DNA from: Halorussus limi
GTDB taxonomy: Archaea > Halobacteriota > Halobacteria > Halobacteriales > Haladaptataceae
DNA length: 64,000 nt
Direction of reading: 5' to 3'
NCBI RefSeq assembly: GCF_023238205.1
Contig: NZ_CP096659.1
Coordinates: forward strand, 992,001-1,056,000
The notes below the pieces were generated by a model. That model did no database searches and was not told the DNA's origin. It was given only the letters and a program-made list of their open reading frames with translations. Made by a program: the position numbers and the translations under genes. Shown here in pieces: positions 1-64,000 of the stretch; the stretch's first letter is position 1; each line of letters starts with the position of its first letter.

Positions 1-2
1 TT

Positions 3-1037
3 GACAGGTTCCTCGACGCCGTAGAGCGTGGCTCTGCAGGCAACTCGACGCAGGTCGACGAGGCCGCGGAGTCGGGCGAGACCGTCTCGCTCGTGACAGG
101 CGTCGGCCCCTCGGGACCGATGCACGTCGGCCACGCGATGCACTTCTACCACGCCAAGCACCTCCAAGAGCGGACCGGCGCGCACGTCTACGTCCCCGTG
201 TCGGACGACGAGAAGTACTTCGGGAAGGACCTCTCGCTGGCCGAGGTCGGCGAGTACGCGCGCGAGAACCTGCGCGACCTGCTGGCAGTCGGCTTCGACC
301 CCGAGCGAACCCGCATCGTGGTCGATACCGCCGACGCTGACGTGATATATCCGCTCGCGGCCCAGTTCGCCAAGCACGTCACCCAGTCGACGATGGAGGC
401 GACGTATGGGCGACCCGACAACGTCGGGGCGTCGTTCTACCCCGCCGTCCAAATCGCCCATCTGCTCTTGCCCCAACTGGTCCACGGGCGACACGCCAGC
501 CTCGTTCCCATCGCGGCCGACCAAGACCCCCACGTCCGCCTCGCGCGCGACGTTGCGGGGAAAGAGCGCTTCGACGTGGACAAGCCCGCGGCCCTGCTGA
601 GCAAGTTCCTGCCGACGCTCGACGGGCCGGGGAAGATGAGCAGTTCGGACAGCGCGCCCGCCATCTACCTCACCGACGACCGCGAGACGGTCGAGGAGAA
701 GGTCCAGACCCACGCCTACTCCGGCGGACGGTCGAGCCTCGACGCTCACCGCGAACACGGCGGCGCCCCCGAGGTGGACGTCGCCTACCAACTGCTCGCG
801 TTCTTCTTCGAGGAGGACGACGCGACCCTCGATAGACTCGCTCGGGAGTACCGGGCGGGCGACCTCCTCAGCGGGGAACTCAAGGCCTACGCCGCCGAGA
901 AAATCGGAGACCTCCTCGAAGGCCATCGGGAGCGCCGCGAGCGCATCGACGACCTCGAAGCCGAGTTCGAGAAGTACCGGCTCACCGACGACGAACGCGA
1001 GCGCGCGCTCCCGGAGGGCGTCGGTCGCTTCGACTGA
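3..1037 (+). CDS. trpS: Tryptophanyl-tRNA synthetase, 5'-truncated by the window edge
   Basis: Class I aminoacyl-tRNA synthetase that charges tRNA-Trp in the cytoplasm. The reading frame is open from the first complete codon at position 3, so the true start lies outside the window; a GTG at 93 is internal, because coding sequence continues before it. Visible motifs are the HIGH-type PSGPMHVGH nucleotide-binding signature near the left end, the AADQDPH stretch typical of archaeal TrpRS, and the KMSSS loop. The C-terminal part is a charged helical anticodon-binding region. Haloarchaea often carry two trpS paralogues and I cannot tell which this is. Confidence 0.9.
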   Translation, partial: DRFLDAVERGSAGNSTQVDEAAESGETVSLVTGVGPSGPMHVGHAMHFYHAKHLQERTGAHVYVPVSDDEKYFGKDLSLAEVGEYARENLRDLLAVGFDPERTRIVVDTADADVIYPLAAQFAKHVTQSTMEATYGRPDNVGASFYPAVQIAHLLLPQLVHGRHASLVPIAADQDPHVRLARDVAGKERFDVDKPAALLSKFLPTLDGPGKMSSSDSAPAIYLTDDRETVEEKVQTHAYSGGRSSLDAHREHGGAPEVDVAYQLLAFFFEEDDATLDRLAREYRAGDLLSGELKAYAAEKIGDLLEGHRERRERIDDLEAEFEKYRLTDDERERALPEGVGRFD

Positions 1038-1078
1038 CCAGTGGCGGTTTTTCTATTCGTTCGCACGCGGACGAAGGC

Positions 1079-1084
1079 TTAAAA
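1079..1084 (+). promoter_or_regulatory. TATA box for the KH-domain gene
   Basis: TTAAAA lies 25-30 bases before the ATG at 1109, the spacing expected for an archaeal promoter giving a nearly leaderless mRNA. This supports ATG 1109 as the start. Confidence 0.6.
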
Positions 1085-1108
1085 GACCCCGAGCGAGTAC
1101 GTATTCGC

Positions 1109-1657
1109 ATGCAACACGTGAAGATTCCGCAGGACCGAATCGGTGTTCTCATCGGCGAAGGAGGTGAGACGATGCGCGAAATCGAGAGTCGCGCGGAGGT
1201 GCGACTCGACATCGACTCCGAGAACGGGAAGGTCGAGATCGAGAAGAACGGCGACCCCATCCTCGGCCTCAAGGGACCGGAGATCGTGAAGGCCATCGGC
1301 CGCGGGTTCGCGCCCGACGAGGCGCTCACGCTTCTGGACGACGACATGATGATGTTCGACATCATCGACATCGACGCCGCCGCCCGGAACAAGAACGACC
1401 TCGAACGCCAGAAGGGGCGACTCATCGGCGAGAACGGCCGGACTCGGGAACTCATGGAGGAGTTGACCGGCGCGAGCGTCGTCATCTACGGCACCACGAT
1501 GGGCGTCATCGGCAGTCCCAAGCAGGTCGACGTCGTCCGGAGCGCCGCCGAGATGATTCTCGACGGTGCGCCCCACGGGTCGGTGTACTCGTTCCTCGAA
1601 CGCAAGCGCAACGAGATGAAGCGCGAGGGGATGGAGTTCCACCAGTTCCCCGGATAG
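1109..1657 (+). CDS. KH-domain RNA-binding protein, Dim2/Pno1-like
   Basis: Protein of 182 residues related to archaeal Dim2/Pno1 (Krr1 family), which in eukaryotes assists 3'-end maturation of small-subunit rRNA. Two KH modules are visible: the first at the N-terminus with the GxxG loop in IGEGGETM, and a second around residues 100-165 with GENGRTRE in the same role. ATG 1109 is favoured by the TATA box 25 bases upstream. It stands alone here, not next to the rio1 and eIF1A genes that often accompany it. Family assignment is firm; the ribosome-maturation role is inferred from the family. Confidence 0.85.
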   Translation: MQHVKIPQDRIGVLIGEGGETMREIESRAEVRLDIDSENGKVEIEKNGDPILGLKGPEIVKAIGRGFAPDEALTLLDDDMMMFDIIDIDAAARNKNDLERQKGRLIGENGRTRELMEELTGASVVIYGTTMGVIGSPKQVDVVRSAAEMILDGAPHGSVYSFLERKRNEMKREGMEFHQFPG

Positions 1658-1959
1658 GCGTCCTCTTCTTTCGGAGCGTTCGGCAGTTTCGGCTCGGGGT
1701 TTCGTTGTCACAGCGGTATCGTCGAGCGTTCCCTCAGTAATGTTACTCTTCTAATATGTAGAGAAGCGATGAAATACAGAGACGCCCGTCTCGGAATCGA
1801 AATCGAGTGCGTCTCTGTCCGAGCCGACGGTTCGCACCATAGTATATAAAACCCGATGTGATAACCATTCCCATATCATGTGTCGGCTTCTGTGCATGGC
1901 GTTCTCACGGCGTTTAGGGAAAGGTTTATGTAGAATGGCAATCAATCATTGCAACGAAC
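1658..1959. other. Gene-free stretch before the thermosome gene
   Basis: About 300 bases with no convincing gene. A short reverse-strand reading frame (1751-1945) gives a basic, Met- and His-rich peptide unlike the acidic proteins of this genome. The right half carries two TATA-like boxes, described separately; the rest shows nothing recognisable. Confidence 0.6.
1843..1930 (+). promoter_or_regulatory. Two TATA boxes upstream of the thermosome gene
   Basis: A distal TATATAAA lies at 1843-1850 and a proximal GGTTTATG at 1923-1930. The proximal box is about 30 bases before ATG 1960 and would give a leaderless mRNA. The distal box would give a leader of roughly 80 bases, or could act on the opposite strand. 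Tandem promoters fit a heat-inducible chaperonin gene, but that is inference. Confidence 0.55.
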
Positions 1960-3651
1960 ATGGCACAACGAATGGGCAACCAGCCGATGATTGTACTTTC
2001 CGAGGACAGCCAGCGCACCTCCGGGAAGGACGCGCAGTCGATGAACATCACCGCCGGGACCGCCGTCGCCGAGGCCGTTCGGACGACGCTCGGTCCGAAA
2101 GGGATGGACAAGATGCTCGTGGACTCCACGGGCGAAGTCGTCGTCACGAACGACGGCGTGACCATCCTCAAGGAGATGGACATCGAGCACCCCGCGGCCA
2201 ACATGGTCGTGGAAGTCTCCGAGACGCAGGAGGACGAGGTCGGCGACGGGACGACCAGCGCGGTCGTCGTCGCCGGTGAACTCCTCGAAAAGGCCGAGGA
2301 CCTCCTCGAACAGGACATCCACGCGACCACGCTCGCGCAGGGGTACCGTCAGGCCGCCGAGAAGGCCAAGGACATCCTCGAAGAGAAGGCCATCGACGTG
2401 GACGCCGACGACACCGAATACCTCGAGAAGATCGCGTCCACCGCGATGACCGGCAAGGGCGCGGAGAACTCCAAGGAGTACCTCGCCGAACTCGTCGTCC
2501 GCGCGGTCCAGAGCGTCGCCGACGAGGACGGCGTCGACACGGACAACGTCAAGGTCGAGACGGTCGTCGGCGGTTCCATCGACCAGTCCGAACTCGTCGA
2601 AGGCGTCATCGTGGACAAGGAGCGCGTCCACGAGAACATGCCCTACTTCGTCGAGGACGCGAACATCGCCCTGCTCGACGACGCCCTCGAAATCAAGGAG
2701 ACCGAAATCGACGCCGAGGTCAACGTCACCGACCCCGACCAGCTTCAGCAGTTCCTCGACCAGGAAGAGGAGCAGCTCCGCGAGATGGTCGACAAGCTCG
2801 AAGAGGTCGGCGCCGACGTCGTCTTCGTGGACGGCGGCATCGACGACATGGCCCAGCACTTCCTCGCGGAAGCGGGCATCATCGCGGTCCGCCGCGCCAA
2901 GTCCGACGACCTGAGCAAGCTGGCCCGCTCGACCGGCGCGAACATCGTCAGCAGCGTCAAGGACATCGAGGCCGACGACCTCGGCTTCGCCGGCTCCGTC
3001 GCCCAGAAGGACGTCGGCGGCGACCAGCGCATCTTCGTCGAGGACGTCGAAGAGGCCAAGTCCGTCAGCCTCATCCTCCGCGGCGGCACCGAACACGTCG
3101 TGGACGAAGTCGAGCGCGCCATCGAGGACAGTCTCGGCGTCGTGCGCGTCACGCTGGAGGACGGCAAGGTCGTCCCCGGCGGCGGCGCGCCCGAGACGGA
3201 ACTCGCGCTCGAACTGCGCGACTACGCCGACTCCGTCGGCGGCCGCGAACAGCTCGCGGTCGAAGCGTTCGCCGACACCCTCGAAGTCATCCCGCGCACC
3301 CTCGCCGAGAACGCGGGTCTCGACCCCATCGACTCGCTGGTCGACCTCCGCAGTCAGCACGACGGCGGTAACTTCAACGCGGGTCTCGACGCCTACACCG
3401 GCGACATCGTGGACATGGAGGAGGACGGCGTGGTCGAGCCGCTCCGAGTCAAGACGCAGGCCATCGAGTCCGCCACCGAGGCGGCCGTCATGCTGCTCCG
3501 CATCGACGACGTCATCGCCGCGGGCGACCTGAAAGGCGGTCAGGTCGACAGCGACGACGGCGGCGACCCCGGCGCTGGCGGCCCCGGCGGCGGTATGGGC
3601 GGCGGCATGGGCGGCATGGGCGGTATGGGCGGTATGGGCGGCGCGATGTAA
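1960..3651 (+). CDS. thsA: Thermosome subunit (group II chaperonin, CCT/TCP-1 family)
   Basis: ATP-dependent protein-folding chaperonin subunit that forms the double-ring thermosome in the cytoplasm. The 563 residues match full family length. Visible are the N-terminal [10 protein letters not shown] and NDGVTILK segments, the nucleotide-binding GDGTT motif, [11 protein letters not shown] in the apical/intermediate region and VVPGGGAPE near the C-terminus, followed by a Gly-Met repeat tail typical of these proteins. The sequence resembles the haloarchaeal alpha-type subunit more than the beta type; haloarchaea carry two or three paralogues, so the letter is tentative. It is preceded by two TATA boxes. 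Confidence 0.95.
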
Positions 3652-3859
3652 GCTAGGCCCACCGCCTCGCTTCACCGCTCCACCGACGCTCGACCGCACC
3701 GACCGACCATCCGATTCAGTTGCGCGCTGTCGTCTGGCACCGCGTCCCGGAACCCATTTCGTTCTGCTTTCTTCGCGTCCGCCGACCGAACAGCGTTCGC
3801 TGCGGGCGGCGCAGTCGAATCTGGCGGCCGACCGTCGGTGGCATCCGAACGCCGACCGG

Positions 3860-5419
3860 TCAGTCGTCGGAGTCCTCGGTGACGTCGAACGTGTCGTCGT
3901 CCGCCACGAGGAGACTCCGGAGCAGGACGAGGACCGGGAACACTTCGAGTCTACCGGCCCACATGACGACCACCAGCGTCAGCTTCGCCGACCCCGGCAT
4001 CTCCGCGCCCGTGATGCCCGTCGAGAGTCCGACGGCGCTGACGGCGCTGGCCACGTCGAAAACGATTCGCGCGAGCGGAACCGAGTCGGGCATGAGTATC
4101 GCGAGGGCGAGGACGCCGAAGACGAACGTTCCGAACCACAGGACCGTCACGAACGACGCGTCGTCGTAGTTGGTCGCGGCGTGTCGGGTGACGATGGAAC
4201 CGATGTACGACGACTCGCTGGCCGCCGCGTCCCGGTACCCGGTGTCGCCGCCGGGAAAGAACACGTTCGTCACCCTGTGCCACGTCCCCTTGACGAGGCT
4301 GAGACCCCGAATCACCTTGATGCCCGCCGCGGTCGAACCCATCGCGCCGCCGACGAACATCCCGAGAGTGACGACGACGAGCGCCGAGGTCGGCCACGAA
4401 CCCACCGAGGCAGTCCCGAACCCGGCGCACGTCATCGCCGACACGAACTGAAACGTCCCGTACAGGGCGGCCGACTGGGCCGACGGGTACGTCGCGTCGA
4501 ACGCGAGCAGTCCCGTGACCGCGACCGACCCGACGGCGAGCGACACCCACAGCCACCGCGACTGGAGGTCGACGTAGAACTCCCGGAGGTCGCCCCGGAG
4601 CGCGAGGTAGTACACCGGAACCGGGACCGCCCCGACCACCATAATCGGCATCAGCGCGACCTGCACGGGGGCACCGTAGGCCGCCGCGCTCGCGTCGGTT
4701 ACCGTGAACCCGCCGGTCGAGATGGCGGACAGGCCGTGGTTGAGGGCCGCCCACGCCGACATCCCGACCGCCCAGAGGACCGCAATCGACGCGAGCGTGG
4801 CGACCGAGAACGCGAGCAGCATCGCGCGAGGTTCGGCCGGTCGCGACTTCATCTCGCCCACGGGAATCTCGCTCTCGTAGTAGTGGGCGAGCGGTCCGGC
4901 CGACTCGAACACCGACACGACCAAGACGACGATGCCGACGCCGCCGACCCACTGGAGGAGCGACCGCCAGAACTGGAGCGTCGCCGGAAGCCGACTCTCG
5001 TGGCGGGTCACCGTCAGACCCGTGCCGGTGAGTCCGCTGACCGCCTCGAACAGCGCGTTCGTCGGCGAGCGGAACGCCGCGAGGGTCGGAGAGAGCGGCG
5101 GGGCCGACGCCAGCGTCGGCTCCAGCGCGACCGTCCACGCCAGCGAGAGGAAGGGGAGCGCGCCGAACGCCCCGACCACCAGCCAGACGGCCGCGGCCGA
5201 CGCGTAACTCAGCGCCTTGTCGCGGGTCTCCGAAGGAGTGCCCGCCCGCTTGAACCCGACGCCCGCGAGGAACGTCGCGAGGGCGGACCCGAGAACGCCG
5301 GGCACGGCGTAGTACTCGCCAGCGGCGAGCGAGACGGCGACCAGCGATGCGGTGATGCAACTGAAGTACTCAAGCGCCCGGCCGACGTTCCAGAACGTTG
5401 CGCGCCGGTCCCACTCCAT
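3860..5419 (-). CDS. TrkH-type potassium transporter membrane subunit
   Basis: Integral membrane K+ uptake subunit of the Trk/Ktr/HKT superfamily, important for halophiles that keep molar KCl inside. The 519 residues contain about ten hydrophobic helices and four P-loop repeats whose filter motifs can be read: SGLTGTGLT (about 128-136), SAISTGGFT (231-239), SAMTCAGFG (327-335) and SAVSAVGLSTG (458-468). All keep the central glycine expected of the selectivity filter. The C-terminus is a short acidic tail. No TrkA-type regulatory subunit gene is adjacent, so the partner must be encoded elsewhere. Confidence 0.92.
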   Translation of the reverse strand: MEWDRRATFWNVGRALEYFSCITASLVAVSLAAGEYYAVPGVLGSALATFLAGVGFKRAGTPSETRDKALSYASAAAVWLVVGAFGALPFLSLAWTVALEPTLASAPPLSPTLAAFRSPTNALFEAVSGLTGTGLTVTRHESRLPATLQFWRSLLQWVGGVGIVVLVVSVFESAGPLAHYYESEIPVGEMKSRPAEPRAMLLAFSVATLASIAVLWAVGMSAWAALNHGLSAISTGGFTVTDASAAAYGAPVQVALMPIMVVGAVPVPVYYLALRGDLREFYVDLQSRWLWVSLAVGSVAVTGLLAFDATYPSAQSAALYGTFQFVSAMTCAGFGTASVGSWPTSALVVVTLGMFVGGAMGSTAAGIKVIRGLSLVKGTWHRVTNVFFPGGDTGYRDAAASESSYIGSIVTRHAATNYDDASFVTVLWFGTFVFGVLALAILMPDSVPLARIVFDVASAVSAVGLSTGITGAEMPGSAKLTLVVVMWAGRLEVFPVLVLLRSLLVADDDTFDVTEDSDD

Positions 5420-5470
5420 CGTCCCTCCGGAGTTCGGGTTTGAGACTTGTAAACTGCGCGTCCGCCGAAG

Positions 5471-6124
5471 TTAGAAGTCGCTCAGCAGCGTGTTCGAGAC
5501 GAGTTTCGAGATGCCCCGCCGGATGCGCTCGGAGGCCGACTGGCCGCTGACGCCGAGTTCCTCGCCCAACTCCTCCAGCGCCACCTCTCGCGGGACCTCG
5601 AAGTAGCCCACGCGCTCTGCGGTCGTCAGAGCGTCTCGCTGTTCCGCGCTCAGGCCGAACTCGTCTTCGAGTTCTCCGTCGCCGGGCGTGTAAAGTCGCC
5701 GGAGTCGGAAGGTCACGTCTCGTTCGGCGCAGCGTCTGCGCATCTCGACCACCGAGTCCCGGTCCGGAAATCGGACCCGTCGCTCCCACCCGTCGGCCGA
5801 CCCGGTCGCGGCCATCGGCGACGCGCCGAGTCGCTGATAGAGGGGGTAGATCGGGCAGAGGTTGTCGGGGTCGAGACGAATCCGGTAGAGCTTCCGGTCG
5901 CCGAGCGCTTCGATGGCGGCGCTCTCTCGGACCGACTCGTCGCGTTCGAGCCCGGTTTCGAGTCGGCCGAAGTCGCCGCCGAACGCCCAGAGCATCATCA
6001 CGGGCACGTCGAACTCGGTGGCCATCTGCTGTTCGAGTTCGACGGTCACGTCCGGGGCCGCGTCGAGCGCAGCCGACAGCGCGAGTTCCGACGACCGGAG
6101 GGAGAACTCGGCAATAAGGCTCAT
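5471..6124 (-). CDS. Bat-like HTH-10 transcriptional regulator
   Basis: Protein of 217 residues with the haloarchaeal bacterio-opsin-activator architecture: an N-terminal sensory beta-rich region of about 150 residues and a C-terminal HTH-10 DNA-binding domain (about 160-212), ending in GISKLVSNTLL. There is no PAS or GAF domain, so the input signal is unclear. It lies between trkH and lrp on the same strand, with separate intergenic spacers (51 and 72 bases). The target is unknown; neighbouring trkH is a reasonable guess only. Confidence 0.82.
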   Translation of the reverse strand: MSLIAEFSLRSSELALSAALDAAPDVTVELEQQMATEFDVPVMMLWAFGGDFGRLETGLERDESVRESAAIEALGDRKLYRIRLDPDNLCPIYPLYQRLGASPMAATGSADGWERRVRFPDRDSVVEMRRRCAERDVTFRLRRLYTPGDGELEDEFGLSAEQRDALTTAERVGYFEVPREVALEELGEELGVSGQSASERIRRGISKLVSNTLLSDF

Positions 6125-6196
6125 TAGGGACCACTACTCTCGATTGCTTGAAAGCCTGTCGATACTAAATCAACTTCGCGTACACCCTAGTCGAAC

Positions 6197-6658
6197 TCAC
6201 CTCTCCTCGATGTCGAGTTCGAACTGCTCGTGTTCGCTGGCCGCGTTCAGGACGACGCTGGTGTTGCTCTCCTTGATGTCCGGGTCGTTGAGCAGGGTCT
6301 TGATGCCGCGGTTCATCCCGTCGGTGTCGGCGAACTTGCCGACCGCGATGATGTCGTAGTCGCCCGTGACCTCGTAGACGCTTATCATCTGGTCGTGGCT
6401 CCGGAGGTTCTCGGTAACGTCGGCCAACGCGTTGCCCTCGACCTTGAGTTGGATAATCGCGGTCACGTCGTAGCCGAGCGCGTCGTAGTCGACCTTCGGC
6501 GTGTAGCCGTCGATGATGCCCTGGTCTTCGAGGTCGTTGAGGTGGTTCGAGACGGTCGTGACCGACACGTCGAGGTCCTCGGCGAGACTCCGGAGACTCG
6601 CTCGTCCGTCGCCCAATAGCGCATTCACCAACTTCGCGTCGAGGTTTTCGTACGTCAT
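6197..6658 (-). CDS. lrp: Lrp/AsnC-family transcriptional regulator next to glnA
   Basis: Protein of 153 residues: an N-terminal winged helix with the motif [16 protein letters not shown] (about 29-44) followed by an RAM/AsnC ligand-sensing domain (about 65-150) containing the [11 protein letters not shown] core. ATG 6658 is preferred over an upstream GTG at 6667 because a TATA-like ATTCTAAAG lies about 27-35 bases before it on the reverse strand. It is divergent from glnA, an arrangement I recall from other haloarchaea, where such Lrp proteins have been linked to glutamine synthetase regulation. The ligand cannot be read from the sequence. Confidence 0.9.
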
Positions 6659-6684
6659 TACGTTCACCGACGGTCGCCGGCCTT

Positions 6685-6751
6685 TAGAATTTTACGAATA
6701 TCCAGTTCTAGTCCGGAAACACAGAATTGCGCGGACCAATAAGGTTTTAAT
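6685..6751. promoter_or_regulatory. Divergent lrp/glnA promoter region
   Basis: The 125-base spacer holds a TATA box for each direction: CTTTAGAAT (about 6682-6690, read as ATTCTAAAG on the reverse strand, for lrp) and GGTTTTAATA at 6743-6752 for glnA. An inverted pair TAGAA (6685-6689) and TTCTA (6706-6710) overlaps the lrp TATA region and is a candidate Lrp operator. Confidence 0.5.
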
Positions 6752-6783
6752 AGTTGATGTAGTTGTGAACAACGACGACAAAG

Positions 6784-8154
6784 ATGACGGATGGACAAAT
6801 CGCCGCCAGCAAGGAATCGGGGCTGACCGAAGCCGAAGAGGACGTGCTCGACCAGATAGAGGAAGAAAACGTCGACTTCGTTCGCCTCCAGTTTACCGAC
6901 ATCACCGGAACCGTGAAGAACGTCAGCGTGCCCGCCTCGCAGGTCGAGAAGGCCTTCGAGGAGGGCATCTGGTTCGACGGCTCCTCCATCGAGGGGTTCG
7001 TCCGGATTCAAGAGAGCGACATGCGTCTCGAACCCGACCCCGAGACGTTCGCCGTGCTCCCGTGGCGCTCGGACGGCGACACGGCGAGCGCGCGCCTCAT
7101 CTGTGACGTGGTGAACACCGACGGGACGCCGTTCGAGGGCGGTCCCCGGCAGGTGCTCAAGAGCGTCCTCGCGGAGGCCGAGGAGATGGGTTACACGGTC
7201 AGCATCGGTCCCGAACCCGAGTTCTTCCTGTTCGAGAAGGACGAGAAGGGGAAGGCGACGACCATCCCCCACGACTCGGGCGGCTACTTCGACCTCGCGC
7301 CGAAGGACCTCGCGAGCGACGTGCGCCGTGAGATAATCTTCACGTTGGAGCAGATGGGCTTCGAGGTCGAGGCCAGCCACCACGAGGTGGCCGACGGCCA
7401 ACACGAAATCAACTTCAAGTACGACGACGCGCTGTCGGCCGCGGACAACATCGCGACCTTCCGTGCGGTCGTCCGCGCCGTCGCCGAGCAGAACGACATC
7501 CACGCGACGTTCATGCCCAAGCCCATCAGCGCCATCAACGGGTCGGGCATGCACAGCCACATCAGCCTCTTCGACGACGAGGGCAACGCCTTCGCCGACG
7601 AGGACGACGAGTTCAACCTGAGCGAGACCGCCTACAAGTTCATGGGCGGCGTCCTGAACCACGCCGAGGCGTTCACCGCGGTCACGAACCCGACGGTCAA
7701 CTCCTACAAGCGTCTCGTCCCCGGCTACGAGGCCCCGGTCTACGTCGCGTGGAGCGACGTGAACCGCACCGCGCTCATCCGCGTCCCCGACGCCGCCGGC
7801 GCGAGTTCCCGGTTCGAGATTCGCAGTCCCGACCCGTCCTCGAACCCCTACCTCGCGCTCGCCGTCGTCATCAAGGCCGGACTCGAAGGTATCGAGAACG
7901 ACGCCGACCCGGGCGACCCCGTCCGGGAGGACATCTACGAGTTCGACGACGCCAAACTCGACGAGTACGGCATCACCACGCTCCCCGGTAGCCTCGACAG
8001 CGCACTCGACGCGCTCGAAGAGGACGACGTAGTTCGGGAGGCGCTCGGCGACCACGTCACCGAGAAGTTCGTGGAGGCCAAGCGCGCCGACTACGCCGAC
8101 TACAAGACTCACGTCTCGGCGTGGGAGAAAGAGAAGTACCTCGAAAAGTTCTGA
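6784..8154 (+). CDS. glnA: Glutamine synthetase type I
   Basis: Catalyses ATP-dependent amidation of glutamate to glutamine, the main ammonium assimilation step. The 456 residues match full GS-I length. Recognisable blocks are DGSSIEGF (about 67-74), the ATP/metal region [21 protein letters not shown] in the active site, and [10 protein letters not shown]. The C-terminus lacks the usual Tyr-adenylylation motif of the bacterial GS-beta type, so control is more likely by allostery, small GlnB-type proteins or the divergent Lrp regulator. TATA-type GGTTTTAATA lies about 32-41 bases before ATG 6784. Confidence 0.96.
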
Positions 8155-8205
8155 GTCGGGTCTCCGAACGCTCCGGCGCGGACCTCGAAACGCGACGCTT
8201 CCTTC

Positions 8206-9033
8206 TCAGGTCGGCGACGCCGACCGAACGCTTTTCGCGCGCTCGACGGCCAGCGGCAACAGCAGGATTCCCACGGGTACCACGAGGTTCAGGACGAACA
8301 CGCCCGCGAGCGGGAGCGTGAGTCTGTTGCCCGCGTAGCCGACCGCGCCGAGCGCGGCCAGTCCGACCGCCGCGGCGGGCAGGTGGACCGACTCGCCGGG
8401 CCTCGCGTCCAGCGCCGACCACGTCGCGCCGGCACCGGTGATGCCGGCGACCATGGCGACCGAGTCGTGGGTCAGACCGTTCGTGACGACCGCCGCGAGG
8501 GTCAAGCCGGCGGCGACGACGAACCCGCGGGTCGGACTCCACTCGGTCACGTAGAGGAGCGCCGCGAGGTACGCCAGTCCGACCGCGACGCCGACGACCA
8601 CGTCGACGACGTAGTGGACGCCGATGACGAGACGCGACGTCGCCACGACGGCCACGACGGTTCCCGCCCCGATGGCGCGCCACCGGTGGGAGCCGCGTTC
8701 GAGGACGAGCGCGAGCAGTCCCCACAGAACCGTCGCGCCGATGGCGTGACCGCTCGGGAAGCCGTAGCCGCTGGCGTGACCGGCGTACAACTCGGTCGGC
8801 GGACGGGGGAGCGCGAACAGTCCCTTGAGCGCGAGGGTCAGCGCCAGCGCGCCGAGGACCGCCGAGAGCGCGAACGCGCCGCGCCGCCGGTTGCCGAACC
8901 AGTAGACGAGAGCGACCGCGGAAAAGAGGAACCACGCGTCGCCCAGTTGGGTGAGCAGCGCGAACAGTTCGCGGACCCACGGCGAGAGCAGTCGTTCGAG
9001 CGATGCGGTGACACCGACTCCGCGTCCGGGCAT
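8206..9033 (-). CDS. PAP2-family membrane phosphatase
   Basis: Integral membrane phosphatase of 275 residues with about seven hydrophobic helices. The three-part PAP2 signature is intact: KGLFALPRP (KX6RP), SGYGFPSGH (PSGH) and SRLVIGVHYVVDV (SRX5HX3D). Family members dephosphorylate lipid phosphates or polyprenyl pyrophosphates at the membrane; the substrate here is unknown. A reverse-strand TATA (GCGTATATCC, 9058-9067) sits about 27 bases before the ATG, supporting this start. It converges with glnA across a 51-base gap. Confidence 0.88.
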   Translation of the reverse strand: MPGRGVGVTASLERLLSPWVRELFALLTQLGDAWFLFSAVALVYWFGNRRRGAFALSAVLGALALTLALKGLFALPRPPTELYAGHASGYGFPSGHAIGATVLWGLLALVLERGSHRWRAIGAGTVVAVVATSRLVIGVHYVVDVVVGVAVGLAYLAALLYVTEWSPTRGFVVAAGLTLAAVVTNGLTHDSVAMVAGITGAGATWSALDARPGESVHLPAAAVGLAALGAVGYAGNRLTLPLAGVFVLNLVVPVGILLLPLAVERAKSVRSASPT

Positions 9034-9100
9034 GGAGCGGTGATACTCATGGGGGAAGGATATACGCTACGACCGAGCGCGGCGCCGACCGACGGGCGCG

Positions 9101-10348
9101 CTACGACCGGAGATTGCCGATGCGGTCGCTGATGCGGCCGGGGAGACTCATCACGCCGACGCCGAACCCGAGCATCACCATCAGGGCGTAGAGTCCGAGC
9201 GTCGAGAGCCAGATGACGGCCATCGCGAAGATGGCCCAGAACTGCTCGAGCCAGAAGAACGCCGCGATGGTCATCGCGGTCCCGTACAGCAACACGAGGT
9301 ACGGACCCCAGCCGCGGGCGTGGCCGCGACGCATCCGCTTGCGGACGTACTGCTTGAGTTCCGACTCGACCTCGGGTTTCTCGACGGTCCGGGTCTCGAT
9401 GTCCTCTTCGAACGATTCAACGTCGGCTCGCAACTCCCGTAACTCGTCGCGGAGTTCCACGATGTCGGGAGCGGATTCGTCGTCGGTCATGTATTGGGAG
9501 AGTAGTTCCTGTTTGCGTTCGATGCGGTCGGTCTCGGACTCCTTCGTCCGCTCGGCGTAACTCCCGCGATTGGCGAGGACGACGTTCACGACGCCGCCGA
9601 GCAGAACGAGGATACTGGCGAAGTACAGCCACGTCACCAACAGGAGCGCGGTGCCGAGAAACTGTGAGGGGCCGGTCGAGGAGGCCGCGGCGTAGATTCG
9701 GAACAGCACCTGCAGTATCGTCCAGCCGACGGTCGCGACCACGGCCCCGGGGAGCGCCTCCCGAACCGACACGCCGGCGTCCGGGAAGACGACGTATAGC
9801 GGGAGAAACACCGGAACGAGCGCGACCAACTGAATCAGCGTCGTGATGACGCCGACGAACGGGAACTGGGGAAACAGCGCCGTCGCCGCGCCGGTCAGCA
9901 CCACCACCACGACGCCCGCGCCGATGGCGGCCAACACGAGCAGCGCGTCTTTCACCTGATCTGCGATTCCGGTCTTGGCGTCGGTCGAGTAGATTGCCGA
10001 GAAGGCCTCGTCGAACCCGCGGAACACCTTTATCGCGCTCCACGCAAGCAACACCAGTCCGATGGCGGTCGTCCCGCCCTGCCCCTGCGGGTTGAGGATG
10101 AACTGGCGCAGTTGGTCCTCGCCGGTCGCGGTCAACAGGCCGGACGCCCGATTGACGACCTGCGTGGCGAACTGCTGGCCGGCCACGAACGAGACCACGA
10201 CGAACGCGAGCAGGAGGAGCGGAATGAGCGAGACGAAGGCGTAGTAGGCCGTACTCGCCGCCAGAAACGTAATCTCCTGCTCTCGGGCCTCCTCGACGAC
10301 CGAGCGACCGACGTTCACGGCGTTTCCGAGACTGGGCACGCGACTCAT
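9101..10348 (-). CDS. YihY/BrkB-family membrane protein with cytoplasmic coiled-coil insert
   Basis: The first 270 residues carry the six-helix YihY/UPF0761 core (AASTAYYAFVSLIPLLL at the start). Uniquely long for the family, this is followed by a charged segment of about 70-90 residues predicted as coiled coil (ELRDELRELRADVESFEE) and two further C-terminal membrane helices. I place the start at ATG 10348 rather than an in-frame codon 18 bases upstream because an AATATTTG TATA-like box lies about 20-27 bases before it. The molecular function of the family is not settled, although bacterial members were once called RNase BN. Confidence 0.82.
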   Translation of the reverse strand: MSRVPSLGNAVNVGRSVVEEAREQEITFLAASTAYYAFVSLIPLLLLAFVVVSFVAGQQFATQVVNRASGLLTATGEDQLRQFILNPQGQGGTTAIGLVLLAWSAIKVFRGFDEAFSAIYSTDAKTGIADQVKDALLVLAAIGAGVVVVVLTGAATALFPQFPFVGVITTLIQLVALVPVFLPLYVVFPDAGVSVREALPGAVVATVGWTILQVLFRIYAAASSTGPSQFLGTALLLVTWLYFASILVLLGGVVNVVLANRGSYAERTKESETDRIERKQELLSQYMTDDESAPDIVELRDELRELRADVESFEEDIETRTVEKPEVESELKQYVRKRMRRGHARGWGPYLVLLYGTAMTIAAFFWLEQFWAIFAMAVIWLSTLGLYALMVMLGFGVGVMSLPGRISDRIGNLRS

Positions 10349-10411
10349 TTCGCTAACGAGATACAAATATTCATTGGCACTACGTCGGGTATCCGGTGCC
10401 CAGCACCGAGG

Positions 10412-11521
10412 TTACGAGTGGCGTGTCGCTTCGCGGATAGCTTCGACGGTCGCCCGCGTCTTGAAGGTGGTGCCGCCGTAGTGAGTCCGCGAGGCCTCGA
10501 ACCCGGCGTCCCGGAGGTTGCCGAGGAACTCGTCCATCCCCGAGGCCGCCCGACCCCACTCCTTGCAGAGTCGGTGCTGGTCGTAGTGGGTCGGCAGGTG
10601 GAGTTCGCCTTCGAGGGTGTCGAGTAGTCGCTCGGCCTTGCTCGCGGTCCCCATCGAGTCGTCTAACTTCTCGCGGACCGCCGCCACGAAGTCGGCGTCG
10701 TGGGTCGGGCCGAGCCACAGCGGTCCGGCGGTCAGCACCCGCTCGCTCCGGCACTCGGGGCAGCTATCGAGCGGGTCGGCGATGAGACCGTCGTCGTGTT
10801 CGCGGTGGAGGCAGTCCTCGCAGTGGTAGACGTGGCCCAACTCCTCGATGGCGGCGTTGGCGTCGCTGGCGCTGTGGTCGAGTTCGAGGTAGGTCCGGAC
10901 GTAGTGGTTCGTGGCGTGGGTGAGAATCGGCGTCACGCCCGCGTCGTAGCGCGCGGCCGTGCGGGCCATCGCCGACAGCAGGACGCGGACGCCCATCTCG
11001 GCGTGATAGTCGGTGTTGCGCGGGACCGCGCCGTACTTCCGGACGCCGCTGTGGAAGTGGGCGCCACAGAGCGGCGCGGTGTCGGTCGCAGTGACGCAGA
11101 CGAGGTCGCGGGTGTTGGCGAACGCGGCGTCCGCGAACGGAATCGGCGTCCCGAACGGGTCGATGTCCACCACGTCGAACACCTCCTCGTGCATGAGCGC
11201 GTTGGCGTCGCGCTGGACCACGTCGGCGTCGAGGTCGTTTCGCGCGAGGTTCTCCCGGCAGAGTTCGACCGCGTCCTCGTCGATGTCCGCGAGGGTGGCG
11301 TTCCAGCCCTCGGCCGCGGCGCGGACGCCCCGGACGCCGCTGGCGGCCATCGCGTCGAGGTAGTACTCCGCGCGCGGTTCGCGGTCCCGGTAGGCCCGGA
11401 GGGTCGCCACCGTCAGGTCGCGGTTCAACTCCTGTACCGGGTTGAAGAACACCTCGTCGCCGATTCCCTCGTCGGCCTGTTCGGGGACTTCGACCTCGAC
11501 CCCGCCTTCGCTGACGCGCAT
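10412..11521 (-). CDS. trm1: tRNA (guanine(26)-N2)-dimethyltransferase
   Basis: Methylates G26 of tRNAs using S-adenosylmethionine. The protein is 369 residues from ATG 11521; a longer frame upstream gives basic, unrelated residues and is rejected. Class I methyltransferase motifs are visible: [12 protein letters not shown] (motif I region), DADVVQRDA and [11 protein letters not shown] (the Trm1 catalytic motif). A Cys4 zinc ribbon lies at about 245-272 (CEDC and CPEC), as in archaeal Trm1. It stands alone between YihY and the SWIM protein. Confidence 0.95.
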
Positions 11522-11788
11522 ACCCGTAGTCGTGACTCGCCGGCGAAAAGCGAACCGATGCGGAACCACCGTTTCTCTCTCGCGGTGCCGTCGCGTTCTC
11601 CCAGCGGTCACGCCGGCGCAGGCCTCTCGGTGGAGCGGGACTCCGGTCCCCGGCCTCGCCTCCGGACAGTTGTGCGAACGCGCGACACCGGAACCTGTTT
11701 AGGCCCGCCCTCCAAACCCCTCTGGCGTGTTCCCGGCCGACGCCCCAGTGCCCGACGGTTCCGAGCGCGCGCTTCGGAGGCGGTCCCC

Positions 11789-12136
11789 GTGAACGAGGTC
11801 GAGGAGTGGCAGGCCGACCTCGAAGCGGCGGGTGAACTCACGCCCGCGGTCACCAACCGCATCCTGTCGGTCCACGACGACCGAGGCGCGCAGGCCATCG
11901 AGGCAGTCTCGGAGAGTCGGGTCAAGGAGTACCGGGACTTCACGGTCGTCGTCGGGCACGACGACGAGTACGTCGTCGAGGGTCGCGGTTGCGGCTGTCG
12001 GGACAGCGAGTACAACCTCGACCCCGAGGACCCGACCGACCTCTGCTGGCACGTCATCGCCGTCGCCATCGCGCGTCGGGTCGGCGAGGTGGACGACCAC
12101 GACATGTGGTACTCGGACGTGCGCGACTTCCTTTGA
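11789..12136 (+). CDS. Small SWIM-type zinc-finger protein
   Basis: Protein of 115 residues from a GTG start; no other usable start exists in frame. The core is the SWIM signature CxCx(n)CxH: GRGCGCRDSEYNL followed after about 13 residues by LCWHVIA. In other proteins SWIM fingers mediate DNA or protein binding, often attached to helicases or recombination mediators, but here the finger is almost the whole protein. A TTTAGG box near 11698 would give a leader of about 65 bases. The function is unknown. Confidence 0.75.
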   Translation: MNEVEEWQADLEAAGELTPAVTNRILSVHDDRGAQAIEAVSESRVKEYRDFTVVVGHDDEYVVEGRGCGCRDSEYNLDPEDPTDLCWHVIAVAIARRVGEVDDHDMWYSDVRDFL

Positions 12137-12154
12137 ACGAACCGAATCACTCGA

Positions 12155-12187
12155 TTCGAGCGACCGAATTATTCGTTCGAGCGACCG
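12155..12187. repeat. Two direct copies of TTCGAGCGACCG, 21 bp apart
   Basis: Identical 12-mers at 12155-12166 and 12176-12187, in the short gap between the convergent SWIM and hisH genes. The 21-bp period is two helical turns, but with no promoter facing away they are probably a small duplication or terminator material. Confidence 0.5.
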
Positions 12188-12192
12188 GAAAA

Positions 12193-12879
12193 TCACTCGG
12201 CGCAGATGTCCACGAAGTTCCGCAGGATGGTGAGACCGGTCTCGCCGCTCTTCTCGGGGTGGAACTGCGTGCCGAAGACGTTCCCGGTCTCGTCGGCGAT
12301 TATCGCGGGGAACTCGGTCTCGTAATCGGACGTGGCGACGACGGCGTTCTCGTCGTCGGGGACCGCGTAGTACGAGTGGACGAAGTAGGCGTACTCGCCG
12401 TCCACGCCCGTCACGAGCGGGTGGTCGCGTTTCACGTCGAGTTCGTTCCATCCCATGTGGGGAACCTTCTGGCCCTCCGCGAACCGGACGTTCGTCCCCG
12501 GAATCAGGTCGAGTCCGCGCACGTCGCTCGCGTGCCCACCGTCGCGCCCGCCGCTGGCGCGTTCGGCCTCCTCGCTGGTCGTGAGCAACATCTGCATGCC
12601 GAGACAGATGCCGAAGACGGGCGTCCCGCTCTCGGCGACGTCGAGGAGCGCGTCCCGGTACGGTCCGGCGTTCTCGACGCCCTCGCGGAACGCGCCCACG
12701 CCCGGCAGGACGACGCCGTCGGCCGACTCGAACGCGTCGGGGTCGTCGCTGACCGTCACGGTGGCGCCCGCACGCTCCAGTCCTCGGGTGACGCTCCGGA
12801 GGTTGCCCAGTCCGTAATCGACCACGACGACCGACGCTCCGGTCCGTTCGTCACGGTCTCGCGTTTCGGTGATGCTCAT
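12193..12879 (-). CDS. hisH: Imidazole glycerol phosphate synthase glutaminase subunit HisH
   Basis: Class I glutamine amidotransferase subunit that feeds ammonia to HisF in histidine biosynthesis. The protein is 228 residues from ATG 12879; the upstream in-frame extension is not conserved in character. The catalytic Cys is in GICLGMQ, preceded by the oxyanion-strand VVLPGVGAF, and the His/Glu pair is in TQFHPEKSGE. The N-terminal VVVVDYGLGNL strand is diagnostic. No other his gene is adjacent, which is normal for haloarchaea, whose histidine genes are scattered. Confidence 0.95.
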   Translation of the reverse strand: MSITETRDRDERTGASVVVVDYGLGNLRSVTRGLERAGATVTVSDDPDAFESADGVVLPGVGAFREGVENAGPYRDALLDVAESGTPVFGICLGMQMLLTTSEEAERASGGRDGGHASDVRGLDLIPGTNVRFAEGQKVPHMGWNELDVKRDHPLVTGVDGEYAYFVHSYYAVPDDENAVVATSDYETEFPAIIADETGNVFGTQFHPEKSGETGLTILRNFVDICAE

Positions 12880-12997
12880 ACCAGAGCGTTCCGACGGCAC
12901 GGCAAAGGCCCTTTCCCTCGTCGTTCTGCCGTGAGTATCTGAAAGACGTGGCATAGAAATCGGCAACGTCTGTCGCCCAGAGCGAACGACCTAAGAG

Positions 12998-13024
12998 TAT
13001 ATATTAGAAATAGGAAGATTTATT
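12998..13024 (+). promoter_or_regulatory. phn operon promoter region
   Basis: Two TATA-like boxes: TATATATTA at 12998-13006 and TTTATT at 13019-13024. The second is about 25 bases before ATG 13047; the first would start transcription near 13033 with a short leader. Confidence 0.5.
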
Positions 13025-13045
13025 CGGTGCCTGTCTGACGCTAAA

Positions 13046-13061
13046 CATGACTTCAGTCATG
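13046..13061 (+). promoter_or_regulatory. Perfect inverted repeat enclosing the phnD start codon
   Basis: CATGAC-TTCA-GTCATG. Each arm contains an in-frame ATG (13047 and 13059), so either start of phnD sits in the arm of a 6-bp hairpin or dyad. It could be a repressor site just downstream of the transcription start or a structure that hides the start codon. Confidence 0.55.
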
Positions 13062-14027
13062 GAAAACCGACGTAGATTCCTCAAAACCGCGGCGACAGCC
13101 GGTGCAGTCGGTATTACGGGAACGGCAGGGTGTATCGGTAATCTCTCCGGTTCGGGTGGCAGTCAGGAAGTGCGATTCATCCTCACGCCCGCAGAGTCTT
13201 CGGTCAGTGTCAAGAAGCAGTACCAGGGCGTGTTCGACTACATCGAGCAAGAGACCGGCGTCAAAATCAAGGCCAAGAAGGCGGGCGACTACGCCGCCGT
13301 CTATCAGGCGCTCAAGAGCGACCAGGCCGACATCGCGGACGCGTCCCCGACGCTCGGTGTCGTCGGCACCGACGAGGGCGTCGCCGACATCCTGGGAATC
13401 CGCGTCGCCTACGGTGCCGCCAAGTACTTCTCGCTCATCACGACCAAGCCGGACAACGACATCAACAAACTCACCGACCTGAAAGGCGAGACCGTCGCGT
13501 TCGCCGACAAACTCTCGACGAGCGGATCGCTCTTCCCGCTCTACATGCTCAAGCAGGCCGGTCTCGACATCGGCGGTGCGCCGGAAGGCAACCCGAAGGA
13601 CTTCACCGGCAAGTGGTCCGGTCACGACCAAGCGTTCAAGGCCATGAAGAACCGGGACGACGTTGCGGCGGCCGGGACGGGAGCGTTCGTCTCGATGCCT
13701 CACGTGCCGAAAGACCAGTTCCCGGACCGCGTCAAGAACATCGCGGCCGGGTTCGACGACGCGGGCTCGAAGAAGCCCGAGATGCAGCTTCTGAAGGCCT
13801 CTCAGCCGATTCCGCGTGCGCCCATCCTCATGCGCTCGAACTGGGACTCGGACAAACGCGAGGACATCAAGACGGCCCTCCTCGAAGCCGAAGCGAAGGA
13901 CCTCAAGAACGACAACAGCGCGGAGGACCTCTGGTTCACGGGACTCAAGAAGGGCGACGCCAGCGACTACAAACCGGTCAAGAACGTCAAGAACGCTCTC
14001 GGACTCGAATTCGGTAGCGACTCGTAA
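13047..14027 (+). CDS. phnD: Phosphonate-type ABC transporter, substrate-binding lipoprotein
   Basis: Extracellular binding protein of 326 residues (322 from the second ATG at 13059). The leader has a twin-arginine motif NRRRFLKT followed by a hydrophobic stretch and a lipobox-like TAGC at about residue 28, so it is probably exported folded by Tat and lipid-anchored. The mature part has the PhnD/phosphate-phosphite-phosphonate fold: QADIADASPTLG and the LTDLKGETVAFADK segment are typical. Expected ligands are phosphonate, phosphite or phosphate esters. It is first in a phnD-phnC-phnE operon. No carbon-phosphorus lyase genes are in the window. Confidence 0.9.
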   Translation: MTSVMENRRRFLKTAATAGAVGITGTAGCIGNLSGSGGSQEVRFILTPAESSVSVKKQYQGVFDYIEQETGVKIKAKKAGDYAAVYQALKSDQADIADASPTLGVVGTDEGVADILGIRVAYGAAKYFSLITTKPDNDINKLTDLKGETVAFADKLSTSGSLFPLYMLKQAGLDIGGAPEGNPKDFTGKWSGHDQAFKAMKNRDDVAAAGTGAFVSMPHVPKDQFPDRVKNIAAGFDDAGSKKPEMQLLKASQPIPRAPILMRSNWDSDKREDIKTALLEAEAKDLKNDNSAEDLWFTGLKKGDASDYKPVKNVKNALGLEFGSDS

Positions 14028-14043
14028 GTTAGCCCGCTAACTT
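14026..14043 (+). terminator. Intercistronic hairpin after phnD
   Basis: Perfect inverted repeat AAGTTAGC-CC-GCTAACTT starting at the phnD stop codon, in the 82-base gap before phnC. It could act as partial terminator or 3' stabiliser that keeps binding-protein mRNA above ATPase and permease mRNA, a common need in ABC importers. The role is inferred. Confidence 0.5.
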
Positions 14044-14109
14044 TCGTACTGTTTTAGTCGTTGGACTATTTCAGCCCCCAACGGAAGCCAACCTAGCGAA
14101 AACCGGAAA

Positions 14110-14865
14110 ATGAGTACAATAAAAGTCGAAAACCTGAGCAAATCGTACGGAGACGTGCAGGCCTTACGGGACGTCTCGTTCGAGATTCCCGACGGCGAGT
14201 TCGTCGTCATCCTCGGCGAGTCCGGTGCCGGTAAGTCCACGCTCCTGCGGTGTCTCAACGGCTTGACGCAACCGACTTCGGGAAGTATCAGCATCGACGC
14301 CGAGGAGATAACCGGACCGCGAGACGACGTGGCGATGATATTCCAGCAACACTACATCATCGAACAGATGAGCGCGTACGGGAACGCGCTCACCGGGTCG
14401 CTCAATCGTACGTCTTTCGGACGCAGTCTGCTCCAGTGGAACGACCGCGAGGACAAACTCGCGGCGTTGGAGGCGCTCGACACGGTCGGCCTACTCGACG
14501 AGGCGGGCCAACAGGCGAGTCAGATGAGTGGTGGTCAACAACAGCGCGTCGGTATCGCTCGGGCACTCGTACAGTTACCGAATCTGCTGCTCGCGGACGA
14601 ACCGGTGGCGAGCCTCGACCCCGCGAGCGCCGAGTCCGTGATGGGGTACATCCGGGACGCCGCGGACGAGCGGAACCTGACGACTCTCGCCAGTCTGCAT
14701 CAGGTGAACCTCGCACGCGAGTTCGGTGAGCGATTCCTCGGGATGAAAGACGGCCGCCTCGTGTTCGACGGCTATCGGGAGGACTTGACTATCGACGTAA
14801 TCGACCAGATATACGGCGACATTCAGACCGAGTCCATCCGGAGCGGTCAGGAGGTAGACGCATGA
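14110..14865 (+). CDS. phnC: Phosphonate-type ABC transporter, ATPase subunit
   Basis: Cytoplasmic ATP-hydrolysing subunit, 251 residues, standard length. Walker A GESGAGKST (about 36-44), the Q-loop in IFQQHYII, signature SGGQQQR (about 140-146), Walker B LLLADEPVASLD and the switch His in ASLHQVN are all intact. GTGTCLNGLT-like wording around LRCLNGLTQP and the NALTGSL segment after the Q-loop are characteristic of PhnC. It overlaps phnE by four bases, implying translational coupling. Confidence 0.93.
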   Translation: MSTIKVENLSKSYGDVQALRDVSFEIPDGEFVVILGESGAGKSTLLRCLNGLTQPTSGSISIDAEEITGPRDDVAMIFQQHYIIEQMSAYGNALTGSLNRTSFGRSLLQWNDREDKLAALEALDTVGLLDEAGQQASQMSGGQQQRVGIARALVQLPNLLLADEPVASLDPASAESVMGYIRDAADERNLTTLASLHQVNLAREFGERFLGMKDGRLVFDGYREDLTIDVIDQIYGDIQTESIRSGQEVDA

Positions 14866-15869
14866 GCACCAGCGACGATAGCCTCGGCGAGCGCCTGCGC
14901 GCGTACTTCGGTATCGGCTATCGAACGGACGACCGCATCGAGCAGCGGTTGACGGAACTGAAACGCAGAAAGACGATTCGGCGGGTCGGCTGGCTGGTCG
15001 GAGTCGTCGCGTTCGCGTACCTGTTTCTCTCCGCGCTGGAGATGGTGCAGTTCACTATCGCGGAGATAATCTACTACTGGCCGGAGTTCAAGGAGGCGCT
15101 CGGCGGGTTCTTCCCGGTGACGACGTACTTCGGGGTACCGTTCCTCGACTTCGGTCAGTACCAGCAGTTCCTGGCCAACCAGACCGGTCCGTCCATCCCG
15201 AAGGCGGCGCTCACGACGCTGGCCATCGGATTCGCGGGGACGGTTCTGGGCGTCCCCGGTGCGCTCCTGTTCGGCGTCCTCGGAAGCGAACGGGTCACTC
15301 CGTTCCCGTTCAACTTCATCTTCCGGGGCACGATGAGCACGATTCGGTCGATTCCCGCGCTCGTGTGGGCGCTCATCTACATCCCACTCGGCGGCCTCTC
15401 GCCGTTCACGGCGACGCTCGCCATCGGAACCGACACCGTCGGGAACCTGGGGCGACTGTTCACCGACGCCTTGGAGGAGGTCGAGGACGGTCCGATAGAG
15501 GCCATCGAATCGACGGGAGCGAATCGACCCCAGACCATCACCTTCGGGATGCTCTCGCAGGTGTTCACGCCCTTCATCGCGTGGACGATGTACATCCTCG
15601 AAATAAACGTCCGCATCGCCGTCACGATGGGTCTCATCGGCGCGGGCGGTATCGGTGGCATCCTCAACACGCAGCGGGGACTGTTCAACTACACGAACAT
15701 GATGGCGACCATCATCGTCATCTTCGTGCTGGTCGTCAGCGTCGAGATAATCAGCCAACGTACTCGGTCGTACCTCCGGGGCGACAGCAACGAGGAGGGC
15801 ATCTTCAAGCACCTCCTCCGACTCGTCCGGGAGTTCCCCCAGCGGATGGCCGAGTCGATGTGGCGGTAG
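14862..15869 (+). CDS. phnE: Phosphonate-type ABC transporter, permease subunit
   Basis: Membrane subunit of 335 residues with an N-terminal cytoplasmic extension of about 40 charged residues and about six membrane helices. The cytoplasmic coupling loop with the EAA motif reads EAIESTGANRPQTI (about 219-232). The final hydrophobic segment ends in a charged tail. ATG 14862 overlaps the phnC stop. Only one permease gene is present, so a homodimer is expected. Confidence 0.92.
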   Translation: MSTSDDSLGERLRAYFGIGYRTDDRIEQRLTELKRRKTIRRVGWLVGVVAFAYLFLSALEMVQFTIAEIIYYWPEFKEALGGFFPVTTYFGVPFLDFGQYQQFLANQTGPSIPKAALTTLAIGFAGTVLGVPGALLFGVLGSERVTPFPFNFIFRGTMSTIRSIPALVWALIYIPLGGLSPFTATLAIGTDTVGNLGRLFTDALEEVEDGPIEAIESTGANRPQTITFGMLSQVFTPFIAWTMYILEINVRIAVTMGLIGAGGIGGILNTQRGLFNYTNMMATIIVIFVLVVSVEIISQRTRSYLRGDSNEEGIFKHLLRLVREFPQRMAESMWR

Positions 15870-16033
15870 TACGAGCGACCGCTGCGAACCACCGAGTTTC
15901 TCGACGTTTTCGCCGTTTTCCGCGCCGGTTCGGGGTTATCCCTCCCGAGTGAGGTCCAGTTCCGGCGCTCCCGTCCACTGCCGATGCCGTCCGTCGGCCG
16001 TCTCAGTGCCGCCCGCCCAAACAGGTCAGCCCG

Positions 16034-16043
16034 TAAATCTTTA
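16034..16043 (+). promoter_or_regulatory. TATA box for the lipoprotein gene
   Basis: AATCTTTATC, about 25-33 bases before ATG 16067. Confidence 0.5.
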
Positions 16044-16066
16044 TCCGGAAGCGTCGAACCACCGGC

Positions 16067-16969
16067 ATGCGCCGCTCACTCGCACTCGCCGTCGGCCTTC
16101 TTCTCGTCCTCGCGGGCTGTAACGCGTTCCCCGGCGGCGAGACGGACACGACATCGGAAGTGACGACGCGCGCAGACGGGACGACCGTTTCCGAGGCTAC
16201 CACCGGGGAACCGACGGAAACCGCCGGCGGCTCGGCGTTACCGCCCGGTCTCTCGGCGAACTCGGTGACCGACGCCGCGGCGCTCGCGGCCGCCCACGAA
16301 CAGGTGCTGGCGAACCAGACGTACACCTACGACCGGAAGGTTCGTGTCGTCGCCGACAACGGGAGCGAACTCGGCCGGTGGGGCCAGCACACGCAGGTCG
16401 GGGCCGAACGGTTACGGTTCAACCACACCCAGACCGGCACCGGCGTCAGCGTCGCGGGCATCACCATCGAGGACAGTCGCGTCTACACGAACGGCAGCGT
16501 CACGTTCTGGAACGCCAGCGCCTACCGCGACGGCTACCGCAGGGTGGCGGGTCGCGGGTTCGCCGAGACCACGTTCAGTAGCGAGCAGTTGCTCGCCGAC
16601 GTGCTGAACGGGTCAGCGACTAGCGTCACGTCGGTCGCGCCCCCGGAGGAGACCGGCGGGGTCGAGTCGGACGGCGGGCAGTGGTACCGCGTCCGGGCCG
16701 AGGGCGAGAACCGGACGTTCACCTACCGGCCGCGGAACGGCAGTGTCGAGGTGAACGCGACGAACGTCACCGCCACCGCACTGGTCGCGCCCTCCGGGTT
16801 CGTCCGGAACGTCACCTACGAGTACGACTTCGAGCGAGGGAGCGTCTCGGGCCACCGGACGATGACGGTTCGGTACTCAGCGGTCGGGGAGACGACCGTC
16901 GAGGTTCCGGCGTGGGTCGACGAGGCCGAGGCGGTACACGCGAACCGAACGCAGGAGAACGGGACGTAG
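16067..16969 (+). CDS. Haloarchaeal lipoprotein (DUF7537-like)
   Basis: Predicted extracellular lipoprotein of 300 residues: hydrophobic leader and lipobox LAGC at about residue 21, a Thr/Glu-rich linker to about 60, then a globular region rich in NxS/T N-glycosylation sequons. Two marks are shared with the gene at 42573-43331: the entry motif LAAAHE...NQ and the closing motif VGETTV...PxWxDEA. That pair and the leader define a haloarchaeal family I recall as DUF7537; its function is unknown, but a LolA/outer-sheath-like lipid or ligand carrier fold is one possibility. Confidence 0.8.
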   Translation: MRRSLALAVGLLLVLAGCNAFPGGETDTTSEVTTRADGTTVSEATTGEPTETAGGSALPPGLSANSVTDAAALAAAHEQVLANQTYTYDRKVRVVADNGSELGRWGQHTQVGAERLRFNHTQTGTGVSVAGITIEDSRVYTNGSVTFWNASAYRDGYRRVAGRGFAETTFSSEQLLADVLNGSATSVTSVAPPEETGGVESDGGQWYRVRAEGENRTFTYRPRNGSVEVNATNVTATALVAPSGFVRNVTYEYDFERGSVSGHRTMTVRYSAVGETTVEVPAWVDEAEAVHANRTQENGT

Positions 16970-17127
16970 ACGGCCCGCGCCGACGACTCGCGTCCGGCCA
17001 GAGCGAGTCGGCCGGCGAGGGTCGCGAGTGAGGCAACCGCTCTCGGTCGGTTTTCGCCGCGGCGCTCTTAAACACCATTACCTGTGAACCAGCAGAGCCA
17101 CCCCGGTTGGGAGTTTATGATAGGGTA

Positions 17128-17544
17128 ATGAGAGACGACCTAGCCGAGGGTAACGAAACTCCCGCGTCGCCCGCACCGTCTCCGCGCGAGCCGAGCTTCG
17201 AAGCGCCGCCGCTCTCGCAGGACAACATCTTCGACGCGCTCGCCTCGAAGCGGAGCCGGTACGTCCTCGTCGCCCTCCGGGAGGCCGAGGGGGCGATAGA
17301 CCTGCGCGAACTGGTCGATACGGTCGCCGCGTGGGAGACGAACAAGCCCATCGACCTCGTCTCGGAGGAACACTGCAAGCGCGTGTTCACCTCGCTTCGC
17401 CACTCCCAGTTGCCGAAACTGGCGATGATGGGACTGGTCGAGTACGACGAGGACGACGCGGTGATAGAGCGCGGCCCCTACGCCGAACAGGCCGACGCGT
17501 ACCTCGACATCGCGGCCAGCCGCGACGAGAACGTCGAGGTCTGA
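17128..17544 (+). CDS. DUF7344-type winged-helix protein
   Basis: Protein of 138 residues with a short disordered Pro-rich N-terminus and a winged-helix-like domain (about 35-115) beginning FDALASKRSRYVLVAL and containing LRHSQLPKLAMMGLVEYD, hallmarks of the haloarchaeal DUF7344 family, which I take to be transcription regulators. ATG 17128 is chosen over a TTG at 17107. The TTTATGATA just upstream is too close to be the TATA for this ATG; CTCTTAAACA near 17066 is better placed. Confidence 0.75.
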   Translation: MRDDLAEGNETPASPAPSPREPSFEAPPLSQDNIFDALASKRSRYVLVALREAEGAIDLRELVDTVAAWETNKPIDLVSEEHCKRVFTSLRHSQLPKLAMMGLVEYDEDDAVIERGPYAEQADAYLDIAASRDENVEV

Positions 17545-17639
17545 GGTCCCGAATCGGGGTCGGGGACACGGCGCTCGTTCGCGGCAACAATTGCGAACGA
17601 GTAGGAGCGTTTTTTACGGTTCCGGACTCAGTTTCCGTC

Positions 17640-18803
17640 ATGCTCGATTACGTCTCACTGGAGCAGGACCTCGACGAGGAGGAGCAGATGATTCGGGACA
17701 CCGCCCGTCAGTTCGTCGAGGAGCAGGTCAAGCCGGACATCGGGGACCACTTCGAGGCCGGGACGTTCCCGACCGAACTCATCCCGGAGATGGGCGAGCT
17801 GGGGTTTTACGCGCCGAATCTGGAGGGGTACGGCTCGCCGAACGTCAGCGAGACCGCGTACGGCCTGCTGATGCAGGAGTTGGAGGCGGGCGACTCCGGC
17901 ATCCGCTCGATGGCGAGCGTGCAGGGCGCGCTCGTGATGTACCCGATTCACGCCTACGGCTCCGAGGAGCAGAAAGAGCGCTGGCTCCCGGGACTGGGCC
18001 GGGGCGAACTCGTCGGCTGTTTCGGGCTGACGGAACCCGAACACGGCTCGAACCCTTCGGGGATGGAGACCTACGCGGAGAAGGACGCGGGCGAGTACGT
18101 CCTCAACGGCTCGAAGACGTGGATTACTAACTCGCCCATCTCGGACGTGGCGGTCGTCTGGGCGCGCGACCGCTCGGCCGAGGATAACCCGGTCCGGGGC
18201 TTCCTCGTCGAAACCGACACGGACGGCGTGACGACCAACAAGATAGACGACAAGCTCTCGATGCGCGCCTCCGTGACGGGCGAAATCGGCCTCAACGACG
18301 TGTACGTGCCCGAGGACGCGGTCCTGCCCGACGTCGAAGGGATGAAGGGACCGCTCTCGTGTCTCACGCAGGCCCGGTACGGCATCGCGTGGGGCGCGGT
18401 CGGCGCGGCCCGCGATAGCTTCGAGACGGCCCGCGAGTACGCCACCGAGCGCGACCAGTTCGGCGGCCCCATCGCGCGATTCCAGATACAGCAGCAGAAA
18501 CTCGCGGAGATGGCGACCGAAATCACGACGAGCCAACTGCTGGCCTACAGGCTGGCGGAGTTGAAGGAACGAGGCGACCTGCGACCGCAGCACGTCTCGA
18601 TGGCCAAGCGCAACAACGTCCGGATGGCCCGCGACCAGTCGCGGGTCGCCCGCGAGATGCTGGGCGGGAACGGCATCACGACCGACTACTCGCCGATGCG
18701 CCACATGGCGAACATGGAGACGGTCTACACCTACGAGGGCACCCACGACATCCACACCCTGATTCTGGGCGAGGATCTCACCGGAATTGCCGCCTACGAG
18801 TGA
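17640..18803 (+). CDS. Acyl-CoA dehydrogenase, glutaryl-CoA dehydrogenase-like
   Basis: FAD-dependent acyl-CoA dehydrogenase of 387 residues. Features point to the glutaryl-CoA dehydrogenase branch: FGLTEPEHGSNPSGMET around the flavin, ARYGIAWGA, and the C-terminal YEGTHDIHTLILG, where the Glu is the usual catalytic base. The enzyme would oxidise glutaryl-CoA or a related acyl-CoA and pass electrons to ETF. TTTTTTACGG about 25-30 bases before ATG 17640 supports the start. Its last eight codons form the first part of a 64-bp tandem repeat that continues past the stop. Confidence 0.88.
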   Translation: MLDYVSLEQDLDEEEQMIRDTARQFVEEQVKPDIGDHFEAGTFPTELIPEMGELGFYAPNLEGYGSPNVSETAYGLLMQELEAGDSGIRSMASVQGALVMYPIHAYGSEEQKERWLPGLGRGELVGCFGLTEPEHGSNPSGMETYAEKDAGEYVLNGSKTWITNSPISDVAVVWARDRSAEDNPVRGFLVETDTDGVTTNKIDDKLSMRASVTGEIGLNDVYVPEDAVLPDVEGMKGPLSCLTQARYGIAWGAVGAARDSFETAREYATERDQFGGPIARFQIQQQKLAEMATEITTSQLLAYRLAELKERGDLRPQHVSMAKRNNVRMARDQSRVAREMLGGNGITTDYSPMRHMANMETVYTYEGTHDIHTLILGEDLTGIAAYE

Positions 18804-18929
18804 CTCGTTAGAGTCCGAGTACAGCGGCAATACCGGTGAGTTGACCGGAATTGCCGCCTACGAGTGACTCGTTAGAGTCCGAGTACAGCGGCAATACCGG
18901 TGAGTTGACCGGAATTGCCGCCTACGAGT
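18780..18929 (+). repeat. 64-bp tandem repeat, 2.3 copies, at the end of the acyl-CoA dehydrogenase gene
   Basis: Copies start at 18780, 18844 and 18908 with exact 64-bp period; the third is cut after 22 bases. The first copy includes the last eight codons and stop of the preceding gene. Each full unit carries an imperfect 14-bp inverted repeat (18780-18793 against 18824-18837, one mismatch) around a perfect inner stem GACTC-GTTA-GAGTC (18802-18815). The unit looks like a terminator-like cruciform duplicated in tandem. Confidence 0.9.
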
Positions 18930-19390
18930 AGAACACGCCTTCGGAGCTTTTCCTGAGGGCTCTTTTTCTGAGCAGCGAAACGAAGACCAGAGTGAACGAG
19001 TAGCTAGCTTCTGCCGACACCAAGGAATCACCGCAACCACGGGCCTCACGCCTCCCCAGCCTCGGCGGCCGCCTGAACGCGGCGCCTCCCTCACGCACAC
19101 TGGCGCGCCACGAGGGCGCACCAGTGCGCGCCGGGTGGAACGGTCCATCCAGCGACGACTGGCCGACCAAACTGCCGGCGGGACTGAAAGGGGCCGGTCG
19201 CTGGCGTTCATCTTGGTCGTCTGGCCGACCCCTATCCGAGGTGAGCGAAGGGAACCGAGAATATGTCGGCCAATGACCGCGAGCGACCGGGGGCTTTCTA
19301 AATGATCACCATCTCTGCTTACACCGCGTTGGAAGCTGAGCTTCCGACTCTCCGAGCAACTTTTGAAGGCTACTTGCCTACGTCTACTCG
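18930..19390. other. Gene-free structured element between the tandem repeat and tsr3
   Basis: About 460 bases with no acidic reading frame. It holds AGCTAGCT (19002-19009), a GC-rich palindromic zone around 19070-19135 including CACTGG...CCAGTG, and a nested stem structure at 19186-19298 (listed separately). Wording such as ACTGAAAGGGGC and CGACCGGGGGCTTTC is, as I recall, shared by intergenic elements in many haloarchaeal genomes, so this is likely a dispersed repeat or RNA element; I cannot confirm copy number from the window. Confidence 0.55.
19186..19298 (+). ncRNA. Candidate structured RNA
   Basis: Outer stem: GAAAG (19186-19190) pairs with CTTTC (19294-19298) and CCGGTCGC (19194-19201) pairs with GCGACCGG (19283-19290), separated by a symmetric GGG/GGG internal loop. 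Inner stem: TGGCCGAC (19222-19229) with GTCGGCCA (19265-19272). Three nested perfect stems over 113 bases are unlikely by chance even at this GC. Strand is arbitrary; no expression evidence. Confidence 0.4.
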
Positions 19391-19912
19391 GTGAATCTCC
19401 ACGTCCGCTACGAGGGCGACGACGACCCCGACAAGTGTACGGCCCGGAAACTCGCCCGGTTCGACCTCGCCACACTCCATCGGAGCGCGTCGGCGACTCC
19501 CTACGGCATCGTGCTGAACCCCCACGCCGAGCAGGCGCTCTCGCCCGCCGACAGGGCCGAGACCGACAAGCTAGTCGCGCTGGACTGCTCGTGGGAGACC
19601 GCCGAGCGGGCGCTGTTCGAGATGCCGGGCGTCCACCGCGCGCTCCCGTTCCTCGTGGCGGCCAACCCCGTCAGCTACGGCAAGCCCTTCCGCCTGAACA
19701 CGGTCGAGGCGTTCGCCGCCGCCCTGACGATTCTCGGCGAACGCGAGCATGCCGAAGAGATTCTCTCGAAGTTCACGTGGGGCGAGACCTTCCTCGAACT
19801 CAACGCCGAACCACTCCGGCGATACGCCGACTGCGAGGACTCGACCGAGGTGGTCGCGGTCCAGCAGGAGTATCTCGACGCCGGGGAAGAGCAGTCTGCG
19901 ACCGATTCGTAG
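19391..19912 (+). CDS. tsr3: Tsr3-like rRNA aminocarboxypropyltransferase (DUF367)
   Basis: Protein of 173 residues from GTG 19391. The family transfers the 3-amino-3-carboxypropyl group of S-adenosylmethionine to a modified uridine of small-subunit rRNA; a SPOUT-like fold is known for archaeal members. Diagnostic stretches are [40 protein letters not shown] and [11 protein letters not shown]. The stop codon abuts the stop of the convergent gene with no spacer. Confidence 0.9.
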
Positions 19913-21175
19913 CTAACTTCGGTCCGTCGCGTTCTCCGACTCCGCGAGTCCCTCGCCGACGAGGGCGACAACCGTCCCGTTCTCGCTCAGATTTTCGAAG
20001 TCGGCCGACGCGCGGTTTCGCTCGGCGTCCACCGTCGTCTCGGCGCGCGCCCACCCCGACCCGGCGTCGAACCGCCAGAGCGAGAGGGTGTCCTCGGTCG
20101 TCCGCGCGCGCTCGACGGCGGAATCGGCGTAGCCAAGGGAGAGCGAGAGGCGAGCGTCCGCCGCCGTCGGCCGGACGAACAGCGAGTCGCCGACGACCTG
20201 TCGGTCAGTCAGCGGGAGCGGCGGCGTCTCGGTAGCGGCGTCGAGGGCCGCGTCGCGGACCTCGAAGGAGAGGGTCGTCGCGCCGAGGCGGACGCGCTCG
20301 CCGACCGCCGCGGAGTCGCGGACCGCGTAGACCTCCCACCCCGGCGAGTCGGCGACCGAGACGCCGACGAGGCGAGCGTCCGAGGAGCGTGCGAGCGCGA
20401 TTTCGGCGAAGCCGTCGTCCCGGAGCGTCGCGTTTTCGAGGGTCGCGTTCGCCGACCGGACGAGCGCGACGCCGTACTGCGAGTGGCGGGAGACCGAGAG
20501 GTTCCGGAGCGTCGCGTCGTCCGAGCGCCGGACCGAGACGCCGGCGAGGTTGTCGGCGACGGTCAGGTTCGCGACGCTGGCGTCCGGCGAGCGCCGGAGG
20601 AAGACGCCGGTGTTGCTCCCCCGGACCGACCCGCCCCGGAGTCGGAGGTCGGTCGCGTTCTCCGCGAAAATCCCGTCCCCGAGGTTGTTCGCCGCCGAGA
20701 CGTTCCGGAGAGTGACGCCGGTCGCGCCGAGGACCGCGACGCCCGCGCCCCACCGAGTCGTCGTGAGATTCTGTACGGTGACGTTCGAGCGCGACTGGCG
20801 GCCGCCAACCCGCACGCCGGAGAGCGTAACTCCCCGAGCCCTCGTTCGCGGACTCACGAGGACGCCGACGACGCCGGGAGCGCCGCCGGGTCCGGCCGCG
20901 ACGGTGTGATTCCGGCCCCGAAGAGTCACGTCGTCGGCCCGGACGGCGATGCAGGCCCCGAGGCCGTTCCGCGGTCGGGTCGGCGACTCGTTCGTCACGT
21001 CGCCCGTGAGGACGTACTCGCCGGACTCGGTGATGGTCGTACAACTCGAAATCTCGGTCGTGGAGGTCTCTGTCTGGGTTCCCATCGCTGCACCGCCCGA
21101 AACCGCACTACTCGCGGGTGCGACAGCGAGGAGAACCACCAGCGCGAGGACCGTTACCGCGGGTCGTTCTGGCAT
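19913..21175 (-). CDS. Secreted right-handed beta-helix (NosD-like) protein
   Basis: 420 residues with an N-terminal signal peptide (about 1-25, ending near SSAVSG) and a body of roughly 22-residue repeats with NLT, NVS and LRN rungs (about 70-290), typical of parallel beta-helix/NosD repeats. Many NxS/T sequons suggest surface glycosylation. The C-terminal 130 residues form a separate beta-rich domain. There is no membrane anchor, so it is probably released or bound to the S-layer. The function is unknown; carbohydrate binding or cleavage is possible but no catalytic residues can be assigned. Confidence 0.8.
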   Translation of the reverse strand: MPERPAVTVLALVVLLAVAPASSAVSGGAAMGTQTETSTTEISSCTTITESGEYVLTGDVTNESPTRPRNGLGACIAVRADDVTLRGRNHTVAAGPGGAPGVVGVLVSPRTRARGVTLSGVRVGGRQSRSNVTVQNLTTTRWGAGVAVLGATGVTLRNVSAANNLGDGIFAENATDLRLRGGSVRGSNTGVFLRRSPDASVANLTVADNLAGVSVRRSDDATLRNLSVSRHSQYGVALVRSANATLENATLRDDGFAEIALARSSDARLVGVSVADSPGWEVYAVRDSAAVGERVRLGATTLSFEVRDAALDAATETPPLPLTDRQVVGDSLFVRPTAADARLSLSLGYADSAVERARTTEDTLSLWRFDAGSGWARAETTVDAERNRASADFENLSENGTVVALVGEGLAESENATDRS

Positions 21176-21252
21176 GAGTCCGGTGTCACCGGACGCGAAG
21201 TTAGGGTTTGTCGCCGCCCGAGCGGACGCCCGGCCAGCGCGACTCTGTAAGG

Positions 21253-21259
21253 TTTAAAT
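21253..21259 (+). promoter_or_regulatory. TATA box for the eL40 gene
   Basis: TTTAAAT 24-30 bases before ATG 21283, giving a leaderless mRNA. Confidence 0.65.
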
Positions 21260-21282
21260 GCCGTGGCGGCTAACCCGTCGGT

Positions 21283-21432
21283 ATGGCCAGCTTCGAGAAA
21301 GCGGAAGCGCGAATCCTCGACAAGATGATTTGCATGCGGTGCAACGCTCGTAACCCCCACGAAGCCGACAACTGCCGCAAGTGCGGCTACGGAAAGCTCC
21401 GACCCAAGAGCAAGGAACCGCGCAACGCCTGA
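21283..21432 (+). CDS. rpl40e: Ribosomal protein eL40
   Basis: Small ribosomal protein of 49 residues, the usual length for archaeal L40e. Four cysteines form a C4 zinc ribbon: [11 protein letters not shown] gives CxxC and [10 protein letters not shown] the second CxxC. The basic C-terminus [10 protein letters not shown] contacts rRNA. The basic composition stands out from the acidic neighbours, as expected for a ribosomal protein. A TATA box at 21253 supports the start. Confidence 0.95.
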
Positions 21433-21515
21433 TTGTCGCTCGGTTTCTCCTTGGCTCGCGTTCGGACAGCTACGCCTCCGTTCGCTCTCGAAGACGTTTC
21501 GCTACCGCCGGACCC

Positions 21516-21821
21516 CTACTCGCCCGACCCGGGGTCGCCGGTCGCCTCGATTCGCGCACGATACTTCGCCAGCGCCTCGTCTAAGGCCTCCTCGGCGTCC
21601 ACGTCGAGCGACTCGGCGACGGCGAGGAGCGAGAAGAGCGCGTCGCCGAGTTCGTCCGTCTTCACGTCTACCTCCTCGGGTTCCGCCCCGTAGTCGGTCG
21701 AGTCGTTGACGTCTTTCGCCAACTCGCCGACCTCCGAGGCGAGGTCGAGAATCCGATACGCCGGTTCGCTGTCCAGTTCGTGTTCCGCGAGGAACTCGGC
21801 GACCGTCTCTTGAGCGTTCAT
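21516..21821 (-). CDS. MazG-like nucleotide pyrophosphohydrolase
   Basis: 101-residue all-alpha protein. The metal-binding pattern of the MazG/dUTPase-like fold is visible: ASEVGELAKD (ExxE region) and TDELGDALFSLL (ExxD). Such proteins hydrolyse non-canonical or excess NTPs to NMP and pyrophosphate. The length fits single-domain archaeal members. It lies 44 bases upstream of nothing on its own strand: the MBL gene precedes it (21866-22477), so both may share a transcript. Confidence 0.85.
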   Translation of the reverse strand: MNAQETVAEFLAEHELDSEPAYRILDLASEVGELAKDVNDSTDYGAEPEEVDVKTDELGDALFSLLAVAESLDVDAEEALDEALAKYRARIEATGDPGSGE

Positions 21822-21865
21822 CTCTCGACACGAAGGGGACGCGCGACCGGTAAAAATATTATCAC

Positions 21866-22477
21866 CTACTCGTCCGGATACTTCGGCTCCCGGCGCTCGG
21901 CCCGCTCCAGCGCACGCTCGACGACCTCGCGCACGTCGCCGTGGAATTCGTCGCCGTGTCCGGCGTACATCGACCCGACGCCCTCTCCCATCCTGTCGAG
22001 AATCTCGCGGATGCTCTCGATTTCGCGCTCGCGTGACTGGCCGGCCATATCCGTCCGGCCGAAGCTACCGTCGTCGAACGCGCCGTCGTTGTACACCACC
22101 ACGTCGCCGCTGAAGAGGGTCGAGTCCGAGACGAACGCGAGGTGGTCGTCGGCGTGGCCCGGCGAGTGGACCGCCTCGAACTCCTCGTCGCCGATTTCGA
22201 CGGTGTCGCCGTCCGAAATCTCCTCGGTCCGGCGCGGGTGGTCGGCATAGCAGAGCAGTTCGGGGTCGTAGGCGTCCAGCACGGCGTCGAGTTGACCGAC
22301 GTGGTCGCCGTGTTGGTGGGTCAGCACCACCGCGTCCACGTCCTCGACGCGGTCGGCGACGACGTCCACGACGCCCGGCATGCTGCCGGCGTCCACCAGC
22401 ACCGTCCTCTCGCCCTCGGCGAGATAGGCGTTACAGGTGAACGTCTCCGCGTCGGCGGTGACGTTGTGTACTTGCAC
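21866..22477 (-). CDS. Metallo-beta-lactamase-fold hydrolase
   Basis: 203 residues with the complete MBL metal motif set: THQHGDH (about 53-59), the His in SPGHADDH (about 109-116), the Asp in FSGDVVVY and a late His in YAGHGDEFHG. The glyoxalase II-like layout suggests a thioester or other hydrolytic activity on small molecules; the substrate is unknown. The gene precedes the MazG-like gene on the same strand with a 44-base gap. Confidence 0.88.
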   Translation of the reverse strand: MQVHNVTADAETFTCNAYLAEGERTVLVDAGSMPGVVDVVADRVEDVDAVVLTHQHGDHVGQLDAVLDAYDPELLCYADHPRRTEEISDGDTVEIGDEEFEAVHSPGHADDHLAFVSDSTLFSGDVVVYNDGAFDDGSFGRTDMAGQSREREIESIREILDRMGEGVGSMYAGHGDEFHGDVREVVERALERAERREPKYPDE

Positions 22478-22560
22478 GCCGGGCTATTTGGCCGCACCCC
22501 TCAAAACCTTGACGGGCGGCAGGAGACTTTAGTGGTCGAAGCACCTACATACATTTACAC

Positions 22561-22752
22561 ATGGGATTTGGGAGCTACGACGAGTCCGAACAGGAGAATC
22601 AGGACTACGATGCCGACCTCGACGACGATAACGGCGTAAACACCGAAGAGAACTCCCACGAAGGCAGCGTGGACTTCGAAATCGGAGCTTCGAACGACGA
22701 ACTCATCGACCGTCTCAAGGACATCAAGGACGACGAGCAGAGCGAGACCTGA
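22561..22752 (+). CDS. Small acidic protein, DUF5786-like
   Basis: 63 residues, extremely acidic. The N-terminal half is disordered (MGFGSYDESEQEN); the C-terminal half holds the conserved HEGSVDFE...SNDELIDRLKDIK, probably a strand-turn-helix. A second copy of the family lies at 30047-30217 (HGSVEY...ALLDQFEEIKS, also ending SET). Found only in haloarchaea as far as I recall; function unknown. An ACTTTAG TATA-like box lies about 30 bases upstream. Confidence 0.8.
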   Translation: MGFGSYDESEQENQDYDADLDDDNGVNTEENSHEGSVDFEIGASNDELIDRLKDIKDDEQSET

Positions 22753-22785
22753 CTCCGTGAGATTAGACTCCGTGAACCCCGACCC

Positions 22786-23358
22786 GTGAAGTCCGGCGTC
22801 CGCGCGCTGGGTATCGCCGAGTCCTATCGAGAACGTCGTAGCACGCTCGCGGGCGTCGTCGCCCGCGCGAGTCGCGTCACCGACGGATTCGCCTTCGAGA
22901 CCTGCACCGTCGGCGGAACGGACGCCACCGAAGCAGTCACCGACCTGTTTTCCGACCTCGGCCGCGAGGACGTGAGATACGTCTTCGTCGCCGGTATCGC
23001 ACTGGCGTGGTACAACGTCGTGGACCTCCGAACGATTCACGAGGAGACCGACCGCCCGGTAGTCTCCGTCACCTTCGAGGAGAGTCCGGGACTGGTCGAG
23101 GCGCTGGAGGCCGAGTTCGAGGGCGAGGCGTTAGAGCGGCGAAAGCGGGCGTTCGAGCGCCAACCGGCCAGAGAGCGCGTCTCGGTCAACGACGAGACGG
23201 TCTTCGTGCGCTCGGTGGGCATCGACGCGAGCGAGGCCCGCGAGGCGGTCCGAGCGTTCACGCCGGAGGGCGGTCGGCCCGAACCGCTCCGGGTGGCGAG
23301 ACTGGCCGCGAGAGCGGGCGACGACCTCCGGCGGAACAGCGGGCCCTCGGAGGGGTGA
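22786..23358 (+). CDS. DUF99 family protein (EndoV-like fold)
   Basis: 190 residues from GTG 22786, 33 bases after the DUF5786-like gene. DUF99 (UPF0215) proteins have a fold related to endonuclease V. Diagnostic parts are GIAESYRE at the N-terminus and FVAGIALAWYNVVDL (about 66-80), followed by TDRPVVSVTFE. The C-terminal half is Arg/Glu rich and ends with the ARLAARAG signature. The activity has not been established to my knowledge. Confidence 0.85.
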   Translation: MKSGVRALGIAESYRERRSTLAGVVARASRVTDGFAFETCTVGGTDATEAVTDLFSDLGREDVRYVFVAGIALAWYNVVDLRTIHEETDRPVVSVTFEESPGLVEALEAEFEGEALERRKRAFERQPARERVSVNDETVFVRSVGIDASEAREAVRAFTPEGGRPEPLRVARLAARAGDDLRRNSGPSEG

Positions 23359-23440
23359 GACTCCGGACCGAACCGGAGCGAGGTCCGCACCTCGACGGAA
23401 GGCCGCCGATTCTTAATACCACCGACCCGTGCCCTCACGC

Positions 23441-24031
23441 ATGGGAGAAATGGACGGCCTCGAAGTGACCGAGTGTACGCGCTGTCCCGAACTCGTGGAT
23501 AGCCGAAGCCAGATAGTCAACGGCACGGGTCCCGCGGACGCCGACCTCCTGTTCGTCGGCGAAGGGCCGGGCCAACAGGAGGACCAGCAGGGCGAACCCT
23601 TCGTCGGGCGGAGCGGCACGATTCTGGACGACAAGTTGCGCGACCGGGGACTCGCCCGCGAGGACGTGCGCATCACCAACTGCGTGCGGTGTCGCCCACC
23701 GGAGAACCGCGACCCGACCAGCGAGGAACTCGACAACTGCTGGCCCTACCTCGAGAGCGAAATCGAACAGGTCGACCCCGAGGTCGTAATCACGCTCGGA
23801 AAGGTGCCGAGCGAACACCTCTTGGACGACGACGTCGCGGTCACGAAGGAGGCCGGGTCGGTCAGGACCGCCGAACTCGGCGGCGAGGTCCGCGACGTGC
23901 TTATCTGCGTCCACCCCGCGGCGACCCTCTACGACAGCAGTCAGGAGGAGACGCTCGACGCCGCCCTCGACAAGGCGGCCGCGATGGCGGGCGAGGACTC
24001 GGGCGGTCAGTCGCAACTCGGCGAGTTCTGA
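23441..24031 (+). CDS. udg: Uracil-DNA glycosylase, family 4 (iron-sulfur)
   Basis: Removes uracil from DNA in base excision repair. 196 residues from ATG 23441, supported by a TTCTTAAT box 25-30 bases upstream. The four Fe-S cysteines are C12, C15, C84 and C100, with the 16-residue last spacing of family 4. Motif A is GEGPGQQED with the downstream GEPFVGRSG, and motif B contains HPAA (VHPAATLY). The C-terminal tail after about 180 is variable. Confidence 0.93.
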   Translation: MGEMDGLEVTECTRCPELVDSRSQIVNGTGPADADLLFVGEGPGQQEDQQGEPFVGRSGTILDDKLRDRGLAREDVRITNCVRCRPPENRDPTSEELDNCWPYLESEIEQVDPEVVITLGKVPSEHLLDDDVAVTKEAGSVRTAELGGEVRDVLICVHPAATLYDSSQEETLDAALDKAAAMAGEDSGGQSQLGEF

Positions 24032-24126
24032 CCCGGCGCTCGCCGCCGGGGTTCGATTTATCCGTCCCCCCGAGACGCCGGTAACGAGTCAATAACAATG
24101 GGTCCGCCGTCGGAAGAAAGGGGTCC

Positions 24127-24366
24127 ATGCCCCTACCTCACCCGTCGCTCAGCCTCGAACTCGAAACGCTCGCGCTCGCCGCCGCGGCCGTCCTCGTTCC
24201 GCTGGTCCTCGCGACGCTCGTGTACGCCGACGCGCGCAGGCGTCGAGGGTCCCCGCGCTCCCGGGGCGCGTCGCTCGCACCCGTGGCGTGGGGCGCGACC
24301 ACGTTCTTCTCGGGCGTCGGATGCGTCGTCGTCGCGGCGTGCTACGTCGCGGTGCGCGGCCGTTAA
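24127..24366 (+). CDS. Small two-helix membrane protein
   Basis: 79 residues with two hydrophobic segments (about 12-33 and 54-75) separated by a basic Arg/Ser loop, giving an N-out or N-in hairpin. No family is recognised. It is preceded by an AATAACA box near 24091. The codon pattern is strongly GC3-biased as in true genes here. The function is unknown. Confidence 0.55.
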   Translation: MPLPHPSLSLELETLALAAAAVLVPLVLATLVYADARRRRGSPRSRGASLAPVAWGATTFFSGVGCVVVAACYVAVRGR

Positions 24367-24391
24367 GCCGCCGGCCGCCGTACGCCCGCGT

Positions 24392-24571
24392 ATGCCAACC
24401 TGTGCGTCCTGCGGCCGCGACGCCGGCGACCCGAACTACAGCCAGAAGCGAATCGAACCGAAGGCCGACCGCGACGGCGTCACCGTGACCGCCACGACGA
24501 GCCAACGGTACTGGATGGTGCTGTGTCCCCACTGCGACGCCGTCCTCGGGACCGTCGAGGACCGGCGGTAG
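24392..24571 (+). CDS. Small zinc-ribbon protein
   Basis: 59 residues with two CxxC knuckles: PTCASCGRDAG at the N-terminus and LCPHCDAVLG near the C-terminus, enclosing about 40 residues of beta-rich sequence. This is a typical haloarchaeal zinc microprotein. The ATG lies 25 bases after the stop of the membrane microprotein, so the two may be co-transcribed. The function is unknown. Confidence 0.7.
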   Translation: MPTCASCGRDAGDPNYSQKRIEPKADRDGVTVTATTSQRYWMVLCPHCDAVLGTVEDRR

Positions 24572-24644
24572 CGGGGCGACCGCTGCACCGCTCGGACGCG
24601 CCGCGACCCAAAGCGTTATCTCGCGCCCGTCGCTTCCGTTCGAT

Positions 24645-24737
24645 ATGGACGACGACACGAGACAGAAACTCATCTCGCTGTTCTTCGTACTGATGCTGCT
24701 CAGTTCGAGCATCGCGTTCACGATTTCGCTACTCTGA
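24645..24737 (+). CDS. 30-residue single-helix membrane microprotein
   Basis: ATG 24645 to TGA 24737. Short charged N-terminus (MDDDTRQK) followed by one hydrophobic helix of about 20 residues to the C-terminus. A GCGTTATC box lies about 30 bases upstream, giving a leaderless mRNA. Too short for homology-based naming; the promoter, clean helix and positive/negative flanks argue that it is real. Confidence 0.5.
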   Translation: MDDDTRQKLISLFFVLMLLSSSIAFTISLL

Positions 24738-24873
24738 GCGACTCTCGGCTCGAAATTTTCCGCCGGGGACCGCGGTTTTAGCGGTCAGCGGTTCGCGTCG
24801 CGTGGTCTCGCGTCGCCCGGTCGCCCCGCCACGAAACGGGCTTCTCGGCCGGTCGAGCGCGGGACCTCGCGGG

Positions 24874-25824
24874 TCAACACGGCGGGAAGCCCCGAATTTG
24901 GACGAACAACTGCTTGCTCTCGGGCGCGAGGTCGTCCCACGACACTCGACGCTCGTCCACGATGGCGTCGGGAGCGAGCGCCGGGTCCGAGAGGACGGTG
25001 TAGGCCGTGAGCCGCGGGAAACTCGGCTCCTCCCCGCCGTCTCCTTCCTCGCCGCTACCAGTGGTCGTTCCGGGTTCGGCCGTCGCCGTTCGGGCGTCGG
25101 CCGTGGTCTCTCGCCCCGTCCCGGTCGTCGTCTGCTCGTCCATCGCGGCCGTGGTCTCCCCGCCCGCACCCGGCGTCTCCGCCGGTTGCTGTGCGCAGAG
25201 GTCGGGCAGGGCGTCGGCCGCCGGTCCGCTCGGCGACCCGACGACGATTCGCATCGCGTGGCCGAATATCTCGTGGGGGGCGCAGTGGAGGTCGTAGACG
25301 CCCTCTCGGTCGAACGTGTAGAGCCAGTAGCCGCCCTGCGGGAGCGCCGGGGCCGAGAACGGTGGCACGTCGTCGGGCACGCGCTGGACGTAGCCGAACG
25401 CGGGGTGGTAGGCCGTCACGGTGTGGTGGGGCGACTCGTAGCTGAACCGCACCGTGTCGCCCGGTTCGACGTAGAGGCCGGTCGGTTCGAAGACGAACTC
25501 GGGAATCGGCGCGTCGTGCGGCCGAATCTGGAGTTCCACCTCGTGCTTCGGACTGGTCGGCGGGTCGGTCTCGTCGGACAGCGCCGGGAACCCCCACACC
25601 GGGTCGATTTCGCCGTCCTGTCGCGCCCGTTCGCGGGTCTCCGCGGGACTCTGCGCGTCCGTCGCGTCCGCGGCGGCCGCCGCGCGTTCCCGGCCGGTAC
25701 TCACGCCCGTGAACGCCGCGAGCGCGCCCGCACCGCCGAGCGCCCGTAGCACGCTCCGCCGGCGCGCGGTCGGGTCGGCGGTCGTTCGGTCGGCCTCGTG
25801 CGTCTCGCGTCCGGAGTCCCCCAT
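24874..25824 (-). CDS. Tat-exported cupredoxin (halocyanin-like copper protein)
   Basis: 316 residues from ATG 25824, chosen over an in-frame ATG at 25842 because the TTTATT box near 25855 is too close to the latter. Leader: TARRRSVLRAL twin-arginine motif and hydrophobic stretch. The blue-copper domain (about 95-200) shows the first His in SPHHTVTAYHP and the second ligand set in DLHCAPHEIFGHAM (Cys, His, Met). A Thr/Gly-rich linker follows, then a C-terminal segment with no recognised domain. It likely carries electrons outside the cytoplasmic membrane. Confidence 0.85.
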   Translation of the reverse strand: MGDSGRETHEADRTTADPTARRRSVLRALGGAGALAAFTGVSTGRERAAAAADATDAQSPAETRERARQDGEIDPVWGFPALSDETDPPTSPKHEVELQIRPHDAPIPEFVFEPTGLYVEPGDTVRFSYESPHHTVTAYHPAFGYVQRVPDDVPPFSAPALPQGGYWLYTFDREGVYDLHCAPHEIFGHAMRIVVGSPSGPAADALPDLCAQQPAETPGAGGETTAAMDEQTTTGTGRETTADARTATAEPGTTTGSGEEGDGGEEPSFPRLTAYTVLSDPALAPDAIVDERRVSWDDLAPESKQLFVQIRGFPPC

Positions 25825-25966
25825 GTCCGAGCGGGGATTCATCGCGGTCTGGAATAAAGCTACGCCACGGTCAGACGCTACTCTCGGAACGTCTCGGACT
25901 CCGCGGCGACAGCAGTTCGGAAGGAAAGGTTCGTCGGAGAACTTCCGCTCGGGCGACCGAGCGCAC

Positions 25967-27862
25967 CTACACGCTGTCGTCCCACACGTCCGCCATCGGA
26001 CTCTTTCGGTCGGTCGAAGAACCGCCGGAAGAGGCTCCGCCCGACGAGTTCTCGCCGGAGGACTGCCCGCTCGCGGACTGGCCGCTCGAGGAGCGCCCGC
26101 CCGAGGAGCGCCCGCCCGACGACGACCCGGCGTCGGACCGACCACGGGTCCGCGACCCCCGACGCCGACCCGCGCCCCGTCCGCCGGCCGCGTCCGCTCC
26201 GGCCGCCGACTCGCTGGCGCTCCGGGGGTCGAACTCGGGCAGGTCCGGGCGAGACATGCGCTCTACCTGCTCGCGGAACCAGTCGGGCGTGTCTGTTTCA
26301 GCGCGGTCGAACACCTGCAGGAGACTCGAGTCCGCGAGGTAGGTCGCGCCGTAGTCGTCGGGCGCACGGACCACCCGCCCGCAGGCCTGAATCACGGTCC
26401 GGAGCGCGGCGCGGTAGTACCACGCCCACTGGCCCTCTTCGAGGCGGTGGGCGACCCGCGAGTCGTTGGTGTTGAGGAACGGGGCCTTGCAGATGACCTG
26501 CCACCGGGCGAGGTCCCCTTTCAGGTCGAGCGCCTCCTCCATCTTGACCGAGAGGAACACCTCCTCGCCGTCGGTCGCCTTCCACGATTCGAGTTCGGCA
26601 TCGCGGTCGTCCCTGTCGTGGGTCCGGACCCGGTCGCCGACGCCGAAGTCGTCGAGTCGGTCGGCGAGACGCTCCTGAATCGCGTAGGAGTGGGCGTGAA
26701 CGATGCCCTTCTCGCCCCGATGCTCCTGCATGATGCGGACCGCGGTGCGGGCGATGTCCGGCAGGGTCTCGTCGCGGTGTTCGTAGGTCATCTTCCCCTG
26801 CGTCACGTCGTAGAGCGGCCGGTTCTCGACCGGGAAGGTGTGGCCCACGTCCACTAGCGCGACGTTGGCGGGGTCGAGACCGACCTGCCGACAGAACGCC
26901 TGCTTGTTCAGCATCGTCGCCGAGAGGAGCGCGAACTTGTTGCCCCGCTCCCAGACCGTGTGGCTGAGATACCGCTCGGGGTTCATCGGCTTGATGGTGA
27001 TGGGGCCGCCCCCGTCGCCCGACCCCCGTCCGTCCTGCTGGTCGACGACCCACGTCGTCGCGCTCTCGGTGTCGCGGTAGTCCTCGACCAACCAGTCCAA
27101 CTCGCCGATGAGTTCCTGCAGTCGGTCGCGCTCGGCGGCCTCGTGGGGGTCGAGTTCCTGTTGGGCGATGAGTTCGTCTTTGCGCCGGCGACAGACGTTC
27201 TGGAGTCGGTCGGCGTACTCGACGGCGCGGTCTATCCCGGAAATCTCGGGCACCGTCAGGTCGTCCCAGATGGGCACCGTCCGGGGGTTCAGGTCGATGG
27301 TCGCGTACATCTCGGCCCACTCGGCGAGGCCGTGAGCCTCGTCTATCACGACCGCGTCGCGCTTGCGGAACACCTCCGACCCGGCGGTCCGCATGAAGTA
27401 CGCCAGCGTCATCGCCGCGATGTCGCGGTTGCTGGCGATGGCCCGGTCCGAGAAGTACGGACACCGGTGTTTCACCGAGCAGTCGTACCCCTTCTCGCGG
27501 GCGCAGGGTGCCCTGTCGACCGGCGTGTCGGTCTCGCCCGGCAGGATGCACGAGTAGTTTCGCTTGCCCCGGATTATCTTCAGGTCGTCCAGCAGGTCGT
27601 CCTCGGCCACGTCGTCGAGTTGGGAGACCTGCGGCGTGGTGTAGTAGGCCCCGGTCGCGTCGCTCGGCGCGGCGTCGTCGGGTCGGCGAGCGCACCCCGC
27701 GATGGCGCGCGCCAGCAGCGACTTGCCGCTCCCGGTCGGCGCGCGCACCAGCACCACGTCGTTTCCCTCGGCGAAGGCGTCCCTGATGTCCGACAGGGCG
27801 GCGCGCTGGTTGCCCCGATAGGAGGGCGCGGGGAACTCGTCGAAAATCCGGTCGGGGTTCAC
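25967..27862 (-). CDS. XPD/Rad3-type superfamily 2 DNA helicase with Fe-S cluster
   Basis: 631 residues. Walker A APTGSGKS (about 41-48), Walker B DEAH (about 174-177) and C-terminal helicase motifs around IQACGRVVRAPDDYG. Four cysteines between the two (C105, C120, C128, C134) match the XPD/FancJ/DinG Fe-S domain. The last 100 residues are a low-complexity Ser/Gly/Arg tail (GRSSGG and SGQSS repeats) ending MADVWDDSV, unusual for XPD. A role in 5'-3' DNA unwinding for repair is inferred. The MNPDRIFDEFP start is supported by its resemblance to XPD N-termini. Confidence 0.9.
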   Translation of the reverse strand: MNPDRIFDEFPAPSYRGNQRAALSDIRDAFAEGNDVVLVRAPTGSGKSLLARAIAGCARRPDDAAPSDATGAYYTTPQVSQLDDVAEDDLLDDLKIIRGKRNYSCILPGETDTPVDRAPCAREKGYDCSVKHRCPYFSDRAIASNRDIAAMTLAYFMRTAGSEVFRKRDAVVIDEAHGLAEWAEMYATIDLNPRTVPIWDDLTVPEISGIDRAVEYADRLQNVCRRRKDELIAQQELDPHEAAERDRLQELIGELDWLVEDYRDTESATTWVVDQQDGRGSGDGGGPITIKPMNPERYLSHTVWERGNKFALLSATMLNKQAFCRQVGLDPANVALVDVGHTFPVENRPLYDVTQGKMTYEHRDETLPDIARTAVRIMQEHRGEKGIVHAHSYAIQERLADRLDDFGVGDRVRTHDRDDRDAELESWKATDGEEVFLSVKMEEALDLKGDLARWQVICKAPFLNTNDSRVAHRLEEGQWAWYYRAALRTVIQACGRVVRAPDDYGATYLADSSLLQVFDRAETDTPDWFREQVERMSRPDLPEFDPRSASESAAGADAAGGRGAGRRRGSRTRGRSDAGSSSGGRSSGGRSSSGQSASGQSSGENSSGGASSGGSSTDRKSPMADVWDDSV

Positions 27863-27972
27863 TGTTCGAAGTCACGGCGGTATCGGGAATAAAATCTGTT
27901 GGTCGCGGCGGTTCGATTAGGGCGGAGGGTCGCGAACCGATTCCGAGTCGCGGCTACGATTCCGGGCCGTAA

Positions 27973-28182
27973 CTACGGTTCGCCGAGCGCGTCCACGTCC
28001 TCGGCGCGCGGGTCGTCCGGAAGGTCGTCGATGCAGTCGAAACAGAGGAAATGCTCGCTCCCGTCGGCGTCGAACTCCAGCGTCATCCCGCCGGTCGCGT
28101 CGTGGTCGAGGGTCCAGAGGTTGGCGATGCCGCCCGCGATTTTGACCTGCTCGCCGCATCCCTCGCAGGGTTCCGTGGCCAT
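27973..28182 (-). CDS. Small zinc-binding protein (DUF7561-like)
   Basis: 69 residues from ATG 28182; an upstream ATG (28209) would add nine non-conserved residues. Two CxxC pairs, CEGCGEQ near the start and CFDCIDD in the C-terminal half, form a probable zinc ribbon around a beta sheet with the core ANLWTLDHD. Known to me only as a haloarchaeal family; function unknown. It is divergent from the HalOD1 gene. Confidence 0.75.
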   Translation of the reverse strand: MATEPCEGCGEQVKIAGGIANLWTLDHDATGGMTLEFDADGSEHFLCFDCIDDLPDDPRAEDVDALGEP

Positions 28183-28298
28183 GGTCGGACCCACCGGTCC
28201 CAGCGACAAAGCCCTGCCGACGGATACCGAATCGTATATATCCGAGTTCGTAGTGAGAGTGTGTATCAGAGTCGGCCTCGGCCGACGTGGGTGGACAA

Positions 28299-28622
28299 AT
28301 GCACGATTCAGAATCTCTCGTAGCGACAGCCGTAGACCTCGGAGATAGCTCCCAGACCATCCACCGGGCGTTCAACGACCCGGACGACGACGAACCGCTC
28401 GTCGAGACCGTCGTGGACGCGCTGGCCGAGGCGTCGGGCCGCCCCGCGGACGAACTGAGCGTCTGCCTCTACGACGCGGTGGACCCCGACGCGCTGAACG
28501 ACATCTTCCGACCGACGCGACGCGGGCCGGGCCGGAACGACGGCCGGGTCGCGTTCACCATCGGCGAGTTCGCCGTCGACCTCCACGCCAGCGGTCACGT
28601 CTTCGTCCGTCGGGCGCGCTAA
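28299..28622 (+). CDS. HalOD1 output-domain protein
   Basis: 107 residues from ATG 28299. The sequence follows the HalOD1 pattern: LVETVVDALAEASG at the start of the domain, YDAVDPDALNDIF in the middle and RVAFTIGEFAVDLHASGHVFV at the end, and it is a stand-alone domain. HalOD1 is thought to be an output module of haloarchaeal signalling. A TATATATCC box (about 28234-28242) would give a leader near 38 bases. Its last codon overlaps the stop of the convergent gene. Confidence 0.8.
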   Translation: MHDSESLVATAVDLGDSSQTIHRAFNDPDDDEPLVETVVDALAEASGRPADELSVCLYDAVDPDALNDIFRPTRRGPGRNDGRVAFTIGEFAVDLHASGHVFVRRAR

Positions 28623-28969
28623 ACTCGGTCGTCGGGGTCGTGGCCGTCGGCCATCCGAGCGGCCTCCGCGGCGTATCGCTCCCGGCGTTCGGTCTCCTCG
28701 ACAGGTCGAAGTCGGTCGGGAGACGCGTCGAGCGCGGCAGTGACCGGGTCGAGATGGATGCGCCTAGTCAGTTGCTTGCGGAGGCAGCGCGCGCCGTCGC
28801 GGGTGGCGTAGGTGACGACGACGTTCTGTTCGTCGCGGGCGTAGGTCCGCTCGACCATCCAAACGCGAATCGACTCTCCGTCGGGCGTCTCACCTTCGGG
28901 CGTCTCTCCGTCGGACATCTCCCCGTCGGACATCTCCCCGTCGGGCGTCTCCGTCGGCGCTCGCTCCAT
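28619..28969 (-). CDS. Uncharacterised haloarchaeal protein with pentapeptide-repeat N-terminus
   Basis: 116 residues. The first 32 are five copies of a 5-residue unit ending in Gly-Glu (TPDGE, MSDGE, MSDGE, TPEGE, TPDGE), mirrored by a 15-bp DNA tandem repeat. The rest (IRVWMVERTYARDEQNVV onward) is a compact alpha/beta region with RCLRKQLTRR, unlike the acidic average. The stop overlaps the HalOD1 stop by three bases. I recognise no function. Confidence 0.6.
   Translation of the reverse strand: MERAPTETPDGEMSDGEMSDGETPEGETPDGESIRVWMVERTYARDEQNVVVTYATRDGARCLRKQLTRRIHLDPVTAALDASPDRLRPVEETERRERYAAEAARMADGHDPDDRV
28880..28957 (-). repeat. 15-bp tandem repeat inside a coding region
   Basis: Five to six near-identical 15-bp units (type CCCCGTCGGACATCT on the + strand), encoding the Gly-Glu pentapeptides of the gene at 28619-28969. 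Two adjacent units are identical, indicating recent slippage. Confidence 0.75.
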
Positions 28970-29086
28970 GTCGGGGATTTTCGATGGGCGGCTTTAGTTC
29001 CGGTCCCGAACACGTCGGGTCGGGCCTCCCTATCGCTTATGCCACTTCGTCGCGTATCTCGCCGCGGAATCGACCGAGGTGATTCG

Positions 29087-29971
29087 ATGGAGGTCGACTG
29101 CGAGGGGTGTGCGGGGTGTTGCATCGACTGGCGGGCCATCGCGCCCGCCGCGAGCGACCACGAGCGCCGCGGCCCGCGCCAGCCGCTGGACGACACCTAC
29201 AACCTCGTACCGCTGACCCGCGACGACGCCCGCGAGTTCCTCGACGCGGGGTTGGCCGACGCGCTGACCCCGCGGCTCTGGCGCGACGAGTCGGGCGTCG
29301 AAATCGACGGCGTCTCCGTCTCGGCCATCGGCGGCAAGCCCGCGTTCTTCCTCGGCCTGCGCAAGCCGCCGAAACCGGTGGGCCCGTTCGACACCGACCC
29401 GACGTGGCTCCCGACCTGCGCCTTCCTCGACCCGACGACCCTCCAGTGTCGGATTCACGGGACGGAGACCTACCCCGAGGAGTGCGCCGACTACCCCGGC
29501 CACAACCTGAAACTGGAGCAACGGACCGAGTGCGAGCGCGTCGAGGACGCCTTCGGCGGGAACCGACTGGTGGACGACGACCCGCCCGCCGACCTCCCGG
29601 GGTTCCTGCTCGGCCCGCAGGCCGTCGGCCAGAAGGTGTTCGTCTTCCCCGACCCCGAGCGCCTGTCCGGCGTCGTCGGCAGGGCCGCGGCGGGCGCACT
29701 CACCGACGAGGACCGCGCGCTGTTCGTCGCGGCCGCCGTCGCCGCCGCGCCCGGCACGACGGAGGTGAACCGCGACAGGTTCGAGTCCGCGCTCTCGGCC
29801 GCCCGCGAGGCCGACTCGTGGGTCGGGCGGGCCATCGCCGAGTGGGAAGAGCGCGCCGGAGGCTCCCGGGCAGACGCCGACGGCGACGAGACTCCGGTCG
29901 CCGACCCGAAACTGGCCGAAGAAGTCGAAGTCGCGCGCGGTGCTCCCGAGACCCCCGGCTGGCGCGAGTGA
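29087..29971 (+). CDS. YkgJ-family cysteine-cluster protein
   Basis: 294 residues from ATG 29087. N-terminal CEGCAGCC (CxxCxxCC) and later Cys residues (PTCAFLDPTTLQC, EECADYPGHN) match the YkgJ/CxxCxxCC zinc- or iron-binding family. The region between holds conserved LVPLTRDDA and GGKPAFFLG. The C-terminal 120 residues are helical and acidic with a disordered end. The family is widespread but has no settled activity; metal storage or Fe-S chemistry is possible. Confidence 0.82.
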   Translation: MEVDCEGCAGCCIDWRAIAPAASDHERRGPRQPLDDTYNLVPLTRDDAREFLDAGLADALTPRLWRDESGVEIDGVSVSAIGGKPAFFLGLRKPPKPVGPFDTDPTWLPTCAFLDPTTLQCRIHGTETYPEECADYPGHNLKLEQRTECERVEDAFGGNRLVDDDPPADLPGFLLGPQAVGQKVFVFPDPERLSGVVGRAAAGALTDEDRALFVAAAVAAAPGTTEVNRDRFESALSAAREADSWVGRAIAEWEERAGGSRADADGDETPVADPKLAEEVEVARGAPETPGWRE

Positions 29972-30046
29972 CGGCCGGTCGGCTCACGGGCGATGAGGGA
30001 CAGAGAAGGACCGATGTAGGCGGAATACCAGTATAATCAGTATAGA

Positions 30047-30217
30047 TTACGTCTCCGACTTGATTTCCTCGAACTGGTCGAGGAGCGCTTCCGCGGAATC
30101 TCCCGAATCGTACTCTACGGAGCCGTGATACGTCGTTCTGTCGTCGTCCTCGCTGACGTCAACTGTGTTGTTCTTGCGTTCACGGCGCTCGTGTTCGTCT
30201 TCGTCATAGGCACCCAT
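30047..30217 (-). CDS. Small acidic protein, DUF5786-like (second copy)
   Basis: 56 residues from ATG 30217 (seven extra residues if ATG 30238 is used). It shares with the gene at 22561 the N-terminal MGxx-YDE start, the HxGSVxx strand and the C-terminal L(x)4IK...SET helix, so the two are paralogues. The function is unknown. A TTACATTCATTA patch upstream may supply the TATA element. Confidence 0.75.
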   Translation of the reverse strand: MGAYDEDEHERRERKNNTVDVSEDDDRTTYHGSVEYDSGDSAEALLDQFEEIKSET

Positions 30218-30550
30218 TGACATGACAACCACACTCATGGGTAAGCTTCGGCCGGTAATGAATGTAACGGATAATCACATTCTTTTCGCACCTCGAAAGC
30301 AGGTCGAAATCTGCCATCCGAGATTCCGACCGGTTCGAAGTCGGCGGGTCGTCCCCGGCGGCCGACGGTCGGAGCCTCCCCGTAAGTAGCCCGATTCGAG
30401 CGTTTGACGTTTCGTTTCGCGAGAAATTGGCGTTCAGCTATCGAGAGGCTCGGCTTCCACGTACCGACGCCCCGGATTCGTCCAGCGAACCCGACCCGAG
30501 AAACCGGTCGTGACACAAAACGTAAACCCTTCGCGCGGTTAGAACCGCTC
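30218..30550. other. Gene-free spacer between divergent promoters
   Basis: About 330 bases. Reading frames present give basic peptides and are not credible genes. CGTAAACC (30521-30528) is the likely TATA box for the DUF5784 gene starting at GTG 30551. The left end contains the promoter of the DUF5786-like gene. Nothing else recognised. Confidence 0.55.
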
Positions 30551-31570
30551 GTGGCAAGTCCGCTCCGCTTTCGCCGCTCTACGGAGCGGTGGACTGAAGA
30601 AAGGGTCGAACGCGACCTCTACGAACCGCTAGACGAGAAGTTCGGTGCCGAACTACTGACGCCCCACTACGTCGGCCCGTCGGGGTACGAGACTCGGCGC
30701 ATCGAGATGAACAACGGCGACCTCGCGCTGTTCCTCTGGAACGAGAGCGAGAGCGTCGCCTACTGGCTGGGCAACACCGAGACGCCCTCCGCGCTCTGGC
30801 GCACCGAGAAGTTCACCTTCGAGGAGATTCCGTATCCGGTCGCGCGGTGGGCCCAGCGCGAACTCCTCGGCGACCTCCGGACAGAGGCCCCGTGGCTGGC
30901 CGACTACGACCACCTCTCGTGGTTCTTCCTCCCGGTCCTCTTCTCGAAGGACGGCAGACACTCCTCTCGGAAGTTCTTCCGGGAACACGCCATGGGCTTC
31001 CCGGACGCGGACCGCGACGACGCGCTGTCGTTCTACGAGGAGTTCCTCCACACGGGCGCGCTCGACGAGCATCGCTACGAGATGGCGTCGAAACTCGGCA
31101 CCAGTCCGCAGGTCGACCCCGTGCGGATGGCCTCCGCGATGAGCGAGTTCACCGCGGCCAAACTGCTGACCGACGCCGGCTACGACGTGACGCCCGAAAT
31201 CGAGGTCACGACCGGCCACTCGCTGGACTTCCGGGCCGAGTCGCCCGGCGACGGCGGCGAATCTCCGCTGGTCGAGGTCACGCGACCCCGGCCGCCGACG
31301 CGCCGCCACGCAGACACCCCGGTCGCCGCGGTGCGCGAGACCGCCGAGACGAAGACCTCGGGGCAACTCCAGAAGCACGGCGGCGGCGCGGTCCTGTTCG
31401 TGGACTGTTCGGGCTTCCGCGACGACGAGTGGAACGCGGTCCGCGGCGAGCAACCCGGCGTGCGCCACCGGCCCGCGGTCGTCTTCCGGGCGCGTCCCTC
31501 CGGCACGGTCGAGGCCTACAGCAAGGGGTCGGTCCCGCTGGACCTCGGCGGTGCCGTGAAGTGGGTGTAG
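30551..31570 (+). CDS. DUF5784 haloarchaeal protein, possible nuclease-like domain
   Basis: 339 residues from GTG 30551, supported by a TATA-like box 24-30 bases upstream. N-terminal region (1-180) rich in aromatic residues with YWLGNTETPSALWR and FFLPVLFSKDGRHSSRKF. The C-terminal region (about 195-335) begins AKLLTDAGYDVTPEIEV and continues HSLDFRAE...PLVEVTRP, a layout like the D...ExK core of PD-(D/E)XK nucleases, except that the expected Lys is Thr. The family is haloarchaeal and uncharacterised; the nuclease idea is inference. Confidence 0.75.
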   Translation: MASPLRFRRSTERWTEERVERDLYEPLDEKFGAELLTPHYVGPSGYETRRIEMNNGDLALFLWNESESVAYWLGNTETPSALWRTEKFTFEEIPYPVARWAQRELLGDLRTEAPWLADYDHLSWFFLPVLFSKDGRHSSRKFFREHAMGFPDADRDDALSFYEEFLHTGALDEHRYEMASKLGTSPQVDPVRMASAMSEFTAAKLLTDAGYDVTPEIEVTTGHSLDFRAESPGDGGESPLVEVTRPRPPTRRHADTPVAAVRETAETKTSGQLQKHGGGAVLFVDCSGFRDDEWNAVRGEQPGVRHRPAVVFRARPSGTVEAYSKGSVPLDLGGAVKWV

Positions 31571-31853
31571 CGAGTCCCGAGAAAGATTGCGGGCGGGCGC
31601 AGTTGAGTGCAGTGCGGTCGCTGTGCGGAAACAGTACTTCTACCGCGAGCGAGCGAACGGAGTGAGAGAGCGAGTGGACCAAGGAACCGTCGAAGAAGCG
31701 CCTCCGGCGCTTCTGAGGCGGTGACGCCGTGTCGTCGGGAACGGAGTGACCGACTGCTCGGAAGACGCGGTTCGTCTTCCGGTGTCTTTGGTCGAGCTTT
31801 TGCAAGGGAGAAATTCGCCGGAGGCGAATTTTCGACCGCTGGAAAAGGTCGTT
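31571..31853. other. Gene-free stretch with three perfect 9-bp hairpins
   Basis: Hairpins: AGAAGCGCC-TCC-GGCGCTTCT (31694-31714), CGGAAGACG-CGGTT-CGTCTTCCG (31759-31781) and AAATTCGCC-GGA-GGCGAATTT (31811-31831), plus a weaker CGACC/GGTCG pair at 31833-31851. Between them is Arg/Glu-type GCGAGC-GAACGGAGTGA wording that I recall from intergenic repeats of many haloarchaea. It lies between convergent genes, so termination is one possible role. Confidence 0.6.
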
Positions 31854-32138
31854 TCAGAACGAGACTTGCCCGGGACCCACCGTGCCGAGCGTCGTCGGGT
31901 CGCGGTCGCTGTACCCCTTGCGACCGATGGCCTTGCTACTGACCGCGGAGAAGAGGGTCTCCTCGGCCTCGCCGGAGGTGGCGAACGTCTCGGACTCGAC
32001 GCGGTGGAACACGTCGCCCAGCGTCTCGGTCCCGTTCGGGAGGTCGAGTTCGTAGTCGCCGTAGGAGTCGGTGAGTTGGTCGGTCGTCGCGGGGTACTCG
32101 TGGTCGCGGAGCAGTTCGGTCGCCTGTTGCAGTGTCAT
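31854..32138 (-). CDS. DUF5789-like small protein
   Basis: 94 residues. Opening TLQQATELLRDHEYPATTDQL is typical of the haloarchaeal DUF5789 family: a helix then a short basic-acidic turn, with LDLPNGTETLGDVF and TLFSAVSSKAIGRKGYSDRD further on. A reverse-strand TTTATCATTA box lies about 25 bases before the ATG. The fold looks like a small helical domain, possibly regulatory; function unknown. Confidence 0.75.
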   Translation of the reverse strand: MTLQQATELLRDHEYPATTDQLTDSYGDYELDLPNGTETLGDVFHRVESETFATSGEAEETLFSAVSSKAIGRKGYSDRDPTTLGTVGPGQVSF

Positions 32139-32282
32139 CGGCAGTTTCTACATCAAAGTTAATGATAAAGCTTCCTGCGGGATGCGATTGAGGAATTTAA
32201 GGTATCTAAGGTTGGTGAACGGTAGCACAGTCGCCCGACGACGTAGCGAAGCGCTTTCGGGGACTCCGCCCGTTCTGCGGGT

Positions 32283-33074
32283 ATGAGCGTCTTCGCGGAC
32301 CTTCACGTCCACACGACCAACTCCGACGGCGAGATGCGCCTGTCGGAGGTGCCCGAGGCCGCCCGCGAGGCGGGCGTCTCGGTCGTGGCGGTTACCGACC
32401 ACGACCGCCTCCACCCCGAACTGCCGACGCCGGTCACGGCCTTCGAGGGCGTGACGGTGGTCCACGGCATCGAGTTGCGCGTCGAACCCGAGGATGGCGA
32501 GCGCGTGGACCTGCTGGGTTACGGGGTCGACTCGACGCCGGACCTCGCGGCCGAACTCGAACGCGTCCAGACCGACCGGAAGGAGCGCGGTCGGAAACTC
32601 ATCGAGAACGTCGAGGACCGCCTCGGCGTCGAACTCGACCTCGAAGCGCGCGAGGGTCTGGGCCGGCCTCACGTCGCCCGCGCCGTCGTGGACCACCCCG
32701 AGACCGACTACGACGAGACGGACGCGGTGTTCGCCGACCTCATCGGCGACGACGGTCCCTGCTTCGTCGCCCGCGACGTGACCCCGTTCGAGCGCGGCGT
32801 CGAACTGCTCTCGGACGCGTGCGGACTCGTGGGCCTCGCGCACCCGTACCGCTACGACGACCCCGAGGCCGCGCTCGACCTGACCAGCGACCTCGACGCC
32901 GTGGAGCGATACTACCCCTACGACGAGGAGGTGGACCCGCGGCCGGTCGAACGCGCCATCGCCGAACACGACCTGATTCCGACCGGCGGGAGCGACGCCC
33001 ACGGCCGCGAACTCGGGAAGTCCGGGCTGTCGAAACCCGAGTACCGACACTTCCGGTCGTCGGTGAACCTGTAG
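32283..33074 (+). CDS. PHP-domain metal-dependent phosphoesterase
   Basis: 263 residues. All PHP metal-site motifs are present in order: DLHVHTTNSDG (about 6-16), VAVTDHD (about 36-42), HGIELR, GRPHVA, GLAHPY and GGSDAHG near the C-terminus. Related proteins hydrolyse phosphoesters such as 3',5'-nucleotide bisphosphates or histidinol phosphate; the substrate is not determined. The gene is divergent from the DUF5789 gene across a 144-base AT-richer spacer with TATA-like GGAATTTAAGG near 32192. Confidence 0.88.
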   Translation: MSVFADLHVHTTNSDGEMRLSEVPEAAREAGVSVVAVTDHDRLHPELPTPVTAFEGVTVVHGIELRVEPEDGERVDLLGYGVDSTPDLAAELERVQTDRKERGRKLIENVEDRLGVELDLEAREGLGRPHVARAVVDHPETDYDETDAVFADLIGDDGPCFVARDVTPFERGVELLSDACGLVGLAHPYRYDDPEAALDLTSDLDAVERYYPYDEEVDPRPVERAIAEHDLIPTGGSDAHGRELGKSGLSKPEYRHFRSSVNL

Positions 33075-33254
33075 GCGGGTCGGAATTCTATAGTTGTGTT
33101 TAGGAATTGAAGAGCAACGTTTTGGAACTATTTTTCTTCGTGACGATGGTTCGAGTCGGGGTCGGAACTCGGAGTTCGAGCGTACTCTCGCCGCCTCGAC
33201 AGGTCCGACGGCCCGAACGCAGGCGTTAAATTCGGTCGGGAACAATACCGTGAT

Positions 33255-33419
33255 ATGCGGTGCCACTACTGCGACCGGGACGCGGCGTTCGCGCCCGAGT
33301 TGAACGGCGTCCGAGTCGGCCTGTGCGACGCGCACTTCCGCGAGCAGTTCGAGTACCTCGCGGAGACGGACGCGCTGGCCTACCTCCGACAGGAACTGGA
33401 CGTAGACCGGCCGGAGTAG
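33255..33419 (+). CDS. Small zinc-binding protein (DUF6757-like)
   Basis: 54 residues, ATG 33255 to TAG 33419. CHYCDRDA at the N-terminus and LCDAHFREQ (CxxH) later suggest a Cys3His zinc site; the rest is a helix pair (YLAETDALAYLRQEL). A CGTTAAATT box lies about 25-31 bases upstream. I recall it as a haloarchaeal family; function unknown. Confidence 0.75.
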   Translation: MRCHYCDRDAAFAPELNGVRVGLCDAHFREQFEYLAETDALAYLRQELDVDRPE

Positions 33420-33529
33420 CGGCGGTTCTCACTCGGATTTTCGCCGACGCTCGACCGCGAGGTACGTGCGGAGGGCTATCGCTCCCATCTCCTCGCACGT
33501 CTCGTCAAAATTCTGAGAAAATTACGGAA

Positions 33530-33856
<327 letters not shown>

Positions 33857-33910
33857 TCACCTATCGGTGTCCACGGCGAGCGAACACTTAAAACAATCCC
33901 CTGAAACCGC

Positions 33911-34003
33911 CCGTATCGGGTTTAGGCCGGGCTAAAACCCCGGTACGGAGGCGGGGCACCCCGACGGACGACGTCGGGGCGACGCGATGATTTAAATATC
34001 ATC
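33911..34003. other. Structured region upstream of the ferredoxin gene
   Basis: From left: an imperfect hairpin at 33911-33948 (CCGTA/TACGG outside, GGGTTTAG/CTAAAACCC with one bulged A inside, 6-base loop); a perfect hairpin CCCCGAC/GTCGGGG at 33959-33979 with a 7-base loop; and a dyad GATGAT-TTAAAT-ATCATC at 33986-34003 whose centre is a TATA-like core. It could be a second, distal promoter with a structured leader, or terminators for the gene to its right. Confidence 0.5.
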
Positions 34004-34131
34004 GGGCGGCGGCGGCCGGACGCGGAGACAGTTCGCACCGAGACGGTCGAGTCGCACACCGATTCTACCGACGCGAAGTGCATCCGCGCCCGTCGCGGCC
34101 GGAGGTCTGCGGTGCGGAAAACAGGGTTCGA

Positions 34132-34383
34132 CTACTCGCGCTCGCCGTCGGAGACCGGTCGGTCGCGCTCTCGCGCGGGGTCGGGACCGAACCGCGTCCA
34201 CGCCATCCCGAGACCTCCGACCGTCAGCACCGTCACCAGCACCTGCGCGACGTTCGCGCCCGCTCCGCCCGCGACCGCACCGCTCGCCAGCGCGGCCCCG
34301 CCGACCGCCGACGTGCCGACGCAGCAGAGACTCGCCAGTCCGCCGATTCCGAGCAGTCGCCACGGCGGGTCGCCATCGGTCAT
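34132..34383 (-). CDS. Small two-helix membrane protein with Cys pair
   Basis: 83 residues with two hydrophobic segments (about 10-35 and 43-62). The first contains GLASLCCVGTSA, a Cys-Cys pair at the membrane edge reminiscent of metal-binding CC in small mercury-transport-type proteins, but there is no other similarity I can point to. The tail is charged. The start is supported by GC3-biased codons and the MTDGDPPW opening. The function is unknown. Confidence 0.6.
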   Translation of the reverse strand: MTDGDPPWRLLGIGGLASLCCVGTSAVGGAALASGAVAGGAGANVAQVLVTVLTVGGLGMAWTRFGPDPARERDRPVSDGERE

Positions 34384-34489
34384 GTCCCCGGATTCGCGCC
34401 CGCGCCCTTTCGCTCTTTTGTCACCACTTCTACATCAATCTCGTTCAGCGAGCGTTTTTGACGGGTCCCGAACAACTCCCGGTCGTCCC

Positions 34490-35809
34490 GTGTCCGACCG
34501 CGCTCGCTGGCCCCCGTCGCTCGCGTCCGACCGACTCCCGCCGTCGCCGGTCCTGAAGTACTACTGCTATCAGGCGACCGTCTCGTTCGGCTTCTTCTCG
34601 CCAATCTTCACGCTGTTCCTGCTCGACCGCGGACTCGACTACACGGCCATCGCGTCGCTGAGCGTGCTGTACGCCGTGCTGACCGTCGGCGGCGAGATTC
34701 CGACGGGCTACGTCGGCGACCGACTCGGCAGGCGGGCCAGCCTCCTGCTGAGTTCGGCGTTCATGACGCTCTCCATCCTCGGGTTCGCGCTCGTCCGGTC
34801 GTACGTCGGTCTCGCGGTCCTCTACGTCCTCTGGACGCTCTCGCTGGTCTTCCGGTCGGGTACCGGCGACGCGTGGCTATACGACGCGCTCGCCGCCGGT
34901 CGCGCGAGCGAAGCGAGCGGAACGTCGGAGTCGCGCTCGGACGGCGGACTCGACGCCGACCGCTTCGCTCACGTCCGGGGTCGAGGTCAGTCGGTCAACA
35001 AGGCCGTGACCGTCGTCACCATGCTCGCGGGCGGCGTCCTCTACAGCGTCCGGCCGACGCTTCCCTTCGTCGCCTCCGCTGTCCTCAACGGGGCGGGCGT
35101 GGTGGTCCTACTCACGCTCCCGAAGAATCGCCAGTATCTCGACGGCGACTCGGACGCAGGCGGAGACGGCGCCGGCGGAGCCACCGACGACGAGCGTCTC
35201 GGGACCCTCGCCGCTCTCGCCGTCCTCCGCGAGCAGTTGACCCGGCCGCGACTCCGGTGGTTCGTCGCGTACGCCGCGCTCTTCTTCGGCGTGGTCGCGG
35301 CGGCCGACACCTACGTCCAGCCAATCAGCACCGAGACGCTCGGCGTCCCGGTCGCCTCGATGGGCCTGCTGTACGCCGCCTTCGCGGGCGTCTCGGCCGT
35401 GGCGAGTTACTACGCCGGGGCGGTGCAGGACCGCCTCGGCGTCCGCGGAGCGGTCCTCGCGATTCCGCTCGTCCTCGGCGTCGCGCTGGTCGCGCCCCTG
35501 CTGTGGCCGCTGCTGGCGCTCCCCACGTTCTTCGTCATGAAGGGGTCGCGCTCGCTCCTGTATCCCATCGTCACCCAACGCGTCAACGACGAGGTGGCGT
35601 CGGTCGGGCGCGCGACCGTCCTGAGCGCGGCGTCGATGGCGTACGCGCTGGTCAAACTCCCGCTGTACCTCCTCGGCGGAGCGGTCGCCGACGCGACCTC
35701 CGCGCTGGTCGCGTTCGGCGTCCTCGGCGGCGTCTTCCTCGCCGGAATCGCGGCGGTCCGGACGTTCGCGTCGCCGGTCGGCGAGAGCGAGGCCGGGGAC
35801 GGGAAGTGA
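34490..35809 (+). CDS. Major facilitator superfamily transporter
   Basis: 439 residues from GTG 34490 (AGCGTTTTTG about 30-38 bases upstream acts as TATA). About twelve membrane helices with the MFS loop 2-3 motif GYVGDRLGRR (about 80-90) and the central loop after helix 6, which is an acidic/Gly insert. YYCYQATVSFGFFSPIFTLFLLDRGL is characteristic of haloarchaeal MFS proteins. The substrate is unknown; drug or metabolite export is typical. Confidence 0.85.
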   Translation: MSDRARWPPSLASDRLPPSPVLKYYCYQATVSFGFFSPIFTLFLLDRGLDYTAIASLSVLYAVLTVGGEIPTGYVGDRLGRRASLLLSSAFMTLSILGFALVRSYVGLAVLYVLWTLSLVFRSGTGDAWLYDALAAGRASEASGTSESRSDGGLDADRFAHVRGRGQSVNKAVTVVTMLAGGVLYSVRPTLPFVASAVLNGAGVVVLLTLPKNRQYLDGDSDAGGDGAGGATDDERLGTLAALAVLREQLTRPRLRWFVAYAALFFGVVAAADTYVQPISTETLGVPVASMGLLYAAFAGVSAVASYYAGAVQDRLGVRGAVLAIPLVLGVALVAPLLWPLLALPTFFVMKGSRSLLYPIVTQRVNDEVASVGRATVLSAASMAYALVKLPLYLLGGAVADATSALVAFGVLGGVFLAGIAAVRTFASPVGESEAGDGK

Positions 35810-35942
35810 GACCGGGCGCGGAATGAGTCCGGAGACAGGAAGCGAGGGCGACGATGGAAACGAGTCGCTGGGGGGCGACACGGCCGGCGACGCGGTTGCC
35901 GACGCGCGTAGCTTTTTCCGCGCGGCCGGACACCTAACGACC

Positions 35943-36737
35943 ATGACGACCATTCCGAGTCCCGGCCTCGGCACGTCCGGCAACGACGACCCCGAGCAGT
36001 GCGCCGAGACCGTTCGGACGGCGCTCGACGTCGGCTACCGACACCTCGACACCGCCCAGATGTACGACAACGAGTCGGCGGTCGGCGACGGCGTCGCCGC
36101 CAGCGAAGTCCCCCGCGAGGAGGTGTTTCTCGCCACGAAGGTCCTGCCAGCGAACCTCGCGCCCGAGGACGTCCGCGAGACGACCGAGGAGAGCTTAGAC
36201 CGACTCGGCGTAGACTCGGTGGACATGCTCTACGTTCACTGGCCGACGGGCGCCTACGACGCCGAGGCGACCCTGCCGGTCTTCGACGAGTTGCGGGAGG
36301 CCGGAAAGACCGAGCGCGTCGCCGTGAGCAACTTCACGACCGAACTCATCGAGGAGGCCCGCGAGATTCTGGATAGCCCCATCGCCGCGAATCAGGTCGA
36401 GATGCATCCCCTGCTCCCGCAGGACGACCTGCTGGACTACTGCCGTGAACGCGACATCACGGTCGTCGCCTATGCGCCCCTGATGCAGGGCGAGGCGGGC
36501 GACGTAGACGAACTGGCCGAGATTGCGGAGGCCCGCGACACCACGCCGGAGGCGGTCAGCCTCGCGTGGTTGGACCAGCGCGACGGCGTCGTCCCGATTC
36601 CGAAGGCGACCGGCGAAGACCACCTCCGGGCCAACTTCGACCCGCCGACGCTCTCAGAGGAAGAAGTCGCGCGCATCGACGCTATCGAGGAGCGCGAGCG
36701 ACTCGTGGACCCCGACGGCGCGGCGTGGAATCGATAG
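35943..36737 (+). CDS. Aldo/keto reductase
   Basis: 264 residues from ATG 35943; a longer in-frame extension upstream is low-complexity and a GTAGCTTTTTCC box sits about 27-35 bases before this ATG. NAD(P)H-dependent carbonyl reductase of the TIM-barrel AKR family. Catalytic tetrad: Asp and Tyr in LDTAQMYDN, Lys in LATKVLP and His in LYVHWP. Cofactor-binding PIPKATGEDHLRAN near the C-terminus. Substrate range unknown. Confidence 0.92.
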   Translation: MTTIPSPGLGTSGNDDPEQCAETVRTALDVGYRHLDTAQMYDNESAVGDGVAASEVPREEVFLATKVLPANLAPEDVRETTEESLDRLGVDSVDMLYVHWPTGAYDAEATLPVFDELREAGKTERVAVSNFTTELIEEAREILDSPIAANQVEMHPLLPQDDLLDYCRERDITVVAYAPLMQGEAGDVDELAEIAEARDTTPEAVSLAWLDQRDGVVPIPKATGEDHLRANFDPPTLSEEEVARIDAIEERERLVDPDGAAWNR

Positions 36738-36764
36738 CCGTCGATTCCGCGCTGTCGCCTCGAC

Positions 36765-37202
36765 TCAGAGCTGTTCGATTTCGTCGCCCGGTTCGACGAC
36801 GCCGCCTTCCACCACGTCGGCGCAGAGGCCGCCGCGATGGAGGAGCGCCGACACCGCGCCCTCCTCGGTCAGCGATTCGAGGTGACCGCAGGGTTCGCAC
36901 AACTCGACGCCCTCACAGATTACGTCGCCGACGCGGAACCGCTCGCCGACGAGGTGGTTCAGCGCGGCGTCGCTAGTGGTGAGGTTCCGTCGGTGTTCGC
37001 CGTCGCGCAGGTCGATGCCTTCCTCGGCGGCGGCGTCGAGCGCCTCGGCTTCGATGAGAGTCAGGTCGGCCCCTTCCTCTCCGAAGTGACGGTCGCCGCG
37101 CAAGCCCTCGCCGGCGACTGCTTCGACCGATTCGACCGATTCGGTGTTCGCGCCCGACTCGGGCGCGAGGTGAACGGCTTCGACAGTTCCGGTTCCATCC
37201 AT
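36765..37202 (-). CDS. MOSC-domain protein
   Basis: 145 residues forming a single MOSC (Mo cofactor sulfurase C-terminal) domain: GLRGDRHFGEEGADLTLIE, EHRRNLTTS and the late Cys in VELCEPCGHLES. MOSC proteins transfer sulfur to or bind molybdenum cofactor and use a conserved Cys. The stop precedes the HxlR gene stop-side by 25 bases on the same strand, so it may be co-transcribed downstream of the regulator. Confidence 0.9.
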   Translation of the reverse strand: MDGTGTVEAVHLAPESGANTESVESVEAVAGEGLRGDRHFGEEGADLTLIEAEALDAAAEEGIDLRDGEHRRNLTTSDAALNHLVGERFRVGDVICEGVELCEPCGHLESLTEEGAVSALLHRGGLCADVVEGGVVEPGDEIEQL

Positions 37203-37227
37203 ATGCTTGCCTCGGGGGCCGAGCCAC

Positions 37228-37650
37228 TTAGTTTTCGCCGGTCGTCGCTTCTCCGCTCGTCGTCTCTCCGCTCGTCACGTTCCTGTCCGTCACCGAGTCG
37301 TCGCTCGAATCCCGCTCCTCGGCCCACTCCAACACCGGTTCGAGTCGGGTCGCTAACTCCCGGCCGTCGTCGGTCAGTCCGTACTCGACGCGAGGCGGAA
37401 TCTCGTCGTACTGGGTCCGGGTCAGGAGGTTTCCGTCGGCGAGTTCGTCGAGTCGCGCCGACAGCGTGGAGGTGCTGGCGTCGGGCAGCAACTCCTCAAA
37501 CTCGCCGAACCGGGTCGGTTCGGTCGCGGCCACGACGCAGAGGACCTGCATCGCGTACTTCCGGCTCAGGAGGTCCATCACGCCGCCGAGCGGGCAGTAA
37601 CAGGTCGTGTCGTCGTCCGCGGGGTCTGGCGGTGTGGCGTCGTTAGTCAT
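37228..37650 (-). CDS. HxlR-family winged-helix regulator
   Basis: 140 residues. Start DDDTTCYCPLGGVMDLLSRKYA (Cys-Cys region C17/C19, then the first HxlR helix) and the DNA-reading helix in DASTSTLSARLDELADGNL, with a wing in RTQYDEIPPRVEYGLT. The C-terminal 25 residues are a Ser/Thr/Gly tail. HxlR regulators respond to aldehydes, quinones, thiol stress or metals. It is divergent from the MerB-like gene and a perfect inverted repeat lies directly upstream of its ATG. Confidence 0.88.
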   Translation of the reverse strand: MTNDATPPDPADDDTTCYCPLGGVMDLLSRKYAMQVLCVVAATEPTRFGEFEELLPDASTSTLSARLDELADGNLLTRTQYDEIPPRVEYGLTDDGRELATRLEPVLEWAEERDSSDDSVTDRNVTSGETTSGEATTGEN

Positions 37651-37652
37651 GG

Positions 37653-37668
37653 CTTCGAGTCCTCGAAG
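37653..37668. promoter_or_regulatory. Candidate HxlR operator
   Basis: Perfect inverted repeat CTTCGAG-TC-CTCGAAG two bases upstream of the HxlR start codon (ATG 37650). A degenerate copy CTTCGGACTCGAC follows at 37680-37692, next to the TATA of the divergent gene. The layout fits a repressor controlling both genes. Confidence 0.6.
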
Positions 37669-37694
37669 TTAGTCCAATACTTCGGACTCGACAG

Positions 37695-37700
37695 TATAAG
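37695..37700 (+). promoter_or_regulatory. TATA box for the MerB-like gene
   Basis: TATAAG 26-31 bases before ATG 37726, selecting this ATG over an upstream TTG at 37705. Confidence 0.6.
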
Positions 37701-37725
37701 CACTTTGGGATGCAAAGTCAAGTCG

Positions 37726-38427
37726 ATGTGTACCCCAGACGCCGCGAACGGCGAATCCGACGGTGCATCGAATGACGAACAGAGTGACAAACGGAGCGAC
37801 CGAGCGACCGACGAGCGAAGCGACCGAACGAGCGACGAACGGAGTGGCGAGGCGAGCGACGCCGGAGCGACCGCCGTTGATTCGGTCGAAGAGCGACGGC
37901 TTCCGCCGGAAATCGGCGCGAACCTCCGGGCGCTGTTCGATACGGAGGACCGCCCCGAGACTGTCGGCGCGTGGGTCGAGGCGGTGGCCGGGGCCTTCGG
38001 CGACGAGTGGCCGCCCGCCGTCGCGGACCTCTGTCACGACGACGAGGGACTCCACCGCGCCGAAACGGAGGGCGAGACCTACCGGTTCGTCTGCGTCCTC
38101 GACGCCGTCATGCTCCCGTTTCTCACCGACGGGTCGGTGACGGTGCGCTCGGAGGACCCGGAGACGGGCGAGACGGTCGCGTCGCGCGTCTCGCGGACGG
38201 GCATCGAGACCGACCCCGAGAACGCCGTGCTGTCGTTCGGGGTCGCCGAGACCGAGGGGAACGACGCTCCGACGCCGGAGGCGACGTACGGCGCGCTCTG
38301 TCCGTACGTCCACGCGTTCCCCGACGAGGACGCCTACGAGCGGTGGGACGAGCGGACCGACGCGCCGACGACCGCCCTGCCGCTCTCGGAGGGGTTCGGG
38401 CTGGCGCGGGCGCTGGTCCGGGCCTGA
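37726..38427 (+). CDS. Organomercurial lyase (MerB)-like protein with low-complexity N-terminus
   Basis: 233 residues. From about residue 60 on it follows the MerB fold: an HTH-like helical segment, then C123-x-x-D126 (FVCVLDAVMLPFL) and C192 (LCPYVHAFP), which align with the catalytic Cys-Asp-Cys trio of MerB; EGFGLARALV near the end is also MerB-like. MerB cleaves carbon-mercury bonds. The first 50 residues are a repetitive Asp/Ser/Arg/Glu stretch encoded by GAGCGA-type repeats, unusual for the family. The gene is divergent from HxlR; no mercuric reductase (merA) is nearby. Other organometal or thiol chemistry is possible. Confidence 0.78.
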   Translation: MCTPDAANGESDGASNDEQSDKRSDRATDERSDRTSDERSGEASDAGATAVDSVEERRLPPEIGANLRALFDTEDRPETVGAWVEAVAGAFGDEWPPAVADLCHDDEGLHRAETEGETYRFVCVLDAVMLPFLTDGSVTVRSEDPETGETVASRVSRTGIETDPENAVLSFGVAETEGNDAPTPEATYGALCPYVHAFPDEDAYERWDERTDAPTTALPLSEGFGLARALVRA

Positions 38428-38631
38428 CCGTTCACGTCCGGCGTGCGTCACCGGGTCATCGCAGGCACCTAGAGTTGTGAATTTTCATAGTTGTAGTGGA
38501 ATGCGGTGCGGTTGCGGTGACTCCGCGGAGTCGGCAGTAGCTAGCTCCTGACTCCCGTCACTGCTGTTCGGAGCAGCGACACCGGAAGCGAATCAGACCA
38601 GTTTTGTACCCCCGAAGAGACACTCCCAGTC
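38428..38631. other. Gene-free stretch with palindromes
   Basis: Holds a 14-bp palindrome GACTCCGCGGAGTC (38519-38532), AGCTAGCT (38539-38546) and a hairpin CTGCT-GTTCGG-AGCAG (38561-38576). GTAGCTAGCT plus flanking bases also occurs at 19000-19009, so this may be a member of the same dispersed element. TTTTGTACC near 38603 is the TATA candidate of the next gene. Confidence 0.5.
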
Positions 38632-39222
38632 GTGCCGCGGTTCGACTACCCCTGTCCAGACTGCCGGACGACGAGCAACCTCCACGGCCCGGACTGCGAG
38701 TTCGAGGGCGCGTCGTGGTCCGACATCGAGAAGGCCTACACCGACCTCGTGGCGGTCCTCTCGGCCAACGCGCTCCCCGAGGAGGCGCTCCACGAGGCGA
38801 TTCACGGCCGGTGGAGCAACCTCCACAAGGCCGCGCTCGACCGTCTGGTCCACGAGCAGCGCGTGATGGAGACCGAGGAGGGCCAACTCGAACTGCTGAC
38901 CGCCGCCGAGTACAAGGAACACGTCACCGACCCGAACGTCGAACCCATCAAGACAGTCGCCGAGAAGGGGTCGGTGCCGGGCGCTCACGACAACGCCGTC
39001 TTCGCCATGATAGCGTGGTACGAGATGGTCGGCCTCTCGTGGACCGAGACCCGCGAGCGCGTCGTGGACTGGTTGCGCGACACCGGGACGTGGACCCGCG
39101 GCGGGTTCGAGGAGGCCTCGCCCCAAGAACTCGTGAACAAGAAGCGCCACGTCTACGAGTCGGGCTACGGATGGAAGGAGAAGGCCGAGGCCGCGAAGGC
39201 GGTCATCGACCGGAGCCTCTGA
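38632..39222 (+). CDS. Uncharacterised protein with N-terminal zinc knuckle
   Basis: 196 residues from GTG 38632, with a GTTTTGTACC TATA-like box about 25 bases upstream. PCPDCRTTSNLHGPDCEF near the start gives a CxxC plus further Cys/His metal site; the rest is helical, with KAALDRLVHEQRVMET and YEMVGLSWTETRERVVDWL, resembling a winged or helical DNA-associated protein. Found by me only in haloarchaea; function unknown. Confidence 0.75.
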   Translation: MPRFDYPCPDCRTTSNLHGPDCEFEGASWSDIEKAYTDLVAVLSANALPEEALHEAIHGRWSNLHKAALDRLVHEQRVMETEEGQLELLTAAEYKEHVTDPNVEPIKTVAEKGSVPGAHDNAVFAMIAWYEMVGLSWTETRERVVDWLRDTGTWTRGGFEEASPQELVNKKRHVYESGYGWKEKAEAAKAVIDRSL

Positions 39223-39287
39223 CGGCCTCCGCACTCCGAAGGGCGCTGTTTCCTCGGGAGGAATCTCGGGTAGCCGGTTCTACGACA

Positions 39288-39521
39288 TCAGTGCTGGTGG
39301 GTGAACAGCAACACGTTATCGTCGACGGTCGTCACGCAGAGGTCGAGAACTCTGCTCAGTTCGAGGCTGTCGTACGCTCCCCTGCAGACGACCAGGTCGT
39401 CGAACGGTTCCTCGCAGGCCGGGCACGCGATACTGACCGTGTTACGGTACGTCTTCACCGTGTCCGCCGATTCGTACGGCGTCAACGACGAAATCAGTTC
39501 GTCGAACTCGCTCTCGTCCAT
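39288..39521 (-). CDS. Small zinc-ribbon protein (DUF7385-like)
   Basis: 77 residues. SIACPACEEPFDDLVVC gives CxxC followed by a third Cys, a half zinc ribbon; LELSRVLDLCVTTVDDNVLLFTH at the C-terminus. Similar haloarchaeal proteins are sometimes labelled flagella-cluster proteins, a name that rests on context; there is no archaellum gene here. The function is unknown. Confidence 0.7.
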   Translation of the reverse strand: MDESEFDELISSLTPYESADTVKTYRNTVSIACPACEEPFDDLVVCRGAYDSLELSRVLDLCVTTVDDNVLLFTHQH

Positions 39522-39576
39522 TGCTCACCGCCCCGGACGTAGGAAATCGTGATAGTTCTGTTGCTCAGACATTCGT

Positions 39577-39623
39577 GGAGACACTGGACGGACAGCAGCG
39601 GAGACACTGGACGGACGTCCGTC
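39577..39623. repeat. 17-bp direct repeat with adjoining palindrome
   Basis: GGAGACACTGGACGGAC at 39577-39593 and again at 39600-39616 (period 23). The second copy runs into the perfect 14-bp palindrome GACGGACGTCCGTC (39610-39623). Lies in the 163-base gap between the DUF7385-like gene and pcn, facing neither start closely. Confidence 0.75.
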
Positions 39624-39684
39624 GCCTCGCAGGTATCTCCGTTAGTCGAGTCGGACAGCGAGAATCGAAGGAGTGAGACCGGCG

Positions 39685-40428
39685 TTAGTCGCTCTGAATG
39701 CGCGGCGCGAGCATGAACGTGACGTTGCCCTGTCCCTCCGCGATGTCGAAGTGAAGTTTGACGGGGAACTCCTCGCCGAGTTCGATGGTGACCTCGGCGT
39801 CCTTCGGGATGGCCTTGTTCATGTCCTTGAGGTAGTCGAGGCTGAACAGCGAGCGTGCCGGTCCGGCCTGCAGGTCCACGAGGTCCTCGCGGTCGAGTTC
39901 GAGGCGCACGTCGTCGGTGTCGCCCTCGGCCTCCACGACGAACGTCTCCTCGTCGGCGTCGACCGCCAGCGCGATGTGGTCGCTGACCATGTCGGCGGCC
40001 GTGACCGAGCGGTCGATGTCCGCGCCCTCGACGACGATTTCTGCCGGGAGGTCGAGGTCCGGGATGTCGGGTTCCTGTCGGATGGAGTCGGGGTCGATGA
40101 GCGCGAGGGTGTATTCGAGACCGTCTATCTGGATGTGGAGTTTACGGGTCTCCTCGTCGAGTTCGAGGTGAACCGGCTGGTCGCCGCTGGCCATGCCAGC
40201 GATGTCTTCGAGTCGGTCGAGATTCACGCCGATGATACCGCCGTCGGCCTCGTAGGATTCGAAGGCCGCCGCGTCGAGTTCGAGGTCCACCATCCCCACG
40301 TTGGCGGGGTCTACTGCACGAATAGCGAGACCGTCCTCTTCGAGGTGGATTTTGCACTCGTCCACCAGCACGCCCACGGAGTCGATAGTGTCCTTGAGCG
40401 TGTCGGCGCTCACGATAGCCTTAAACAT
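39685..40428 (-). CDS. pcn: DNA polymerase sliding clamp (PCNA)
   Basis: Homotrimeric ring that tethers DNA polymerase, FEN1 and ligase at the replication fork. 247 residues from ATG 40428, full PCNA length, with the upstream in-frame extension rejected as basic. Recognisable are [16 protein letters not shown] at the start, [15 protein letters not shown], the interdomain connector [15 protein letters not shown] (about 125-140) and FMLAPRIQ at the end. CTTTTTATGCC (40452-40462, reverse strand) is the TATA box. Divergent from rlmE. Confidence 0.97.
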
Positions 40429-40450
40429 CTTGGCAAGTGGTACGAACCCC

Positions 40451-40462
40451 CGGCATAAAAAG
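40451..40462 (-). promoter_or_regulatory. TATA box for pcn
   Basis: Reverse-strand CTTTTTATGCCG, 23-34 bases before ATG 40428. Confidence 0.6.
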
Positions 40463-40568
40463 TCACCCGTTCGGGCGCGTGCGCGTGGGAACGCCGGAGG
40501 GCGAAAACCGGCGACTCTCGTCATGCGAAGCGCGTAAACCCCTCGCCCGACTACTCTCGTCTAATCGA

Positions 40569-41333
40569 ATGAGCCACAAAGACCACTACTACAACAAGTC
40601 CAAGCAGGAGGGCTACCGCTCGCGGGCCGCCTACAAACTCAAGCAACTCGACCGGGAGGAGAACCTGCTCCACGAGGGCAAGACCGTCGTGGACCTCGGG
40701 GCCGCGCCCGGCGGATGGCTACAGGTCGCCGCCGAGGAGGTCGGCGAGACCGGTACCGTCGTCGGGGTGGACCTCCAGCGAATCAAGGACGTGGACGGCG
40801 TCGAGACCGTTCGCGGCGACATGACCGACGAGTCCACGAGAGAGGAGGTCCGCGACATCGCGGGCGACGCCGTGGACGTGGTCCTCTCGGACATGGCACC
40901 GAACATGACCGGCGAGTACAGCGTGGACCACGCCCGGTCGGTCCACCTCGCCCGGCAGGCGTTCGAGACGGCGCTCGACGTGTTGGACACCGGCGGCGAC
41001 TTCGCGGTGAAGGTATTCGAGGGGCAGGACCTCGACGACTTCCGCGAGGACCTCGACGAGGAGTTCCAGTACGTCCGGACGCTCCGACCCGACGCCTCGC
41101 GGGACTCCTCCTCGGAGGTCTACCTCGTCGCCAAGGGCCGGATGACCGCGCCGGTCGCGGAGGGCGACGTGGTGGAAGTCGAAATCGTAGACGAGGGGTC
41201 GGAGGGCGACGGCGTGGCCAAGGTCGAAAGCTACACGCTGTTCGTCCCCGACACCAGCGAGGGCGAGACGGTCGAAGTCGAAGTCACCGAGGTCAAGCCC
41301 CGGTTCGGGTTCGCCGAGCAAACCGACGAGTAG
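40569..41333 (+). CDS. rlmE: 23S rRNA ribose methyltransferase RlmE (FtsJ/RrmJ) with TRAM domain
   Basis: 254 residues from ATG 40569, with CGTAAACC about 30-38 bases upstream. The N-terminal 190 residues are the FtsJ methyltransferase: SRAAYKLKQLD, VVDLGAAPGGWLQ (SAM motif), LSDMAPNMTG and the catalytic Lys in FAVKVFEGQD. The last 65 residues form a TRAM domain (VVEVEIVDEGSEGDGVAKVE), the RNA-binding module that haloarchaeal and some other archaeal RlmE proteins carry. It methylates a ribose in the 23S rRNA A-loop. Confidence 0.95.
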   Translation: MSHKDHYYNKSKQEGYRSRAAYKLKQLDREENLLHEGKTVVDLGAAPGGWLQVAAEEVGETGTVVGVDLQRIKDVDGVETVRGDMTDESTREEVRDIAGDAVDVVLSDMAPNMTGEYSVDHARSVHLARQAFETALDVLDTGGDFAVKVFEGQDLDDFREDLDEEFQYVRTLRPDASRDSSSEVYLVAKGRMTAPVAEGDVVEVEIVDEGSEGDGVAKVESYTLFVPDTSEGETVEVEVTEVKPRFGFAEQTDE

Positions 41334-41389
41334 AGAATCTCCATCGCTCCGAGCGTCGTTCCGACGCCGGGGTCCGATTTTTCCGCCGG

Positions 41390-41986
41390 TCAGAATTCGG
41401 GGTCGTACCCCTCGGCGCGGGCCCTCTCGACGATGGACTCGATGATATCTGATTTCTCGCGGGTGTAACCCGAAACGTCGTTCGGGTGCGTTTCCGCGGC
41501 CGCCCGCTTGACTCGTGCGTACTCCTCGCGGGCATCGGGATGGTCGCGGAGATACGCTCGGAGCAGGAGATACCTCGTCACCGCATCGGAGTGACGCGGC
41601 CGGACGTGGACGTTGAACTCTTGGCCGTCGTCCGCGGTCCGACCGAGTTCGATCCAGTCGTCGCCCCGGTCTTTCTCGCTCCGATAGTAGCCGTTTCGCT
41701 GGAGGAGGTCGGCGCACCGCTCGCCGTCGTCCGTGTCGGCGACGACCGGACAGATGTCCACTATCGGCTTGGCCGCGAGTCCCGGCACCGACGTGCTACC
41801 GACGTGTTCGATACTGAGGACGTTCTCGCCGAGCAGTTCCCGCATGCGGTCGGCCTCTCGCTCGAACCGGACCGGCCACGCGGGGTCGTACTCGACTACC
41901 TCGATTCGGGGGTTTCCCACGGTCGTACGCACTCTTTCGGCCCCTCCTCGCTTGAATCGTTCGCCGAGTCCGAATGGGTCGCCCAC
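41390..41986 (-). CDS. GrpB-family nucleotidyltransferase-like protein
   Basis: 198 residues from GTG 41986; GTG 41932 would give 180 residues, closer to the usual family length, so the start is uncertain. The GrpB/UPF0157 core is clear: EVVEYDPAWPVRFEREA, EHVGSTSVPGLAAKPIVDI (the nucleotidyltransferase GS...D signature), DDWIELGR and FNVHVRP. These have a nucleotidyltransferase fold of mostly unknown substrate. Its start lies six bases after the stop of the small membrane protein gene, so the two are likely coupled. Confidence 0.85.
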   Translation of the reverse strand: MGDPFGLGERFKRGGAERVRTTVGNPRIEVVEYDPAWPVRFEREADRMRELLGENVLSIEHVGSTSVPGLAAKPIVDICPVVADTDDGERCADLLQRNGYYRSEKDRGDDWIELGRTADDGQEFNVHVRPRHSDAVTRYLLLRAYLRDHPDAREEYARVKRAAAETHPNDVSGYTREKSDIIESIVERARAEGYDPEF

Positions 41987-41992
41987 TCCGTC

Positions 41993-42202
41993 TCACCGCG
42001 AAATCCAGCAGTACGTCTGAATCCCGCCGAAAACGAGGGCGAGAACGCCGTTTTCGACGACGAGAAGAAGTTGCGCCTGACTCGGGTCTACCTGACGGAC
42101 CACCAACAACATGAGCGCGAACGCCGTCGCCAGTACGAGGTTGTACTTCGCCAGCGCCGACCAGCAGGACTCGTCGAGTTCGATGAGACCGTCGCTGCCC
42201 AT
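41993..42202 (-). CDS. Small two-helix membrane protein
   Basis: 69 residues with two hydrophobic helices (about 17-35 and 45-67) and a short acidic N-terminus (MGSDGLIELDES). It lies directly before the GrpB gene with a 6-base gap. No family recognised. Confidence 0.6.
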   Translation of the reverse strand: MGSDGLIELDESCWSALAKYNLVLATAFALMLLVVRQVDPSQAQLLLVVENGVLALVFGGIQTYCWISR

Positions 42203-42287
42203 GCCGGACGAACGCTACGCAGGCGGAAAAGCCGGACGGGCGGTTCGTTCAGACGAGGGGTCGTCTGGACGGGGTTGCCGACAGGAG

Positions 42288-42494
42288 TCAGATTCGCGCG
42301 CCGACGCCGGCCCACCGGACCAGTCCGCGAAAGAAGATGACGACGCCGACCAGAAACGCGGTCAGCGCCGCGACCATCGGAATCGATTCGAGCGACGGGC
42401 CGCCGAAGAACGGGCCGCGAACGAGCATCCAACCGCCGAGCAGGGAGACGGCGAGACCGAAGGTGGCGGTGAACCCACCGAGTAATTTTCGCAT
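42288..42494 (-). CDS. Small two-helix membrane protein
   Basis: 68 residues: helices at about 5-27 and 39-60 with a Pro/Gly-rich link and a basic C-terminus. MRKLLGGF start is a typical membrane-insertion N-terminus. It is separate from the preceding small membrane gene by 85 bases and unrelated to it in sequence. The function is unknown. Confidence 0.6.
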   Translation of the reverse strand: MRKLLGGFTATFGLAVSLLGGWMLVRGPFFGGPSLESIPMVAALTAFLVGVVIFFRGLVRWAGVGARI

Positions 42495-42572
42495 GTCTGT
42501 ATGGCTAACTCTATTACAGCGAAGAAACGTTTACGGCCGAAGCGCTCGGCCGTCGAATCGAAAACTCGTGCG

Positions 42573-43331
42573 TCAGGCGTCCGAGGAGTTGCGGGCCTCG
42601 TCGAGCCACGTCGGTTCCGCGACGGTCGTCTCGCCCACGTCCGAGACGTTCATCGAGAAGCGAGTTCTGACTTCTTGACCCCGACGAGTCGCCGAGACGT
42701 CGACCGACACCGAGTGGACGACGCCCTGTTCGTCGACCAGCATGGTCGCGTTGTAGTCGGTGACGTTGACCTGCTGGCTCTGAGTGGCGTTACTGCCGTC
42801 GGCCCGGAGGACGAGGAGCGTCGTCCCGTCGACGACTCGGACTCCGCTCGGCGTGAAGTTCCCCGACCCGGCGAACCGGTCGAGATAGCTCCGACCGGTG
42901 TACGACCCCGGAACGATCTGCATCGAATCGGGCGTGCGCTCGGTGACCCGATACTTGGCGTCGCCGCCGGCGCTGAGACGAGTGTACCGCTTCTGTTCGG
43001 TCACGTACATCGAGACGTCCTGTCCCATCGCCGAACCGTTCACCCGGACCTGCTCGCGGTCCGCTCCGACCGCGGCGTCGAGTTCGACCGACTGATTCAT
43101 CTGCGAGGCGTTGACCGTGGAACTGACCTGTAGCGTGAAGCTCTGGTTCTGAAGCCGCTCCTCGTGAGCGGCGGCGAGCGCCGTCAGGTTCGTCCCGTTG
43201 TCCGAGACGCCCGCGGGATACGTCACGTCGTCGAGTGTCTGAGCGCCGTCGCCGCCCGAGAGCGCGCCGGAGCAACCGGCGAGGGCGACGAGGCAACCGA
43301 TAACGAGTAACTGGAGGACTTTACGTCGCAT
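42573..43331 (-). CDS. Haloarchaeal lipoprotein (DUF7537-like), paralogue of 16067-16969
   Basis: 252 residues from ATG 43331. Basic hydrophobic leader with lipobox LAGC at about residue 20, then a mature domain with LAAAHEERLQNQSFTL and the closing VGETTVAEPTWLDEA, the same marks as the other copy. Several NxS/T sequons point to glycosylation outside the cell. Probably membrane-anchored by lipid; function unknown. Confidence 0.8.
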   Translation of the reverse strand: MRRKVLQLLVIGCLVALAGCSGALSGGDGAQTLDDVTYPAGVSDNGTNLTALAAAHEERLQNQSFTLQVSSTVNASQMNQSVELDAAVGADREQVRVNGSAMGQDVSMYVTEQKRYTRLSAGGDAKYRVTERTPDSMQIVPGSYTGRSYLDRFAGSGNFTPSGVRVVDGTTLLVLRADGSNATQSQQVNVTDYNATMLVDEQGVVHSVSVDVSATRRGQEVRTRFSMNVSDVGETTVAEPTWLDEARNSSDA

Positions 43332-43423
43332 GTGACTTGTCGGTGTCGGAGGGGTAAGAAAGAGGTGTCGGTGTCGGGCGAGGAGGTCCGCGCCGTCTGG
43401 GCAATTCGCGGTCGGCGTTCGGT

Positions 43424-44152
43424 TCAGTCGGCAGTCCGCGGGACAGGGCCGGCCGACCCGCGCGACCGGAGGTAGCCGACCACGGCGTAGACGAACGGCG
43501 TGTCCGCGACCGCGATGAGGAGTTTGAGGACGTACTGGCCGACGACGAGACCGAGCAGGGCGTTCGTAGTCATCGGGTCTCCGCCCCGAAGCGCGGGCAT
43601 CGCGGCGAACCCGACGACCACGAAGATGAGCGTGTCGAGGAGCTGACTGCTCGCGGTCGAACCGACGTTCCGGAGCCAGAGCGAGTCGCCGTCGGTCGCC
43701 TCCCGAATCGCGTGGAAGACGCGCACGTCCCAATGCTGGCTCACGACGTACGCCAGCAGACTGGCGACGACGATGTTCAGGCTCGCGCCGAGGACGCGCT
43801 CGAACGTCGCGGGGTCGACGGAACTGAACGGCGCGGCGGGCGCGGCGATGGTCGAGTAGACCAGCGCGAGCAGGACGAAGTTCATCGCGAAGCCGACGTT
43901 GACCATCTTGTGGGCCTCGTCGGGACCGTAGAGTTCCGAGTAGCAGTCCGACGCGAAGAACGTCAGCGCGTAGGCCAGCGCCGCGCCGGGCATCACGAGC
44001 ATGTCCCGCGTGAACGGGAGCGAGAACGGGATGGAGAACCCGAGGAGTTTCGAGGCCGTCATCTGCGCCGTCACCAGCGCGGTGACGAACAGCGCGACGA
44101 GCGCGATACGACCGGTCGGGAGCGGCGTGGTGTCGCGGTAGTGGTCGGTCAT
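43424..44152 (-). CDS. Queuosine-precursor transporter-like protein (YhhQ/QPTR family)
   Basis: 242 residues from ATG 44152 with six to seven membrane helices. Family marks: VTAQMTASKLLGF in the first helix, FFASDCYSELYG and YVVSQHWDVRVFHAI, then NVGSTASSQLLDTLIFV. Bacterial homologues import 7-cyano-7-deazaguanine; archaea need related bases for archaeosine in tRNA. It lies 14 bases after the RHH gene and is probably co-transcribed with it. Confidence 0.88.
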   Translation of the reverse strand: MTDHYRDTTPLPTGRIALVALFVTALVTAQMTASKLLGFSIPFSLPFTRDMLVMPGAALAYALTFFASDCYSELYGPDEAHKMVNVGFAMNFVLLALVYSTIAAPAAPFSSVDPATFERVLGASLNIVVASLLAYVVSQHWDVRVFHAIREATDGDSLWLRNVGSTASSQLLDTLIFVVVGFAAMPALRGGDPMTTNALLGLVVGQYVLKLLIAVADTPFVYAVVGYLRSRGSAGPVPRTAD

Positions 44153-44166
44153 CGTCGAGTCCTCGC

Positions 44167-44340
44167 TCACTCGTCTTCGAGTCGGCCGTGGCGCTCGTCT
44201 ATCTCGTCCAGTACGTCCAGCATCTTCCGGACGGAGGCCCGGATGGCCTCGCTCCGGTTGACGAACTTGCCCTCCTCGCCGACGTGGGCATCGAGGTCCT
44301 CGAGGAGTTCGTCGGGCACTTCGACGCTTATCTTGCTCAT
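44167..44340 (-). CDS. Ribbon-helix-helix (CopG-type) regulator
   Basis: 57 residues, ATG 44340 to TGA 44167. N-terminal strand KISVEVPDELLED and helices FVNRSEAIRASVRKML form the canonical RHH dimer fold; NRSEAIR is the signature turn. It is encoded directly upstream of the queuosine-precursor transporter gene, so it likely autoregulates that pair. GTTTAAATCC (44361-44370, reverse strand) is the TATA box. Confidence 0.88.
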   Translation of the reverse strand: MSKISVEVPDELLEDLDAHVGEEGKFVNRSEAIRASVRKMLDVLDEIDERHGRLEDE

Positions 44341-44349
44341 ACTGGGGTA

Positions 44350-44370
44350 TTATCCCTCGAGGATTTAAAC
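44350..44370 (-). promoter_or_regulatory. Promoter and candidate operator of the RHH operon
   Basis: TATA GTTTAAATCC at 44361-44370 overlaps the near-palindrome ATCC-CTCGA-GGAT (44352-44364), which covers the predicted transcription start. This is the position expected for an autoregulated RHH repressor site. Confidence 0.45.
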
Positions 44371-44437
44371 GGTTCGAGAGTCCGACGATAGAAGCCGACA
44401 ACCGACGAGAAGTAGCAAGCGGTGGAGAGCGACTGCT

Positions 44438-46714
44438 CTACCGGCGTCCGCCGACCGTCACGACCCAGAGACCGCCGAGACCGACGAGGTAGGCGATAGA
44501 GAGCGGGATGGCGAGCAGGAACATCGTGTAGATGCTGTCGGGCGTCGCCAGTCCCGCGACGGCGAAGATGGCGATGACGACTTCGCGCCACCGGTCTTTC
44601 ATCGCGTCGAACGAGACGAGACCGCCGCGCTCGAACAGCCACATCGTCAGGGGCACGTCGGCCAGCAGGCCGATGCCCGCGGTGGTGAAGAAGACGAGCC
44701 AGAAGAAGTTGCTGACCCGGTAGGAGATTATCATCTCGGCGCGGAGCGCGTCGGCGACCAGCCACGAGATGACGCTCGGCGCGACGACGGTGTAACCGAG
44801 CGCGCTCCCGGCGACGAGACCGACCGCGATGGTGCCCGCCCAGAGACCGAACACTCGGCGGTCGCCGGCCGCGAGTCCGCGCTCCTTCATCGCGGGCCAC
44901 GCGTAGTAGAGTATCAGCGGCAGGACCGCCACGGCCCCGAGGAGCGTCGAAATCTTGACCTCGAACACCAGCGCCTCGACGGGGTGGAGCGTCACGATGT
45001 TCAGCACCGTCTCGCCGGACCCCATCTCGGGCCGGACCTCCGCGGGAAGTCGACTGAGGAAGTCCTCGCGGATGACGCCGATGCCGCCTCGGTAGAGGAA
45101 CATGAACACGCCGGCGAGGACGAGCATGAACACCGCCACGATGCGGAACATCTTGGACGTGAGACTCTCGAAGATGAACCGGAGGTCGTAGAACCATCCG
45201 CCGATGTCCTCCTCGGTGGTCTCGTCCTCGGTGAACGCGTCGGCCATGCCCGCGGCCGTACTCTCGAAGACGTTGCCCGAGGATTCGGCCTCCTCGGGTC
45301 GGTCGGACTCGCGGGGGAACGTCGCCTCGTCCGCCGCCTCGGCGTCGGCCGCTTGCGCACCGTCCGCGGCCTCCGCGCCCGCCGCGGCACCCGCGGCGGC
45401 CTCTTCGGCGTCGTCCTCGTCCTCGGGGTGGAGTTCGTCGTAGCGGTCGAGGATGGCTTGGGCCTTCTCGGCGTCGTCGGCCTCCATCGCCTCGCGGGCG
45501 TAGTCCACGGCGTCCTCCTCGCTCATGTCGGCGAAGACCTCGGGCGGGGCGGCGCGGACCGCGCCCGCGTCGAGGTTCCCGAGGTCGATGTCGCCGGGCG
45601 CTCCGGGGGCAGGGGCGGGCGCGGCGACGTTCGCGGCGACCTCGTTGAGTTCCTGCGTCAGGTAGTAGAAGAACGTGACGACGAGCGCGACCGCCGCGAC
45701 GGCCCCGGAGACGACGAGTATCGACTCGCTACGCGGGAGACCGACGACCGACTCGACGGCCGGGAGCGCGTACTTGGTCGGGAGTTCGGCGTTCACGGCA
45801 TCGACGCCGGCGCGCGTGAAGAAGAACCGGACGAGCAGGAAGACCAGCGCCGGAGCGCCGAGGAGACGAATCGCGTTCTCTCTGGCGACCCCGACGAAAC
45901 TGAGTCGCTCGCTGCCGCGCTTGAGCGTCACGACGATTTTGGTGAGATAGAGACTGAAAGCGTACAGTAGGACGAGCGGCGTCGCCCACATAATCTGGGT
46001 GAACGGGTCCGGCGGCGATGCGACGGCCCCGAACACGAAGATTCCCATGATGGCGTAGCGCCACTTGTCGCGGAACGTCTCGTAGGGGACGATGCCGGTG
46101 TAGGCGAGTCCGCTCATCGCCAGCGGGAGTTCCGCGGCGAGACCGAACGACAGCGAGAGGAACGCGATGAACTCCGTCCACTTCACGATGGAGTAGCGCG
46201 TCTCGAAGCCCGCGGTGATGGCGTTGTTGGCGAGGAACTTGAACATCAGCGGGAAGAAGACGCCGTAGCCGTACAGCATGCCGCCGGTGAACAGCGCCAG
46301 CGCGAGGAAGGCCAGAATCGCTATCTTCCAGCCAGCGATGGGGGCGCCCGGATACCACGAGCGTTGTCGGAGCGAGTCGCGGGAGTAGTACAACAGGACC
46401 GGTAGGGCGATGACGATGCCGGCCACCGCCCCGATTTTCGCCTGCAAGAGGATGACGTCGAACGGCGTCACGGCGATGATGGTGACGCTTTCGGCCAGCG
46501 ACGGCGGCATCTGGGCCTTCGTGACCTCCTTGAGGAACGGCCACCCGACGGAACGAAGCGCGTAGAAAGACGCCACGAAGCCGACGAGGAAGACGATGAA
46601 TACCTTCTGGAGATGCGTCTGCGCCGTCGAGAGCATCGCTCCGATGGTCTCTCGGCCGCTGTTGACGGCGCGGGCGGTGTCCTCGTCGACGACGCTACTT
46701 CCGGACCCGGACAT
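44438..46714 (-). CDS. tatC2: Twin-TatC fusion protein (TatCt)
   Basis: 758 residues made of two TatC-like units (about 30-375 and 505-755) joined by an acidic Ala-rich linker that contains Glu/Asp runs. Each unit has six or more membrane helices; in the first, LPLAMSGLAYTGIV and MGIFVFGAVASPPDPFTQ are typical TatC parts, in the second ADVPLTMWLFERGG and VVIAIFAVAGLATPDS. Haloarchaea export most secreted proteins through Tat and carry this double TatC together with a normal TatC; it docks Tat substrates. The ATG is followed by a hydrophilic 30-residue N-terminus. Divergent from tatC1. Confidence 0.93.
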   Translation of the reverse strand: MSGSGSSVVDEDTARAVNSGRETIGAMLSTAQTHLQKVFIVFLVGFVASFYALRSVGWPFLKEVTKAQMPPSLAESVTIIAVTPFDVILLQAKIGAVAGIVIALPVLLYYSRDSLRQRSWYPGAPIAGWKIAILAFLALALFTGGMLYGYGVFFPLMFKFLANNAITAGFETRYSIVKWTEFIAFLSLSFGLAAELPLAMSGLAYTGIVPYETFRDKWRYAIMGIFVFGAVASPPDPFTQIMWATPLVLLYAFSLYLTKIVVTLKRGSERLSFVGVARENAIRLLGAPALVFLLVRFFFTRAGVDAVNAELPTKYALPAVESVVGLPRSESILVVSGAVAAVALVVTFFYYLTQELNEVAANVAAPAPAPGAPGDIDLGNLDAGAVRAAPPEVFADMSEEDAVDYAREAMEADDAEKAQAILDRYDELHPEDEDDAEEAAAGAAAGAEAADGAQAADAEAADEATFPRESDRPEEAESSGNVFESTAAGMADAFTEDETTEEDIGGWFYDLRFIFESLTSKMFRIVAVFMLVLAGVFMFLYRGGIGVIREDFLSRLPAEVRPEMGSGETVLNIVTLHPVEALVFEVKISTLLGAVAVLPLILYYAWPAMKERGLAAGDRRVFGLWAGTIAVGLVAGSALGYTVVAPSVISWLVADALRAEMIISYRVSNFFWLVFFTTAGIGLLADVPLTMWLFERGGLVSFDAMKDRWREVVIAIFAVAGLATPDSIYTMFLLAIPLSIAYLVGLGGLWVVTVGGRR

Positions 46715-46777
46715 TCTTTGGAAATGGTAGCCGTGTCTCAGTTATCAATCTTCTCGTACAGACGGTCACAGAAGACC

Positions 46778-46783
46778 TATAAG
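46778..46783 (+). promoter_or_regulatory. TATA box for tatC1
   Basis: TATAAG 25-30 bases before ATG 46808, in the 93-base spacer between the divergent tatC genes. Confidence 0.6.
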
Positions 46784-46807
46784 AACGGCAGGACGTAGAG
46801 CTACTGA

Positions 46808-47644
46808 ATGGCTGACGAATCGGAGGCGACGGCCAGCAATCTCTCGCCCGCGGAGGACGCCGGGACGCCGCCGCGGGAGACGGAGGCGCTGAACGACCCG
46901 GCCGCGAGGCCGGAGGAGCCGCTGGAAGACGAGGAGATGCCGCTGGCCGACCACATCGAGGAGATGGTCAAACGCTTGGCGGTCGTCATCGCCGTCGCAG
47001 GGGTCGTTACCGCTGTCGCGCTCCCGGCCTCTGAACAGGTCATCAACTTCCTGTGGTACAACATCATCCCGTTCGACCAGCTCGGGGAGCAGGCGCGGCC
47101 GCGGCTCTACCACCCGCTCGCGCTGGTTCTGACCAAACTGAAGGTCGCCAGCCTCGCGGGCGTCATCGTCGCGCTCCCGGTGTTCGTCTACGAGACGTAC
47201 CTCTTCATGCGGCCCGGTCTCTACCCCCACGAACGTCGCTACTACCTCGCCGCGGTCCCGACCAGCCTCGTGCTGGCGGTCGTCGGCGTGAGTTTCGCCT
47301 TCTTCCTCGTGCTGCCCGCGGTGTTCACGTACTTCATCTCCTACAGCAAGACGGCGGCCGTGCTCGCGTTCGGCCTGACCAAGACGTTCAACCTCATCCT
47401 GATGCTGATGGGCTATCTCGCGGTCGTGTTCCAGATTCCGCTGTTCATCATGCTCGCCATCATGATGGGACTGACGACCCGCCAGTGGCTGGCCGACCGC
47501 CGCCTGCTGTTCTGGGGTGCGTTCCTCGGCATCTCGTTCCTGTTCACCCCCGACCCGACCGGGATGGCACCCATCCTCGTCACGCTGACGATGATTACGC
47601 TCTTCGAGGGGACGCTGTTCCTCCTCAAGTGGACCGGAAACTGA
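46808..47644 (+). CDS. tatC1: Sec-independent translocase subunit TatC
   Basis: 278 residues: an acidic 45-residue N-terminus, then MPLADHIEEMVKRL and six membrane helices. Key family parts are ETYLFMRPGLYPHERRYY after helix 2 (with the Glu near the conserved cytoplasmic/periplasmic groove) and LGISFLFTPDPTGMAP in the fifth-sixth helix turn. It forms the receptor for twin-arginine signals together with TatA and the double TatC encoded divergently. Confidence 0.95.
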   Translation: MADESEATASNLSPAEDAGTPPRETEALNDPAARPEEPLEDEEMPLADHIEEMVKRLAVVIAVAGVVTAVALPASEQVINFLWYNIIPFDQLGEQARPRLYHPLALVLTKLKVASLAGVIVALPVFVYETYLFMRPGLYPHERRYYLAAVPTSLVLAVVGVSFAFFLVLPAVFTYFISYSKTAAVLAFGLTKTFNLILMLMGYLAVVFQIPLFIMLAIMMGLTTRQWLADRRLLFWGAFLGISFLFTPDPTGMAPILVTLTMITLFEGTLFLLKWTGN

Positions 47645-47868
47645 CCCCGTCGCACCTTTTTCGACCGCGCCAACGACTCGTTTCCACCGGCGTAACCGGC
47701 ATATAACTAAGGGGAAGGAGTACCAACGGAGAGATAGCGTTCGCGCCTGCCACATAGCTCGCGTGCCAGCAGCTACAAACCGCAGTTCGCGTGCCAGCAA
47801 ACTGCCACCCTGGGTGCGAACGCCCATGCCACTTTCTAGAACCAGACTGCCTAGCGGTGCGAATCGCG
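47645..47868. other. Gene-free stretch with promoter-like box and long-range stem
   Basis: CGGCATATAACTAAGG (TATA core near 47699-47706) would start a + transcript around 47730. GCGTTCGC (47737-47744) pairs perfectly with GCGAACGC (47816-47823) across 71 bases, while a second GTTCGC (47785-47790) can compete for the same partner. CGTGCCAGCA occurs twice (47763-47772 and 47790-47799). No credible reading frame. Candidate non-coding RNA; tRNA signatures are absent. Confidence 0.4.
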
Positions 47869-48795
47869 CTATTCCGCAGTCGGATACTCCGAGGCGAACA
47901 CGTCTTCGACCAGCGGTTCGTCCTCCCCGGCCCCACCCGCGTCGTCTCCGCTCGCGGGTGTCTCGCCTTCGTCTTCCGCGCTATCAGTACCTTCGGGACT
48001 GACGCTCCCGGTCTGGTAGCCGTGGAGGTCCAGCGTCACGTGGTCGAAGCCGACGTCGGTCAGATGCTCGCGGGCGGCCGCCGCGAAGTCGGGGTTCAGC
48101 GCGGCCTCCAGTTCGTCCTCGCCGACCTCGATGCGCGCGAGACCGTCGTGGTCCCGGACGCGGAACTGCGAGAAGCCCCACTGACGGAGCAGGGTCTCGG
48201 CCTGCTCGACCCGCGAGAGTTTCGCTTCGGTCACTTCCAGACCGGTGGGAATCCGCGAGGAGAGACAGGCCATCGACGGCTTGTCGGCGACCGACAGGTC
48301 GTAGGCGTCGGCCAGTTCCCGAACCTCCTCCTTGTCGATATCGTGGGCCAACAGCGGCGAGTAGGCGTCCAACTCCTCGACGGCCTCCAGACCGGGGCGG
48401 TGGCCGCCGTCGGCGTCGCTGGCGTTCGTGCCGTCGCAGACCACCGGAAGACCGAGTTCGTCGGCGGTCTCGAACATCTTGCCGAGGCGCATCGTCCGGC
48501 AGTGGTAACACCGGTCGCCGTCGTTCGCCACGAAGTCGGGGTCGTCGAGTTCGGAGAACTCCGCGAGTTCGTGGCGGATGCCGATTTCGTCGGCGACTCG
48601 CTTGGCGTCGTCGAGTTCCGCCTCCGGCAGGGTCTCGCTCTTGGCCGTGCAGGCCACGGCGTCGTCGCCCAGCGCCTCGTGGGCCAGCGCCGCGACGACC
48701 GACGAGTCCACTCCGCCCGAGAACGCGACGAGTACGCCCTCGCGCTCGGCGAGGTCCTCCCGGACCGCCCGCGCCTTCTCCTCGATAGTAGCCAT
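47869..48795 (-). CDS. larE: LarE-type sulfur transferase for nickel-pincer cofactor
   Basis: 308 residues from ATG 48795. PP-loop ATP-binding motif VAFSGGVDSSVV (about 23-34), CYHCRTMRL (C96, C99), and the family hallmark PSMACLSSRIP with C177 at the position of the sacrificial Cys of bacterial LarE. LarE donates sulfur to the pyridinium bis-(thio)carboxylate precursor that becomes the lactate-racemase nickel cofactor. The C-terminal 45 residues are an acidic tail. larB lies about 11 kb away on the other strand; larC is not in the window. Confidence 0.88.
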   Translation of the reverse strand: MATIEEKARAVREDLAEREGVLVAFSGGVDSSVVAALAHEALGDDAVACTAKSETLPEAELDDAKRVADEIGIRHELAEFSELDDPDFVANDGDRCYHCRTMRLGKMFETADELGLPVVCDGTNASDADGGHRPGLEAVEELDAYSPLLAHDIDKEEVRELADAYDLSVADKPSMACLSSRIPTGLEVTEAKLSRVEQAETLLRQWGFSQFRVRDHDGLARIEVGEDELEAALNPDFAAAAREHLTDVGFDHVTLDLHGYQTGSVSPEGTDSAEDEGETPASGDDAGGAGEDEPLVEDVFASEYPTAE

Positions 48796-48970
48796 GTCCC
48801 GGCGGTTGGAGTCTGCGGGCAAAAAGTGCGTTGAACGCGGCGGTCGGTGTGAGTGAGCAGGTTACCCGTCGGAGATGCCGTTCAGCGGGCCCCGCGCCGA
48901 CTCGCGAGCGCCGGAGGACCGCGTGAGGACCCACGAGCTTTTTTACCACGGGGTCGGTAGGAGTCGCCGA

Positions 48971-51010
48971 ATGGAGTTGGAGGCGATACCGGGCGTCGGG
49001 TCCAAGACGGCGGCGGCGCTCTCGGAGTTGGACGACCCCGAGCGCGCGCTGGAGACCGGCGACGTCGCCGAACTCGCCAGCGCCCCCGGCATCACCGAGG
49101 GCCGAGCGGCGGCCATCGCGCGCGGTGCCGTCCGACGGCGTCACGACGACCCCGGCGGCTTTCTGGCGACCGACCGAGCCAAGGAGATATACCGCGACGC
49201 GCTCGGCCTGCTCAAGGACCGGACCGTCACGAGTTACGGCGAGAAGCGCCTCGAGACGCTCTACCCGAGCGGCGTCGAGTCGCGCATCGAGGAGGCACGC
49301 GAGTTCGCCGAGTCGGCGCTGGAACGGTCCCCCGACCCCGACGTGTTGGACGCGCTCGCCGACGTGGAACCGCTCTCCCCGCCCCGCGACGTGTCGGTCC
49401 GCGACCGGTGTCTGGCGACCGCCGACGCCGAGCGGTACACCGAGGCGAAGGACGCGATTCCCGAACTGAGCGTCGAGGTGGTCGAGGACGCCCGCGACCT
49501 CGCGGACCTCGCGCGGGGCTACTCGACGGTGGTCGCGCTCGACGAGGAGTTCGCCGGCGTGGCCGTCGACGGCGACGTGCGGGTCGAACCCGACGCGCTG
49601 GAGCGCCCCGCGGAGGTCGTTCCCGAGCGCGTGCTGGCCTTCTACGCCGCGAACCGCGAGTGTCTGCAGGCCGCGGCGCGGGTCCACCGCGCCGCCGGCA
49701 TCGACCCGCCGCTGGAGTTGGACGCGCTCGAAGACGCGCTGGCGCGGGTGGACTCGGAGGGGACCGTCGTCGGCGACGACGAGTTGGACCGCCTCTCGCG
49801 GGCCGTGGACGACCTCGACGCCGCGGCCTCGACCGCCGAGAGCGTCGCCAACGACGCGCTCCGGGAGGCCATCGAGGAGCAGGACGTGACCGTCGAGGGG
49901 TCGGACCTGCTCTCGCTGGTCGAGCAGGGCGCGGGCGTCGACTCGCTCCTCGCCCGGGAGTTGAGCGACGAGTACGCCGCCGCGGTCGAACAGGCCCGCG
50001 AGGAGCTAATCGACTCGCTCGACTTGGACTCGGGCGAGGCCGAGGTCGCCCGCCGGGCGTTCTCCGAGGAACCGACCTTCCCGGTCGAACGCGACGAGGA
50101 GGTCGTCTCGCGGCTTCGCGACGACCTGCAGGCCGCCAAGGACCGCCGGGCCACCCGCCGGAAGCGCGAACTCGCGGCCGACCTCGCGGACCGCCGCGAG
50201 GACGCCGAGCGACTGGTCCGGACCGCGCTGGAGTTGGACGTGGAGTTGGCCGTCGCGCGCTTCGCTCGGGACTTCGACTGCGTGATGCCGGAGTTCACGG
50301 ACTCGGGCTTCGAAATCGTCGGCGGGCGCTCGCCCCTACTTGACGTGTCGTTCGAGGCGGTCGAACCGGTGGACTACGACGTGTCGGGCGTCGCGCTCCT
50401 CTCGGGCGTCAACAGCGGCGGGAAGACCTCGACGCTCGATTTGGTCGCGCTCGTCGCTATCTTGGCACACATGGGCCTGCCGGTGCCCGCCGAGTCGGTC
50501 CGCATCGAGCGATTCGGCGAACTCCACTACCACGCCAAGACGCAGGGCACCCTCGACGCCGGGGCCTTCGAGTCCACGCTCCGGGAGTTCGCGGGACTGG
50601 CGACCGGCGGCGAGCGGTCGTCGGCGAACGGCCGGGCGAGCGCCGCCGACGGGTCGGGCGGGGCCGACGGGACGAACGGCGCGAACCGACTGGTGCTGGT
50701 GGACGAACTGGAGAGCATCACCGAACCCGGCGCGAGCGCCAAGATAATCGCCGGAATCCTCGAGGAGTTGCGCGGCCGGGACGTGACCGGCGTGTTCGTC
50801 TCCCACCTCGCGGCCGAGATTCGGGAGATGGCCGACTACGACGTGCCGGTGGACGGCATCGAGGCGAAGGGACTGGAGGACGGCGAGTTGGTCGTGAACC
50901 GCTCGCCGGTGAAGAACCACCTCGCGCGCTCGACGCCCGAACTCATCGTGGAGAAACTGGCCGGGGACTCCGACGGGGAGTTCTACGACAGACTGCTGGA
51001 GAAGTTCTGA
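48971..51010 (+). CDS. MutS-family ATPase with helix-hairpin-helix N-terminus
   Basis: 679 residues from ATG 48971, with a GAGCTTTTTTACC TATA-like box about 27-35 bases upstream. N-terminal helix-hairpin-helix region (LEAIPGVGSKTAAALSELDD, about 2-20, and GITEGRAAAIARG). Long helical middle. The MutS ATPase (about 450-650) has Walker A GVNSGGKTS, Walker B LVLVDELES and VSHLAAEI. There is no N-terminal mismatch-recognition domain, so this belongs with archaeal MutS-like proteins such as MutS5, not MutS1. Its role in repair or recombination is inferred. Confidence 0.85.
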   Translation: MELEAIPGVGSKTAAALSELDDPERALETGDVAELASAPGITEGRAAAIARGAVRRRHDDPGGFLATDRAKEIYRDALGLLKDRTVTSYGEKRLETLYPSGVESRIEEAREFAESALERSPDPDVLDALADVEPLSPPRDVSVRDRCLATADAERYTEAKDAIPELSVEVVEDARDLADLARGYSTVVALDEEFAGVAVDGDVRVEPDALERPAEVVPERVLAFYAANRECLQAAARVHRAAGIDPPLELDALEDALARVDSEGTVVGDDELDRLSRAVDDLDAAASTAESVANDALREAIEEQDVTVEGSDLLSLVEQGAGVDSLLARELSDEYAAAVEQAREELIDSLDLDSGEAEVARRAFSEEPTFPVERDEEVVSRLRDDLQAAKDRRATRRKRELAADLADRREDAERLVRTALELDVELAVARFARDFDCVMPEFTDSGFEIVGGRSPLLDVSFEAVEPVDYDVSGVALLSGVNSGGKTSTLDLVALVAILAHMGLPVPAESVRIERFGELHYHAKTQGTLDAGAFESTLREFAGLATGGERSSANGRASAADGSGGADGTNGANRLVLVDELESITEPGASAKIIAGILEELRGRDVTGVFVSHLAAEIREMADYDVPVDGIEAKGLEDGELVVNRSPVKNHLARSTPELIVEKLAGDSDGEFYDRLLEKF

Positions 51011-51026
51011 GAGTCGGCCGACTCCA

Positions 51027-51046
51027 CCTCCACCGGAAACGAAGGG
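51027..51046 (+). promoter_or_regulatory. Origin-recognition-box-like motif
   Basis: CTCCACCGGAAACGAAGGG resembles the archaeal/haloarchaeal ORB core (GGAAACGAAGGG) bound by Orc1/Cdc6. It is upstream of the orc gene and downstream of the mutS-like stop. Only one copy is visible in the spacer. Confidence 0.4.
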
Positions 51047-51071
51047 CCGGACGGCGAGGTGCCGCAGGTCG

Positions 51072-51093
51072 GGCGACGAACCACCTCGTCGCC
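51072..51093 (+). terminator. Perfect 8-bp hairpin
   Basis: GGCGACGA-ACCACC-TCGTCGCC, 62 bases after the mutS-like stop codon. Could end that transcript; no T-run follows immediately, so the role is uncertain. Confidence 0.4.
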
Positions 51094-51237
51094 GGAGAGG
51101 TCCGGCGGCTGACAGCCGGTCGGCTCAAGTGACTTCGGCCGAGTCGAGAACCTCCAAATCGGCGTGTTGGAACCCTCTATGCGTTAATATTTTTAGCTGC
51201 CGAAAGGTTAAGTAGCTGGGACAGCGAGGTGAAAGTG

Positions 51238-52371
51238 ATGGCAGACGACCCCGAGGAGGGGATGCTCTCGTGGGACGAGTCCGTGTTCCGAGACGAACAC
51301 GTCTTCGAAATCGACTACGTCCCGGAGACGTTCGCCCACCGCGAAAGCGAGATGCGGAGCCTGAAGTACGCGCTCCGCCCCGCCGCGCGTGGATCCCGGC
51401 CCCTGAACGTCATCACCCGCGGTCCGCCCGGCACCGGCAAGACCACCGCGGTCCAGAAGGTGTTCGGCGAACTCGGGACCCAGACCGACGTCCGGACCGT
51501 CCGGGTCAACTGTCAGGTCGACTCGACGCGCTACTCGGTGTTCTCCCGGGTCTTCGAGGGCATCTTCGAGTACGAACCGCCCTCCTCGGGCATCTCGTTC
51601 AAGAAGCTCTTCCGCCAGATTACCGAGAAACTGGTCGAGGAGGACGAGGTGCTGGTGGTCGCGCTCGACGACGTGAACTACCTCTTCTACGAGGGCGAGG
51701 CCTCCGACACGCTCTACTCGCTGCTGCGCGCCCACGAGGCCCACTCCGGCGCGAAAATCGGCGTCATCGTCGTCTCCTCGGACCTGAACCTCGACGTCAT
51801 CGAGGACTTGGACGGCCGGGTCCAGAGCGTCTTCCGACCCGAGGAGGTGTACTTCCCGGTCTACGACCGCGAGGAAATCGTGGACATCCTGCGCGAACGC
51901 GTCGAACGGGGCTTCCACGAGGGCGTCGTCTCCACCGAGGTGCTGGACGAGGTGGCCCGACTCACCGCCGAGAGCGGCGACCTCCGGGTCGGCATCGACC
52001 TGCTCCGGCGCGCGGGCCTCAACGCCGAGATGCGCGCCAGTCGGACCGTCAACCTCGAAGACGTAGAGCAGGCCTACGAGAAGTCGAAGTACGTCCACCT
52101 GAGCCACAGTCTACAGGCGCTCTCGGAGAGCGAAATCGAACTGCTCGAAGTCATCGCCGAGAACGACGGCGAGCGTGCGGGCGACGTGTACGACTCCTTC
52201 CACGACCAGACCGGACTCGGCTACACGCGCTACTCGGAGATAATCAACAAACTCGACCAACTCGACATCATCGACGCGACCTACACCAACGTCGAGGGTC
52301 GCGGGCGCTCGCGGCAACTCTCCCTGCGCTACGAACCCGAGGCCGTGCTTAATCGACTCGAAGGAAGTTAG
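51238..52371 (+). CDS. Orc1/Cdc6-family replication initiator
   Basis: 377 residues from ATG 51238 (GTG 51229 is also possible). AAA+ ATPase with Walker A GPPGTGKTT (about 62-70) and Walker B VALDDVNYLF (about 142-151), in which the usual DE is DD, as in some haloarchaeal Orc proteins. C-terminal winged helix (about 300-370: YEKSKYVHLSHSL...TGLGYTRYSEIINKLDQLDIID). Haloarchaea encode several Orc paralogues, some of which bind nearby origins. AT-rich TTAATATTTTTAG lies about 40 bases before the start. Confidence 0.93.
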   Translation: MADDPEEGMLSWDESVFRDEHVFEIDYVPETFAHRESEMRSLKYALRPAARGSRPLNVITRGPPGTGKTTAVQKVFGELGTQTDVRTVRVNCQVDSTRYSVFSRVFEGIFEYEPPSSGISFKKLFRQITEKLVEEDEVLVVALDDVNYLFYEGEASDTLYSLLRAHEAHSGAKIGVIVVSSDLNLDVIEDLDGRVQSVFRPEEVYFPVYDREEIVDILRERVERGFHEGVVSTEVLDEVARLTAESGDLRVGIDLLRRAGLNAEMRASRTVNLEDVEQAYEKSKYVHLSHSLQALSESEIELLEVIAENDGERAGDVYDSFHDQTGLGYTRYSEIINKLDQLDIIDATYTNVEGRGRSRQLSLRYEPEAVLNRLEGS

Positions 52372-52471
52372 GCGTCGGCCACGGGTGCGTTGGCGTCGCT
52401 CCCCGGATTACGCGACGACTGTTACTCGCGACGTGGACGCAAAATAAGGACCGCAGTAGCGAGCGTGCGGA

Positions 52472-53764
52472 CTACCGCTGGGTGACTTCTATCTGGACGC
52501 CGGACGGCACCTCCACCTCGATGAGGTCCCCGGAGAACGCGAACCGGTCGTCGCCCTCGCCGACCGTGCCCTCGACGCGGACCCTGTCGCCCGTCCGGGA
52601 CACTTGGTCGACGGCCGCGCCGCCGTCCTCGTTGGGTTCGAGTTCTTCGAGGTCGCCCGTCACCTCGAAGACGTAGTTCATCTGCTGGTCGGTGTTCGGA
52701 CTGGAGACGATAGCTTGCTTCGTTAATTGGCCGTCCTGCGCTTGGTCGTCTTCGGCCTGGTCGTCCTCGGCCTGGTCCTGTTGGCTCTCCATTCCGGTCC
52801 GCTGGCGCACCGCCTGCATCAGTTCCGCGAGCGTTCCGCTCGTCTGGAAGTCGGAGACGACGGCCTCGCCGCCCTCCGTGACCTCGGCGAACGAGAGCTC
52901 GAACTGGGCGCTCCGGAGCGCCTCGAGCGTGTTGGCCGCGGTGACGCCGGCGTCGGCCGCGGCCGACTTGATGGCCGAGAGCGTCAGGTTCCCCTCGGCG
53001 CCCAACTGGCGCACCTGCGAGAGGAACTCGATGTGGGGCGCGGGAATCGTCTCGGGCGGCATGATGTTCAGCATCAGGTCGCTGAACTCGAACGTCCGGC
53101 CGGAGACCTTCGCGGTTCCGCTGGGCGAGGAGATGGCGAACGTCGTGCCCTCGAGTTGCATCGTCACGTCGCTGGCCGTGAGCGTGGCGTTGCGGCGCTT
53201 GATGGTGAGTTCGCTCCACTCCGAAGCGCCGAGCGACGCGAGCGCCGACAGCGACGCGCCGCCCGCCAAGAGGTCGCGGGTCCCCGAGGGGACGACGCTC
53301 CCGACCGTGCCGGTCGCGACGACCTTGTTCGCGAGGAGCGAACCGTCGCTCCTGACCGGGCCGAGCGTGACCTGAAGGCCGCTCGCCGGGTCAACGTCGG
53401 CCTCCGCGAGCGCGGAGAGCAACGGCGACAGCGACTGCCCCTCGTAGGCCTCGACCATCGCCGCCCTGACCGTCGCGTAGGTCTCGGCCGACACGTCGCT
53501 CACGTCGACGCGCGTGCGGGCTATCGACAGCGACTTGCTCCCGGTCTCCATCGACCAGTCGTTCAACTGCAACCGCATCGTGCCGTTCTGATAGCGGAAC
53601 GTGGCGCGGCCGACCGACGCGGTCGCCTCGCCGAGGTCCACGGACACGTCTTCGATCTGCAACGGTTCGGTCTCCTGTGCGGATGCGTCGGCCGCCACGC
53701 TCGATACGCCACCGAGCGAGAACGTTGCGGTTGCGAGCATCGCGCCGAACTGACGCCGTTTCAT
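52472..53764 (-). CDS. Exported haloarchaeal protein of unknown function
   Basis: 430 residues from ATG 53764. Leader MKRRQFGAMLATATFSLGG with twin Arg and a hydrophobic stretch, cleavage near ADASAQ; Tat-type export likely. The body is beta-rich with repeated 'VxVDLGEATASVGRATF'-like strands and no recognised domain. Near residue 330 a Gln/Asp repeat (QAEDDQAEDDQAQDGQ) forms a linker to the C-terminal OB-like beta region ending VEVPSGVQIEVTQR. The function is unknown; surface-associated binding protein is a guess. Confidence 0.7.
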   Translation of the reverse strand: MKRRQFGAMLATATFSLGGVSSVAADASAQETEPLQIEDVSVDLGEATASVGRATFRYQNGTMRLQLNDWSMETGSKSLSIARTRVDVSDVSAETYATVRAAMVEAYEGQSLSPLLSALAEADVDPASGLQVTLGPVRSDGSLLANKVVATGTVGSVVPSGTRDLLAGGASLSALASLGASEWSELTIKRRNATLTASDVTMQLEGTTFAISSPSGTAKVSGRTFEFSDLMLNIMPPETIPAPHIEFLSQVRQLGAEGNLTLSAIKSAAADAGVTAANTLEALRSAQFELSFAEVTEGGEAVVSDFQTSGTLAELMQAVRQRTGMESQQDQAEDDQAEDDQAQDGQLTKQAIVSSPNTDQQMNYVFEVTGDLEELEPNEDGGAAVDQVSRTGDRVRVEGTVGEGDDRFAFSGDLIEVEVPSGVQIEVTQR

Positions 53765-54154
53765 GCTTCTCACGCCGCAGTTCTAATCCGGACACTCGAA
53801 TAAATCGGAGATACCGTTTCAATCGTTCACGGAAATAAGCCGGGTTTTCCACCGAGATAATTCGCGACACTTCGAGTCCGGCGCGTTCGACGCCGGTCGC
53901 GGTCGGACGCGCGTACTCCGTCGATAACAGCGTGTTACAGTAATCGGTCTGTCGTTAGGGTGGCCGTAGCCCGACCGAAACGGGCCAAAATCCCGTGTTT
54001 ACTCGGGCGGTCGGTCACGCCGGTCGGCGGCGATGTACCCGACGGCACACGCCTTCGAACGGCGGCGCACCCGACGGTGCGCGACTTCGAACGTCGTCGT
54101 GAATCGACGCAGGTAGAACCTCAGCAGTCGGTGATGGACCGCCGACGCGGAATC
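53765..54154. other. Gene-free stretch upstream of the exported-protein gene
   Basis: About 390 bases with frames giving only basic or biased peptides. It includes two imperfect copies of a 32-base unit, ACCCGACGGCACACG- and ACCCGACGGTGCGCG- each followed by an CTTCGAAC-type tail (near 54037-54100), and the AT-rich patch around 53815-53860 that probably carries the promoter of the exported-protein gene. Confidence 0.5.
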
Positions 54155-54463
54155 TCAGTCGTCGGTGGCGGACTCGACCGCGGTCGGGTCGTCGCGGCGC
54201 TCGCCGGTCTGGAGGACGAAGGTTCGCTCGGGCGGCGGCGCGGCCCGCAACTCGACGGTCTTGGCGAGGTAGTAGTACTTCCGGTTGCCCCGCTCGTAGT
54301 GGGCGACGAGTCCGGCGTCCTCCATCTTCGAGAGGTGGTGAACCGCGGTCTTGCCGTCCATGCCGACCGTCTCGGCGAGTTGGGAGACGTACTGGGGTTC
54401 CCGCGAGAGTTCCCGGACGATTTCGATTCGGGCCTTGCTCCCGAGCAGGTCGATGAGCGACAC
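54155..54463 (-). CDS. ArsR-type winged-helix regulator
   Basis: 102 residues. Single winged-helix domain: SLIDLLGSKARIEIVRELSREP, the recognition helix MDGKTAVHHLSKMEDAGLV and wing HYERGNRKYYYLAKT. It has no metal-binding Cys pair, so it senses something other than thiophilic metals, or acts without a ligand. The C-terminal 25 residues are an acidic disordered tail. Probable targets are unknown. Confidence 0.85.
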   Translation of the reverse strand: MSLIDLLGSKARIEIVRELSREPQYVSQLAETVGMDGKTAVHHLSKMEDAGLVAHYERGNRKYYYLAKTVELRAAPPPERTFVLQTGERRDDPTAVESATDD

Positions 54464-54630
54464 GGTGTCGCTGGTACGTCGTCGCTCCTCAAAAGTAACT
54501 GGGCGGTCAGCGGGGCGAGTGACGGTCGCGAGACCCCCGAGAGGACTGGGGAGACTCGCATCGAGAGCGCAGAGGAGATCGACACCGAGAGGCCGGGTCG
54601 TATTAGGCGCGCCGGGCCGTAGCGGACGCC

Positions 54631-54933
54631 ATGGGGGACCGGGTCAATCTGCCCGACGACAGGGACCGACAGCGAACGACCGTGACCGACGGCTTCTTCG
54701 AGCGAGAAATCCACCTCTCGCGGGAGGCGACCGCGAACTTCCTGCGGGACTTGGCCGACCAAATCGAGACCGACACGAGTCTCACGCTCTCCTCGCAGGA
54801 GTGGGAGATTCCCTTCGACTACCGCGAACCGGTCGAAGTCGAAGTCGAGTTCTCGGGCGGGCGCGAGTCCGAGTTGGAGGTCGAACTGGAGTTCACCGAA
54901 CCGCGCGGGGGCGAGGAACTGAGCGTGGAGTGA
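54631..54933 (+). CDS. Amphi-Trp domain protein
   Basis: 100 residues from ATG 54631 (GTCGTATTAGG about 27-33 bases upstream). EREIHLSREATANFLRDLADQI followed by EWEIPFDYREPVEVEVEFSGG matches the small amphi-Trp domain, named for a conserved Trp pair; the acidic tail is long. Function unknown, stand-alone here. Confidence 0.8.
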   Translation: MGDRVNLPDDRDRQRTTVTDGFFEREIHLSREATANFLRDLADQIETDTSLTLSSQEWEIPFDYREPVEVEVEFSGGRESELEVELEFTEPRGGEELSVE

Positions 54934-55041
54934 CCGCCGAGGCAAAAACTGCGCTCGCGTCCTCGCTGTCTGTCGCATCGACCGCGTCCGAACCTGCGAC
55001 ACAGCGACCACGCCGCCGGCCGCTGGAGGGAGACGAGAACC

Positions 55042-55050
55042 TATTTATAT
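55042..55050 (+). promoter_or_regulatory. TATA box for the methyltransferase gene
   Basis: TATTTATAT 24-32 bases before ATG 55074. Confidence 0.65.
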
Positions 55051-55073
55051 CCTATGTTACAATTTCGGCCTCC

Positions 55074-55688
55074 ATGTCCGAAGACGGCGAACACGACGAG
55101 GACCCTGCAGCGTGGTGGGACGAGGCCTACGACAGCGACGACCCCGCACCGTGGGACACCGACGAGCCACAACCGGCGTTCGTGGACCTCGCTGCCGAAG
55201 GGAGGTTGGACGGTCGCGTCCTCGACATCGGATGCGGAACCGGGATGCACGCCCGCTGGGCCGCCGAGCGCGGGCACTCGGCCGCGGGCACGGACGTGTC
55301 CGAACGCGGAATCGAGCGCGCCCGAACGCGCGCTGACGACTCGGACCTCGACGCGACGTTTCGGGTCGCCGACGCGCTCGACATGCCCGACGACCTCGGC
55401 CCGTTCGACACCGTACTGGACAGCGGCCTCTTCCACGCGTTCGAGACCGCCCAGCGCGAAGTCTACGCCGACGAACTCGCAGGGCTCGTCTCCGCTGGCG
55501 GGCAGGTGTGGCTCGTCGGGTTTCGAGAGGGCGCACCCGAGGACTGGGGGCCGAATCCCTTCGGTCGGGCCGACGTGCGCGGGGCTTTCGCTGGTGTGGA
55601 GTGGACAGTCCGCGAGATGCGTGATGTCGAGTTCGAGACGCGCGAGGCGGCGGTGCCGGGACTGCTCGCTGTGGTCGAGCGGGCGTAA
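55074..55688 (+). CDS. Class I SAM-dependent methyltransferase
   Basis: 204 residues from ATG 55074. SAM motif VLDIGCGTGMHARWAAERG (about 50-68), acidic loop TDVSERGIERA and FDTVLDSGLFHAFET (post-motif II). The LFHAFET wording resembles thiopurine-type and TehB-type small-molecule methyltransferases. Substrate unknown. The leading 25 residues are acidic and disordered. Confidence 0.85.
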   Translation: MSEDGEHDEDPAAWWDEAYDSDDPAPWDTDEPQPAFVDLAAEGRLDGRVLDIGCGTGMHARWAAERGHSAAGTDVSERGIERARTRADDSDLDATFRVADALDMPDDLGPFDTVLDSGLFHAFETAQREVYADELAGLVSAGGQVWLVGFREGAPEDWGPNPFGRADVRGAFAGVEWTVREMRDVEFETREAAVPGLLAVVERA

Positions 55689-55700
55689 TCGGATGTCGGA

Positions 55701-56945
55701 CTACTCGTACCGGAGCGCGTCGATGGGGTCGGTCTTGGCCGCGTTCCACGCCGGGTAGAGTCCCGCGACCACGCCGACCAGAATCCCGACGGCCACCGCG
55801 ATGGCGAACCACTCGTAGGGCAGGACGAGGCTCAGACCGATGTACTCACCGGCGGCGTAGGCCCCGCCGATGCCGACCGGGATGCCCACGACCGCGCCGA
55901 GCAGGCCGAGCATCACGGACTCCAGCAGGAACAGTTGGAGGATGTCGCGGTTCTGCGCGCCGACCGACTTCATGATGCCGATTTCCTTGGTGCGCTCGGT
56001 GACGCTGACCAGCATGATGTTGGCGATGCCGATGGACCCGACGACCAGCGAGATGACCGCGATGCCCGTGATGAAGTTCGTCAGGGTGTTCAGAAGTTCC
56101 TCTATCCGGTCCACGAGGTCTTGGTCGGTCTGGACCGAGAAGGCGTAGTCGTCGGGCACGAGTCGAGACGCGTCCGACTCGTTGGCGAGGTACGACTGCG
56201 CGCCGGCCTTCACCTCCGGGACCGCCGCGAAGTCCTCGGCGACGACCGTGAGCGTGGGGTAGACGCGCTGGCTCTCGCCGGTCGTCGGACTCTCGACGGT
56301 CGTCCGGTAGAACGGGTCGGTCGGCACGAAGACCAGCGGCTGAGAGCCGCCCAGTCCCTCGAAGGCCCCGCCGCCCGACGAGCCGTTGAGCAGGCCGACG
56401 ACCTCGGCCTCGACGGAGTCGCCGGAAGCGAGCCTGAGCGTGACGTTCTGACCGACGTTCACCGAGGGTTCGAACAGGCTGGCGGCCTGCTGGTTCAACA
56501 CGACCTCGCGCGACCCCTGCCGGAAGGCTCGGCCCTCGACGAACGCGCCGTCGTCGAAATAGCTCGGCGAGGTGGCGATTACCTGTCGCTGGGCGACCGT
56601 CTCGCCGCCCGCCGAGATGGCCGCGGTGGGTACCACGCCCCGCGGGACCACCGACTCGACGCCCGAGACGTTACGGAGCGCGTCCACGTCGCTCGCGGTG
56701 AACACCGGTTGCGAACCCGCGCCCGGCCCGCCCTCCTCGCCCTCGGGTCCGGCCCAGACGTAGACGTTCGGCGTGCGGTCGGCCCCGACCTGTCCGAGAA
56801 CGTCGGCCCGGAGGCTGGTTCCGAGCGTGACGAAGGTGATGACCGCCGCGACGCCGATGACGATGCCGAGCGTCGTCAGCGTCGAGCGGAGTTTGTGGCT
56901 CCTGATGGACCGCCAACTGAGGCGGAGGCTCTCTGCCAACTCCAT
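55701..56945 (-). CDS. MacB-type ABC exporter permease
   Basis: 414 residues from ATG 56945. One N-terminal membrane helix (about 18-42) and three C-terminal helices (about 290-400) flank a large extracellular domain of about 240 residues: the MacB/FtsX arrangement. Typical signatures are LRSTLTTLGIVIGVAAVI and IMLVSVTERTKEIGIMKSVGAQ near the C-terminal helices. ATG 56945 shares one base with the stop of the ATPase gene. Likely exports lipoproteins, peptides or macrolide-like compounds. Confidence 0.92.
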   Translation of the reverse strand: MELAESLRLSWRSIRSHKLRSTLTTLGIVIGVAAVITFVTLGTSLRADVLGQVGADRTPNVYVWAGPEGEEGGPGAGSQPVFTASDVDALRNVSGVESVVPRGVVPTAAISAGGETVAQRQVIATSPSYFDDGAFVEGRAFRQGSREVVLNQQAASLFEPSVNVGQNVTLRLASGDSVEAEVVGLLNGSSGGGAFEGLGGSQPLVFVPTDPFYRTTVESPTTGESQRVYPTLTVVAEDFAAVPEVKAGAQSYLANESDASRLVPDDYAFSVQTDQDLVDRIEELLNTLTNFITGIAVISLVVGSIGIANIMLVSVTERTKEIGIMKSVGAQNRDILQLFLLESVMLGLLGAVVGIPVGIGGAYAAGEYIGLSLVLPYEWFAIAVAVGILVGVVAGLYPAWNAAKTDPIDALRYE

Positions 56946-57748
56946 CAAGGGAGTTCCGACTCAACGCGCCGGGGCGACTCTATCTCCTCGACCTTCTCGA
57001 CGGTCCCGTCGAGGACGTGAACCACGCGCTCGGAGTGTTCGGCGATGGGTCGCTCGTGGGTGACCATCAGGATGGTGTTGCCCTCGTCGTGGAGGCGCTG
57101 GAACAGGCCCATTATCTGCTGGCCCGTCTCGCTGTCGAGGTTCCCGGTCGGTTCGTCGGCGAGGATGATGGCCGGGTCGGCCGCCAGCGCCCGGGCGATG
57201 GCGACCCGCTGGCGCTGGCCGCCCGAGAGTTCGTTCGGCCGGTGGTCGCCCCGGTCGCCGAGTCCGACCTGCGAGAGCAGGTCTTCGGCGCGGTCGATGC
57301 GCTCGCTCTTCGAGACGCCCTGAAAGACCAGCGGGAGCGCCACGTTCTCGGCCGCGGTGAGTTTCGGCATCAGGTTGAACGTCTGGAAGACGAAGCCGAT
57401 TTCCTCGCCGCGGGCCGTCGTGCGCTCGCGCTGAGAGAGTCCGGAGGTCTCTCGGCCGTTGACCCACACCTCGCCCTCGGTGGGCGTGTCGAGACAGCCG
57501 ATGAGGTTGAGCAGCGTACTCTTGCCCGACCCGCTCGGCCCCATGACCGAGGTGTACGACCCCTTCGGAATCGACAGGTCCACTCCGTCGAGCGCGTGAA
57601 CCGGTTCGCCGAGGAAGTAGGTCTTGCGCACGTCGCGGAGTTCCACCGCCGCCTCGCGCGACTCTCGTTGCGCCTCGTCGCCCCCGTCGTTTCTGGGCCC
57701 CGACCCCTCGTCCGCGTCGGACCCGGTGTCCGAGTCGCTGGCAGCCAT
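56945..57748 (-). CDS. MacB/LolD-type ABC exporter ATPase
   Basis: 267 residues from ATG 57748. N-terminal 40-residue acidic tail, then [22 protein letters not shown] and Walker [10 protein letters not shown] (about 71-79), signature LSGGQRQR, Walker [13 protein letters not shown] and switch VTHERP. The MacB-LolD type LSQRERTT and [11 protein letters not shown] are visible. It ends one base into the permease start, so both are translated from one mRNA. Confidence 0.95.
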
Positions 57749-57909
57749 TGTTTCGGGTGATACGGGCGGCGTCGCCAAAACACTAGCGCCCGTTGCGACC
57801 CGAAACGTTCCGTTGCCCGCCCTCGGCGGGTGAATCGCCCCGGCCCTCCCGCCGGCTCCATCGCGCGCCTTCGACCAGACTTTTCACCCGCGGCGACCGA
57901 CGTGGAGAC

Positions 57910-58596
57910 ATGAAATCGACCGGCGGAAGCGACGCGGAGAAGCGCGCGGCGGGCGAGAGCGCGGCCGAAGCGGTCGAAGACGGCACGGTCGTCGGTCTCG
58001 GCACGGGGTCGACCGCGGCCCACGCGATTCGGGCCGTCGGCCGGCGGGTCGACAGCGGACTCGACGTCCGCGGGATTCCGACCTCGTTCCAGTCGCGACA
58101 ACTCGCCAAGGAGGCCGGGATTCCCCTCACGACGCTCGACGAGGCCGGAACGGTGGACCTCGCCATCGACGGGGCCGACCAGTTCTCCGGCCCGCACCTC
58201 GTGAAGGGCGGCGGCGCGGCACACGCCCGCGAGAAAATCGTGGACGCGGCGGCCGACCGCCTGCTGGTGGTCGCCGATCCGAGCAAGGCCGCCGAGCGAC
58301 TCGACCACTCGGTCCCCGTCGAGGTCCTGCCCGACGCCAGAACGACGGTGGCCGCGGAGGTCCGGGGACTCGGCGGGTCGCCGACGCTCCGGAGCGCCGA
58401 GCGCAAGGACGGCCCGGTCGTGACCGACAACGGCAACCTCGTGCTGGACTGCGAGTTCGGGACGATTGCCAACCCGGCGGAACTCGCGGCGGACCTCGCG
58501 GGACTCCCCGGCGCCGTCGAACACGGCCTGTTCGTCGGGATGGCCGACGAGATTCACGTCGGCCGCGAGGACGGTGCGGACGTGAAGACCTTCTGA
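57910..58596 (+). CDS. rpiA: Ribose-5-phosphate isomerase A
   Basis: Interconverts ribose-5-phosphate and ribulose-5-phosphate. 228 residues from ATG 57910. Catalytic and substrate motifs are visible: VVGLGTGSTAAHAI (about 27-40), IPTSFQSRQLAKEAGIPL, AIDGADQ (catalytic region, about 86-92), KGGGAAHAREKIVDAAA and NLVLDCEFG. GACTTTTCACC about 25-32 bases upstream acts as TATA. Standard RpiA length. Confidence 0.95.
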   Translation: MKSTGGSDAEKRAAGESAAEAVEDGTVVGLGTGSTAAHAIRAVGRRVDSGLDVRGIPTSFQSRQLAKEAGIPLTTLDEAGTVDLAIDGADQFSGPHLVKGGGAAHAREKIVDAAADRLLVVADPSKAAERLDHSVPVEVLPDARTTVAAEVRGLGGSPTLRSAERKDGPVVTDNGNLVLDCEFGTIANPAELAADLAGLPGAVEHGLFVGMADEIHVGREDGADVKTF

Positions 58597-58639
58597 GTCG
58601 CGGTTTTGAGTCCTCTGGCGGTTCGTCTCGCGTCTCGGC

Positions 58640-58690
58640 CTTTCGCCTCTCGACCTTTCACCTCTCGGCGCCTCGCTCGCGCTCGCCGTT
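58640..58690. repeat. Degenerate CCTCTCG-ACCTTTC tandem tract
   Basis: Three to four imperfect 14-16 bp units of type TCGCCTCTCGACCTTT between the convergent rpiA and DUF1931 genes; probably simple slippage. Confidence 0.45.
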
Positions 58691-58753
58691 CGACGGAGAA
58701 GCTACGAGCTACGGAACAGTGGGTGCAATAAAAGAAACGTGACGGTTCCCGAT

Positions 58754-58921
58754 TTACAGGTCGCGCGGCTGGACGGTCTTTCGGTCGTTGGCTTCGGCGC
58801 GGCGGCCGGCCTCGTCGAGGAGTTCGTCGACGCGCTCGTCGAGGGCGTCGTAGAAATCCGACGCGACGTTCTTGTCGTCCAGTGCGTCCTTGACAGCTGC
58901 TTTGACGATGAGGTCTGCCAT
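58754..58921 (-). CDS. DUF1931 histone-fold-like small protein
   Basis: 55 residues, ATG 58921 to TAA 58754. Sequence MADLIVKAAVKDALDDKNVA continues with SDFYDALDERVDELLDEAGRR and ends with NDRKTVQPRDL, matching the haloarchaeal DUF1931 family, whose fold is histone-like (short helix-long helix-helix). Whether it binds DNA here is unknown; some family members are tied to the nucleoid. GCTTTATTAGG (58945-58955) is the TATA. Confidence 0.85.
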   Translation of the reverse strand: MADLIVKAAVKDALDDKNVASDFYDALDERVDELLDEAGRRAEANDRKTVQPRDL

Positions 58922-58944
58922 ACGGGCTTTTCTTTCCTGCCACC

Positions 58945-58955
58945 CCTAATAAAGC
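58945..58955 (-). promoter_or_regulatory. TATA box for the DUF1931 gene
   Basis: Reverse-strand GCTTTATTAGG, 24-34 bases before ATG 58921. Confidence 0.6.
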
Positions 58956-59102
58956 TTCTCAAATCTCCGGGCTAACGGGCCTGTGTCGTTCAATTCCCGG
59001 TCATCTATCAAGAAGGCCAAAAATACTAAATACTAGCGAGTTGTGTGCCGCCGGCTCGCCGGGGTCGGAGGATAGGAGTACGTAGAGTGCCCAGAGTCGG
59101 AC

Positions 59103-59960
59103 ATGCGCGAATTACTGGAAGCCGTTGCGGCGGGCGAGGTGAGTCCGGCCGACGCCGAGGCGCGACTCGCGGGGTACGCGACAGACGAAGCGGGGCGGTT
59201 CGACGCCGCGCGAGAGACCCGGAGAGGCATCCCGGAGGCGATTCTGGGCGACGGGAAGACGCCCGAGGAGACCGCGTCGCTCGCCGCGACCGCGGTCGAG
59301 ACCACCGGGCGGGCCATCGTGACGCGGACCGACGACGACCAACAGCGGGCGGTCCGGCGGCGACTCGCCGACGACCACCCCGCAGCCGAGGTGACAGTTC
59401 ACGAGCGGTCGGCGGTCGTGGTCGCCCACGCCGCGGACTTCGAACCGCCCGACCTGAGCGCGACCGTCGGCGTCGTCACCGCGGGCACGAGCGACGCCGT
59501 TCCCGCGGGCGAGGCCGCGGTCCTCGCAGCGGAGACGGGCGCGACCGTCGAGCGAATCGACGACGTGGGCGTCGCGGCGCTGACCCGCATCGTCGACCAA
59601 CTCGACCGACTCCGAGACGCGGACGTGCTAATCGTCGCCGCGGGCCGGGAGGGCGCGCTTCCGACCGTGGTCGCGGGACTGGTCGACACTCCGGTAATCG
59701 GCCTACCCGTCTCGACGGGGTACGGCCACGGCGGCGAGGGCGAGGCCGCGCTCTCGGGGATGCTCCAGTCCTGTTCGGTGCTGTCGGTCGTCAACGTCGA
59801 CGCGGGATTCGTCGCGGGCGCGCAGGCCGGCCTGATAGCCAGAGCGGTTGACGGCGGCGGGTCGTCCAGTGACAGCGCCGAGAGCGACGAATCGACCGAT
59901 GGCGGCGGGAGTGGGAGAGCGACCGACTCAGACAGTAACGGCGACACCGTCTCCGAGTAG
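59103..59960 (+). CDS. larB: LarB-type carboxylase for nickel-pincer cofactor
   Basis: 285 residues. PurE-like fold: the N-terminal helical part (1-90) followed by the core VGVVTAGTSDAVPAGEAAVLA (about 122-142), VGVAALTRIV, and PVIGLPVSTGYGHGG (about 197-211), which contain the LarB carboxylase signature. LarB carboxylates nicotinate adenine dinucleotide in the first step of nickel-pincer cofactor synthesis. The last 45 residues are an acidic Ser/Gly tail. It cooperates with larE (at 47869), which is not adjacent. Confidence 0.88.
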   Translation: MRELLEAVAAGEVSPADAEARLAGYATDEAGRFDAARETRRGIPEAILGDGKTPEETASLAATAVETTGRAIVTRTDDDQQRAVRRRLADDHPAAEVTVHERSAVVVAHAADFEPPDLSATVGVVTAGTSDAVPAGEAAVLAAETGATVERIDDVGVAALTRIVDQLDRLRDADVLIVAAGREGALPTVVAGLVDTPVIGLPVSTGYGHGGEGEAALSGMLQSCSVLSVVNVDAGFVAGAQAGLIARAVDGGGSSSDSAESDESTDGGGSGRATDSDSNGDTVSE

Positions 59961-60014
59961 CTCCCGACCGATACGCCGCCTTACCGCGATACAACGGACT
60001 GTTACAATCGGCGT

Positions 60015-60149
60015 TCTCGGATTACGTCCGAGAGAATGAAACGGAACTTTCGGAAATGTTCTTTGCGTTTCCGAAAAAGCGATTTGCAGTTGAGAAGGAT
60101 TTTTGGTGGTGCGGCGCGAAGGTCGAAGTGCTGGCAGCGTCCCTGCCAG
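60015..60149 (+). other. AT-rich leader with three hairpins before a zinc-finger gene
   Basis: TCTCGGA-TTACG-TCCGAGA (60015-60033), TTTCGGAAA-TGTTCTTTGCG-TTTCCGAAA with 9-bp stem and 11-base loop (60048-60076), and CTGGCAG-CGTCC-CTGCCAG (60131-60149), which ends 11 bases before ATG 60160. The middle is far more AT-rich than the genome. It looks like a folded 5' leader or small RNA, not a random spacer. Confidence 0.45.
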
Positions 60150-60159
60150 ATGAAACCCA

Positions 60160-60315
60160 ATGCCAAAGTGTGACCACTGTGGCGCGCACGTCTCCGAACA
60201 GTTCGTCCGAGTGTTCGCCGACGAGAACGGTGACGTGCGAGCGTGCGTCTCCTGCTCGGCGAACGCCGGAATCGCAGAAGTCGCGCGTCAACGCGCCAGA
60301 GAGGCCGGAGCATAG
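60160..60315 (+). CDS. Small zinc-finger protein (DUF7563-like)
   Basis: 51 residues, ATG 60160 to TAG 60315. KCDHCGAHVSEQF at the start and ACVSCSANAG in the middle form a C4 zinc ribbon around a strand with FVRVFADENGDV. Haloarchaeal genomes carry several such microproteins, sometimes regulatory. An out-of-frame ATG at 60150 starts an eight-codon upstream frame overlapping this start. Confidence 0.75.
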   Translation: MPKCDHCGAHVSEQFVRVFADENGDVRACVSCSANAGIAEVARQRAREAGA

Positions 60316-60372
60316 CCCGCCTCGCGAGCGGGAACAGAAACGATAAGAACCACCACGCGAAGCCTGTAAGGC

Positions 60373-60636
60373 GTGTCGGTCCACTGGGCTTACGTTATCG
60401 AGTGCGCTGACGGCAGCTTTTACACGGGCTATACCACCGACGTAGAGCGGCGTGTCCGCGAACACGACCGCGGCGAGGGCGCGAAGTACACCCGCGGACG
60501 CACTCCGGTCGAACTCGTCCACGCCGAGGAGTTCGAGACCCGGTCGGCGGCGATGTCCCGCGAGTACGAAATCAAACAGCTCTCGCGCCGGCAGAAAGAG
60601 CGGTTGGTCGAAGGCGACGGCGACTGCGAGGGGTGA
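60373..60636 (+). CDS. GIY-YIG nuclease-domain protein
   Basis: 87 residues from GTG 60373 (ACGATAAGAACC about 27-35 bases upstream). Single GIY-YIG domain: AYVIECADGSFYTGYTTD with the catalytic Tyr-Thr-Gly-Tyr turn, RRVREHDRG and AEEFETRSAAMSREYEIK with the catalytic Glu. The UvrC/YhbQ-like single-domain form is widespread; a role in DNA repair is likely but unproven. The end overlaps nothing; the SDR stop follows 10 bases later on the other strand. Confidence 0.85.
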   Translation: MSVHWAYVIECADGSFYTGYTTDVERRVREHDRGEGAKYTRGRTPVELVHAEEFETRSAAMSREYEIKQLSRRQKERLVEGDGDCEG

Positions 60637-60645
60637 CGGGTCCGC

Positions 60646-61542
60646 TCACGCCAGCGGGTCGCCCTCGGGCGCAGACACTGGGAGGCCGACCAGTTCCGCG
60701 CTCCGCTCCCAGAGGCGTCGCCGGAGCGCCGGGTCGTCGGCCGCGCTCGCAGCAGACGACTGCTTCTTCCGGTCGAAGTACGCGCCCGACACGTCGGCCA
60801 CGTCGTCGCTCGTCGCGAGGTAGACCAGCGCGTCGGCGGCCCCCTCGACTCGCTCGAAGGGACCGACCGGCGCGACGCTGGCCGCGAGAGCGGCCGCGCT
60901 CGTGAAGACGCGCGAGAACCCCGTGGCGTTCCGGACGAGGTTCGTGTTCGGAATCCAACCGGGATGGACGCAGTTCGCGGTGACGCCCGCGCCGTCCAGT
61001 CGAGCGGCCAACTCGCGAGTGAACAGGACGTTCGCCAGTTTCGAGTCGGCGTAGGCGTCGAGTCCGTCGAAGTCCTCGCCGCGAACGACCGCGTCGAGGT
61101 CGGCCAGTGACCCTCTCTCGTGGAGACCGCTGGTCGTCGTGACGACTCGTGCGGGCGCACTCTCGCGCAGGCGCGACGCGAGGAGGTTCGTGAGCAGGAA
61201 GGGCGCGAGATGGTTGACCGCGAAGGTGAGTTCGACGCCGCCCTCGGTCGTCCGGCGCTCGCTCCGGGAGGTCCCGGCGTTGTTCACCAGTACGTCGAGG
61301 CGGTCACGGTCGGCGCGGACCTCGCGGGCCAGTCGCCGGACCGCGTCGAAGTCCGCGAAATCGACGGGGTAGAACGCGCCCTCGCTCTCGGGGTGGGCGC
61401 GCCGGACCTCGGACAGGGCCGCTCGCCCCGCGTCGCGGTCCCGACCTGTGAACAGAACGGTCGCGCCTCGCTCGGCGAGTCGCCGGGCGGCCTCACGGCC
61501 GATACCGCTCGTGGCGCCGGTCAGGAGGACGACGCGACTCAC
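60646..61542 (-). CDS. Short-chain dehydrogenase/reductase
   Basis: 298 residues. NADP-binding VLLTGATSGIGREAA (about 5-19), LDVLVNNAGTSR, the catalytic Ser region VVTTTSGLHERG and Tyr-x3-Lys in DAYADSKLANV (about 160-170). The retinol-dehydrogenase-like branch often reduces lipid or xenobiotic carbonyls. It lies 6 bases after the FMN reductase gene, so the two are probably one transcript. Confidence 0.9.
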   Translation of the reverse strand: MSRVVLLTGATSGIGREAARRLAERGATVLFTGRDRDAGRAALSEVRRAHPESEGAFYPVDFADFDAVRRLAREVRADRDRLDVLVNNAGTSRSERRTTEGGVELTFAVNHLAPFLLTNLLASRLRESAPARVVTTTSGLHERGSLADLDAVVRGEDFDGLDAYADSKLANVLFTRELAARLDGAGVTANCVHPGWIPNTNLVRNATGFSRVFTSAAALAASVAPVGPFERVEGAADALVYLATSDDVADVSGAYFDRKKQSSAASAADDPALRRRLWERSAELVGLPVSAPEGDPLA

Positions 61543-61548
61543 GGCGAA

Positions 61549-62163
61549 TCAGTCGTCCGCGTCGGCCTCGGTCTGGTCGCCGTCGGCGCTCTCGACCTCG
61601 TCCACTCCGGCGTCGGGCGCGGTCACGTCGGGGTGGATGAAGGCGTACTCGACGGCCTGTTCGCCGAGTTTCCGGACGCGCTCCGCGATGTCCTCGTCGG
61701 TGATTTCGCCGTCGGTTATCTTGTTCCGGGCGCTCCGGACGCCGACCTGATGGGGCAGGACCCACGCGTGGACCCCGCGGGCGGTGATTCGCATGTGGTC
61801 GAGCGTGCTGGCGAACGACCCGCCGCCGGCGGACGCCAGCAGGCCGACCGTGGTGTCCTCGTACTCGTCGAATCCGCAGTAGTCGTGGACGTTCCGGAAC
61901 GCCGCCGAGTACGACCCATGGTAGACCGGACTCCCCCAGATTACCGAGTCGGCCTCCCGAATCTTGCGCTTCAACTCGGTCGCGGCGGGCGGTTCGTCCT
62001 CGTCGGGGTCGAAGACAGGGAGGTCGTACTCGCGCACGTCCAGCAGTTCGGTGTCGGCACCGCGCTCGGCCGCCGCGTCGAGGGCGTGGGTCAGGGCGAT
62101 GCGGGTGTAGCTTCCGTCGCGCATACTCCCGGAGAGCGCCACGACGACGGGGGTTCGAGTCAT
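61549..62163 (-). CDS. NADPH-dependent FMN reductase
   Basis: 204 residues from ATG 62163. Flavodoxin-like fold: VVALSGSMRDGSYTRIAL (FMN phosphate loop), VIWGSPVYHGSYSAAFRN (isoalloxazine/phosphate loop) and LLASAGGGSFASTLDHMR. Such enzymes reduce FMN or quinones with NADPH. It is the first gene of a pair with the SDR. An acidic C-terminal tail of about 30 residues is present. Confidence 0.9.
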   Translation of the reverse strand: MTRTPVVVALSGSMRDGSYTRIALTHALDAAAERGADTELLDVREYDLPVFDPDEDEPPAATELKRKIREADSVIWGSPVYHGSYSAAFRNVHDYCGFDEYEDTTVGLLASAGGGSFASTLDHMRITARGVHAWVLPHQVGVRSARNKITDGEITDEDIAERVRKLGEQAVEYAFIHPDVTAPDAGVDEVESADGDQTEADADD

Positions 62164-62246
62164 CTTGGTCGGTGGTAGGGGTCTGAGAAGGAAAACAGTT
62201 TCCGGAACCTCGTTTCTGTAAAAATTGTGAGAATACCGGTGGGCGC

Positions 62247-63611
62247 TCAGCGTCGCTCCGCTTTCGGCGTCGCTCGGGGCGCTCGGTCGTCGCGCTCGCG
62301 GCGGCGGGTCGTCACCGGCACGTCGCCTTTCGGCTGAAGCGTGACCGCCGCCGAGAGGTCGAGGTCGCCGTACTCGCGCTCTATCGTCCACTCGTCGGCC
62401 ATCGTCGCCAGCACGAGTTGGGCCTCGGTCATGGCGAACTGCTGGCCGATGCACCGGCGGGGACCGCCGCCGAACGGGAAGAACGCGTACTCCGGCCGGT
62501 CTCGGCTCTCGCCGTCGAGCCATCGCGACGGCCGGAACGCCTCGGGGTCGTCCCAGAACCGGTCGTCGCGGTGGAGGACCCACGTCGGCAGGACGAGCAT
62601 CGACCCCTCCGGGACCGCGTAGTCGCCGAACGTCACCTCCTCGGCGGGTTCGCGCCGAATCTCGTGGGCGGGCGGGTAGAGGCGCATCGCCTCCCTCACG
62701 ACCGCCTCGGCGTACTCGAACTCGAACACGTCCTCGACGGTCGGGCGCTCGTCCACGACGGCGTCGACCTCCTCGCGGAGTCGGGCCTCGGCCTCGGGGT
62801 TGCGCGACAGCAGGTCCCAGACGTAGGTCAGCGTGAGCGCGGAGGTCTCGTGGCCCGCGAACAGGAAGGTCAGCATCTCGTCGCGTATCTGGTCGTCGCC
62901 CATCTCGGCGTCCGCGTCGAGCAGCATCGCCAGCAGGTCCTCGCGGTCGGTGTCGGCGCGGCGGCGCTCGTCGATGATGTCGTAGACCTGCGCGTCGAGG
63001 TGGTCGCGAGCGCGGTTCGCCCGCCGGAGGAAGGGCACGGGCGCCCAGTCGGGCGCGAGGAAGGTGACTGGCTGGTTCTGGGGCTTCATTGGTTCCTGCA
63101 TCGCCTCGACCGCGTCGTAGATGCCGCGGGCCGCCAAGTCGATATCCTCTCCGAACATCGATTCCACGAGGATTTCGAGCGTCGTGCGCATCATCTCGTC
63201 GCGGAGGTCCACCGTGCCGCCGTCGCGCCACCGACCGACGGTGTCCTCGGTCCGCGAGACCATGACGTCGGCGTAGTTCTTGATGTTGCTCATGAAGAAC
63301 GCGGGTCGGATGGCCTCGCGCTGGCGCTCCCAGCGGTCGCCCTCGCTGGTGAGGAGACCGTCGCCGACGATTTCGCGGAGTTCGTCCGTGCTACTGTCGT
63401 GCTTCGGGAACGTGTCGGTGTCCTCCAGCACGCGCTTGACGTCGGCGAGGTCGGTCAGCATGTAGGCGTCCCAGCCGATTATCTCGAAGTTGACCACTCT
63501 GCCGTACTCCTCGGCGCAACGCTCGCGGAAGTCGCAGGGGTCGCGCGCCCACTGGTGGGTGTTGCCGACGAACGGCAGGCCGCGCGGCCCCGGCGGAGTT
63601 CGTGTCGTCAT
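62247..63611 (-). CDS. Cytochrome P450
   Basis: 454 residues. Family motifs in order: I-helix FLFAGHETSALT (about 248-259), K-helix ExxR in VVREAMRLYPPAHE (about 313-326), and heme loop FPFGGGPRRCIGQQF with axial C387. The N-terminus lacks a membrane anchor, so it is soluble. P450s in haloarchaea oxidise steroids, fatty acids or foreign compounds; the substrate cannot be read. The start MTTRTPPGPRGLPFVGN has the usual Pro-rich hinge. Divergent from the HTH-10 regulator. Confidence 0.95.
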   Translation of the reverse strand: MTTRTPPGPRGLPFVGNTHQWARDPCDFRERCAEEYGRVVNFEIIGWDAYMLTDLADVKRVLEDTDTFPKHDSSTDELREIVGDGLLTSEGDRWERQREAIRPAFFMSNIKNYADVMVSRTEDTVGRWRDGGTVDLRDEMMRTTLEILVESMFGEDIDLAARGIYDAVEAMQEPMKPQNQPVTFLAPDWAPVPFLRRANRARDHLDAQVYDIIDERRRADTDREDLLAMLLDADAEMGDDQIRDEMLTFLFAGHETSALTLTYVWDLLSRNPEAEARLREEVDAVVDERPTVEDVFEFEYAEAVVREAMRLYPPAHEIRREPAEEVTFGDYAVPEGSMLVLPTWVLHRDDRFWDDPEAFRPSRWLDGESRDRPEYAFFPFGGGPRRCIGQQFAMTEAQLVLATMADEWTIEREYGDLDLSAAVTLQPKGDVPVTTRRRERDDRAPRATPKAERR

Positions 63612-63666
63612 GTGCGAACGTAAGGGAGCGTGCGGCCTGACTCTGCTGCCGTGGATACGCGGCTTC

Positions 63667-63671
63667 TTTAT
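63667..63671 (+). promoter_or_regulatory. TATA box for the HTH-10 gene
   Basis: CTTTATC with TTTAT at 63667-63671, 24-28 bases before GTG 63695. Confidence 0.5.
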
Positions 63672-63694
63672 CAGGGGCGACCGTAGCCGAACCC

Positions 63695-64000
63695 GTGCGA
63701 TACGCGCGAGTCCGAGTCACGCCGACCGAGGGAACGGGCGACCATCCGCTCGGCGCGCGCCTCGCCGAAGTCGAGGGGGTCGAGCGCGAACGAGTCCACC
63801 GCATCGAACTCCTCGACGACGGCACCGGCCTGTTGCTGGCCGAGGCGAGCGGCGACCGGGACCGGTACGAGCGAGTGCTCGCCGACAGCGAGTTCGTCCA
63901 CGACTACGCCGTCACCGGGGCCGAGGGCGACTGGTACGCCTACGTCCACTTCGAACCGAACGAGCGCGTCAGGGAGACGCTGGCCGCGTTCCGGGACTCG
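63695..64000 (+). CDS. HTH-10-type regulator, 3'-truncated by the window edge
   Basis: 102 codons visible from GTG 63695. The N-terminal region MRYARVRVTPTEGTGDHPLG and then VERERVHRIELLDDGTGLL and VLADSEFVHDYAVTGAEGDWY match the sensory N-terminus of haloarchaeal Bat/DmsR-like HTH-10 regulators (a beta-rich ligand-sensing domain). The DNA-binding C-terminus lies beyond the window, so the HTH-10 name is by homology of the N-terminus. It is divergent from the P450 gene, 83 bases apart, so it probably controls that gene. Confidence 0.75.
   Translation, partial: MRYARVRVTPTEGTGDHPLGARLAEVEGVERERVHRIELLDDGTGLLLAEASGDRDRYERVLADSEFVHDYAVTGAEGDWYAYVHFEPNERVRETLAAFRDS

Follow-up and report, generated by a model that had tools for sequence, protein, structure and literature searches.

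In Halorussus limi, a gene for an HxlR-family regulator and a gene for a protein of the MerB superfamily are arranged divergently with 75 bp between them, within the 64,000-nt stretch of the 4.62-Mb genome that was analysed (G000:C1:992001-1056000; hereafter the window). Judged by their sequences, the two genes have been conserved as a pair, together with their predicted operator, and the same regulator subfamily, together with a similar putative operator layout, is found before merA in most merA-bearing haloarchaea. The reading proposed here, to which a probability of roughly 0.7 is assigned, is that the locus represents a two-gene detoxification unit, in which a dedicated HxlR metalloregulator with three cysteines would repress a MerB-like carbon-mercury lyase.

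The MerB-like protein and its relation to merA

Both gene assignments of the initial annotation, a regulator of the HxlR and not of the MerR/ArsR type and a divergently oriented MerB-like gene, were confirmed by Pfam (Table 1). The regulator reached 65.4 bits on PF01638 (gathering cut-off 20.8) and the MerB-like protein 73.3 bits on PF03243 (cut-off 27), the latter being the only PF03243 protein above the cut-off in its own genome. The residues C123, D126 and C192 in MerB spacing and the Val-His-Ala-Phe segment, which had also been pointed out, are present as described (CPYVHAF). In a PDB profile search, for which a 28-sequence profile of haloarchaeal MerB-like relatives served as query, solved MerB structures were matched with a best E value of 1.1e-9, and the trio (233-aa numbering) aligned to C96, D99 and C159 of R831b MerB. 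Loss of the trio in orthologues, on which the annotation had let its reading depend, was looked for; the equivalents are kept in 76, 75 and 76 of 77 haloarchaeal MerB-like ORFs, a set which includes the identical copies L037/L038 and L035/L036. Still, the window protein is not a canonical MerB, because the C117 site is occupied by a proline and the NCBIfam equivalog cut-offs are failed (NF009710, 49.9 vs 193; NF033555, 40.6 vs 200). The cysteine demanded there of canonical MerB (PMC8261052) is replaced by P145, and proline is found at this site in 76/77 of the haloarchaeal ORFs, with a gap in the remaining one. Plasmid relatives bear the label 'merB: organomercurial lyase' in public records. 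Two AlphaFold models of the window protein, obtained from 3-sequence alignments, had mean pLDDT values of 49 and 46 and, being below 50, were both discarded as evidence; a PDB search and a scan of genome contigs with the single protein, as well as scans of viral contigs, yielded nothing useful.

Table 1. Features of the HxlR-MerB locus and of a membrane ORF in the window (window positions)
Feature	Position	Strand	Remarks
Membrane ORF with LCC motif, 83 aa	34132-34383	-	present in 17/18 genus genomes; no Pfam or NCBIfam match
HxlR-family regulator, 140 aa	37228..37650	-	PF01638; conserved C17-x-C19 and C38
Divergent promoter/operator region, 75 bp	37651..37725	.	conserved in HxlR-MerB and HxlR-merA pairs from distant haloarchaea
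Second inverted repeat, GCTTCG-N6-CGAAGT, at HxlR start	37652..37669	.	autoregulation inferred
Upstream operator box ACTTCGGACTCGACAGT	37679..37695	+	degenerate dyad copy, continuing into the TATA-like element; by comparison
Putative TATA-like element, MerB promoter	37692..37700	+	by sequence and conserved position
Dyad ACTTTG-N5-CAAAGT	37702..37718	+	between TATA-like element and MerB start
MerB-superfamily (PF03243) protein, 233 aa from ATG	37726..38427	+	C123, D126, C192; P145 at C117 site; extra conserved C103

The N-terminal part of the MerB-like protein (~37750-37880) derives from an imperfect GAGCGACGAACGGA-type repeat, and its alignment to relatives is poor. In the family, a CxC located no more than 15 residues from a Met that precedes the core occurs in 29/75 MerB-like ORFs as opposed to 6/1322 other genes, the set of 75 omitting the degenerate L105:41-763 and the truncated L126:6376-6723, both of which do not contain the CxxD motif. 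CxC or CxCC follows directly after the start in the MerB-like proteins of L109, L110, L117, L121, L122, L089, L090 and others. The window protein has no N-terminal CxC and features C2 alone in that region. It might be guessed that the N-terminal CxC of the family serves as a built-in Hg(II) acceptor.

The statement of the initial annotation that no merA is present holds for the window, in which no match to TIGR02053 (MerA) was found, but not for the genome, as a merA above the NCBIfam cut-off is located on another replicon (G000:C4:101373-102809; TIGR02053, 522 bits vs 454). The encoded MerA carries GGTCVNVGC and a C-terminal CC. On this 168.6-kb contig C4, the gene adjoins two small CC-motif membrane ORFs and an ArsR-like gene (all named by eye), and not an HxlR gene; further neighbours encode another MerA-like oxidoreductase, which does not reach the cut-off, and, as read by eye, a metal-ATPase-like protein. 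The absence of a mercury transporter close to the MerB-like gene, also claimed previously, was upheld. The LCC-motif ORF (Table 1) was rejected as a candidate, being a genus core gene untied to MerB whose likeness to an ORF near the own merA extends over no more than 18 residues (E 0.51). Besides, a transporter-like protein at 34490-35809 (+) is 46% identical to one that contig C4 encodes ~6 kb beyond merA.

In a survey of 391 haloarchaeal genomes, PF03243 was present in 57 and MerA, at an E value of 1e-130 or better, in 53 (52 over the NCBIfam cut-off). Both occurred together in 6 genomes, which does not exceed chance (odds ratio 0.72, Fisher p 0.67); haloarchaeal MerB-like genes are therefore distributed independently of merA. 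Among 354 genomes sampled from the phylum, MerB-like matches were confined to 8 genomes of the order to which the window belongs.

The HxlR subfamily and its operator

The window HxlR bears all features by which a merA/MerB-linked subfamily was defined here, namely the profile, CxC plus a third Cys and the divergent operator. On the subfamily profile, of which it is itself a member, it scored 189 bits (E 7.3e-56), as compared with 38-59 for the other three of the 4 HxlR genes in its genome. The profile search detected 125 HxlR places in 112 of the 391 haloarchaeal genomes; 5 of these rows have an internal stop in the read (G262, G353, G279, G228 and G369), and the counts are non-independent as far as the genomes are related. 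At a distance of up to 1.5 kb, an HxlR of the subfamily was found at 52/57 merA places (one of the 57, G378, lies below the NCBIfam cut-off) and at 38/66 MerB-like places, an extra row for the second segment of the G297 gene being omitted. In all 52 merA cases the HxlR is divergent, and the two profile matches are separated by 99-115 bp. The remaining 35 HxlR places were accompanied by a small CC-motif protein (12), merA (2; L181 and L185, both beyond the merA list), MerB remnants (2), a small Cys-rich protein (2) or none of these (17, mostly weaker HxlR matches, with two strong ones in L180 and L182). The labels 'small Cys-rich' and CopZ-like were read by eye, and the DoxX label was taken from Pfam. 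The MerB remnants comprise 60 and 80 aa (L174:5997-6179 and L203:3357-3599). In L086, L088, L092, L100 and L103, the MerB-like gene is followed by a gene for a DoxX_2 protein and then by a convergent HxlR gene. MerB-like genes which do not have an HxlR (L042, L043, L090, L093, L095, L096, L108, L111 and others) are located near a cluster-2 HTH gene, HTH_10 in one example, and an ABC ATPase/permease pair; this may be a second control type.

In view of the position of the subfamily at merA, the presence of an HxlR was not taken to indicate a non-metal function. This position likewise bears on the explanation that the HxlR-MerB unit, like characterised HxlR proteins, responds to electrophiles or thiol stress (aldehydes, quinones, disulphides) and that a thiol adduct, not a metal, is what the MerB-like protein acts on. 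Such a role would agree with the HxlR relatives with solved structures, which include HxlR, YodB and QsrR, and with the DoxX_2 protein between MerB and HxlR in the five loci, but in view of the 52/57 merA genes preceded by the same subfamily and of the preserved MerB trio it is quite improbable.

The initial annotation had passed over the conserved operator in the 75-bp gap. On the MerB side, the gap contains ACTTYGGACTYGACAGTATAA, followed by ACTTYG-N5-CRAAGT. The only exact match to this dyad pattern in the 4.62-Mb genome is the one at the locus, and in L125 and L127 the upstream operator copy itself matches the dyad. The predicted operator (box or dyad) was detected at 39/42 HxlR-linked MerB genes, 0/33 unlinked ones and 1/944 background genes of the same loci, the association having a p value of 3.5e-18. 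A 40-base operator pattern, present in the window with 0 mismatches while no occurrence is expected by chance, was found with up to 3 mismatches at 37 places in 36/391 haloarchaeal genomes; a reversed-pattern control gave zero among the matches listed. MerB or its HxlR adjoins 27 of the 37 places, and each of the other 10 has an HxlR of this subfamily as neighbour; merA lies opposite in 2 of these cases and a MerB remnant in 1. A similar layout was seen in the 17 merA promoters that were read. With ORFs as called, the HxlR-MerB gap measures 74-77 bp in 15/32 listed pairs, most other lengths reflecting uncorrected start calls.

It is hardly credible that the two genes are neighbours by chance or represent a relic in decay. 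The distribution is indeed patchy, the pair being present at this locus in 6/18 genus genomes, and MerB remnants stand beside HxlR in L174 and L203. Nevertheless, the pairing is conserved in many flanking contexts, operator and trio are conserved, and the operator association contradicts such an origin; moreover, chance adjacency should be rare, as the whole genome possesses only 4 HxlR genes. In the MerB tree, HxlR pairing requires 4 changes and spans the whole tree, which suggests that the pairing is old.

Sensor cysteines, substrate and proposed mechanism

The regulators differ in their cysteines according to the partner gene. MerB-linked HxlRs have C38 in 42/42 cases and C17 and C19 in 39/42, the other three calls beginning downstream, whereas merA-linked HxlRs have Ser at position 38 in 17/17; their third Cys is placed earlier, as C-x5-C-x-C, in the eight sequences inspected. 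C38 also occurs in 9/12 CC-linked HxlR rows, among them the two with ArsM, and CxC is absent from the trimmed row in 4/44 MerB-linked and 3/10 CC-linked HxlRs. In the HxlR tree, which was computed from 110 columns and in which many forks are unresolved, a branch with an SH-aLRT of 98 groups the window HxlR with all 17 merA-linked HxlRs. As the merA-linked rows are close kin in this tree, the exchange of the cysteine may have been a single event.

In L173:5043-6143 and L176:4876-6135, the CC-motif domain is fused to ArsM (337 and 335 bits vs a cut-off of 263), and each fusion gene is divergently paired with an HxlR gene of this subfamily, the operator being the same. Accordingly, the inducer of the subfamily may not be mercury. 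The MerB-like protein could instead be a lyase for another organometal(loid), e.g., organoarsenicals, organotin or organolead, and this HxlR branch would then sense trivalent or methylated arsenic in place of mercury. This is in line with the CC protein at 12/35 HxlR places that have neither merA nor MerB, its fusion to ArsM in two genomes, C38 being shared by MerB-linked and CC-linked regulators as opposed to Ser in the merA-linked ones, and the independence of MerB-like genes from merA. Besides, NCBIfam names a MerB-like organometallic lyase, SaoL, which is also listed in the available part of PMC13188914. Still, this alternative is unlikely. In the tree, the window HxlR is grouped with the merA-linked ones (98), the trio for C-Hg protonolysis is completely kept, and SaoL is absent among the matches of the window protein. 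Furthermore, ArsI, a known C-As lyase, has a fold different from that of MerB.

For the carbon-mercury lyase under HxlR control, the following mechanism is proposed. An HxlR dimer would bind the inverted repeats, both those that overlap the TATA box and the start of the MerB-like gene and those at the start of the HxlR gene itself, thereby repressing both genes. Release of the regulator would follow when C17, C19 and C38 bind a soft metal species (RHg+ or Hg(II), possibly also trivalent arsenic). By analogy to MerB chemistry, C123 and C192 would hold R-Hg and D126 would protonate the carbon, giving RH and thiol-bound Hg(II), which might then be handed on either to thiols of the cell or to the MerA of the other replicon. 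The substrate is the weakest step of this mechanism; other organometal(loid) substrates are conceivable on account of the ArsM-fused partners and the lacking co-occurrence with merA. The initial annotation had left the choice between an organomercurial lyase under unusual control and a relative with another carbon-metal or thiol chemistry. The first option is the better supported, since the same HxlR subfamily and a similar operator layout precede merA, while its control is unusual in relation to MerR/ArsR systems but is the common arrangement in haloarchaea.

A more far-reaching suggestion, which is somewhat less likely than not, is that haloarchaea employ a hitherto undescribed HxlR metalloregulator as mer switch in place of MerR/ArsR, with separate branches sensing inorganic Hg and organometal(loid)s, and that the MerB-like enzyme acts as a stand-alone detoxifier independent of merA, in many species with an N-terminal CxC(C) tail that could accept the released Hg(II). 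If this split into branches holds, the different placement of the cysteines (C-x5-C-x-C at merA; C-x-C plus C38 at MerB-like and ArsM genes) would imply separate sensing. According to the available part of PMC8261052 (2021), methylmercury demethylation had not yet been described in archaea; the dedicated regulator and conserved operator make it directly testable in culturable haloarchaea. Provided that the proposed reading is true, a new regulator class would be added to mercury resistance, and the locus would be relevant to the action of MerB where MerA is absent, which the accessible portion of the same study raises as a question for about half of the merB genomes.

Comparison with known systems

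In the accessible text of PMC8261052, MerB without merA is already known from bacteria, and 11 archaeal MerB genomes are counted among 1959, as compared with 57/391 haloarchaeal genomes with PF03243 here. The available portion of PMC3600143 contains haloarchaeal merA and merB annotations and no regulator of the HxlR kind. A literature search, which largely covered sources outside subscription journals, revealed no report linking HxlR to MerB, mercuric reductase or arsenite, and for HxlR, mercury and archaea together it returned a single paper, on bacterial SXT/R391 elements.

With MerB (PF03243; R831b, PDB 1s6l/3f0p), the window protein shares the core domain, the equivalents of C96, D99 and C159 and the V-H-x-F segment. 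It differs by Pro at the C117 site, the extra C103, sub-equivalog scores and the absence of an adjoining merA or MerR. In the '117alt' MerB variants described in the accessible part of Christakis et al. (2021; PMC8261052), C96, D99 and C159 are likewise kept and another residue is found at position 117; these variants are bacterial and, so far as that part extends, do not feature such a regulator, whereas an HxlR with a predicted operator is present here. SaoL (NF040728), the name of which relates to organometals beyond the classical mer system (PMC13188914, available in part), is MerB-related like the window protein, which nevertheless does not match it; among the MerB-like proteins, the mer-linked one of L035 alone did so, and weakly.

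As in mer operons with a MerR/ArsR-type regulator, a soft-metal detoxification gene is located beside a cysteine-bearing regulator. The differences concern the HxlR winged helix, the stand-alone MerB-like gene and the missing merA in the cluster. Cysteine-based sensing is established for several HxlR-family sensors. The PF01638 fold of the window HxlR is common to HxlR, YodB, YybR and QsrR, from which its subfamily is distinguished by CxC plus C38 and by the partner genes, i.e., merA, MerB-like genes and CC/ArsM. Taken together, a 117alt-type MerB-like protein under a predicted HxlR metalloregulator, the subfamily of which is a common neighbour of merA in haloarchaea, appears from these comparisons to form a real, functionally organised unit.
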